Origin: Thermoplasmata archaeon | Lineage (GTDB): Archaea; Thermoplasmatota; Thermoplasmata; Lutacidiplasmatales; UBA184 | NCBI GenBank assembly: GCA_022750125.1 | Contig: JAKIWH010000008.1 | Span: forward strand, 1-38,811 | Length of the DNA: 38,811 bases | Direction of reading: 5' to 3' | Shown here: positions 1 through 38,811 of the stretch, piece after piece | Layout of the letters: every line of letters starts with the position of its first letter | How positions within the stretch are numbered: the first letter of the stretch is position 1 | Notes under the pieces: generated by a model | Told to the model about the DNA's origin: nothing | The model's input: only the letters and a program-made list of their open reading frames with translations | Databases searched by the model: none | Made by a program: the position numbers and the translations under genes

Positions 1-406
1 CCCCGACCATGAGTTGGTGGTCCGCCGAGGGGAAGCTTTGGAGGAGCCGGCACTCGAAGCTCCCCAGGGTGCCCTCCAAGAGCGGCAGCCCGTCCCGGCC
101 GGGACGTACCTTGAGGTCCCGGAACTTCTCGGGTCCTGGAACGGCCCGCGCGAAGCTCTCCGAGATCGCCCGTTGGTCGTGCGCGAGCAGGTTCACCGCG
201 AACCGCCCGGTACGGGCGATCACGGGCGTGGTGTCGGCGTCGTTCGAGAGGGAGACCAGGAGCGTGGGCGGATGGAGGGAGATCGAAAGGAAGGCGTTCA
301 CGGTGAGGCCGTACGGTCGGCCCCCTTCGGCGGCGGTGACGACGGAGACGCCGGTCGCCCAGCGGGCCATGAGCGCACGGAATCGCGACGGGTCGGCCGT
401 GCTCAC
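1..406 (-). CDS. Flavin reductase-like domain protein (partial, runs off the window)
   Basis: Own reverse-strand translation MSTADPSRFRALMARWATGVSVVTAAEGGRPYGLTVNAFLSISLHPPTLLVSLSNDADTTPVI... matches the RutF/HpaC-type flavin reductase pattern; GTG start overlaps the upstream stop (GTGA). Confidence 0.85.
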   Translation of the reverse strand, partial: MSTADPSRFRALMARWATGVSVVTAAEGGRPYGLTVNAFLSISLHPPTLLVSLSNDADTTPVIARTGRFAVNLLAHDQRAISESFARAVPGPEKFRDLKVRPGRDGLPLLEGTLGSFECRLLQSFPSADHQLMVG

Positions 407-1503
407 TCCTCCCTCCACTTGAACGTCACGATGGCCGCGAGGAAGATGGCGAGCGCGATCACGAACACGACGGCGAAGTCGAGGAGCGCCCGGGTGGGGC
501 TGTTGAACAGCATGACCGAGTTCAACCCGTCGATGACGTAGTAGAGCGGGAGGACCTTCGCGAACTCCTGGAGGAGCGGCGGGAACCCCGTCGTGGGGAA
601 GAAGGTCCCCGAGAGGAACATCATCGGGAAGGTGATGATGTTCCCGATCACGGCAGCGCTCTCGGGGCTACGGCTCACCGACCCCGCGAGCATGCCGAGC
701 GACACGAAGAGGAACGGGCCCACCATCAGGAACGGCAACATCCCGAGCGAGAGCGTCACGTGCGCCCCGAAGCCGAAGATTCCCACGAGCAGCATCACCG
801 CCGCCGAGAGGAAGGTGAGCAGGATGTACCACACGACCCGGGAGGTGAGCCACTCGGCCCGGGTGAGCGGAGTGAGGGAGAGCTGGCGGAAGAACCCCTC
901 CTTCCGGTAGGTCGAGACGAGCTCGACCATCGAGAACATCGGGCTCGTCAGGATGGAGAATCCGATGAGCCCCGGGATCAAGTAGTCGATGTACGCGAAC
1001 GACCGGCTCGTCACCGTGAGCGAATCTACCCCGATGATCGGCATCGCGTGCGCCGCCCGGAAGTTGAGCTGCGTGACCGCGGAGTTCACGGCCGCCTCGA
1101 CGAGCCCCGAGGAGCTCGGGTTCCCAGGATCCGTGTAGACGGTGAGGTTCACCGCGGAGTGTGCGGTGATGGAGGCGCCGAACCCCTGGGGGATGAGGAG
1201 TCCCACCGGATCCTCGGCGTTGAACAGGTAGTGTCCGAACTGCGAGGGGTCCATCGGCCCGACAAAGTTGAGTTTGACGAGGCCGGTCGCGTTGAGCGCA
1301 TCGAGGAACGCGGTCGTCGAGTTCGAGTGGTCGAGGAGGAGCGTGGGGAGGTCGACCGCGGTCGTCGCGCTCCCGGAGAAGATGAGCCCAAAGAGTCCGA
1401 TCAGGATGATCGGGAAGACGAGGGAGAAGAACAGCCCGATCGGGTTGCGCGTGTACTGGCGGGCGACGATGGGCAGATCCGCCGCGACGCGGAAGAGCTT
1501 CAC
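403..1503 (-). CDS. ABC-2 type transporter permease
   Basis: VKLFRVAADLPIVARQYTRNPIGLFFSLVFPIILIGLFG...; N-terminal TM, large extracytoplasmic domain, then TM helices and an LPLYYVIDGLN-type C-terminus; only this part of the 1195-aa ORF is plausible. Confidence 0.85.
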   Translation of the reverse strand: MKLFRVAADLPIVARQYTRNPIGLFFSLVFPIILIGLFGLIFSGSATTAVDLPTLLLDHSNSTTAFLDALNATGLVKLNFVGPMDPSQFGHYLFNAEDPVGLLIPQGFGASITAHSAVNLTVYTDPGNPSSSGLVEAAVNSAVTQLNFRAAHAMPIIGVDSLTVTSRSFAYIDYLIPGLIGFSILTSPMFSMVELVSTYRKEGFFRQLSLTPLTRAEWLTSRVVWYILLTFLSAAVMLLVGIFGFGAHVTLSLGMLPFLMVGPFLFVSLGMLAGSVSRSPESAAVIGNIITFPMMFLSGTFFPTTGFPPLLQEFAKVLPLYYVIDGLNSVMLFNSPTRALLDFAVVFVIALAIFLAAIVTFKWREE

Positions 1504-2429
1504 GCCGCCTCCGACTTGATCACACCGTCGTCCATCCGGCCCACGAGCCGGACGAACACGTCCTCGAGGGTGTCCCGCACCACCGAAAAGCGCTCCCACG
1601 GGAGCCGGCTCTCTTGGAGCGCCGCGAGCACCTTGAGCGCGTCCTCCTTCTCGCGGAGCTCCACCTCGACGTGGTGGTTCTCCGCCGTCACCGCGAACGG
1701 GATGTGGCTCGCGAGGTACCGCGCGACCTCGGGCCCCGCCTCGAAGCGCAGCCGGTCCGGCCGTCCGTGCGCGGCCACGATCGTCTCGGGGGGTCCGCGG
1801 GCGATGATCTTCCCGTGGTGGATGATCGCGACGTCGTCCGCGAGGAGCGACGCCTCCTCGAGGTAGTGCGTCGTGAGGAACACCGTCCGTCCGTCCGCCT
1901 TGAGCGAGCGGATCACCTCCCAGATCCCGCGGCGCGCCTGCGGGTCGAGGCCGGTCGTCGGCTCGTCGAGGAACAGCACCTTCGGGTCGTTCACGAGCGA
2001 GAGCGCGAGGCCGAGCTTCTGTTTCTGCCCCCCGGAGAGGGTGTCGAACTTGGCGTCCGCCTTCTCCTCGAGGTACACGCGCTTCAGGATCGCGATCGGG
2101 TCCGCGGGGGTGGCGAACAGGCGAGCGTAGTACTCGATCGCCTCGCGTGGGTGGATCTTCTCGAAGAACCGGAACTCCTGCGGGATGACGCCGATCCGCT
2201 GGTGGAGCTTCGCCCCGTCCTTCCACGGGTCGAGTCCCAGCACCTCCACGGTCCCCGCGCTCCGGTTCCGTAGCCCCTCGAGGATCTCGACGGTCGTCGT
2301 CTTGCCGGCGCCGTTCGGGCCGAGGAAGGCGAAGACGTGGCCCTCGGGCACTTCGAAGCTCACGCCGTCCACCGCCCGGACCGGGCCGTAGGCCTTCGCG
2401 AGCCCCTCGACCCGTATCGCGCTCGGCAC
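1500..2429 (-). CDS. ABC transporter ATP-binding protein (ABC-2 exporter, DrrA/CcmA-like)
   Basis: Walker A GPNGAGKTTT, signature LSGGQKQKLGLALSLV, Walker B VLFLDEPTTGLDP; overlaps the permease. Confidence 0.95.
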   Translation of the reverse strand: MPSAIRVEGLAKAYGPVRAVDGVSFEVPEGHVFAFLGPNGAGKTTTVEILEGLRNRSAGTVEVLGLDPWKDGAKLHQRIGVIPQEFRFFEKIHPREAIEYYARLFATPADPIAILKRVYLEEKADAKFDTLSGGQKQKLGLALSLVNDPKVLFLDEPTTGLDPQARRGIWEVIRSLKADGRTVFLTTHYLEEASLLADDVAIIHHGKIIARGPPETIVAAHGRPDRLRFEAGPEVARYLASHIPFAVTAENHHVEVELREKEDALKVLAALQESRLPWERFSVVRDTLEDVFVRLVGRMDDGVIKSEAA

Positions 2430-2462
2430 GGCCGACCCGACGCCCGCCTCGGGTTAAGAGGT

Positions 2463-4670
2463 CTATCGGTCGACGGTGATCGAGAGGCGAGCGGAGCGGC
2501 TCGCAGCCGACGTTTCGCCGCCGGGACCGGTGAGGGTCACGGGGGAGGGACCCGAGTACTCCGCCTCGAGCCGGTGCCCCTCCCGGTGCAGGTCGAGACG
2601 CCCACCGCCGAGCCGCACGCCCCGGAGCGAGGCGTGCTCCCACCCGGGCGGGAGGTCCGGCCGGAGGTGGATCCTCCCCTCGCCGAGCTCGGGGTCGATG
2701 CCCCACAACCTCTCGAAGAGGAGCGCGAGGAACGGAGCGAACGACATCCCGAGGAGGAAGCAGGAGTTCCACGGCTCGGGGCGGTCGCCGCGGTAGCATT
2801 CGTTCGCGTAGCCGCGCTCCGCGACGAGCGTCCGGGCGAGCAGCTCGAGGTACCCGAGCCCGAGCTCCCGTTCGCCGGCCGCGAGCGCCGCCTCGGCGGC
2901 CCACCCGGTCGCGATCGGCCAGACCTGCCCCTCGTGGTAGGCGAGCGGGTCGAACCGAGGGTCCCGGTTCGAGAGGGTCCGTACCCCCCACGGGGTCGAA
3001 AGGTCCTCTTCCGCGGCACGCCGCACGACCGCGCGCGCGTGCGGCACGGGCAGCAACCCCGCCGCGACCGCGCGCAGCGCGTTCGGCCGGAGCGTCCGGA
3101 CGGGCGCGCCGTTGCGGATCGAGTCCGCGAGGTACCGCTCCTCGGGCCAATCGTACGCGCGGGGCAGCTCCACCTCGAGCCGTCGCGCCGCCTGCGCGGC
3201 CGCGCTGGCCGCCTCCCGCTCCCCACCGTGCCCCTCGAGCTCGGCGAGCGAGCGGAGCGCCTCGATCCCGAGCACCTGGACATCGATCGCATGGTCGCGA
3301 CGGTCCGCCGAGTCCCAGATCGTGGTGTCCACCGAGTCGATCCCGAACCGCACGTCCGAGAGCCCCTCGGTGGCCGCGGTCATGGAGGCGACCTCGCCGC
3401 CGTTCCGGATCCACCCCGTGGAGGGGTCCTGCCGCGCCGCGAGCCACGCACCGACCCTGCGAAGCGCCGGTCGAAGGTCGCGGGAGAGCCGCGCGTCCCC
3501 GGTGTGGTCGAGGTGCCGCCGAACTACCCCCGGGTAGTACAGGGTAGTGTCCGAGGTCCCGTACAGGAAGACGGGGCCCGGCGAGAGCTGCATCGGGAGC
3601 TCCCCCGGCTCCGCGCCCAGGATGGGTAGGCGCACCGGCGACTGGAAATCGAACACCGATCGAAGGGAGCGATCCGCCCAGGCGGCGTCCCCCATCCAGA
3701 GGACGGCGGGGAGCATCCAGGCGAGGTCCCGGCACCAGATCGCCGAGTACCACGGAACGCCGGCCCGGAGCCCGGTGAGACCTCGGAGCGGTGCGTAGTA
3801 GAGGGAGCGGAGAGCGCCCCGGGCGAGGGAGTAGGCTGCCTCGATCTGCGGCGCCTCGGGTAGCGAGAGCGTTGGCGTGTACGCCTCCCACTCCTCGTAG
3901 TACGCCTCGAGCAGGCCCGCCTCCCCGGCGCGGGCGGACGGTCTCCGACGCTCGGTGGCCCTGCGCACGTTCCTGTCGAGACCTCCCCACAGATCGAGGC
4001 GCAGCCGCGCGGGATCGGATTCCGAGGCTGCGAGGCTCCAGCTCGCCCCGAGCTCCCGGAGCTCACCGCGGAATCGGACACCGTCCCACGCTCGTCCGTC
4101 CCGGGTCCAACCCGTAGGTGCCGGCGTCGACTCGAGACAGAAGGCGGAGCCGGCGGCCGCCACGAGAAGTCGCTGGCCCAGGAGCTCGGCCGAGTACTCG
4201 TACGGCTTCACCCCCTCGAGAAGGAGCGGCGCGAGGAACGGTTCGAGCATGCACTCGACCACCACCGGCCGACGCTCGGACCCTTCGACAGAAACCTCGA
4301 GGTCCCTAGCAACGCCGGGGGGCGAGAGCAGCGGGTAAACGTGCTGACGGAGACGAACGTCGCCCGCCCCGTGCTCGCTCTCGACCTTCGTCCGATGCAC
4401 GCGGAGCCGCCGGAACGCCGGCTCGAGTCCCGCGATGCCCCCGGGCGACCCGAAGCGCACCTTCCAACCTGCGACGAGGCGGATGCCGTCGACGCTCACG
4501 CCCGCCCACTCGACGCGGGCTCCCCGGCACTCCCGGGTCCAGGTGAACTCTCCCGAGCCCGAGAGGATCCCTTCGGAGCGGGGACCGGTGAGAAGTACGG
4601 GCTGGTCCGGCTCCGGGCTACGGCTCTCCCAGAGGAGCTCCGCCGGTCGCGCGCCAGCTCGGGGGCTCAC
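2463..4670 (-). CDS. Amylo-alpha-1,6-glucosidase / glycogen debranching-like glycosidase
   Basis: GVPWYSAIWCRDLAWMLPAVLW..., STGWIRNGG, YHEGQVWPIATGW motifs of (alpha/alpha)6-barrel debranching-type enzymes; GTG start at 4670 overlaps the upstream gene. Confidence 0.75.
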   Translation of the reverse strand: MSPRAGARPAELLWESRSPEPDQPVLLTGPRSEGILSGSGEFTWTRECRGARVEWAGVSVDGIRLVAGWKVRFGSPGGIAGLEPAFRRLRVHRTKVESEHGAGDVRLRQHVYPLLSPPGVARDLEVSVEGSERRPVVVECMLEPFLAPLLLEGVKPYEYSAELLGQRLLVAAAGSAFCLESTPAPTGWTRDGRAWDGVRFRGELRELGASWSLAASESDPARLRLDLWGGLDRNVRRATERRRPSARAGEAGLLEAYYEEWEAYTPTLSLPEAPQIEAAYSLARGALRSLYYAPLRGLTGLRAGVPWYSAIWCRDLAWMLPAVLWMGDAAWADRSLRSVFDFQSPVRLPILGAEPGELPMQLSPGPVFLYGTSDTTLYYPGVVRRHLDHTGDARLSRDLRPALRRVGAWLAARQDPSTGWIRNGGEVASMTAATEGLSDVRFGIDSVDTTIWDSADRRDHAIDVQVLGIEALRSLAELEGHGGEREAASAAAQAARRLEVELPRAYDWPEERYLADSIRNGAPVRTLRPNALRAVAAGLLPVPHARAVVRRAAEEDLSTPWGVRTLSNRDPRFDPLAYHEGQVWPIATGWAAEAALAAGERELGLGYLELLARTLVAERGYANECYRGDRPEPWNSCFLLGMSFAPFLALLFERLWGIDPELGEGRIHLRPDLPPGWEHASLRGVRLGGGRLDLHREGHRLEAEYSGPSPVTLTGPGGETSAASRSARLSITVDR

Positions 4671-5140
4671 GCATCCGCCTCGAACCGCTCGGTGAACTCG
4701 ATCCACGCCACGGGGGGGATGGCGACGCTTCGGAGCTCGAGCCGGACCGTGTGCATCCCCGGGGACACGGTCGCGCTCTCGAATCGGAATCGGTGGCGAA
4801 CGCCCACCGGAAGTTCCACCGGGGCGCGCGCGTCGATCGACGCGAAGCTCCGCTCCCTCCCCGTGGAGCAGGGGTCGACGAACGCCCGCTCGCCGGGGAC
4901 GGGGGTACTGTCGACGCGTGCGGAGAGGGAGGAGAACGCACCCGTGCGCAGCGGGGGGTTCCGAAGTTCGAAACGGAGGCCGTTCGACGCCGAACGGAAG
5001 GAGGAAGGTTCGAGCATGTTTTCCCGGAGCAGCTCGGCGCTCCGGAGGAGACCCGCGAGGGAATCGGTTCCGAACGCCCAGCCGATCACCGCTCCCTGCT
5101 CGAGGAGCGCAAGCCGGCTGCGGATCGAGCGGAGGTCCAT
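4667..5140 (-). CDS. Hypothetical protein upstream of the debranching-like enzyme
   Basis: MDLRSIRSRLALLEQGAVIGWAFGTDSLAGLLRSAELL...; ATG preceded at about 22-25 nt by an AATAAATC TATA-like box; overlaps the next gene. Confidence 0.65.
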   Translation of the reverse strand: MDLRSIRSRLALLEQGAVIGWAFGTDSLAGLLRSAELLRENMLEPSSFRSASNGLRFELRNPPLRTGAFSSLSARVDSTPVPGERAFVDPCSTGRERSFASIDARAPVELPVGVRHRFRFESATVSPGMHTVRLELRSVAIPPVAWIEFTERFEADA

Positions 5141-5162
5141 TCCCCCGGGAGCGAGCTGGGAT

Positions 5163-5372
5163 TTATTCGTTCGCCGGCGGGGGAGGCCCCACGGCTTCTC
5201 CGGACGGAGAGTAGCTCTCCGGCCGGGGCAAGCCTGACGGGCCGCCCCGCGGGGTGGGCCGCGGAGCGGTCGGACGCGTCGGCCGCGGCCCGAGGGCCGC
5301 CCAGTGCACCAGCGTCCGTCCGCGTCGGTCCAGGGGGACACCGAATCCCGCCCGGCGATCCCGCGACGTCAC
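5163..5372 (-). CDS. Candidate small proline-rich protein (69 aa) of unknown function
   Basis: GTG start lies about 23-27 nt after CTAAATATC (TATA-like); fills the space between flanking genes; could instead be a non-coding RNA. Confidence 0.35.
   Translation of the reverse strand: MTSRDRRAGFGVPLDRRGRTLVHWAALGPRPTRPTAPRPTPRGGPSGLPRPESYSPSGEAVGPPPPANE
5205..5221. repeat. Perfect 7-bp inverted repeat with 3-nt loop (CGGAGAG-TAG-CTCTCCG)
   Basis: Read directly from the sequence. Confidence 0.8.
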
Positions 5373-5390
5373 GGTAGGACGAACGACCGA

Positions 5391-5426
5391 CGATATTTAG
5401 CTACGTTTCCGTTAAATCCGTTAAAT
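5391..5426 (-). promoter_or_regulatory. Promoter region: TATA-like box plus tandem 9-bp repeat ATTTAACGG x2
   Basis: Plus strand 5409-5426 CCGTTAAATCCGTTAAAT; TATA-like box 5391-5400. Confidence 0.5.
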
Positions 5427-5438
5427 GCGAAAATGCAG

Positions 5439-6284
5439 TTAAGGGATGGTGGTGCTCGTCGGAGGTTCCTGGCCGAAGAGCGCGAGCGCGAGCCTCCCTT
5501 GGGGCGTGATCCCGACGCGCCCCCGCGCACCGCTCCGCTCGCCGGCGACGAACCCCCACCGGTTCTCGAGCGGCTCCAAGCGGTTGCGGAGCCGGCTGTG
5601 CTGCGCCTGCGGTGAAGGGGAGTGTCCCCCGCCGTCCGCCGGTCGATCGAGTCCCAGCTCCCGGATGAGCTCGCGTTTCGCGAGCCGGCCTCCGCGGCGG
5701 TCGAGCGCTTCGAGCACCTCGACGAGCTCGCGCGACGGCGCGCGAAGCTCGTACACCGAGACCGGGTCGATCCGGGCGACGACATCGTTCACCGTGCGTA
5801 CCTTCGGGGTGAGTCCCGAGTACCACGCCCGGGAGACCTGCACGTAGTACGGCTCCCCTTTCCACAGCATGCAGGCGAGGGTGCCGGCGATCGCCGTGAT
5901 CTTCGTTCCGGTCGAGACGTTCACGCGGATCGGCACGACGTCGAGCGCGTGGCGGTCGGTGCGCCGCTCGGCTGCGAAGATCCTCCGCAGCGCCGCGAGC
6001 GCCCCGAAGACGTCCCAGATATCGGTGCGCACGAGCCGCACCTCGACCGGCCACGGGGCCCGGGCCAGTCGCCGGCGCACCTCCTCGACGAACGGCTCGG
6101 CCGCGTCGGCGCTCTCGCGGGTGAGCAGGTACACCCGGTCCGCGCGCTCGCGAAGGACCGGCTCGACCACCCGCTCCACCTCGAAGCCGACCGGGGCGAG
6201 GTGGATCCGGGCGTGCGGGTCCCCCACGACCGCGCGGGCCGCCACGGACCGCGGGCTTCGGCGCCGAGAAGGACGGGACGGCAT
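5439..6284 (-). CDS. CARF-like domain / winged-HTH transcriptional regulator (HFX_2341/DUF6293-like)
   Basis: IHLAPVGFEVERVVEPVLRERADRVYLLTRE... N-terminus and RVNVSTGTKITAIAG motif, C-terminal RLRNRLEPLENRWGFV...GRVGITPQGRLAL wHTH. Confidence 0.7.
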   Translation of the reverse strand: MPSRPSRRRSPRSVAARAVVGDPHARIHLAPVGFEVERVVEPVLRERADRVYLLTRESADAAEPFVEEVRRRLARAPWPVEVRLVRTDIWDVFGALAALRRIFAAERRTDRHALDVVPIRVNVSTGTKITAIAGTLACMLWKGEPYYVQVSRAWYSGLTPKVRTVNDVVARIDPVSVYELRAPSRELVEVLEALDRRGGRLAKRELIRELGLDRPADGGGHSPSPQAQHSRLRNRLEPLENRWGFVAGERSGARGRVGITPQGRLALALFGQEPPTSTTIP

Positions 6285-6385
6285 CGGTAGAGTAACCGTC
6301 CGAGCGGCCCGGCGGTTAAGAGGCTCGCGCCGACGGCCGGCGCGCGCGCAAACGGCTATGGGGCTCGGCTCGTCTCGAGCCGTCC

Positions 6386-7651
6386 GTGCCGGAGGAGAGC
6401 GAGTCCTGGAAACCTCAGTCGCTCCTCGCGGCCGCCTACCGGGCCGCCGTGACCGGTGCGGACGGCTACCGCGCGGTACGCTCGGCGCTGCGCGTCGACC
6501 GAGGAATACTCCGGCTCGGCAACCGGTTCGCGCCGATCGGACGGTACCGGGAGATCGCGTTCGTGGCGCTCGGGAACGCCTCCGCCTCGCTCGCGCTCGC
6601 AGCGTCGGAAGCCCTCGGGGAGCGGCTCACCCAGGGGTACGCCGCCGGACCGGTGGCGCTCCCCGAGAGCGTGCCGTTCCACTCGCTCGTCGTGCCCTCT
6701 CCCGTCCCCGGCACCTCGCAAGGGCTCGAGGCCTCGCACGCGGTGCTCGAGCTCGCTGCCGGTCTCGGCGAGCCCGACCTCCTGCTCCTGCTCTTGAGCC
6801 CGGGTGCCGCGGGCTCGCTCGTGGAGCCTCCCACGGGGATGGACGGGAAGTCGTGGGGAGAGCTGCTCCAGCGCGCGTCCCGCGAGCTCGGTTCCGTCGA
6901 GGCGGGGCTGCTCGCGCGGGTCTTCGGCTCGGGGAGCACCGGAGGGCGTCTTCCTTCCTTGACCGGGGCCGACGTGGAGACGCTCATCGTTGAGGAGGGT
7001 CTCGGTGGGGCGCTCGTCGGCGGCGGTCCGACCATTCCGGTCACCGAGGAGGAACGGGCGCGGGCGGCCGCCCTGCTCGGCCGGCTCGGCGAGCCGGCCC
7101 GAGGACTCTCCTCCAGTTCGGAAGCGGCGGGCCGGCCCGCGGTCCGCACCCCCTCCCGGCCGGTCGTGGTGGCGGGCCCGGCCGACGCGATCCGCTCCGC
7201 GGGCGACGCTCTCGTCGACCGTCGTTGGTTCACCCGGCTCGGGACACTCTCGACACCGCTCCCCCCAGCGGCCGCGGCGGCGCTGCTCCTCGAGCGAGGG
7301 GAGGCGGAGCTCCGTGCCCTCGGGGGCCGTCTTCCCGCGATCGGAAGCAGGGGAAGCACGGCCTCCCAGGGGCTCGCGGTGTTCGCGGGGGTCACGCTCG
7401 GGGGCCCCGAAGGGGCGCTGCCCGCCGGTGCCGCGGAGAGCTTCCTGGAGGCGGCGCGCTCCGGCCTCTCCCGCCGGGAGTCGGTGGTCGCGCTCCTGCC
7501 CACCCACGGCGGAGAGGAAGGGCCCGGAGCCGGGAGGTTCCTCCATCTCGACGCGAAGGGAAGCCCGGTGCGGGGAGGACTTCCGATGCGGGCCGGTATC
7601 ACGGACGTCGGCTCGGTCGCGCTTCTCCTCTTGCCGGCTCCCGCCGGGTAG
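6386..7651 (+). CDS. Glycerate 2-kinase-like (MOFRL/GckA family) protein, probably catalytically divergent
   Basis: AAYRAAVTGADGYRAVRSALRVDRGILRLG, QGLEASHAVLELAAGLGEPDLLLLLLSPGAAGSL, GGGPTIPV follow the family layout, but key motifs are altered. Confidence 0.6.
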   Translation: MPEESESWKPQSLLAAAYRAAVTGADGYRAVRSALRVDRGILRLGNRFAPIGRYREIAFVALGNASASLALAASEALGERLTQGYAAGPVALPESVPFHSLVVPSPVPGTSQGLEASHAVLELAAGLGEPDLLLLLLSPGAAGSLVEPPTGMDGKSWGELLQRASRELGSVEAGLLARVFGSGSTGGRLPSLTGADVETLIVEEGLGGALVGGGPTIPVTEEERARAAALLGRLGEPARGLSSSSEAAGRPAVRTPSRPVVVAGPADAIRSAGDALVDRRWFTRLGTLSTPLPPAAAAALLLERGEAELRALGGRLPAIGSRGSTASQGLAVFAGVTLGGPEGALPAGAAESFLEAARSGLSRRESVVALLPTHGGEEGPGAGRFLHLDAKGSPVRGGLPMRAGITDVGSVALLLLPAPAG

Positions 7652-7660
7652 GAGCTCCCT

Positions 7661-8875
7661 GTGGCGGGCGGCTACCGGGCGCTCCTGCGCGACCGGCGCT
7701 TCGCGCTCCTCCTCCTCTCGGCCGCCACGGGCGAGGCGGGGTACGCCCTCTACTCGCTCTCGATCGTCTGGCTCGCGTACCGGGAGTTTGGGAGCCTCAG
7801 CGTCGTGGGGCTCGTCCTAGGGGTCGAGTTCGGCGTCTACGCCCTCGTCTTCCTCGCGGGCCCGATCGTCGACCGCGCCCGCGACCTCCGTTCCGTCTGG
7901 CTTGTCGGCTACCCGCTCCAGGCAGCGGGTGCGTTCGCGATCGCGTTCCTCGCCACGAGCCGTTCCCTCTCCCTCCTCACGCTCCTGCCCCTCGTCGCCG
8001 GTCTCTCCTTCGTCTGGGATTTCACCTGGACCGCGACGAACGCGGCCCCTCCTCGGCTGGTTCCGCCCGGGCAACTTTTCCAGGCGAACGGCCTCCTCGC
8101 CGCCGCGACCGGGGGCAACCAGGTCGCCGGCTACACCGCGGGCGCGCTGCTCCTCGTGTTCGTCGGCCCTGCCGGTGGGCTCCTCGCGTACGGCGTCTTG
8201 AACCTCGCGGCGGCCGTTGTCGCGGCGGGAGTGGCGTTGCCCGCGGGGCCGCGGCTCCAGCCGCCGTTCCTCGCCGGGCTCGCGGACGGGTTCCGGTACC
8301 TGTTCGGTCGCTCCTCCGGGGCGTTACGTCCGTTCGCCCTGTGGGGCGCGCTGCAGGGGTTCATCTCGCCGGCGCCCCTTCTCCTCCTACCTCTCCTCAC
8401 CTCGGCTCGGTTCGCCAACCCCAGCCTCGCCTACGGGCTCCTCTTTGCGAGCTTCGGGGTGGGTGGGATCCTCGGGGCGCTCGCCGTCGGAGCCGCCAAC
8501 CTCCGCTCCCGGGTGGGCCAGCTCCTCGTCGGCGCTCTCCTCGCGGAGGGGGCGCTGTTCGCGCTCCTTCTCCTCCTCCCGAGCGCGCTCCCGTCGGCGG
8601 TACCGCTCTGGGCGGCGATCGGGATCGTCGACGGGACGTACTGGCTCGTCTTCCTCGCCTACCTGCAGGCCGCGAGCCCGCCCGAGCTGCTCGCGCGCAC
8701 GATGGCGGACGGCTACCTCGTGCGTGGCTCGGCCCGTACCGCAGGCGCGCTGGTGCTCGGCGTGGTCGGGGCGGCCGCCGGCGTCGCGGGGCTCGGCGAC
8801 CTCATCGCCGCCTACTTCCTCCTCCTCGCCGGCGGCACCCTCGCGGTGCCCGTGCTCCGGCGCCTCAGGTACTAG
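7661..8875 (+). CDS. MFS transporter
   Basis: About 12 hydrophobic segments; GYRALLRDRRFALLLLSAATGEAGYALYSLSIVWLAY start typical of MFS-3/enterobactin exporter-like proteins. Confidence 0.85.
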   Translation: MAGGYRALLRDRRFALLLLSAATGEAGYALYSLSIVWLAYREFGSLSVVGLVLGVEFGVYALVFLAGPIVDRARDLRSVWLVGYPLQAAGAFAIAFLATSRSLSLLTLLPLVAGLSFVWDFTWTATNAAPPRLVPPGQLFQANGLLAAATGGNQVAGYTAGALLLVFVGPAGGLLAYGVLNLAAAVVAAGVALPAGPRLQPPFLAGLADGFRYLFGRSSGALRPFALWGALQGFISPAPLLLLPLLTSARFANPSLAYGLLFASFGVGGILGALAVGAANLRSRVGQLLVGALLAEGALFALLLLLPSALPSAVPLWAAIGIVDGTYWLVFLAYLQAASPPELLARTMADGYLVRGSARTAGALVLGVVGAAAGVAGLGDLIAAYFLLLAGGTLAVPVLRRLRY

Positions 8876-9488
8876 GGTTCGCGGAAGGCGTCGCTTCGGT
8901 GCGGGAGAAGTGGCGCTTGAGCGCCATGTACTCGTCGTAGGAGATCTGCCGACGTGCCCGGACCGCTCCCGCCTGCTTGAGCGAGGTGATCTGGAACGTT
9001 TCAAGAAGCACGCTCACCGCGCGGGCGGTGGTCGGCGTCCGATCCCCCTCGAGCGGCGCGGCGGCGATCGGACGCTCGGGGATGGGACGGCCGACCGAGG
9101 GCACGTCCGGGTGGTCGAAAGCGCCCGGAGAAGCCGAAGCTGCGCCGCCGTCGAGATAGGCGCGGAGCGTTCCGTACTCCCGCTCCGTGATCTCCCCGTC
9201 CTCCCGCAAGAGCTCGACAAGCTCTCCCTGGCGCGGACGGTACGTGTCGAGCAGCTCCTCGAGCGGGCGTTCCCGCGCGGGAGCTCCGGCGAGCCCGAGC
9301 GATCGAAGCGCGCTGTCGAGCGACGTTCGGAGCGAGGCGAGTTCCGAGGAGAGTCGTTCCGGCGTGAGGAGCCCGTCCGCGCCCGGTTCGAGCTCCCGAC
9401 TCAACCGCACCCGCTCGGTGCCGCTCGCCCCCGTTGCGGGAAGTTCCCGCTCCACGGTGAGGCGCACCGGCGCCGGACGCTCCGCCAT
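8865..9488 (-). CDS. Hypothetical protein
   Basis: 207-aa ORF with composition consistent with neighbours; divergent from the HxlR gene. Confidence 0.55.
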   Translation of the reverse strand: MAERPAPVRLTVERELPATGASGTERVRLSRELEPGADGLLTPERLSSELASLRTSLDSALRSLGLAGAPARERPLEELLDTYRPRQGELVELLREDGEITEREYGTLRAYLDGGAASASPGAFDHPDVPSVGRPIPERPIAAAPLEGDRTPTTARAVSVLLETFQITSLKQAGAVRARRQISYDEYMALKRHFSRTEATPSANPST

Positions 9489-9555
9489 CGACGGCTCGAC
9501 CCTCGCCGGGAAGATGGCCGTTGCGCTCCCTTGGAACGACGCTCATTGGGTAGCG

Positions 9556-9590
9556 GGTTACTTTGTGTAATTCAGTAACCTTGAGTAACC
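9556..9590. promoter_or_regulatory. Putative operator: GGTTACT-N11-AGTAACC-N3-AGTAACC
   Basis: 7-bp inverted repeat (9556-9562/9574-9580) plus a third direct copy at 9584-9590, adjacent to TATA-like CTTAAATCC. Confidence 0.6.
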
Positions 9591-9628
9591 TTAAATCCAC
9601 GGACTCCATCCTGCCCGTGCGGATCACC

Positions 9629-10207
9629 ATGCCGACCGTACCGAGCCACCCCGCGGGACCTGGCGATCGCTTCGTCGATTCCACGGGCCGCCGCGTCCCG
9701 TGCGCCGAGGAGAGCGGCGCGATGTGCCCCGTGGTGGCGGCCATCAACGTGATCGGCACCGAGTGGCGGCTCGCCATCATCCATCGGCTTCTCGAGGGCC
9801 CGCAACGGTTCAGCGAGCTCCTGCGCTCGAACCCGCACTTGAACGCGAAGACCCTCTCGGCGACCCTCAAGTTCCTGCAGGGCTCGGGCGTCGTCCAGCG
9901 TAACGTCGTCAGCACGCAACCGTTCGTGGTCGTCTACTCGCTCACCGAGATGGGACTCGGCCTCGCTCCGGCGGCGCGGGAGCTCCGCGATTGGGGCCTT
10001 CGGTGGCTCCGTCCGCGCGCCCCCGTGGATTCGGGACGGATGCCGCTCGCGAGCCACGACATCGAACCTGCGATCCCCGCGCATCTCCCGACCTCGGCGC
10101 CCCCGAGCCACGTCCAGGTCCCGGCGGAGGCTTCCCCGGGAGCGCGGCGGCGCGAAGCGCCTGTGCGTCGAACCGTTTCACGATCCCTCCCGCCCCGCTT
10201 CAAGTAG
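9629..10207 (+). CDS. HxlR-family winged-helix transcriptional regulator
   Basis: CPVVAAINVIGTEWRLAIIHRLLEGPQRFSELLRSNPHLNAKTLSATLKFLQGSGVVQRNV...YSLTEMG; an alternative GTG start at 9617 fits a leaderless transcript. Confidence 0.9.
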   Translation: MPTVPSHPAGPGDRFVDSTGRRVPCAEESGAMCPVVAAINVIGTEWRLAIIHRLLEGPQRFSELLRSNPHLNAKTLSATLKFLQGSGVVQRNVVSTQPFVVVYSLTEMGLGLAPAARELRDWGLRWLRPRAPVDSGRMPLASHDIEPAIPAHLPTSAPPSHVQVPAEASPGARRREAPVRRTVSRSLPPRFK

Positions 10208-10236
10208 CGCGGCACCCGTCTCAGCTTCACCACCCC

Positions 10237-10302
10237 GAAGGTCCCCGCCCAAATCGCTCGAGGGAGACGGCACCGCGTCTCCCGCGTGCGGCGGGGACCT
10301 TC
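10237..10302. repeat. Nested inverted repeat: 13-bp outer stem, 8-bp inner stem
   Basis: GAAGGTCCCCGCC (10237-10249) / GGCGGGGACCTTC (10290-10302); inner GGGAGACG (10262-10269) / CGTCTCCC (10276-10283). Confidence 0.85.
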
Positions 10303-10677
10303 ACCCTGGGACCCGGAGTTCGTGGCCCCCCTTCCTTTCCTGAGCTTCTTCTCCGTTCACCTTTCGGGGGCGGGCTTCGATTCGACACGTTGCCCGCTTC
10401 TCTCCGGGCGCAAACACACGGTCGATCGTTCACGTCCCCGCACGCTCTCCCCACAGCTTGCCACGAGAGCTGCCCGATGACGAACGACCCAGACCGACGG
10501 AGTCGCGCCCCGATACCCGTTCCCCCTCGCGCGGGAACCGGCTTCCGGCACGCCTCGAACGCCTTCCCTGGCCCGGCTCGGCGGAGCGTGGGACCGCTCC
10601 CCGAACTCCGGTGCGTGTAGCGTAGCGGCTCGACCGCCCCGCCTCACGTACCGGTCCGGTGCCGAGGAAGCTTTTCC

Positions 10678-10780
10678 CGGCGTAACCGCCGGTTCTCCCT
10701 GCAGAGCGTGTCCGGGCCGAACGAGCCCCGGACGGGTCCGCTCGCGGGGAGGGGCCCCCACCCCTCGTGGGCTCCTCCCC
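10678..10780. repeat. Cluster of stem-loop-forming repeats upstream of the 10814 gene
   Basis: CCGGCG-TAAC-CGCCGG; GTCCGGG (10710-10716)/CCCGGAC (10727-10733); GGGGAGG (10746-10752)/CCTCCCC (10774-10780). Confidence 0.7.
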
Positions 10781-10813
10781 GGGACCCGCGGGGAGCGAGC
10801 CGGAAGGTCGTCG

Positions 10814-11152
10814 ATGAGCTTCACCTGCGGGCGAATCCGCACCGCCACCGAACCTGTTCCGCGCGTTCCCGAACACCCCGTTGCCCCGGAGCTTGCGGCC
10901 CGAGTGCGCCGGCTCGGCCGCGTCCGCGTGCCGATCGCGCTCGGTCTCGCTCCGTGGGCCACGCTGTACGAGCTACCCGACCGCCGGGTGCTCTGGTGCC
11001 TCCGCCTGTGGGAGGGGAGCGGTACCGTGCGCCGCTGCCTCTCGAGCGCCACGCTGCTCGCCTACGCTCGGACGAGCGGACTCCGGGAGCTCGAGCACGA
11101 GATCACGCGGCTCCTCGAGCGCCGCGGCGCGGTGGCCCATGTCGAGGCCTGA
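10814..11152 (+). CDS. Small hypothetical protein, likely partner of the downstream ATPase
   Basis: 112-aa ORF whose end overlaps the ATG of the downstream ATPase; cognate codon pattern. Confidence 0.6.
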   Translation: MSFTCGRIRTATEPVPRVPEHPVAPELAARVRRLGRVRVPIALGLAPWATLYELPDRRVLWCLRLWEGSGTVRRCLSSATLLAYARTSGLRELEHEITRLLERRGAVAHVEA

Positions 11153-13712
11153 GCAAGGCCACGCGGCGCTCGCGGTCGACGCGGGCGCGTACCCCGAGCG
11201 CGTCGGCACGGCCCTCGCGCTCGCCGCGACCGAGGTGGCGCGGCGCGTGCCCCCCGTGCCGCTCCTCGTCGAGGAGCGGGAGGGTCCGCCCGGCTGGGAG
11301 CTCCGGGTCGTGGGGGCCTCGGGGCTCGTCCTCCTGGTGGGGAACGCGCTCGACGAGGCCGGGGTTTCCCACCACCCCGTGCCGGCCGGCCCCGCGCATC
11401 TCCCGCCCGAGAGCTTCGTCTGCACCGAGTACGGGGTTCTCGAGCCCCGTCTCGAGGATCCCGCCGTGCCGGGGGCGAGCGACGAGGCGAGCCAGCGAAC
11501 GACGAGCGCGCCCCGGCCCGAGGCAGGTCTCGCTCCGTCCCCCGTGCCGCTCGCGGGGTACCGGCCGGGGGTCGAAGGGCTCTGGTTCGCCCTCCAGGAG
11601 CACCTGCGCTCGGACGGGAACGGGGGGCTCGAACTTTGGGTCCGCATCCTCGCCGCGTCGGAGGAGGGACCCGCTGGTCCCATCGAGCGGGCCGCGCCCG
11701 AGCTCACCGCGCGGGGAAGCCTCCAGGGCCTCGCCGCGGCCGGGCTCCGGACAGTTCGCCCAGGCTGGGCGGTGCGCCGGGAGTGGTCGACCGCCGCCGT
11801 GAACCGATTTCGCTCGGCGGTCCCGTTCGAGGTCGACCCCGAGCTTGCCGGCCGGCTCCTCGCCGCGGGGGTTCCCGGACCCCCGGACGCGGGCGAGGCC
11901 GCGCGCCACACCATCTGTTTCGGAGCGTCCGGGTCGGGAAAGAGCGCGTACCTTGCGGAGCTCGCCCGCTCCCGGCTTCGCGCCGGGAAGCCGATGGTCC
12001 TGCTCGACGTCCACGGCACGCTCGGACCGGAGCTGCTCGCCGGTCTCGAGCCCGCGGAGCGCCGGCGCGTGAGCGCGATCGACCCGACCGCCGCGGGACC
12101 GATCGCGGGGCTCGAGCTGCTCCGCCCGGCCGAGGGGGACCGGGGGGAGACGGAACGGGCCCAGCTCCTCTCGGCGTTCCGACGGATCGGCGCGCACGAC
12201 GGCGCGACGTACTGGGGGTTCCGGATCGACCGCGTTCTCGAGAGCTTTCTCGCGCTCACCCAGGAGTCGGGCGGCGACCTGCGGGAGCTCGCGGGACTCC
12301 TCACCGACCCCGCGCGACGGGAGCTCGCCCGGCGGCTCACCCGCACCCCCGCCCTCGCCGCGTTCCTCGACGAGCTACCGGCGCTCCTCCGGCGCAATCC
12401 GGAGTTCCTGTGGCCGGCGACCGCGCGGCTCGGACGGCTCCTCCTTTCTCCGAGGCTCCTAGCGTGCGTCGCCCCGCGCGGCCACGGCCTCGATGTGCCG
12501 GCGCTCCTCGCGGCGGGACGGAGCCTCGTGCTCCGGCTCCCGATCGGCGAGCTCGGCCCGGAGGCGGCCGAGCTCGTCGGAACGCTCCTCCTCACCCGCA
12601 TCTACCTCGACCTCACCCGGCCCGGCCGCGACCGGAGCGCGGGCGATCCGCCCGTCCTTCTGCTGCTCGACGAGGCGCAGCGGCTCTCGCCCCACCTGCT
12701 CGCCGAGATGCTCGCGGAGGGTCGGAAGTTCGGCCTCAGCGTAGTGGCGGCGACGCAGTACCCGGAGCGCCTCGACCCCGAGGCCCGGGCCGCGGCGGCC
12801 GGCGCCGCCTCCCGTCACCTCCTGTTCCGCGCGCCCCGGGCGATCGCGCGGGAGACCGGTCGGTGGGCAGGGCTCGAGCCTTCCGTGGCGGAGACGTTGC
12901 TGCCCTCGCTCCCGCCCGGGAGCTGCGTCGAGGCGGTCGTCGGGCCGCGGGCGCCCCGCAGACTCCGTTCTGTTCCGATCCCGCAACCGATCGAGCCGGG
13001 AGCGTGGGAGGAGGTGCTGCGCCGCTCGGCGGTAGAGGCGGGGATCTCGGTCGATGCGGAGGTGGAGGCACCGGACGAAGATGCCCTCCGACTCACCCTC
13101 CTCACGCTTCCCGGCCCGAGCGAGCCTGGGACGGAGAATCCCTTCGCGAGCGGGGAGACCGCGCTCCTCGAGGAGCTCCGCCGCCGGGGCCTCGCGAGCA
13201 CCGGCACGGCGGGTGCCCGACTCACCCCGAGGGGCGAGCTTGCCGCCGAGGTGCTCGCACGAACGGGGGCGGTCCGGGAGAGCGAAACGCACCGACGACT
13301 CCTCCTCAGGGCCGCGCGGATCTTCGCGCGCCGCGGCTTCCTCCTCGAGCTCCCGCGGCAGGGGAGTTTCGACCGGCAGGTGCCGGACGGACGGTTCCGC
13401 CAGTTGGGGGAGCTCCCACCGTCAACGCCGGTGGAGCTCGCCGTCGCACTCGACCGGGCCCGGGGGAGCTGGGCCTGGAGGAGCTTCGCGGGCCGGGACG
13501 TCCACCTCGAGGCGGAGGTGTCGGGAGCGCTACGACCGGAGCGGATACGACACGGGCTTCGCAAGGCGCGCGCGAACGGCGCCTTCGCCCTCTTCCTCGT
13601 GCCGGACGCCGCGCGGGCGCGCCGTGTGCGCACCGTACTGCGCGCCGCGGGCGTCGGCCGAGAGGAGGCAGCGGTCTGGACGCTCGTCGAACGCCCCGCG
13701 GAGGACGGTTAG
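11139..13712 (+). CDS. HerA/VirD4-like ATPase (FtsK-HerA superfamily) with a possible C-terminal restriction-endonuclease-fold domain
   Basis: Walker A FGASGSGKSAYLAEL, Walker B PVLLLLDEAQRLS, EGRKFGLSVVAATQYPERL; C-terminal PDG...LEAEVS...RIRHGLRKAR...FALFLVPD. Confidence 0.8.
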   Translation: MSRPEQGHAALAVDAGAYPERVGTALALAATEVARRVPPVPLLVEEREGPPGWELRVVGASGLVLLVGNALDEAGVSHHPVPAGPAHLPPESFVCTEYGVLEPRLEDPAVPGASDEASQRTTSAPRPEAGLAPSPVPLAGYRPGVEGLWFALQEHLRSDGNGGLELWVRILAASEEGPAGPIERAAPELTARGSLQGLAAAGLRTVRPGWAVRREWSTAAVNRFRSAVPFEVDPELAGRLLAAGVPGPPDAGEAARHTICFGASGSGKSAYLAELARSRLRAGKPMVLLDVHGTLGPELLAGLEPAERRRVSAIDPTAAGPIAGLELLRPAEGDRGETERAQLLSAFRRIGAHDGATYWGFRIDRVLESFLALTQESGGDLRELAGLLTDPARRELARRLTRTPALAAFLDELPALLRRNPEFLWPATARLGRLLLSPRLLACVAPRGHGLDVPALLAAGRSLVLRLPIGELGPEAAELVGTLLLTRIYLDLTRPGRDRSAGDPPVLLLLDEAQRLSPHLLAEMLAEGRKFGLSVVAATQYPERLDPEARAAAAGAASRHLLFRAPRAIARETGRWAGLEPSVAETLLPSLPPGSCVEAVVGPRAPRRLRSVPIPQPIEPGAWEEVLRRSAVEAGISVDAEVEAPDEDALRLTLLTLPGPSEPGTENPFASGETALLEELRRRGLASTGTAGARLTPRGELAAEVLARTGAVRESETHRRLLLRAARIFARRGFLLELPRQGSFDRQVPDGRFRQLGELPPSTPVELAVALDRARGSWAWRSFAGRDVHLEAEVSGALRPERIRHGLRKARANGAFALFLVPDAARARRVRTVLRAAGVGREEAAVWTLVERPAEDG

Positions 13713-13734
13713 AAGCACGAGGGCTTTGGGGGTC

Positions 13735-14280
13735 GTGCGCGCGTTCGCCTCCCTCCCGATCCCTTCGGGGGAGCTCCACGGGTTGCCAGCGCCGATCGAG
13801 TCGCATCTCACGCTGCGGTTCTGGGCAGAGCTCGACGTAGGACGGCTCCCCTCGGTGTTCGCGGCCCTCGACGCCGTAGCCCTGCGCACCGCGCCCTTTC
13901 GTCTCGAGCTCCGGGGGATCGGCGCCTTCCCTTCGGTCGAACGGCCCCGCGTGGTGTGGGTGGGTCTCGGACGTGGAGCGGTGGAGGTCGGCGAGCTCCA
14001 CCGGGCGCTGACCGAGGCGTTCACGGCCCGCGGGGAGGTTGCGGACCCCCGAGGTTTTTCCCCTCACGTGACGCTCTTCCGAGTCCGGTCCGAGGGCGGA
14101 GTCCGGCGCGCGCGCGCCGCCCTCGAACTTGGGGAGGAGCGATCGTTCGGCGAGGTCGCGATGGACCGGGTCGAGCTCTATTCGAGCCGGCTCGAGCCGG
14201 ACGGCGCCGTGCACGAGCGGTTGCACAGCGCCCCGCTCTCGGCGGGCGGAAAGCACCTCCCGGCCGAACCTCATGCTTAA
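13735..14280 (+). CDS. thpR: RNA 2',3'-cyclic phosphodiesterase (2'-5' RNA ligase family)
   Basis: VRAFASLPIP..., two HxTx motifs HLTLRF and HVTLFR; the in-frame TTG at 13726 is an alternative start. Confidence 0.9.
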   Translation: MRAFASLPIPSGELHGLPAPIESHLTLRFWAELDVGRLPSVFAALDAVALRTAPFRLELRGIGAFPSVERPRVVWVGLGRGAVEVGELHRALTEAFTARGEVADPRGFSPHVTLFRVRSEGGVRRARAALELGEERSFGEVAMDRVELYSSRLEPDGAVHERLHSAPLSAGGKHLPAEPHA

Positions 14281-14340
14281 TGAGAGGGGACTCCGCTCTC
14301 GGGCTGCGCCCGGCCCTGGCCGGCGCGGGGTGGTGGCGTC

Positions 14341-17157
14341 GTGTGGTCCCGAGCGCGCTCGCTCGACCTGCGCGTCCTTCCCGTGCTGCTCCTCCTCCTC
14401 GTCCTACTCCTGCCGGGGCCCGGAGTTGCCACTCCCCCTCCAACCACTGGTCTCGCTCAAGCGGCCGCCACGACCGTCGTGGGCCAGAGCGCGTCACCGT
14501 GCGGCGCGAGCGCTGCGACGTCGTTCTCCGGAACGCTCCGCGAGTACGGGAGCCTGCCTCCTGTCCCGACGGTCGGCTCGGTGACGCTCGAGTACACGTA
14601 CCAGGTCGAGACCACCTTCATCCCCTCGGGCAAGGGCGGAACCCAGGTGACCTGCGCTCCGGCCTCGCAACACGCCACCACGAACGGCACGGGCGGCTTC
14701 TCGCTCAGCGTCGTGCTCCCCACGGGGGGTTGCACGGTCCGCGGCTGCACGTCGTACTCGGGCCCGTTCGGGAGCACCACCTTCACGTCCGTGATTTCAC
14801 CTCCCGCGGGTTACTTCGTCCACGGCAACGTGAGCCAGGGGGTCGCGAACGTTGCGATCGCCGAAGCCTACACGACGCTCGTCGTGAGCCCCCCCGGGCC
14901 GGTCCTCCTCAGCGCGCAGGCTCCGAGCCGGTTCCTCGCGCATCCGCTTGCCGCGGACGGCTCCCCGTCGCCGGTCCCGTTCAGCTTCGCCTGGTCTCTC
15001 GCCACGGCGGGATGGAGCCTGCTCTCCGCACCCTCCGCGTCCTCCGCTCTCGTCGAGGGAGCCGCGGGCGCCGGCCCCGCGCTCCTCGGCCTCGACGTGA
15101 ACGGCTCGTACGGGGGCGTGCCGTTCTCCGGTGTGGTCCACCTCTCCCTTCTCGCGGCCAGCACCACGATCGGCTCGGGGCTCGTCGCGCCGTCGCCCGT
15201 CGACGTGGGCGGGCCGGTCGAGTTCTCGCTCACGGGCGCCGGGGCGCCCGGCTACACCTACACCGCGACGGTGGACCCGGGGAGCGGGCTCGCGCCGCTC
15301 CCCGCGATCTGTACTGCCACCGGAGCCCCCGACGAGGAGCTCTCGATCCGTTGCTCGGCGACCGGCAGCTATGCCCACGCCGGGAGCGAAGAGCCGAGCG
15401 CGACGCTCACGAACGGCTACTCGAACGCCTCGCTCCCCCTCGGCGTGCTTCGGGTGAACCCGACGCTCCTCCTTTCGCTCGCGCCCCGGCCGCTCGCAAC
15501 GTACACGGGAAACCCTCTCCCGCTCTCGGTGACGGTCGCGAACGGCACCGGGAGCGCGCCGTACGGACCCGTGTGCGTCCGCACGGGCGCTGGCATTCCG
15601 CTCTGCTCGAGCGCGCCCGGCCCGAGTTGGTCGTTCGCCGTGCCGTACCCCCGCGCGGGGAGCTACGCGCTCTCGGCGAGCGTGAGCGACGCCGCGAACA
15701 CGACCGGAACGGCGTCGGGCACCGTCGTGGTCGCGAACCGCCCGAGCTTGGGTGACCTCTCCTTCCTGGGCGGGCCCCCGACCCAAGGCGCCTCCCTCGA
15801 CCTCACGTCGATCCTCGCAGGCGGTGTAGCGCCGATCGCCTACTGGTGGAACGCCACGAACCCCGCTGGGACCTTCGGAACTGGAGTGCTCCCGCCCACG
15901 GGGACGGTCGGGGTAACGTTCCGGCCGAGCGAGGCCGGGTGGGTGACGGTGACGCTCACCTGCGTGGATGCGCTCGGAAGCCGCGTCGCGAAGACGCTCA
16001 CCTTCTACATCTCCGCAGGCCCCGCGGTGAACCTCGCGCTCGCGAACGGTTCCACCGTCGTGGCAGCAGGGGAGGCGGGGATCCCGGTCCCCTACTCGAT
16101 CGTCGCGATGTCCCCCGAGAACGAGCGGGTCGCTTCCTACTCGGGATCGCTCACGCTCCTCGTGCGCACACCCTCCGCCGCGGACCCGATGAGCCTCTAT
16201 CTCCCGGCGCTCGCCGAGACGATGCGCCCGCTCGCGGGCGCGTTCGCGCTCTCCTCGAGCGCCTGGTTCGGTGGCTACCTCAACTTCACCCTCGAGCTCG
16301 ACCGTGCGGGAACGTACTGGGTGAGCCTCACCGCGGGGCTCCCGCTCGCCTTTGCAAGCAACGGCACGTTCCGGCTCACGGTGGGGCCGGACCCGTACTC
16401 GCTCGCGCTCACCTCCCCCACCGTGCGGCTCGAGGGCGCTCGCACGAACTCGACCGAGTACCGGCTCGCGGACCGGTTCGGGAACCCCGGCGTTCCGGGC
16501 TCCGTATGGGTCGAGAGCGAGTTCGGCGGCGCGGTCACGAACCGGAGCGCCCCCGTCCTTCCGGACGGGAACGGCTCCGTCGTCTGGGTGAACTACTCCG
16601 CGCCGACCGCGGCCGGTGGCTGGGTGGACGTCTGGAGCTCGCGCGGCGAACGGCTCCTCGGGGCGATCGCCGTTCCGGCGGTGAGCTCGAACTCCGACCC
16701 GACGCTCCCGCTCGCGGTGGGGAGTCTCGTCGGGCTCGTCGCGCTCGGCGGAGGGGTCCTCTGGGTGCGACGGAGCCGGTCGACCCGTCCGCTCGCGGCC
16801 GGCCACGGTTCCGACGAGGTCACCGAGGAGGAGCTCAGGCGCACGGCGGCCGGGCGGGATCGGCTCCTCGAGCGGATCCGCGCGGAGGCGCCGGTCGGAC
16901 TCGAGCCGCTACGAACGGGATGGCCGGACCCGGTCCCCGAGCCGGCCGAGATCGCGGATTGGCTCGCGAGCCTCGTCACCGAGGGGTCGGTGCTCACCAC
17001 CCTCGGGCCGGGAGGTCAACCCGTCTACCGACCCGCGCCCGTCCAGGAGACCCATGTCCCACGAGTGGAGCTCGACGCCGATGCCCTCGAGCGCGCCCTC
17101 GCGGGAGAGGAGGGCTCGGAGGCCGAGGAGCGCGCTGGGCTACCCGACAAGGGCTAG
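14341..17157 (+). CDS. Large secreted/surface protein with Ig-like repeats, C-terminal TM helix and cytoplasmic tail
   Basis: Signal-like LRVLPVLLLLLVLLLPGPGVA; Ser/Thr/Gly-rich beta-type repeats; TM LPLAVGSLVGLVALGGGVLWVRR; about 130-aa charged tail. Confidence 0.75.
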   Translation: MWSRARSLDLRVLPVLLLLLVLLLPGPGVATPPPTTGLAQAAATTVVGQSASPCGASAATSFSGTLREYGSLPPVPTVGSVTLEYTYQVETTFIPSGKGGTQVTCAPASQHATTNGTGGFSLSVVLPTGGCTVRGCTSYSGPFGSTTFTSVISPPAGYFVHGNVSQGVANVAIAEAYTTLVVSPPGPVLLSAQAPSRFLAHPLAADGSPSPVPFSFAWSLATAGWSLLSAPSASSALVEGAAGAGPALLGLDVNGSYGGVPFSGVVHLSLLAASTTIGSGLVAPSPVDVGGPVEFSLTGAGAPGYTYTATVDPGSGLAPLPAICTATGAPDEELSIRCSATGSYAHAGSEEPSATLTNGYSNASLPLGVLRVNPTLLLSLAPRPLATYTGNPLPLSVTVANGTGSAPYGPVCVRTGAGIPLCSSAPGPSWSFAVPYPRAGSYALSASVSDAANTTGTASGTVVVANRPSLGDLSFLGGPPTQGASLDLTSILAGGVAPIAYWWNATNPAGTFGTGVLPPTGTVGVTFRPSEAGWVTVTLTCVDALGSRVAKTLTFYISAGPAVNLALANGSTVVAAGEAGIPVPYSIVAMSPENERVASYSGSLTLLVRTPSAADPMSLYLPALAETMRPLAGAFALSSSAWFGGYLNFTLELDRAGTYWVSLTAGLPLAFASNGTFRLTVGPDPYSLALTSPTVRLEGARTNSTEYRLADRFGNPGVPGSVWVESEFGGAVTNRSAPVLPDGNGSVVWVNYSAPTAAGGWVDVWSSRGERLLGAIAVPAVSSNSDPTLPLAVGSLVGLVALGGGVLWVRRSRSTRPLAAGHGSDEVTEEELRRTAAGRDRLLERIRAEAPVGLEPLRTGWPDPVPEPAEIADWLASLVTEGSVLTTLGPGGQPVYRPAPVQETHVPRVELDADALERALAGEEGSEAEERAGLPDKG

Positions 17158-17185
17158 GCACGAGGATCGCCCGGCGGGGCCGGGC

Positions 17186-18511
17186 TCACGCGACCGGGCG
17201 GCCGACGAGGTCGTAGTACCGGTAGGCGGCTTCGCCCGCGCCGAAGCAGTACTGCACGCCCGTGAACCCCTTTTTTAGCTCCGCCGCGGACTCGAGCACG
17301 CGCTCGGTGGGTACGCCCTTGTGGAGGAGGTCGTCGAGGAGCTCGGCGATCCTCACCATCTCCCGCTCCTTCATCCCGACGCGGGTCACCTCGGGGCTCC
17401 CCAAGCGGATCCCGCCCGGGTGCTTCGGGCTCGTGTCGCCGGGGAGGAGGTTCTTGTTGGTGATGATGCCGGCCGCGGCGAGCCGCTGCGCGACGGACTC
17501 GCCGCCCCCCTCCTTCGCGACCCGGACCGCGATCGTGTGGCTCGCGGTGAAGCCGAGCTTCTCGGCAAGGACGTCGAAGCCGCGCTCGTGGAGGGCGTGC
17601 GCGAGCGCCCGCGCGTTCGCGATGACCTGCTTCGCGTACGCCCGGCCGAATTCGTGGGTCTCGGCGAGGCTCACCGCGAGCGCCGCCATCGCGTTCAGGT
17701 GGTGGTTACTCGTGACGCCGGGGAACGCCGCCGAGGCGAGCTTCTTCCCGACGTCGGGGTCCTTGCTCTCCCCGAGCAGGATCCCGTGCTGCGGGCCCGG
17801 GAGCGTCTTGTGGGTGGAGGCAGAGAGGACCGAGCACCCCTCGTGGAGCGGGTCCTGGAACTCGCCACCCGCGATGAGCCCGAGGACATGCGCGCCGTCG
17901 TACCAGCCGAGGGCGCCGATCTCCTCGAGCGTCGGGGCGAGCTCCTTCACCGGGAGCGGGAACAGGAAGAGCGAGAGGCCGAAGAGGCAGAGCTTCGGAC
18001 GGGCTTCGAGGAGGAGCGTGCGCGTCTTCGGGACGTCGATCGTCATCCGCTCCTCGTCCCAGGCGTAGTGGACCGGTTTCACGCCGCGCAGGCCGAAGGC
18101 GCCAAAACCGGCGCTTGAGATGTGGGCGCCGTCGCTCAGGCGCGCCGTCCCCACGAGGTCGCCGGGGGCGGTGAGCGCCTTCAGGACCGCGAGGTTCGCG
18201 ACCGTGCCCGAAATGGGCCGGACATCCGCGAAGGAGCAGCGGAACAGTCGGCGGGCAAGGTCGAGGCAGATCCGCTCCACCTCGTCCACCTGCTCGTTCC
18301 CTTCGTAGTACCGCTCCCCCGGTAACCCCTCGGCGTACCGGGAATGGAAGTCCGAGATGAGGAGCTCCTTCGCGTACGGCGAGAGGAGGTTCTCGCTCGC
18401 GATGAGGGGGATCGCCCGCTCGAACCGGCGCGAGTGAACACGCACCGCGCTCCGGACCTGCTCGACCACCTGGGCCATCGAGCCGGGCGGAGGGGTGGGA
18501 GGTTCAGTCAT
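17186..18511 (-). CDS. glyA: Serine hydroxymethyltransferase
   Basis: IPLIASENLLSPYAKELLISDFHSRYAEGLPGERYYEGNEQVDEVE..., STHKTLPGPQHGIL; ATG at 18511. Confidence 0.95.
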   Translation of the reverse strand: MTEPPTPPPGSMAQVVEQVRSAVRVHSRRFERAIPLIASENLLSPYAKELLISDFHSRYAEGLPGERYYEGNEQVDEVERICLDLARRLFRCSFADVRPISGTVANLAVLKALTAPGDLVGTARLSDGAHISSAGFGAFGLRGVKPVHYAWDEERMTIDVPKTRTLLLEARPKLCLFGLSLFLFPLPVKELAPTLEEIGALGWYDGAHVLGLIAGGEFQDPLHEGCSVLSASTHKTLPGPQHGILLGESKDPDVGKKLASAAFPGVTSNHHLNAMAALAVSLAETHEFGRAYAKQVIANARALAHALHERGFDVLAEKLGFTASHTIAVRVAKEGGGESVAQRLAAAGIITNKNLLPGDTSPKHPGGIRLGSPEVTRVGMKEREMVRIAELLDDLLHKGVPTERVLESAAELKKGFTGVQYCFGAGEAAYRYYDLVGRPVA

Positions 18512-18629
18512 CGGCACCCCCCCACCCCCCTGTTTCCAGTGGAAGCCGGGAGGAGGGAGCGCTCGAGCCCATGAGAGTGGGAGGGCGGAGGCCGTTCGTC
18601 CCTTATAGCTACCTCCGGTGCGTTCCGGG

Positions 18630-19115
18630 ATGACGGGCCACGTAGGAGAGGGGAGCGCCGAATCCCCCGCGGCTCGGCCCTGGCCGCACGGGCGCCGGTT
18701 CGAGATCACCTACCACGATGTGGACGCGCTGAACCACCTGAACCACGCCGCGTACTTTCCCTTCATGGAGACACTTCGCTGCGACTACTACCTACCTCTC
18801 CTCTCTACTCACGACCCTAGAGAGCTCGACATCATCCTCGCGGAAGCGAGTTGCCGCTTCCTTGCTCCTGCTGGCTATGGTACAGTAATGGTAGGAGAGG
18901 TGGCTCCTGGATCGCCGCTCGGCCGGACGAGCTTCACTCTACTCTACCGCTTCACCGCACCGGGAGACCCCACGACCGTGTACGCGCGTGGAAGGACGGT
19001 CGTCGTTTGCTACGATTACGCGAAAGCACAGAAGAAGCCGATCGAACCCTCGGTCCGAGCTCGTCTCGAGCGGGATGCCGTCCCTATCGAGAGCGAGGGG
19101 TGGGCTCGGGGATAG
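18630..19115 (+). CDS. Acyl-CoA thioesterase (4HBT hotdog fold)
   Basis: FEITYHDVDALNHLNHAAYFPFMETLRCDYY..., VYARGRTVVVCYDYAKAQKKPI; TATA-like CTTATAGC upstream. Confidence 0.8.
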   Translation: MTGHVGEGSAESPAARPWPHGRRFEITYHDVDALNHLNHAAYFPFMETLRCDYYLPLLSTHDPRELDIILAEASCRFLAPAGYGTVMVGEVAPGSPLGRTSFTLLYRFTAPGDPTTVYARGRTVVVCYDYAKAQKKPIEPSVRARLERDAVPIESEGWARG

Positions 19116-19176
19116 TTCCACTCGCAGCGGGGGGGTGGGGGTGTAGCCTCCGGAGCGCGCCGATGCGGTCGAGGAG

Positions 19177-19671
19177 CTACGACGGGGTAGGTGTCAGCGT
19201 GATGGCGTCGCCTACGCGGATCGCGCCGGATTTGAGGACTCTCGCGTACCAGCCTCGCCGGTCGAGGAGCGTCCGCACGAACTCCGGCCCTCGCTCGGGT
19301 CCGACGTAGGGCAGAAGGTACAGGTTTCGACAGGGGTCGCAGATCCGGGTGACCTCGAGCTCGGCCGCGCCCGCCCGTAGGCGCACGCCGGGACGAAGCT
19401 CCTCGAGCGGTACGCCCTGGGTGGTGATGTTCTCCCCGAGGTCTCCGGGGTGGACCGGCCACTCCTCACGCTGGAGCTCCTCGAGGGTTTCGAGCGGGAG
19501 CAGAAGGACCGCCGAGGTCGGGTCGTCCGCCTTCTCCTCGTGGCGGTACCGGTTGAAATCGCCAACGACGCCGCGCTCCGTCACTTCGATCTGCTCGGCC
19601 CTCGGTTTCGGGAGCCCGTGCTCCCCCGGGGTCTCGGGCTTCCGGTGGAGTGCGTGGACGACGATCGCCAT
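19177..19671 (-). CDS. MOSC domain protein
   Basis: EVTERGVVGDFNRYRHEEK...PGDLGENITTQGVPLEELRPGVRLRAGAAELEVTRICDPCRNL. Confidence 0.85.
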   Translation of the reverse strand: MAIVVHALHRKPETPGEHGLPKPRAEQIEVTERGVVGDFNRYRHEEKADDPTSAVLLLPLETLEELQREEWPVHPGDLGENITTQGVPLEELRPGVRLRAGAAELEVTRICDPCRNLYLLPYVGPERGPEFVRTLLDRRGWYARVLKSGAIRVGDAITLTPTPS

Positions 19672-19721
19672 TGAGGGAGCTAGGCGGGCGGAACTATGAG
19701 GCTTCGGCGGTCTCGACGGCG

Positions 19722-20034
19722 TGCTAGGCGAGCCGGATGGCCGTTCGGAAAAACGACCCGTGGTTCCCGCGGGCTCCTCGGCCCCGTCGCCCCACCAGCG
19801 TCGACGGGTCACGGTAAGGCTGCTCCCGTCAGGACCTAACCCGGTGCCCGTGATGGATAACCGCTAGGGCGCCCCTCCGGGCGCTCGTCGCGATGCCCGC
19901 GGCCCGATGGAACAGAGCTTCTACGGAACCCTACGAGACGGATCGCTCTCCCGAACGTCGCTCCGGCCTGTCACCCCCGCTGAGGACGGTTTCGGTGTAA
20001 AAGGGGACGCCCAACCCCCCGGTCTAGCCTAGCA
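19722..20034 (-). ncRNA. Archaeal 7S SRP RNA
   Basis: Minus strand has GACCGGGGGGTTGGGCGTCCCC...CCGAAACCG (Alu domain), CCGGGTTAGGTCCTGACGGGAGCAGCC (helix 8), and GCTAGGC/GCCTAGC terminal pairing; about 313 nt; TATA-like CTATTAATAC upstream. Confidence 0.9.
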
Positions 20035-20055
20035 GAAGGAGGGAGCGGCCGGACC

Positions 20056-20066
20056 GTATTAATAGC
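20056..20066 (-). promoter_or_regulatory. TATA-like box of the SRP RNA gene
   Basis: Minus strand GCTATTAATAC about 25 nt upstream of the predicted 5' end. Confidence 0.6.
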
Positions 20067-20119
20067 TCGGGTCGGCCCCGAGGGAGCTTCCATATCTTGA
20101 GTGCGGGGATTCACGCGGT

Positions 20120-23083
20120 GTGAGGCTTCCGCCCCGGGGCGGAGCGAGGCTCCATCTCCTCCTCCCGCTCCTCTTCCTCCTCCTCGGGGCGCTGCCGGTC
20201 GCCGGCGGCCATCTCGTGAGCGCGGGGGCGCGCCCGGCCGCGGCGCATCCCGGCCTGAGCCTCCCCGCGTCGAGCACACCGCCCCCGGGACCGTTCGATT
20301 GGGCAACGTTCCACGGGGATTCGAACCGCTCGGGGTTCACGAACGTGCGCGGCCCCTCGACCTCCGCCGAGGCGTGGTCCCCGCCGCAGGCAACCCCGCT
20401 TCCGATCCGTGCCGGACCCGTCGTCAACTCGACCCGGATCTACGCGGCCGACATTGTCGGAAACGTGGTCGCGCTGGACCGCGTGGACGGCAAGGTCGCT
20501 TGGCGGACCACCGTGTGGAGCGCGCCGACCACTCCGACGCTCGCCGGGGGACGGCTGTTCCTGGGCTGCGACAACGGCCTTCTCTACGCGCTCAACGCCG
20601 CGAGCGGCGTGCTCCTCTGGACAGCGAACCTGAGCAGCGCGATCCTCCAGGGAACGCTCGACGTCTCGGGAGAGGTGGTGGCGGGGACCGAGGCCGGAGC
20701 GCTGTTCGCGGTGAACGACACGACCGGGCGGATCCTCTGGTCCCGAACGATCGGCGCTCCCCTCGCCGGTGCCCCCGCGGAGGAAGGCGGCATCCTCTAC
20801 GCCGCTGGCAGCGGGGGCCAGCTCCTCGCAGCGACCCTCAACGGCGCCACCGTCTGGACAGAGCGGCTTAGGAACGTATCGCTCGAGGTCGGCTTCTCGG
20901 TCGGCGGCTCGCGGCTCTTCCTCGGCGAGACGAACGGGAACGTGACGGCGCTCTCCGCGGCGAATGGGTCGACGCTGTGGAACTACTCCACGGCGGGCGC
21001 CCCGCTCGAGGGCGCGATCCAGGCGACCCCCGCGACCGACGGTTCCTCGGTGGACTGGATCGACGGTGGCGGTGGGATCTACTCGGTCTACGCCTCGAAC
21101 GGTACACTGCGCTGGCTCTCGAACGCGTCCCAGGTCTCGGCCGGCTACCCGCTCCTCTCGGCCCCCGTCCTCACCCCGTCGGGGTTCTACCTGATCGACG
21201 GCTCCCAGACGCTCGACGACCTGAACCCGGCGACCGGCGCGCTCCGCTGGTCGTACCCGTACGGCGGGCTCACCGTCTACTCCTCCCCGGCGGTGATCGC
21301 GAACGGGCTCGTCATCGGCACCGACGACGGCGTCATCGACTACTTCTCCCCGCCCTCGAGCCTTGCGAGCTGGCCCATTTCGGGGAGTACGGTGGACCCG
21401 AACGGGACACCGCTTGCGAACATCACGGTCGAGCTCGATTCGCGCTTCACCCTCACCGCGCTGGACGGGAGCTTCCTCCTCTACGCCCCCAACGGGAGCT
21501 ACTCGCTGCTCGCGGGCGGTGCCGGCACCGAACCGCTCTCCGTTCCGCTCCTCGTCTCGGGACCGATCTCGGGGCTCCGGCTCGTGCTTCGGCCGCTCGC
21601 GACGTTCCTCGTCTCGGGCCGGCTCCTTGACGACGCTTCGGGACGGGCGATCGCGGGCGCCTCGATCGCCCTCGTCGGTGCTGGAGGATACCAGACGGGA
21701 ACCGTCTCGGCCCCCGACGGAGGCTTCCGCCTCCAGGCACCGAACGGGTCGGACTACCTCTCCGTCGGGGGGCTCGCGGCCTACTACGGCGCTTCCGAGC
21801 ACATCCTCGTCAACGGTACACCGCTCCTCGGGCTACGGGTCGGCCTCACGCCGGTGGGCCTTGGGAGCCCCGGCTTCTTCGACGCGTACGCGCCGTACCT
21901 CGTGCTCGCGGGCCTTGGCATGGGCGCGCTCGTCGCTTGGCTCGCGGAGGTGTCGCGCCGCCGCCGGTCGGTGGGACTCTCGGGCCGCATCCTCTCCCGG
22001 TTCGGTCGGTACGTGCTCATGCGGGCGAGCCTCATGCCCGTGCAGCTCCTCGCGCTGCTCGCGCTCCTCTTCGCGTTCGGGAGCTTTCTTCCCAACGTCG
22101 CGGCGAAGGCGTACGTAGGCGCGGACGCCGGAACGATCCTCAAGGACTTCTTCGAGGGGTACCTCGCGTTCGCCTGGTCGATGGTGAGCGGCGACTGGGG
22201 GTACGCCGCCTACGGGCACCTCTCCGAGCCCGTGACGACCTACATCGCCTGGTGGCTTCCGTACACCCTCGAGCTGATGGGGTTCGCGCTCGTCATCTCC
22301 GCGGCGCTCGGCTACGCGGCGGGCCTGCGCGCCGGCTGGAAGCCGGACGGGCCGTTCGACTTCGGCACGCGCATCGCCTCCCTCGTTGGCCTCCTCGTGC
22401 CGAGCTTCCTCGTGATCCTGCTCGTCCTCGGCGGGACGTACACCTACTTCGTCCACGCCGTCGGGGACACGCCGTACGGGATCCTCCCGAACCTCGCCTG
22501 GTACGATACCCACGGGGGGTTGCCGCCCAGCTGGGTCGGGATCGGGGGCAACACCCTCCCGACGGGGTTCCCGCTCGTCGACGCTGCAGTCCACACGGAC
22601 TGGTCGTTCTTCGTGGTTGTGCTCGCGAAGACGCTCTTCCAGGCGACCCTCATCGCGATCGTCTACGTCGCGATCTTCCTGCGGTACGCTCGCCACTCGG
22701 CCGCCGAGCACGCCCGGGCGCTCTCCGTCGTCGCCGCCCGGTCGCGCGGCGTGCCCGAGGGCCGCCTTCTGTGGTACCACACCGGACGGCGCGCGCTCCC
22801 CGAGTTCGTGCTCCTCTTCGCCATCACCCTGCCCGTCTACATCGGGACGCAGGCGGTCGCGGAGGCGCTGTTCAGTGACCCCGGAGTGGGGAACGTCCTC
22901 CTCACCGAGATGACCCAGGTCGCCTCGAGCGGCTTCGGCATCACCCACGGCCAGGGGTTCGTCGCGGGGAACCTCTACCAGGTGACGATCCTGTTCCTGT
23001 TCCTCGTCGTCCTCGGGGGAAACCTCCTCGCGGACGTTATCGCGCGGTACCTCGATCCCCGGCTCCTCCCCGAGGGCCGGTGA
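20120..23083 (+). CDS. Fusion: signal peptide + PQQ/BamB-like beta-propeller + carboxypeptidase-regulatory-like domains + DppB-type ABC permease
   Basis: Propeller repeats GNVVALDRVDGKVAW, NGLLYALNAASGVLLW, AGALFAVNDTTGRILW, GNVTALSAANGSTLW; then GRLLDDASGRAIAGASI; then a multi-TM permease ending GNLLADVIARYLDPRL. Confidence 0.85.
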   Translation: MRLPPRGGARLHLLLPLLFLLLGALPVAGGHLVSAGARPAAAHPGLSLPASSTPPPGPFDWATFHGDSNRSGFTNVRGPSTSAEAWSPPQATPLPIRAGPVVNSTRIYAADIVGNVVALDRVDGKVAWRTTVWSAPTTPTLAGGRLFLGCDNGLLYALNAASGVLLWTANLSSAILQGTLDVSGEVVAGTEAGALFAVNDTTGRILWSRTIGAPLAGAPAEEGGILYAAGSGGQLLAATLNGATVWTERLRNVSLEVGFSVGGSRLFLGETNGNVTALSAANGSTLWNYSTAGAPLEGAIQATPATDGSSVDWIDGGGGIYSVYASNGTLRWLSNASQVSAGYPLLSAPVLTPSGFYLIDGSQTLDDLNPATGALRWSYPYGGLTVYSSPAVIANGLVIGTDDGVIDYFSPPSSLASWPISGSTVDPNGTPLANITVELDSRFTLTALDGSFLLYAPNGSYSLLAGGAGTEPLSVPLLVSGPISGLRLVLRPLATFLVSGRLLDDASGRAIAGASIALVGAGGYQTGTVSAPDGGFRLQAPNGSDYLSVGGLAAYYGASEHILVNGTPLLGLRVGLTPVGLGSPGFFDAYAPYLVLAGLGMGALVAWLAEVSRRRRSVGLSGRILSRFGRYVLMRASLMPVQLLALLALLFAFGSFLPNVAAKAYVGADAGTILKDFFEGYLAFAWSMVSGDWGYAAYGHLSEPVTTYIAWWLPYTLELMGFALVISAALGYAAGLRAGWKPDGPFDFGTRIASLVGLLVPSFLVILLVLGGTYTYFVHAVGDTPYGILPNLAWYDTHGGLPPSWVGIGGNTLPTGFPLVDAAVHTDWSFFVVVLAKTLFQATLIAIVYVAIFLRYARHSAAEHARALSVVAARSRGVPEGRLLWYHTGRRALPEFVLLFAITLPVYIGTQAVAEALFSDPGVGNVLLTEMTQVASSGFGITHGQGFVAGNLYQVTILFLFLVVLGGNLLADVIARYLDPRLLPEGR

Positions 23084-24087
23084 CGGCACTCGCGGAGCTG
23101 GCGGAACCGTGGGAGGAGGAGGCGCTCCACGCGCTCCGTGCGGAACGGACGCCCGTGCGACGGCTTCTCCGCTCGCTCGCACGGAACCCCTCCCTCCTCA
23201 CGGGCGTCTCGATCCTCGGTGCGTACGCGGCGCTCGGGCTCCTCGCGTGGATCCAGTACGGGAACGGCGTGGGCGTGCTGCCGCTCTCCTACACCTGGGC
23301 GCAGGCGCTCACGCCGCCGGGCCCCACCTACGCGCACCCGTTCGGGATCATGAACGTGCTCGGGATCGATGTCGCGGACGCACTCTACGAATCGATCCCG
23401 TGGGACCTAGCGATCCTGGGGAGCATCCTCGGGATCGCGGTCGCGCTCGGTACCGTTGCGGGCGCCTGGGCGGGGTACGCCCGGGGCCCGATCGACTGGG
23501 TGGTGACGAGCCTCGTCGACCTGCTGCTCTCGGTTCCCCCGTTCTTCCTCGTCATCGTCCTGTTCGTCGGTCTCTACAACTTCGTCCCGATCGGGTACAC
23601 CCTCGTCCTGTTCGTGCTGCTGTTCGCGATCGTGCTCTGGCCGTACTACGCCCGGCCGGTCCGGTCCCGGGCCGAGTCGGTCACCGCGGAGCCGTACGTC
23701 GAGGCCGCGCGGGCCGCAGGGGGGAGCCGCGCGCGGATCCTCGCCCGGCATATCCTGCCGAATTCGCTCGACCCGGTCTTCGCGCAAATCCCGATCGACG
23801 TCTACCAGGTGTTCTTCGTGCTCACGGTCTTCCCGTTCCTCGGCTGCTGGGCCCAGGGCGCGCCCGGCCACTCCTTCGCCTGGGTCACGCCGCTCCCCTC
23901 CGCCGCCTTCCCCGAATGGGGGAACCTCCTCGCCCAGGGCGTCTGCTACGGGCTCCAGCCGGCGGGTTCGATCAACTTCTGGTGGATGTACACTTTCCCG
24001 GCGCTCGTTCTCATCCTGTTCGGGGTCGCGGTGGCCCTCACTACGGACGGGCTCTCCGCGGTCTTCCAACCCCGGGTGGCCCGGTGA
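23080..24087 (+). CDS. ABC transporter permease, DppC/OppC-like (copy 1)
   Basis: N-terminal TM, DLAILGSILGIAVALGTVAGAWAGYARG, EPYVEAARAAGGSRARILARHILPNSLDPV EAA loop; GTGA overlap with the preceding gene. Confidence 0.9.
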   Translation: MTALAELAEPWEEEALHALRAERTPVRRLLRSLARNPSLLTGVSILGAYAALGLLAWIQYGNGVGVLPLSYTWAQALTPPGPTYAHPFGIMNVLGIDVADALYESIPWDLAILGSILGIAVALGTVAGAWAGYARGPIDWVVTSLVDLLLSVPPFFLVIVLFVGLYNFVPIGYTLVLFVLLFAIVLWPYYARPVRSRAESVTAEPYVEAARAAGGSRARILARHILPNSLDPVFAQIPIDVYQVFFVLTVFPFLGCWAQGAPGHSFAWVTPLPSAAFPEWGNLLAQGVCYGLQPAGSINFWWMYTFPALVLILFGVAVALTTDGLSAVFQPRVAR

Positions 24088-24134
24088 GCCGGGCCGCCCC
24101 GGTGCGCTCCTCGTGGACGGGAGAGGAGTAGCGC

Positions 24135-25145
24135 TTGCCGACGTGGGTGCCGCCGCCGAGCGGACCGACCGAGGAGGAGCCCGACCCGTGGGAACCCTCC
24201 GTGTTCGCGCGGCTCGCGCGCGGCCACGGTCCCTTCCGCCGCCTTCTGCGGGCGCTCGTGCGGACCCCGACGCTCCTCGCCGGGCTGGGTCTCCTCCTTT
24301 TCTTCGGAGTCCTCGCCCTCGCCTCGCTCGCGCTCGACGGGGGCAGCAGCTCCCTCGTCGTGCACTTCGACTGGGCTGCGAACCCGTTCCCGCCCGGACC
24401 TTCCCGCGCCCACCCGTTCGGCGTAATGGATGGGCTGGGGGTGGACGTCGCCCAGGCGCTCTTCCTCGCGGTCCCGTGGGACCTCGCGATCTTGGGTTCC
24501 ATCCTAGGGCTCGCGGCGGTCGGTGGGGTCCTCGCGGGAGCGTGCGCCGGCTTCTTCCGCGGCCCGTTCGACTGGGTCGTGACGAGCCTCGTCGACTTGC
24601 TGCTCGCCGTTCCCCCGTTCTTTCTCGTCGTCGTGCTCTACCTCGGAGTGGTCCTCTACTTCCCGATCGACGAGCACCTCCCCCTCTTCGTGGCGCTCTT
24701 CGGGTTCGTCCTGTGGCCGTACTACGCGCGCCCCGTCCGGGCGCGCGCCCAGTCGATCGCCGCGGAGCCCTACGTCGAAGCGGCCCGGGCGAGCGGCTCC
24801 CCGCCGAGCCGCATCCTCCTCCGGCACGTGATCCCGAACTCGCTCGGCCCCGCCTTCGCGCAGCTGCCGATCGACGTCTACCAGGTGTTCTTCGTCCTCA
24901 CCGTCTTCCCGTTCCTCGCCTGCTACAACGCGACCTCGCTCCTCTCGCCGCTCCCCTCCCCGCAGTTCCCCGAGTGGGGGAACCTGCTCGCGCTCGGGGT
25001 CTGCTTCGGTTGGTCGCCGCTCGCCGCGGTGAACTTCTGGTGGATGTACGCCTTTCCCGCCCTCACCGTCATCGCCTTCGGGATCGGGGTCGCCCTCCTC
25101 TCGGACGGCGCGAGCTCGATCCTCGAGGCGAAGCTCCGCGTCTAG
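24135..25145 (+). CDS. ABC transporter permease, DppC/OppC-like (copy 2)
   Basis: DLAILGSILGLAAVGGVLAGACAGFFRGPFDWVVTSLVDLLLAVPPFFLV, EPYVEAARASGSPPSRILLRHVIPNSLGPAFAQLPIDVYQVFFVLTVFPFL; TTG start. Confidence 0.9.
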   Translation: MPTWVPPPSGPTEEEPDPWEPSVFARLARGHGPFRRLLRALVRTPTLLAGLGLLLFFGVLALASLALDGGSSSLVVHFDWAANPFPPGPSRAHPFGVMDGLGVDVAQALFLAVPWDLAILGSILGLAAVGGVLAGACAGFFRGPFDWVVTSLVDLLLAVPPFFLVVVLYLGVVLYFPIDEHLPLFVALFGFVLWPYYARPVRARAQSIAAEPYVEAARASGSPPSRILLRHVIPNSLGPAFAQLPIDVYQVFFVLTVFPFLACYNATSLLSPLPSPQFPEWGNLLALGVCFGWSPLAAVNFWWMYAFPALTVIAFGIGVALLSDGASSILEAKLRV

Positions 25146-27304
25146 CGGATGTGGTCGAGCGAGAAGGAGCCAAGCGAGAACGACTTCTTCGTGAAGGTGT
25201 AGCCGACCCAGGCTCGGGACTGGACGTCGGTCACGCCGCGCACGGAAAGGAAGGTCTTGAGTTGGTCCACCTTGAGGTTCAGCGAGCCGTCCACCATGTG
25301 CTCGAGCGTCTGCAGGTCCGCCTCCGAGTGCATGCCGGTCTCGATCTCGTAGTACCCCGACGCCCCGTCGAGCTTCCGGCGGCCCACGAGCGGCTGGAGG
25401 ACGCGGAACGCCTGGGTGCTGTCGAGGTAGGCGGTCACGGTCGAGACGCTCTCGAACAGGAACCGGTACCCGCCCGCCCGCTCCTTGAGCTCGGCCGCGA
25501 ACCCGTTCACCGCCTGGGGAAGCTGGTCCAGGAGCCCCTTGTCCGTCGAGGAGAGGAGCTTCACGCCCTTCTCGGCCTCGGTGACCCCGAGGCTCCGGGA
25601 GTACAGGTCGACGTACCGGACGAGCCCGCGCCGCTCGAGCTCGGTGTAGTTCGGAAGGAGCGCCTGCATCTCCTCCCGCAGGATCGTGTAGGTGCGGTCG
25701 GTGACGACGAGGAGCGCGCCCTGGCCCTGCTTGAGCCCCTCGATGAGGAAGAACCGGCCGAGGAGGTCCTTGCCCGTGTGCGCGGGCCCGTTCACGAGCA
25801 CCTGGCTCCCCGGCGGAAGCCCGCCAAAGAGGAGGTCGTCGAGACGGCGCACGCCGGTGCGGACCTTCGCGGTGTGCGCGGCGACCGCCTCGACCGCATC
25901 CGCCTGCATCTGGTCCGCCTCCTGCTCCGCCGCCTTCTTCTCGAGACCCTCGAGCTCGTGCACCCGCTGCAGGAGGAACGCCTCGCGGGTGCGGAGCTCC
26001 TCCTCCCGCTTGCGTAGCTCGTCCGCACGGTCCTCGAGCCGCGTCGACTCGACGCTCGCGGCCGGGCCGGTCGGAAGGTTCGCGCGCAGCTCCTCCAGGC
26101 GACGCGCCTCCGCCTCGAGCGTGCGCTGCTTGAGCGCGAGCTCAGATTCGCGCGTGCCGAGCTCCCGCTCCTTGTAGGCGAGCGGCTCCCGCTTCCGGTC
26201 GATATCCTCGGCGCGGATCCGGATCTCCTCGAACCGGGCGCGGAGCTCGTTCTCGCGGCGGACGATCTCCTTTTCCCGTTCGTCGGCGCTCGGCATCCCC
26301 TCGGGAGTGCCGCGGCGCGACTCCGCCTCCGACCGGGCGGTGCGCAACTCCCCTTCGAGCGCTACGACGCGACGGCGGAGCTCCGCCTCGCGCGTCAAGA
26401 TCTCCTCCTCACGTGCGGCGTACTCGCCCTTGAGCCGCGCCTCGAGCGCGGGAAGCCCCTCGGCGCCCGTCGGACCTACCTGGTTCGCGTTCAACCGGCC
26501 CGCAAGCTCCTCGAGCTTCTTGCGCAGGATCTGGAGCTCCGCGTCCTTCTCCTCGACGAGCTCCTCGCGGGCCTTCGCCTCGCGGGTACGAACGTACTTG
26601 ATGACGGCGATCGAGCCGCGCTTCACGTGCTCGAGCTCCTCCTCGATCACGCGCCGGCGCTCCCGCTCGTCGAACAGCTCCCGCTGCGCCTCCTGGAACT
26701 CCTGGAGGATCGAGGCCGGGTCGAACGTCTCGTTCTTCACGCGGTCCAGGAGGTCGGTGAGCCAGCGGACCACCGTCTCCTCCCGCTCGAGGAGCTTCGC
26801 CGGGAGCGCCTCGCCGCCTCCGCCGATCGCGGGGGCGGGCGATGGCGCAGTGAGGTCGGATCCCGTGGACGGTTCTTCGGGGGCGGGAGCGGGGAGGAGC
26901 GACGATCCGCCATCCTCCGACTGCTTGATCCAGCTCTCGAGCGCCCGGTCGTCGCCGCCGATCCACCGCTTCATGACCTCCGTCGAGCCGCCGGGGGTCG
27001 AGCGCAACTTCCTCTTGCCGCGCTCCGGGCGGCGGGCGGTTCGCATCCACTTGTCAACGGTCTCGCCGTCCTCGGAAGGGGTCGCGGTGTGCCGCTCGGC
27101 GTGAAGGCGGCTCACCTCGTCCGCGGAAAGGCCCGCGTCGAGGAGCACGGCGTCGGGGGCGGTGCGTGCCTGCTCGGCGGTGATGAAGCCCGCGCTCACG
27201 AGGGCGCGCGCCACCCCGACGTCGATCGCTAGCGCCCGGGCGAGGGCGTCGGCGGGCTCCTCCGGCTCGGTGGCCGGGATGACCGCCTCGGCAGGCTGCC
27301 CCAT
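25142..27304 (-). CDS. Long coiled-coil protein with C-terminal KaiC/RadA-like ATPase domain
   Basis: N-terminal HhH/SAP-like repeats, long heptad-rich Glu/Arg region, then VRTGVRRLDDLLFGGLPPGSQVLVNGPAHTGKDLLGRFFLIEGLKQGQGALLVVTDRT; ATG at 27304 with GTTTAAG box upstream. Confidence 0.8.
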   Translation of the reverse strand: MGQPAEAVIPATEPEEPADALARALAIDVGVARALVSAGFITAEQARTAPDAVLLDAGLSADEVSRLHAERHTATPSEDGETVDKWMRTARRPERGKRKLRSTPGGSTEVMKRWIGGDDRALESWIKQSEDGGSSLLPAPAPEEPSTGSDLTAPSPAPAIGGGGEALPAKLLEREETVVRWLTDLLDRVKNETFDPASILQEFQEAQRELFDERERRRVIEEELEHVKRGSIAVIKYVRTREAKAREELVEEKDAELQILRKKLEELAGRLNANQVGPTGAEGLPALEARLKGEYAAREEEILTREAELRRRVVALEGELRTARSEAESRRGTPEGMPSADEREKEIVRRENELRARFEEIRIRAEDIDRKREPLAYKERELGTRESELALKQRTLEAEARRLEELRANLPTGPAASVESTRLEDRADELRKREEELRTREAFLLQRVHELEGLEKKAAEQEADQMQADAVEAVAAHTAKVRTGVRRLDDLLFGGLPPGSQVLVNGPAHTGKDLLGRFFLIEGLKQGQGALLVVTDRTYTILREEMQALLPNYTELERRGLVRYVDLYSRSLGVTEAEKGVKLLSSTDKGLLDQLPQAVNGFAAELKERAGGYRFLFESVSTVTAYLDSTQAFRVLQPLVGRRKLDGASGYYEIETGMHSEADLQTLEHMVDGSLNLKVDQLKTFLSVRGVTDVQSRAWVGYTFTKKSFSLGSFSLDHIR

Positions 27305-27431
27305 CTCCCCGGGAGAAACCCCTCGGCGGGGCTTAAACCGTGCGGCGTGGGGGAGGTCGTCGCCGAGGGCAGGTATTCCATCGCGCCGCCCGAGCCCACG
27401 CCCTAAAGTGCGCGCTCGAATCTCCCGCGCC

Positions 27432-28502
27432 GTGGACGCGGAGGGACGCTCGGAGCTCGTGCTGAGGGGGCTCTCCGAGAGCCTCACCGAGCCCGAGCTG
27501 CGCGCCCTCTTTGCGACGAACGCGCGGCCCCGTGCCTACATCGGGTTCGAGCCGTCGGGCCGGCTCACCGTCGGCCACCTCGTCTGCGCGCGCAAGATGC
27601 GCGACCTCCTCGAGGCGGACTGCGCGCTCACCCTCTTCCTTGCCGACTGGCACGCGTGGATCAACGACAAGCTCGGCGGCTCGCTCGAGCGGATACGGGC
27701 CGCGGGCGAGTACATGGTGGAGGCGTTCGCCGCCCTCGGGGTGGACCCGAAGCGGATCACCGTACGTTGGGCCCACGAGCTCGCGGGGAACGAGGCGTAC
27801 TGGACCCGGGTGCTGCGCATCGCGAAAGGACTCTCGCTCGCCCGGACGCGCCGCGCGATGACCGTCCTCGGACGGGGCGAGGCGGAGGCGGACCTCGACA
27901 CAGCGAAGCTGTTCTACCCGGCGATGCAGGCCGCGGACATCTTCGAGCTTCCTGTGGAGATCGCCTACGCGGGCCTCGACCAGCGCCGCGCCCACGTCGT
28001 CGCCCGGGAGGCGGCGCACGCGAACGGCTGGCCGGTGCCCGTAGCTGTTCACACTCCGCTCATCTCCTCGCTCGCGGGCGGCGCACGGATGGACCCGGCC
28101 GGGGAGGGAGTCGACGCCAAGATGTCGAAATCCGACCCGAGGAACGCCATCCTCCTCCCCTCGACGCCCGAGGAGATCCGCGCGGGGCTCGGACGCGCCT
28201 TCTGCCCGGCGAAGGAGGTGGAGGGAAACCCTGTCGTCGAGCTCGCGAGGTTCGTCACCTTTCCCTGGGAAGGGAAGCTCTCCATCGAGCGGGCCGCGAA
28301 GCACGGTGGGTCGGTCGAGTTCGCGACGGCGGAGGAGTTCCTTGCGGCCTGGAGCGCGGGAAGCCTCCACCCGGCGGACCTGAAGAGCGCTGTCGCGGGC
28401 TCGCTCGAGCGGATCCTCGCCCCGGTCGCGCGCCACTTCGCCGACCGGCCCGAGACGCTGCGCGCGATGACCGCCTCGACGGAATCCCGTCCGCAAGGCT
28501 AA
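27432..28502 (+). CDS. tyrS: Tyrosyl-tRNA synthetase
   Basis: RAYIGFEPSGRLTVGHLV, LADWHAWINDKLGG, AYAGLDQRRAHVVARE, KMSKSDPRNAILL; GTG start (alternative 27408). Confidence 0.95.
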   Translation: MDAEGRSELVLRGLSESLTEPELRALFATNARPRAYIGFEPSGRLTVGHLVCARKMRDLLEADCALTLFLADWHAWINDKLGGSLERIRAAGEYMVEAFAALGVDPKRITVRWAHELAGNEAYWTRVLRIAKGLSLARTRRAMTVLGRGEAEADLDTAKLFYPAMQAADIFELPVEIAYAGLDQRRAHVVAREAAHANGWPVPVAVHTPLISSLAGGARMDPAGEGVDAKMSKSDPRNAILLPSTPEEIRAGLGRAFCPAKEVEGNPVVELARFVTFPWEGKLSIERAAKHGGSVEFATAEEFLAAWSAGSLHPADLKSAVAGSLERILAPVARHFADRPETLRAMTASTESRPQG

Positions 28503-28573
28503 ATACGGGCGGCCGTAGCCCGCCCTCACCCGTGAGCTGAGGACCCGGAAGGGCCCGCTGACGCGAGGAAACG

Positions 28574-28945
28574 ATGGCGCGCGCGATCTACATCCGGTTC
28601 GAGACTCCCGCCGAACTCGCCGACAAGGCGCTCCAGTTGGTCCAGGTCGCGCAGGAGACCGGGAAGGTCCGCGTGGGGACGAACGAGGTCACGAAGTCGA
28701 GCGAACGCGGTGAGGCCAAGCTCGTCGTGATGGCGGAGGACGTCGACCCGGTCGAGATCTTGGTCCACGTGCCGATGCTCTGCGAGGAGAAGCACATCCC
28801 CTACGTCTACGTCCCGAAGAAGCAGCGCCTCGGCGCGAGCGCCGGGCTCACGAAGAGCGCGGCGAGCGTCGCGATCGTCGAGCCGGGCGAGGCGAAGGGA
28901 CTGCTCGAAGAGATCGCCCTGGCCGCCGCGCAGCTCAAAGCGTAG
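28574..28945 (+). CDS. rpl7ae: 50S ribosomal protein L7Ae
   Basis: [57 protein letters not shown]. Confidence 0.97.
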
Positions 28946-28962
28946 GCGCCGGGGGTCGAGGC

Positions 28963-29175
28963 ATGGCCGAAGAGAAGGGCTCGCCGGCCGAAGTGGTCGA
29001 GCTCATCGGCCGGACCGGGATGGCCGGGGAGGCGACGCAGGTCAAGGTCCGCGTGCTCGCGGGCCGGGACCGGGGCAAGATCATCACCCGGAACGTGACG
29101 GGACCGATCCGCGTGGGGGACGTTCTCCTCCTGCGGGAAACGGCGCGCGAAGCGCGCAAGCTCTCGGTGCGGTAG
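28963..29175 (+). CDS. rps28e: 30S ribosomal protein S28e
   Basis: [60 protein letters not shown]. Confidence 0.97.
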
Positions 29176-29180
29176 GCAAC

Positions 29181-29615
29181 ATGGTACTCAAGCGACAGTG
29201 CTCCTTCTGCGCGGGAGAGATCGAGCCCGGCACGGGGCTCATGTTCGTGAAGAAGGACGGCACGGTGTTCCACTTCTGCTCCTCCTCCTGCCGCAAGCAG
29301 CAGCTCCACCTCGGGCGGGTCGGCCACCGCGTGAAGTGGACCCACGCGCACGCGGTGAAGCGCGCGGCCGCGCACGCGCAGGCACGTCCAACCTCGGCGG
29401 ACGCCGGCCGCGGGCCCAAGGGGCCCTCGCCGGGAGCGACGCCGGGCCGGGCGAGGGCCGGGTCCAAAGGCTCGAAGAAAACCGACTCCCCTCCGGCGGA
29501 GACTCCCGCGTCCCCGACCCCTGAGAGCGGCGGAACCCCCTCGAAAGGCACGGGCGGCAAGGGCGGTCGGCGCAAGGCGGCAGCCAGCGGGACCGGAACT
29601 CCGGCGCCCCCGTAA
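29181..29615 (+). CDS. rpl24e: 50S ribosomal protein L24e with long low-complexity C-terminal extension
   Basis: QCSFCAGEIEPGTGLMFVKKDGTVFHFCSSSCRKQQLHLGRVGHRVKWT, then about 80 aa Ala/Pro/Gly/Ser/Lys-rich. Confidence 0.93.
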   Translation: MVLKRQCSFCAGEIEPGTGLMFVKKDGTVFHFCSSSCRKQQLHLGRVGHRVKWTHAHAVKRAAAHAQARPTSADAGRGPKGPSPGATPGRARAGSKGSKKTDSPPAETPASPTPESGGTPSKGTGGKGGRRKAAASGTGTPAPP

Positions 29616-29675
29616 CCGTCGCCACCGTTCCGCTCCGCGCGAAGCTACTAATCGGGCGAACCGGCAGCGGTCCCG

Positions 29676-29957
29676 ATGGGGCAGCGTTCTCGAGCGAGCG
29701 GTCCCGCCTGGGCGACCGCGTCGGAGCTCGGGGAGTACGCGTTCTGTCCCCGAGCGTGGCACTACCGCGCACATCCTCCCGAGGAATCCCCAAGCGACGC
29801 GGACCTCGAGCGGGAAGAGTACGGGCGCGAGTTCCACGCCCGCGCGCTCTCTCGCGAACGATCACTTGAACAGAGTTCGCCCGCAGCGGCCGGAGTGGGG
29901 GTCCTCCTCGTACTCGTCGGACTCCTGCTGCTTCTCCTGTTCCTCGGAGTCCTGTGA
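29676..29957 (+). CDS. N-terminal half of a Cas4-like nuclease with C-terminal TM helix
   Basis: ASELGEYAFCPRAWHYR (Cas4 first-Cys motif), EYGREFHARA, then TM AAAGVGVLLVLVGLLLLLLFLGVL; TATA-like CTACTAATC about 27 nt upstream. Confidence 0.75.
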   Translation: MGQRSRASGPAWATASELGEYAFCPRAWHYRAHPPEESPSDADLEREEYGREFHARALSRERSLEQSSPAAAGVGVLLVLVGLLLLLLFLGVL

Positions 29958-30466
29958 GCGACGAGCTCGTGCTCGGAGTCGCTATCCTCCTGCTGCTCGC
30001 GGGGCTTGCGGTCCTCGCCAGGATCCTGCTCCGAGTTTCACAACGAGCACCGGGGCGACTTCGTTCGGTCGACCTCCCGGGAGAGCCAGGCCCGCTCCTC
30101 CGCTCGGAACGGTGGCGGCTTGCCGGCCGGCCCGACGAGGTGCGCGAGCTCGACGACGGGCGCTGGGTCCCCGTGGAGTGGAAGAGTCGCGGCGCGCCGA
30201 GGGGCGGTCCGCCCCGGTCCCACCGGATACAGCTCTGGGCGTACTGCCTCCTCCTCGAGGAGACGACCGGTCGCGCTCCTCCGTTCGGCCGACTCCGCTA
30301 CGGCGACGGGGTGGAGTTCGACCTCCCCTGGGACCGTGCTGCGCGCGCGGAGCTCGCCCTCGTTCGGGAGGAGGTCGCACGCCAGTACGACGGCCGCGCG
30401 ACACCGAGCCCGGGACGCTGTCGAGGATGCCGGTTCCGGACGGGCTGCGACGTTAGTCTCGCGTAG
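29954..30466 (+). CDS. C-terminal half of a Cas4-like PD-(D/E)XK nuclease with N-terminal TM helix
   Basis: TM ELVLGVAILLLLAGLAVLARILL, then GRPDEV, VPVEWKSR, HRIQLWAYCLLLEE, CRGCRFRTGC; GTGA overlap with the preceding ORF. Confidence 0.8.
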   Translation: MSDELVLGVAILLLLAGLAVLARILLRVSQRAPGRLRSVDLPGEPGPLLRSERWRLAGRPDEVRELDDGRWVPVEWKSRGAPRGGPPRSHRIQLWAYCLLLEETTGRAPPFGRLRYGDGVEFDLPWDRAARAELALVREEVARQYDGRATPSPGRCRGCRFRTGCDVSLA

Positions 30467-31238
30467 CGTTCGCCGGGAGCGCACGCGTCCAGTAGACCTC
30501 GGTGCGGTACGGGAGCTCGACCCGACCCGTCCTAGCGAGATCGGGGTCCGCCGCGCCGAGCGCACGCACGCGGTCGAGGAGCGCCTTCTTCTCCCCCTCG
30601 GGGAGACGGGCGACAAAACTCACCGAGGCGACGCGATCCACCAGGTCCGCGAGATCGCTCTCGCGAAGGAAGCTCAACGTGAACTCCTCCACCGGGGCGA
30701 ACCCCGGGTCCTCCTCGAGGGCACGACGCCATCGCTCGTGCCGGTGGCTCGGGACGCCCGGGTTCACCTCCTCGAGGAGGCGGGTCATGCCGGCGAACAG
30801 CGGGTGCGCGTCGTCGCGGACGTTCCAGACGAGACCGAGCCCGCCCCCCGGTCGCAGCACACGGTGGAGTTCGGGGAGCGCGAGAGCGCTAGCGAACCAG
30901 TGGAACGCCTGCGCTGCGAACACCGCGTCGAACTTTCCATCGCGGAACGGGAGCCTCTCGGCGAGGGCGGCGACCAGCGGAACGCGCGGGAACTTCCTCC
31001 GGAGCGGCTCGCGAAACCGCGCGAGCGGCTCGACCGCCACGGGGTGGAGCCCCGTGTCGAGGAGCGCAGCGGTGAACTTCCCGGTGCCCGCGGCGAGCTC
31101 GAGGAGCCGTGCTGCGGGAGAGAGTTCGAGCTCCTCGACGAGACGACGTATCGCCTCGGGAGGGTAGCCCGGACGCGCCCTCTCGTACTCGGCGACGGCG
31201 GCCGTGAACCCTTCCGCGGCGACCGGGAGGACCGCCAT
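30453..31238 (-). CDS. Class I SAM-dependent methyltransferase
   Basis: AARLLELAAGTGKFTAALLDTG, GKFDAVFAAQAFHWF, ELHRVLRPGGGLGLVWN. Confidence 0.9.
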   Translation of the reverse strand: MAVLPVAAEGFTAAVAEYERARPGYPPEAIRRLVEELELSPAARLLELAAGTGKFTAALLDTGLHPVAVEPLARFREPLRRKFPRVPLVAALAERLPFRDGKFDAVFAAQAFHWFASALALPELHRVLRPGGGLGLVWNVRDDAHPLFAGMTRLLEEVNPGVPSHRHERWRRALEEDPGFAPVEEFTLSFLRESDLADLVDRVASVSFVARLPEGEKKALLDRVRALGAADPDLARTGRVELPYRTEVYWTRALPANATRD

Positions 31239-31310
31239 GCGGTCCAGAGAAACCCACGGGAGAAAAGGCCGGCCCAACAAGGTTTTGTCAGCGGGGGGGG
31301 CTCGGGGCGC

Positions 31311-31769
31311 ATGGCGGAGGGCGCGCTCGAACGCACGCTGGTACTCGTCAAGCCGGACGGCGTGAAGCGCGGGCTCATGGGGCCGATCCTCTACCGGTTC
31401 GAATCGAAGGGGCTCAAGGTCGTCGCCGCCCGGCTCGTCCAGGTCACTCCCGAGCTCGCGGCGCGTCACTACGCGGAGCACGAAGGAAAGCCGTTCTACC
31501 CGGGGCTCGTCCAACACATCACCTCCGGGCCGGTCCTCGCGCTCGCCCTCGAGGGTCGGACCGCGATCGCCGTCGTGCGCCTCATGACCGGCGCCACGAA
31601 CCCGCAGACCGCGGCCCCCGGCACGATCCGCGGGGATTACGGGCTCGCGATCACCCCGAACCTCGTCCACGCCTCGGACTCGCCCGCCTCCGCGGAGCGC
31701 GAGCTCGGCCTCTACTTCCGGGCGGAGGACTACCTCGCCTACACCCGCTCGGACGAGAAGTTCCTGTAG
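31311..31769 (+). CDS. ndk: Nucleoside diphosphate kinase
   Basis: ERTLVLVKPDGVKRGLMGPI, MTGATNPQTAAPGTIRGDYG, NLVHASDSPASAERELGLYF. Confidence 0.97.
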   Translation: MAEGALERTLVLVKPDGVKRGLMGPILYRFESKGLKVVAARLVQVTPELAARHYAEHEGKPFYPGLVQHITSGPVLALALEGRTAIAVVRLMTGATNPQTAAPGTIRGDYGLAITPNLVHASDSPASAERELGLYFRAEDYLAYTRSDEKFL

Positions 31770-31776
31770 GCCTCCG

Positions 31777-32337
31777 ATGGGGGAGGGGATGGACGCGGCG
31801 GTCCGCGCCCTCGCTTCGGGCGACCTCGTCGTCTACCCGACCGACACACTGTGGGGGCTCGGCGCCCGCGGCAGTGACCGAGCGGCGGTTCAGCGCCTCT
31901 TCGCCGCCAAGGCCCGACCCAAGGGAGCGCCCGTTTCGCTTGCGGTCTCCTCGCTCGAGGAGATGGAATCGCTCGCGCGGCTCACCCCGACGATCCGCGC
32001 CTTCCTCCGACACCGGCTTCCGGGCCCGTTCACGGTCCTCCTTCCCCCCTCGGCGAGCGCGCGCCGGCGCTACCCGTTCCTCCTGGGTCCCGAAGGGTGG
32101 ATCGCGCTCCGCCTCCCCGACCATCCCGTCGCTCGCGAGCTCTCCCGCCGCGCCGGTCCTGTCGTCTCCACCTCCGCGAACCGGCACGGCGCTCGGCCCG
32201 CCCGAACGCTCGCGAACGCGCGGGCGCAGCTCGGAACCACGGTTTCCGTGTACCTCGATGGAAAGCCCAAGCCCTCCGGTCACCCGTCGACGCTCGTCGA
32301 CTTCGCTGGTGGCTCTCCACGCCTTCGGGAGCGCTGA
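31777..32337 (+). CDS. Sua5/YciO/YrdC L-threonylcarbamoyladenylate synthase
   Basis: GDLVVYPTDTLWGLGARGSDRAAVQRLFAAKARPKGAPVSLAV, LPGPFTVLL, VVSTSANRHG. Confidence 0.93.
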   Translation: MGEGMDAAVRALASGDLVVYPTDTLWGLGARGSDRAAVQRLFAAKARPKGAPVSLAVSSLEEMESLARLTPTIRAFLRHRLPGPFTVLLPPSASARRRYPFLLGPEGWIALRLPDHPVARELSRRAGPVVSTSANRHGARPARTLANARAQLGTTVSVYLDGKPKPSGHPSTLVDFAGGSPRLRER

Positions 32338-32343
32338 ACTTTC

Positions 32344-33228
32344 GTGGCCCGCTACCCGCCCGACCTCGACCGGTGGCGCCAGGCGGCGCGCATCTCGGCC
32401 GAAGCGCGCGAGCTCGGGCTCTCGCTCGCGGTTCCCGGCGCGAGCCGGAAGGAGATCGCGGACCGCATCGAGGCGTTCATCCGTTCGAAGGGAGCGGAGC
32501 CCGCCTTCCCGGCGAACCTCTCACGGAACGTCGAAGCCGCGCACTACACCCCCTCGAGGGAGGACACGGAGCGGCTTTCGCCCGGGGATCTCCTCAAGGT
32601 CGACGTCGGCGCCCATCTCGACGGCGCGATCGCCGACACGGCGGCGACCGTCGAGGTCGGCGGCGGGCAGCGGTACGCGCTCCTTCGACGCGCGGTCGAG
32701 GAGGCGCTCGCGGCGGGGATAGCGCAGATCCGGCCCGGCGTGAGCGTGGACGAGATCGGCCGAGCCATCGAGGGCGCAGTGCATCGTCACGGCTTGAAGC
32801 CCATCCGTGACCTGAGCGGCCACACGATCGAGCGGTACCTCCTCCACGCCGGCAAGTCGATCCCGAACGTCGGAGGTCTCTCGGGGGCGACGCTCGAGGA
32901 AGGGGAGGTGGTCGCCATCGAACCGTTCGTCACGAACGGCGCGGGGCGCATCCAGAACGGACCGTTCGGGAACATCGTCCGGTTCCGGGAGGACCCGGGC
33001 CCGGGCGAACCCGAACTCTCGCGGCTGTACCGCCGGTTCCGGACGTTACCGTTCACGCTGCGCTGGGTCGAGGACGCCGAAGACCGCGAGCGGCTGCGTC
33101 GCGCCCGTCGGCTCCTGCAGACCTACCCGGTGTTCGAGGAGGCGGGCGGCGGGGTGGTCGCCCAGATGGAGCACACGGTGCTCGTCGGGAAGCACGGCCC
33201 CGAGCGGCTGACGGCGCTCCCGGGTTAG
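32344..33228 (+). CDS. map: Methionine aminopeptidase type II
   Basis: PAFPANLSRNVEAAHYTPSREDTERLSPGDLLKVDVGAHLDGAIADTAATV, HTIERYLLHAGKSIPN. Confidence 0.93.
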   Translation: MARYPPDLDRWRQAARISAEARELGLSLAVPGASRKEIADRIEAFIRSKGAEPAFPANLSRNVEAAHYTPSREDTERLSPGDLLKVDVGAHLDGAIADTAATVEVGGGQRYALLRRAVEEALAAGIAQIRPGVSVDEIGRAIEGAVHRHGLKPIRDLSGHTIERYLLHAGKSIPNVGGLSGATLEEGEVVAIEPFVTNGAGRIQNGPFGNIVRFREDPGPGEPELSRLYRRFRTLPFTLRWVEDAEDRERLRRARRLLQTYPVFEEAGGGVVAQMEHTVLVGKHGPERLTALPG

Positions 33229-34367
33229 CTCGCGGAGCCCGCGAGCTCCTTCCGGGCGAGCCGCGCCCCCTCGACCAAGCTCGTGAGCTTCTTCCAAGCA
33301 ACCTCGAGCGAGCGGGTTCGCAGGCCGCAGTCGGGGTTCACCCAAATCCGGCCCGGGTCCCCGAGCACCTTCGCCGCCCGGAGGATCCGGTCGCGGACCA
33401 CCTCGGGGGTCTCCACTACGTCGCGGTGAACGTCGAGCACGCCGAGCCCCACCCCGCGGCGGTCGCCATACTCGTTGAGCAGCTCGAGCTCGGCGTACGC
33501 ATCGTGGTCCGCGGTGTCGCGGTTCGCGAACTCGAGCGCCCACTGCGAGCACCGCTTCGCCTCGAGGAGCGCGGGGAACAGCGACCGGTAGTCGGAGAAG
33601 CAGATGTGCATCGAGAACTCGGCGTCGAGCCCCTCGGTCGCGGCGTTGAACCCGGCCGCAACAAGCTCCGCCTCGTCCGGGTGTGTCCCGGCGGCCGGCT
33701 CATCGATCTGGACGACCCGGCACCCGGCGGCGACGAGCGCTTGCAGGGTCGGTCGGAGCGCGTTCCTCGCGACCGCCTCGACGAACTCCCGCTGCGCCTC
33801 CCGTCGCGCTGCGCGGTGCTTCCATCCGGGTCGGCGTTCGAGGTAATGCTCGTTGAACGACCAGTCGGCGATGGTGTACGGGCCGGTGACCGGGAGCTTG
33901 AGCTCCCGCTTCGCGAGGCCCTTCAGGTAGCGGAACTCCTCGAGGTGGTACGGCGCGGTGAGCCCGACCGCGCCGGTCGCCGCGGCCTTGAGGTAGTACT
34001 TCTGGTCGAACGACCGGACGTGGCCCTCGAAGGTGAACCCCGTCATATGTCGCACCGCCGCCTCGTACATCTCGACGCGGCGCGCTTCTCCATCGTACAC
34101 TCGGTCGAGGCCCAGCCCTTCGAGGTACCGGAGTCCGAAGAGGGAGCCCCATTCGCGGACGGTGGCCGGAGGAACCTCGGTCGACCGGTCGGAGAGGAAG
34201 AGCTTGAGCGACGGGTCCTCCGCCGGGAGGAAGTGGAGCCGCTCGTTCCACTGGGTGAGTTCCGTGTGCGCACGCGCGTCGAGCGGTGCCCCGCGCTGCC
34301 CGAGGAGCTGCCAGCGCGGACGCGCGAGGGAGCCGATCTCCTGGCTCGGGAAGAGCGGCTGCGTCAC
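33225..34367 (-). CDS. Methionine synthase, MetE C-terminal (catalytic)-like
   Basis: QEIGSLARPRW, VVQIDEPAAGTHPDEAEL, MHICFSDY, WVNPDCGLRTRSLEVAWKKL; GTG at 34367 overlaps the upstream gene. Confidence 0.85.
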   Translation of the reverse strand: MTQPLFPSQEIGSLARPRWQLLGQRGAPLDARAHTELTQWNERLHFLPAEDPSLKLFLSDRSTEVPPATVREWGSLFGLRYLEGLGLDRVYDGEARRVEMYEAAVRHMTGFTFEGHVRSFDQKYYLKAAATGAVGLTAPYHLEEFRYLKGLAKRELKLPVTGPYTIADWSFNEHYLERRPGWKHRAARREAQREFVEAVARNALRPTLQALVAAGCRVVQIDEPAAGTHPDEAELVAAGFNAATEGLDAEFSMHICFSDYRSLFPALLEAKRCSQWALEFANRDTADHDAYAELELLNEYGDRRGVGLGVLDVHRDVVETPEVVRDRILRAAKVLGDPGRIWVNPDCGLRTRSLEVAWKKLTSLVEGARLARKELAGSAS

Positions 34368-35341
34368 GAACTCCCTCCCGTCCGGCGAAGTCGGTCGCGG
34401 GCGGCGGGAAGCACACCCAGCTTGCGGGTCGCCGGTGCATACGGGAGCAGGTCGAGCGGGGCCCCCGGGCCCAAGTGAACCCGTGTCGGCTTGAGCCGAG
34501 CGACGGTCCCCTCGACGAGCCGAACGAGCTCCGCGGGATCCTCGAGGAGCGTCGTGCGAGGGTCGATGCAGCCGAAGCCGAGCCCGCACGGGGATGTGGG
34601 AACGGGGAGCTCCTCGGGTACGGTTTCCGCGAGGTCGACCCCGACGAGGCCGACAGGGAGAGAGGAGAGGAGCAGGAAGACCGGGGAGGCGTCACCGAAG
34701 AAGGTCCAGAGGGAGGTATCGGCGGGCCCGGCAGCCTCACCGAGGGCCCTGTACGCGGCGCGAACGCTCTCGGCAGCGGGACCCTCCGGAGGGCGCACCA
34801 CGAGGAGCGGCTCTTGGAACTGGAAGCTCGCATACCCGAGCGTGCGAAGCTCGCGAAGCTCCTCCGCGAGGAGCCGACCGATGCGGTAGACGAGCGAAGG
34901 GAATGTCTCGCCGGACTCGTTGTCGAGCAGTCCCGCGAACGTGTACGGACCGGGGAGAACGGCCCGCGCTTCCGCGGCGCGGAGTGCCCCACCCGCAGCG
35001 GGAAGCCAACGGGCGATCGCCCCCGGGGTCCGTTCGGGCGGATGCTTCAGGATCGGTTGCCGGAAGAAGGTGTTCGTCTCGAACCAGCGGGTGATGGGCC
35101 CCACTTCGAAGCCGGGCCAGCCGGAGGCGAACGGGCGGAATAGATCGGGCCAGCGAAGGTAGCCGCCGGTGCGCGGAGCGAGACCGTTCTCCGCCTCGAT
35201 GCGCAGCACGTCCCCTTCCGCAGCGAGGTACCCCGCCTCCACCTGCTCGGGGGTCGTCCGGCCCCGGTCGAGGTCGCGGGTGAGCGTTACTACGCTCTCC
35301 GGCCGGGGGAAGGAGCCGGTGAGGCTCGCTGAGACGTCCAC
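34364..35341 (-). CDS. MetE-family (N-terminal/core-like) protein
   Basis: ASLTGSFPRPESVVTLTRDLDRGRTTPEQVEAG, AVLPGPYTFAGLLDNE, SFQFQEPLLV. Confidence 0.75.
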   Translation of the reverse strand: MDVSASLTGSFPRPESVVTLTRDLDRGRTTPEQVEAGYLAAEGDVLRIEAENGLAPRTGGYLRWPDLFRPFASGWPGFEVGPITRWFETNTFFRQPILKHPPERTPGAIARWLPAAGGALRAAEARAVLPGPYTFAGLLDNESGETFPSLVYRIGRLLAEELRELRTLGYASFQFQEPLLVVRPPEGPAAESVRAAYRALGEAAGPADTSLWTFFGDASPVFLLLSSLPVGLVGVDLAETVPEELPVPTSPCGLGFGCIDPRTTLLEDPAELVRLVEGTVARLKPTRVHLGPGAPLDLLPYAPATRKLGVLPAARDRLRRTGGSS

Positions 35342-35398
35342 GGAGGACGCGCGAACGAGTTTGGGCCTTAACCGTGTCGCCGCCGGCAGGCGAAGAAA

Positions 35399-35423
35399 CC
35401 ACGTTGCGCCGGCGACAACGTGG
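35399..35423. promoter_or_regulatory. Palindrome CCACGTTG-N9-CAACGTGG upstream of the metE pair
   Basis: Perfect 8-bp inverted repeat upstream of the TTAAGG TATA-like box. Confidence 0.5.
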
Positions 35424-35426
35424 ACT

Positions 35427-36509
35427 CTAGCCGGCGAGATTCTCCCCGACGATCCGGTCGAACTCGGCGGGCTTGGGTGGCCAACCTTCCCGCATGTACG
35501 CGAGGAACCCCTCACGCGTGGGGAGGAGCAGCGCCTCGTTCGTGCGGCGCTCGAGACCGATGCTCGAAACGTACCGATCGACAAGAGCATGGCGCGCGCC
35601 GAAGTGCGCCGGCAGCACCTCGGTGGCGTCGGGCAGGGCGAGGAGCTTCGTGCGCAAGCTCTCCCACAGCAGCTCGGGGTCCCCGTCCGCGAGGTCGGTG
35701 CGTCCGCAGGATCCGATGAGCAACGTGTCTCCCGTGAACACCCTTCCGGCGGAGCGCAGGGAGAGGTGATCGCGGGTGTGGCCCGGGGTCTCGAGGACTC
35801 GGAGCGCGTGGGACCCGAACCGGAGCTCCTCCCCCTCCGTCAGTCCTCGATGCGGGTACTGCGCGGGGGAGCGGTGGGAGAGGTAGATGGGCGCGCCCGT
35901 GCGCGCGGCGAGAGCCGCGTGACCCGCCCGGTGGTCCGCGTGCGTGTGCGTCTCCACGATCGCGCCGAGCCGCCATCCCCGGTCGGCGAGCAGCGCGAGG
36001 TACGGCTCAGGCTCGGCCCCGGGGTCGAGCATCACCGCGACCTTCTCGTCGACGTCGGCGAGCAGGTAGGCGAGGCAGCCGGTCTCGAGCCGCGGGAGTT
36101 GGAGGAGCAAGAGTCCGTCCGGGGCGTCGGGAGGGGCGTAACGGCCGACCTCGGGGGCAACGAGGCGCGCATACTCCTCGATCCCGCCCTCGAGCGAGGC
36201 GGAGCGCGGAAAGCCCGAGGCGCACAACAGCTTCGCGGCGCTAGCTCCCTCCTCGCCGTAGTGGCCGTACGCGACGATCCGGCGATCCTTAGGAAGCTCC
36301 TCGAGGCGAGAGGGAAGTTCTGCTAGCGGGATCGCCCGGTCGCCCTCGATTCGCGCATACGTCCGCTCCGCCGTGGGCCGGACGTCGAGGAGGAGAGGAC
36401 GGTCACTTCCCGCCAGATATCGCCGCAACTCGTCGGCGCGGATCCGCTCGCACTCGCCCGGGCTAACGGTGCGAGGGAACGGGTGGGGCGGCTCGCCAGC
36501 CGATGGCAT
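35427..36509 (-). CDS. Rhodanese-like + metallo-beta-lactamase-fold protein (ETHE1/persulfide dioxygenase-like)
   Basis: N-terminal LLLDVRPTAER...IPLAELPSRL; THTHADHRAGH, TPGHTRDHLSL, FTGDTLLIGSCGRTDL. Confidence 0.9.
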   Translation of the reverse strand: MPSAGEPPHPFPRTVSPGECERIRADELRRYLAGSDRPLLLDVRPTAERTYARIEGDRAIPLAELPSRLEELPKDRRIVAYGHYGEEGASAAKLLCASGFPRSASLEGGIEEYARLVAPEVGRYAPPDAPDGLLLLQLPRLETGCLAYLLADVDEKVAVMLDPGAEPEPYLALLADRGWRLGAIVETHTHADHRAGHAALAARTGAPIYLSHRSPAQYPHRGLTEGEELRFGSHALRVLETPGHTRDHLSLRSAGRVFTGDTLLIGSCGRTDLADGDPELLWESLRTKLLALPDATEVLPAHFGARHALVDRYVSSIGLERRTNEALLLPTREGFLAYMREGWPPKPAEFDRIVGENLAG

Positions 36510-36661
36510 CGGTCAGGCTGTACGGTTGGGACCTTATCTCCCTCCGGATACGGCGCTCCTCCCGTCGCCGGGGTTCCGCCAAGAGTTCGTCGATCGCCGA
36601 ACTTCCCGTTCGTTTCCGGGCAAATCGTTAAGTCCGATACCGGCGCTTTTCGCCGCCCTAG

Positions 36662-38068
36662 ATGGGAGACGTAGCCCGGTCCTCCCCCCCCGACGCGGTG
36701 GACCCCTCCTCCGCCGAAGCGGAGGCGAACCAGACGGTCGAGCTCGGACGCCGGGCCGTGCGGCTCGCGCGGTTCTACCACGGCAAGTTCGAGACGGTCC
36801 CGTCGGTCCCGGTTCGCAGCCTCGAGGATTTCGCCGTCTGGTACACGCCCGGCATCGCCGCGGTCTCGGAGGAGATCCGCCAGGAGCCGGAGCTCTCGTT
36901 CGACCTTACCGGACGCTGGAACACGATCGCGATCGTGACCGACGGGAGCCGTGTCCTCGGCCTGGGGGACATCGGCCCTGAGGCGGCGATGCCGGTGATG
37001 GAGGGGAAAGCGCTCCTCTTCCGTACCCTGGGAGGCGTGAACGCGGTCCCGCTCCCCCTCGCGGTCAGTTCTCCCGAGGAGCTCGTGGAGACGGTGCTGC
37101 ATCTCGCTCCCGCCTTCGGCGGGATCAATCTCGAGGATATCGCCTCGCCGAAATGCTTCCACATCCTCGAAGAGCTCGCGCGCCGGCTTCCCATCCCCGT
37201 CTGGCACGACGACCAGCTCGGGACGGCGGCCGCGACCGTCGCGGGACTCCTGAACGCCCTCAAGCTCACCGACCGCTCGCTCGGGGAGGTCCGGACGGTC
37301 CTGCTCGGCGCGGGGGCCGCGAACCTCGTCACCGCGCGGCTCCTGGTCGCGCTCGGCCACGACCCCCACCGGCTCACGGTGGTGGACCACAAGGGGATCC
37401 TCGACGCGGACCGGGAGGACCTCGACGAGCTCATGCTGCGTAACCGCTGGAAGTACAAGCTCGCGCTCCAGACGCTCGGGGGCGGCCGAAGGGGCTCGCT
37501 CTCCGACGCGCTCGTCGACGCCGACGTGCTGGTCGCCGCCTCCACGCCGGACCCAAACACGGTGAAGCCCGAAATGGTGCGCTCGATGCGGGCGCGACCG
37601 ATCGTGTTCGCCCTTGCGAACCCTGTCCCCGAGATCTGGCCCACGACCGCGCGGGAGGCGGGGGCCGCGATCGTCGCGACCGGGCGGGGAGATTTCCCGA
37701 ACCAGGTGAACAACTCCCTCGTCTTCCCCGCCGTCTTCCGCGGCGTCCTCGACGCGCGGGCGAGCCGCATCCCCGACGAGATCGTGCTCGCGGCGGCGAA
37801 GGAGCTCGCCCGGCACGCGGCCGAGCGGGGGCTCACGCCCGAGCACCTCCTTCCCACGATGGAGGAGCGGGAGGTGTTCCCGTTCGTCGCTGCCGCGGTG
37901 GCCACCGAGGCGGTACGGCTCGGCATCGCCCGCCGCAAGCTCTCGCACGAGGAGTTCCTCGCCCAGGCCCGCGAGCGGATGTCGCGACCGGCGGCCCTGT
38001 CGAAGGCGCTCACCGACGCCGGACTTATCCACCCGATGCCCGATGAGCCGAGGGAGGGAGTCGAGTGA
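36662..38068 (+). CDS. NAD(P)-dependent malic enzyme
   Basis: YTPGIAAVSEEIR, VTDGSRVLGLGDIGPEAAMPVMEGKALLF, INLEDI, PVWHDDQLGTAAATVAGLLNALK, ALANPVPEI, NQVNNSLVFPAVFRG. Confidence 0.96.
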   Translation: MGDVARSSPPDAVDPSSAEAEANQTVELGRRAVRLARFYHGKFETVPSVPVRSLEDFAVWYTPGIAAVSEEIRQEPELSFDLTGRWNTIAIVTDGSRVLGLGDIGPEAAMPVMEGKALLFRTLGGVNAVPLPLAVSSPEELVETVLHLAPAFGGINLEDIASPKCFHILEELARRLPIPVWHDDQLGTAAATVAGLLNALKLTDRSLGEVRTVLLGAGAANLVTARLLVALGHDPHRLTVVDHKGILDADREDLDELMLRNRWKYKLALQTLGGGRRGSLSDALVDADVLVAASTPDPNTVKPEMVRSMRARPIVFALANPVPEIWPTTAREAGAAIVATGRGDFPNQVNNSLVFPAVFRGVLDARASRIPDEIVLAAAKELARHAAERGLTPEHLLPTMEEREVFPFVAAAVATEAVRLGIARRKLSHEEFLAQARERMSRPAALSKALTDAGLIHPMPDEPREGVE

Positions 38069-38589
38069 CGCACCCTGGCGGTTCCTCCGCTGCCTCGCAC
38101 GGAGCCGAGGACCGGATCCGGCTTAGGCCGGCCCGCCGCGAGGACCTTCCGCACCTCGTGCCGCTGCTGCTTCGGCTGAAGCGGCTCAACGAGGAGTTCG
38201 ACCCGCTCCTCAAGGTCCGCGCCGACGCCGAAGAGCGTGCGCAGGCGGTCCTGGAGGCGGACCTCGAGAACCCCCAGTCCGTGCTGCTCGCGGCCGAGGG
38301 AAGCGGGGCGGACCACGGGAAGCTCGTGGGCATCGTGCGAGCGACGGTGCGGGAGCGGCCGTTCTACACGCCCGAGAAGGAGGGCGTCATCCTCGACATC
38401 TACCTCCTACCGCTCTACCGACGCCACGGCGTCGGCGAGTACCTCCTCGAGGAGACGACCCGGCGGCTCGCGGAGCGGGGCGCGGGCATCGTGACCGCCG
38501 AGTTCCCCACCCAGAACGAGATTGCGGCGCGGTTCTACGCGAAACGGGGCTTCCGCCCGATCACCGCCCTCCACGCGCGGACGCTCTGA
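38065..38589 (+). CDS. GNAT-family N-acetyltransferase
   Basis: IRLRPARREDLPHLVPLL, VILDIYLLPLYRRHGVGEYLLEETTRRLAERG, ARFYAKRGFRP. Confidence 0.9.
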   Translation: MTHPGGSSAASHGAEDRIRLRPARREDLPHLVPLLLRLKRLNEEFDPLLKVRADAEERAQAVLEADLENPQSVLLAAEGSGADHGKLVGIVRATVRERPFYTPEKEGVILDIYLLPLYRRHGVGEYLLEETTRRLAERGAGIVTAEFPTQNEIAARFYAKRGFRPITALHARTL

Positions 38590-38609
38590 GCTTCCCCCGG
38601 GCTCCGGAC

Positions 38610-38635
38610 CGCGACGGCGGTGCGGCCCCGTCGCG
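38610..38635 (+). terminator. Candidate hairpin after the GNAT gene (CGCGACGG/CCGTCGCG)
   Basis: Perfect 8-bp inverted repeat with 10-nt loop; orientation inferred from the upstream gene; no strong T-tract. Confidence 0.35.
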
Positions 38636-38670
38636 CACTTTCAAGTAGTGCCCCGCCTCGCTTCCCTCGC

Positions 38671-38811
38671 ATGACACCGCGCGCGACTGCACCGTCAGCA
38701 GCCAAGTACCTCCGCCGTGGCAAGGTGAAGGAGGTCTGGGAGCTCTCCCCGAACGAGCTCGAGTTCCGGTTCACGAACGACATCTCGGTGTTCGACAAGC
38801 ACATCCCGAGC
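38671..38811 (+). CDS. purC: Phosphoribosylaminoimidazole-succinocarboxamide synthase (partial)
   Basis: AAKYLRRGKVKEVWELSPNELEFRFTNDISVFDKHIPS is the PurC N-terminus. Confidence 0.93.
   Translation, partial: MTPRATAPSAAKYLRRGKVKEVWELSPNELEFRFTNDISVFDKHIPS

Follow-up and report, generated by a model that had tools for sequence, protein, structure and literature searches.

The window, a 38,811-nucleotide stretch of archaeal DNA, contains an open reading frame of 987 aa with a GTG start and zero internal stops, in which a predicted outside part, consisting of a beta-propeller and two Ig-like domains, is joined through an additional transmembrane (TM) helix to a DppB-type permease (Table 1). 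The stop of this frame overlaps the start of a gene for a DppC-type permease, which is followed by a second DppC gene, its product being 57% identical to the first. According to the hydropathy profile, a signal-like segment (aa 11-29) and the single TM helix (aa 594-612) precede the permease helices, the single helix being directly followed by a basic cytoplasmic stretch, SRRRRSVG. This is the layout proposed in the initial annotation, and both hydropathy and the HMM domain scan suggested there bore it out, as PQQ_2, two stretches of CarboxypepD_reg and BPD_transp_1 all scored above the curated Pfam cut-offs. NCBIfam models for BamB and for Opp2B/NikB/DppB also match the fusion, with scores below the equivalog cut-offs: the best of the DppB-type models, Opp2B, gave 78 bits against a cut-off of 350, and the canonical DppB of the same genome is likewise under the NCBIfam cut-off (189 bits). 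The permease part matches the solved DppB structures 8wd9 and 8z1v with E-values from 6e-8 to 9e-8. An AlphaFold2 model built from two sequences had a pLDDT of 30 and a pTM of 0.23, values too low for use.

Table 1. Features of the fusion gene and of the adjacent permease genes in the window
Feature	Position	Strand	Basis
Propeller-CarboxypepD_reg-TM-DppB fusion, whole ORF, 987 aa	20120..23083	+	ORF call, Pfam, full-length homologues
Signal-peptide-like N-terminus, aa 1-43, hydrophobic 11-29	20120..20248	+	Hydropathy; end point approximate
BamB/PQQ-like beta-propeller, aa 59-415	20294..21364	+	PQQ_2 2.6e-34 (aa 152-379, above curated cut-off); BamB structures; W-motif spacing
Two CarboxypepD_reg (Ig-like) spacer domains, aa 416-585	21365..21874	+	PF13620 1e-12, two stretches, above curated cut-off
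Extra TM helix joining outside domains to permease, aa 594-612	21899..21955	+	Hydropathy
DppB-type permease, aa 628-987	22001..23080	+	BPD_transp_1 2.3e-14 (aa 731-982, above curated cut-off); solved DppB structures
Shortened TM1-TM2 outside loop, 34 aa to GDWG; place of the scoop region in canonical DppB	22091..22192	+	Loop comparison; scoop function per PMC12136057
EAA-type coupling helix region, VAARSRGVPEGRLLWYHTGRRALP, aa 863-898	22706..22813	+	Sequence comparison
DppC-type permease 1	23080..24087	+	BPD_transp_1 5.9e-21, above cut-off; EAA loop EPYVEAARAAG
DppC-type permease 2	24135..25145	+	BPD_transp_1 1.5e-17, above cut-off

The propeller has seven W-docking repeats spaced 39-45 aa apart and an N-terminal W at position 86, and from this spacing it is predicted to be eight-bladed and of the BamB type. 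Among natural proteins, the family profile matched solved BamB structures best (E-values of about 1e-46 to 1e-33; 2.4e-46 for 8orr). The fusion thus has the propeller fold family in common with BamB and PQQ-like proteins; BamB itself, however, is a free-standing lipoprotein of outer-membrane assembly, whereas here the propeller is part of an archaeal ABC permease. A vicinal cysteine pair at the cofactor is a mark of the methanol-dehydrogenase-type quinoproteins. Binding of PQQ by the propeller was considered and judged unlikely, since the whole fusion protein has a single cysteine (C150) and hence no vicinal pair; a PQQ site of the methanol-dehydrogenase type is therefore improbable, and "PQQ" is used below as a family name only.

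Conservation of the fusion and the wider permease family

Full-length open fusions were found in the same genus with 87, 68 and 45% identity (G001, G003 and G004, respectively), and twice in one genome of another genus of the family (G024, 40-43%). A homologue with 87% protein identity is encoded on a contig of SubAcS15-67 (L033), which is included in the genome table of Lutacidiplasmatales, acidophilic soil archaea of Thermoplasmatota (PMC9287336). The search of related archaea for the same architecture, suggested in the initial annotation, was extended by locus reading and yielded 21 PQQ-propeller/DppB fusions, that of the window counted, spread over 16 genomes from a single archaeal family. 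The genomes compared were metagenome-assembled ones of about 57-100% completeness, and genes in the loci read were called by a simple codon-usage script. Most PQQ fusions share one site in both genera, with the gene order SHMT - thioesterase - [fusion - DppC] - KaiC-like - TyrRS, while several genomes have a second copy at another conserved site. The DppC partner is kept in the operon with the fusion in the loci read; a second DppC occurs, among the PQQ loci read, in the genome of the window (G000), G001 and G003 only. An assembly chimera, named earlier as an outcome that would refute the fusion, is excluded by the occurrence of the same fusion in many independent assemblies with matching neighbours. 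In comparison with G001, dN/dS was lowest in the permease (0.08), higher in the propeller (0.13) and highest in the CarboxypepD_reg part (0.31), indicating that the fusions evolve under purifying selection.

Among the neighbours, the KaiC-like/DUF7504 protein gene (25142-27304, minus strand) was found downstream of fusion loci of the window type in almost every genome read, and a gene for a secreted 938-aa protein (14341-17157, plus strand) beside that of SHMT is kept in both PQQ-fusion genera. The latter was considered as a candidate protease and rejected, its only match being a marginal one to PKD. Attempts to read function from SHMT, thioesterase, MOSC, KaiC-like and TyrRS neighbours were also abandoned: synteny is kept, and no pathway link was found.

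A second architecture was traced from permease matches in ORFs of roughly 780-1400 aa, with the N-terminal domains (PQQ or Kelch) assigned by profile searches: a Kelch propeller is followed by between one and three PKD domains, a TM helix and a related permease. About 21 such fusions were found in 12 genomes, all of one family. In G006 the DppC is fused as well, forming one Kelch-PKD-DppB-DppC chain of 1301 aa (L040:8145-12050, plus strand); a second such chain is encoded in the same genome (L041:1-3600, plus strand). Two or three DppC genes may follow a single Kelch-DppB fusion (L050:6131-9375, L140:6294-8326, L141:7147-9247), much as two follow the fusion of the window, and it is possible that one fused DppB has several DppC partners.

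The third set comprises about 15 orphan permeases with no fused propeller, the outside module thus being not obligatory for the clade. Just upstream of one of them, a separate YVTN-propeller gene with a C-terminal hydrophobic stretch is located (L099:12926-14113; TIGR02276 over the cut-off). Homologues always encoded as two separate genes, the other refuting outcome named earlier, were not the pattern: most are fused, and a separate propeller gene occurs in this one case. A protease may also be found as a fusion partner: in G258, a thermopsin (PF05317, 1.4e-35) is placed N-terminally on the partner DppC adjoining an orphan DppB (L098:3573-7427, minus strand, 1284 aa), and thermopsins also flank the B'C' genes.

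The permease profile at E <= 1e-50 matched 17 of the 390 genomes of the phylum, all belonging to one family, the canonical DppB of that family being included in these matches. A tree was built for 70 permease domains, along with a quick tree of 73 rows. The orphan permease clade and the family's canonical DppB are separated with support of 100/100, and the PQQ fusions all lie on one side of a single branch (92/93), that is, they form one clade as judged from the permease sequences. The distribution of Kelch fusions requires two changes on the tree. The architecture labels are far more clustered than after shuffling.

Scoop region, binding proteins and ATPases

In E. coli, a scoop motif between TM1 and TM2 of DppB docks the binding protein DppA, the EAA helices of the translocator touch the ATPases, and DppBCDF becomes active only upon the joint binding of loaded DppA and ATP (PMC12136057). 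The outside TM1-TM2 loop is 51-87 aa long in 14 canonical DppB of the family, as opposed to a median of 28 aa in the Kelch-type and unfused members of the orphan clade and 34 aa in the window; it reaches up to 53 aa in other PQQ fusions, those of g5 having a longer loop, often with Cys. The LGLDxP-like motif is present in 8 of the 14 canonical rows vs. 0 of the 59 orphan rows. As judged from these comparisons, the orphan clade has lost the scoop region that docks the binding protein. Both the B subunits inspected and all 16 orphan-type DppC compared retain the EAA coupling segment; the BPD_transp_1 pair of B and C type and the EAA helices in both permeases are features in common with the Opp/Dpp-type (type I) ABC importers.

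No SBP_bac_5 gene was found beside the fusions at the loci read, a cognate binding protein being absent from the operon, and the fusion chain has no classical substrate-binding protein (SBP) fold, its outside part consisting of the propeller and Ig-like domains only. SBP_bac_5 genes are present elsewhere in the genome of the window, where PKD-SBP_bac_5 proteins are encoded on other contigs. The binding proteins of the canonical system of this genome are unusually large, 1018-1019 aa (L058:3090-6146, plus strand; L059:2353-5412, minus strand); the former comprises PKD and a weak SBP_bac_5 match, and the latter is alike in length and layout.

Similarly, no DppD/DppF or other ATPase genes were found beside the fusions at the loci read. 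The genome of the window has canonical dpp genes on other contigs and two oligo_HPY ATPase hits, the counts here and below covering ATPases with the oligo_HPY domain only. One oligo_HPY ATPase pair each was found in G001, G004, G006, G011, G013, G016 and G022, despite one to four fusions apiece (four in G011, three in G016); G003 has one hit, and most g5 genomes checked have four, i.e., two DppD/F pairs. In three genomes, unfused orphan B'C' genes are located directly downstream of the canonical dpp ATPase genes (L097:2568-9303, L100:3281-10071, L133:879-4192). Sharing of ATPases is known for other ABC importers (PMC4519317).

Possible mechanism and relation to known importers

The loss of the scoop region, the retained coupling helices, the lack of adjacent ATPase and SBP_bac_5 genes, the small number of ATPase pairs and the location of orphan B'C' genes behind dpp ATPases together suggest an ATP-driven Opp/Dpp-type translocator that borrows DppD/DppF and in which a tethered outside module replaces the mobile binding protein; we put the probability of this reading at about 0.45. 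Supported by its Ig-like spacers and the additional TM helix, the propeller would sit above the channel mouth, where it could raise the local capture of a ligand, either short peptides or a protein or protease releasing them. DppB would pair with DppC1 or DppC2, the shared DppD/DppF ATPases of the genome would bind the coupling helices, and peptides would be imported. The Kelch-PKD, YVTN and thermopsin versions could then be different capture modules carried by one chassis. Weighing against this reading are the orphan permeases that have no fused propeller, the two DppD/F pairs in most g5 genomes checked and the longer loop of the g5 PQQ members. The initial annotation had proposed a built-in receptor or docking platform; this idea has gained from the several propeller types on one clade, the scoop loss, the kept coupling helices and the lack of an adjacent binding protein, its ligand binding and transport parts being putative.

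In G011 and G016, pro-kumamolisin genes are oriented divergently from the Kelch fusion. Since thermopsins are widespread in the family (94 of 103 genomes), their presence in the neighbourhood is weak evidence, with only the thermopsin fusion being strong. Lutacidiplasmatales have been reported to possess acid peptidases (PMC9287336). Our best guess from these gene contexts is that the cargo could be peptides released by secreted acid proteases and then imported.

Other explanations can be weighed against the tethered-module importer. Beta-propellers and PKD or CarboxypepD_reg domains are common in archaeal surface proteins, and the propeller, instead of binding the substrate, might attach to a surface, to the S-layer or to a secreted enzyme, the permease then working on substrate released nearby; the swapping of unrelated propellers and the thermopsin at the equivalent place on the partner subunit would suit such a bring-it-close role. 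We consider this docking or adhesion platform rather unlikely, given the strong purifying selection on the propeller (dN/dS of 0.13) and the scoop loss, which a pure adhesin leaves unexplained. The divergent sequence and NCBIfam matches below the equivalog cut-offs could be expected of a surface propeller anchored by a decayed, non-transporting permease, but the permease is the most constrained part of the protein (0.08), its coupling motifs are intact in B and C, and the DppC partner is retained in the operon at the fusion loci read, which leaves such a relic a very slim chance.

The lost scoop region and the lack of an adjacent binding protein would also be consistent with export, the propeller then being an outside acceptor or scaffold. 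The model for this is SapBCDF, an Opp/Dpp-type translocator reported as a putrescine exporter and named without the binding protein SapA in that role (PMC12772348). The fusion does match the SapB model weakly, but the scores are far under the cut-off and under those of Opp2B, and the protease links suggest uptake of digestion products. Moreover, SapBCDF has no outside domain, and an exporter appears improbable. SapBCDF also differs in having dedicated ATPases and in belonging to a different family. Even less credible is a transporter still served by an SBP_bac_5 protein encoded elsewhere, with the propeller as an accessory: the PKD-SBP_bac_5 proteins on other contigs of the genome would be available for it, but the shortened scoop region and the LGLDxP-like motif missing from every orphan row argue against docking, while the canonical DppB of the family keep the long loop.

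Returning to the importer with a tethered module, its locus shares with the DppABCDF and OppABCDF importers (PDB 8z1v, 8wd9) the DppB and DppC types, the coupling helices and the B-C operon order. It differs from them in the lack of an adjacent SBP or ATPase gene, the shortened scoop, the N-terminal propeller with an extra TM helix, and, sometimes, two or three DppC. A capture domain covalently joined to the translocator is also a feature of GlnPQ and OpuA; in those importers a classical SBP is fused to a permease of a different family, whereas the DppB/DppC chassis of the fusion family carries a beta-propeller unrelated to it, or a protease. Since SBPs fused to a transport domain are already known from OpuA and GlnPQ (PMC8276074), the covalent attachment of a capture domain has precedents among importers. 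What is, to our knowledge, undescribed is a scoop-less Opp/Dpp chassis with a beta-propeller or protease at this position: the literature searched contained no relevant propeller-permease fusion and the libraries searched no family with this layout, in agreement with the earlier remark that none was known.

It is possible, although this is a more tentative proposal, that these proteins represent a separate class of SBP-independent Opp/Dpp-type importers, so far confined to one archaeal family, with exchangeable tethered modules (PQQ, Kelch-PKD, YVTN, thermopsin), shared ATPases, and peptide capture or even hydrolysis coupled to uptake. Since Opp/Dpp importers are considered to require a binding protein, a scoop-less lineage with a propeller or protease would demonstrate another way to load and trigger the channel, and would make the necessity of the SBP testable. 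Acidophilic soil archaea that secrete acid proteases may in this way keep the products from competitors, and the arrangement is possibly a novel mode of nutrient capture at the cell membrane.

In two genomes, a PNGase-A-like secreted protein (PF12222, 4.3e-9, as scored on the L135 copy) is encoded divergently to unfused orphan B'C' genes (L134:9387-11150 and L135:4316-6079).
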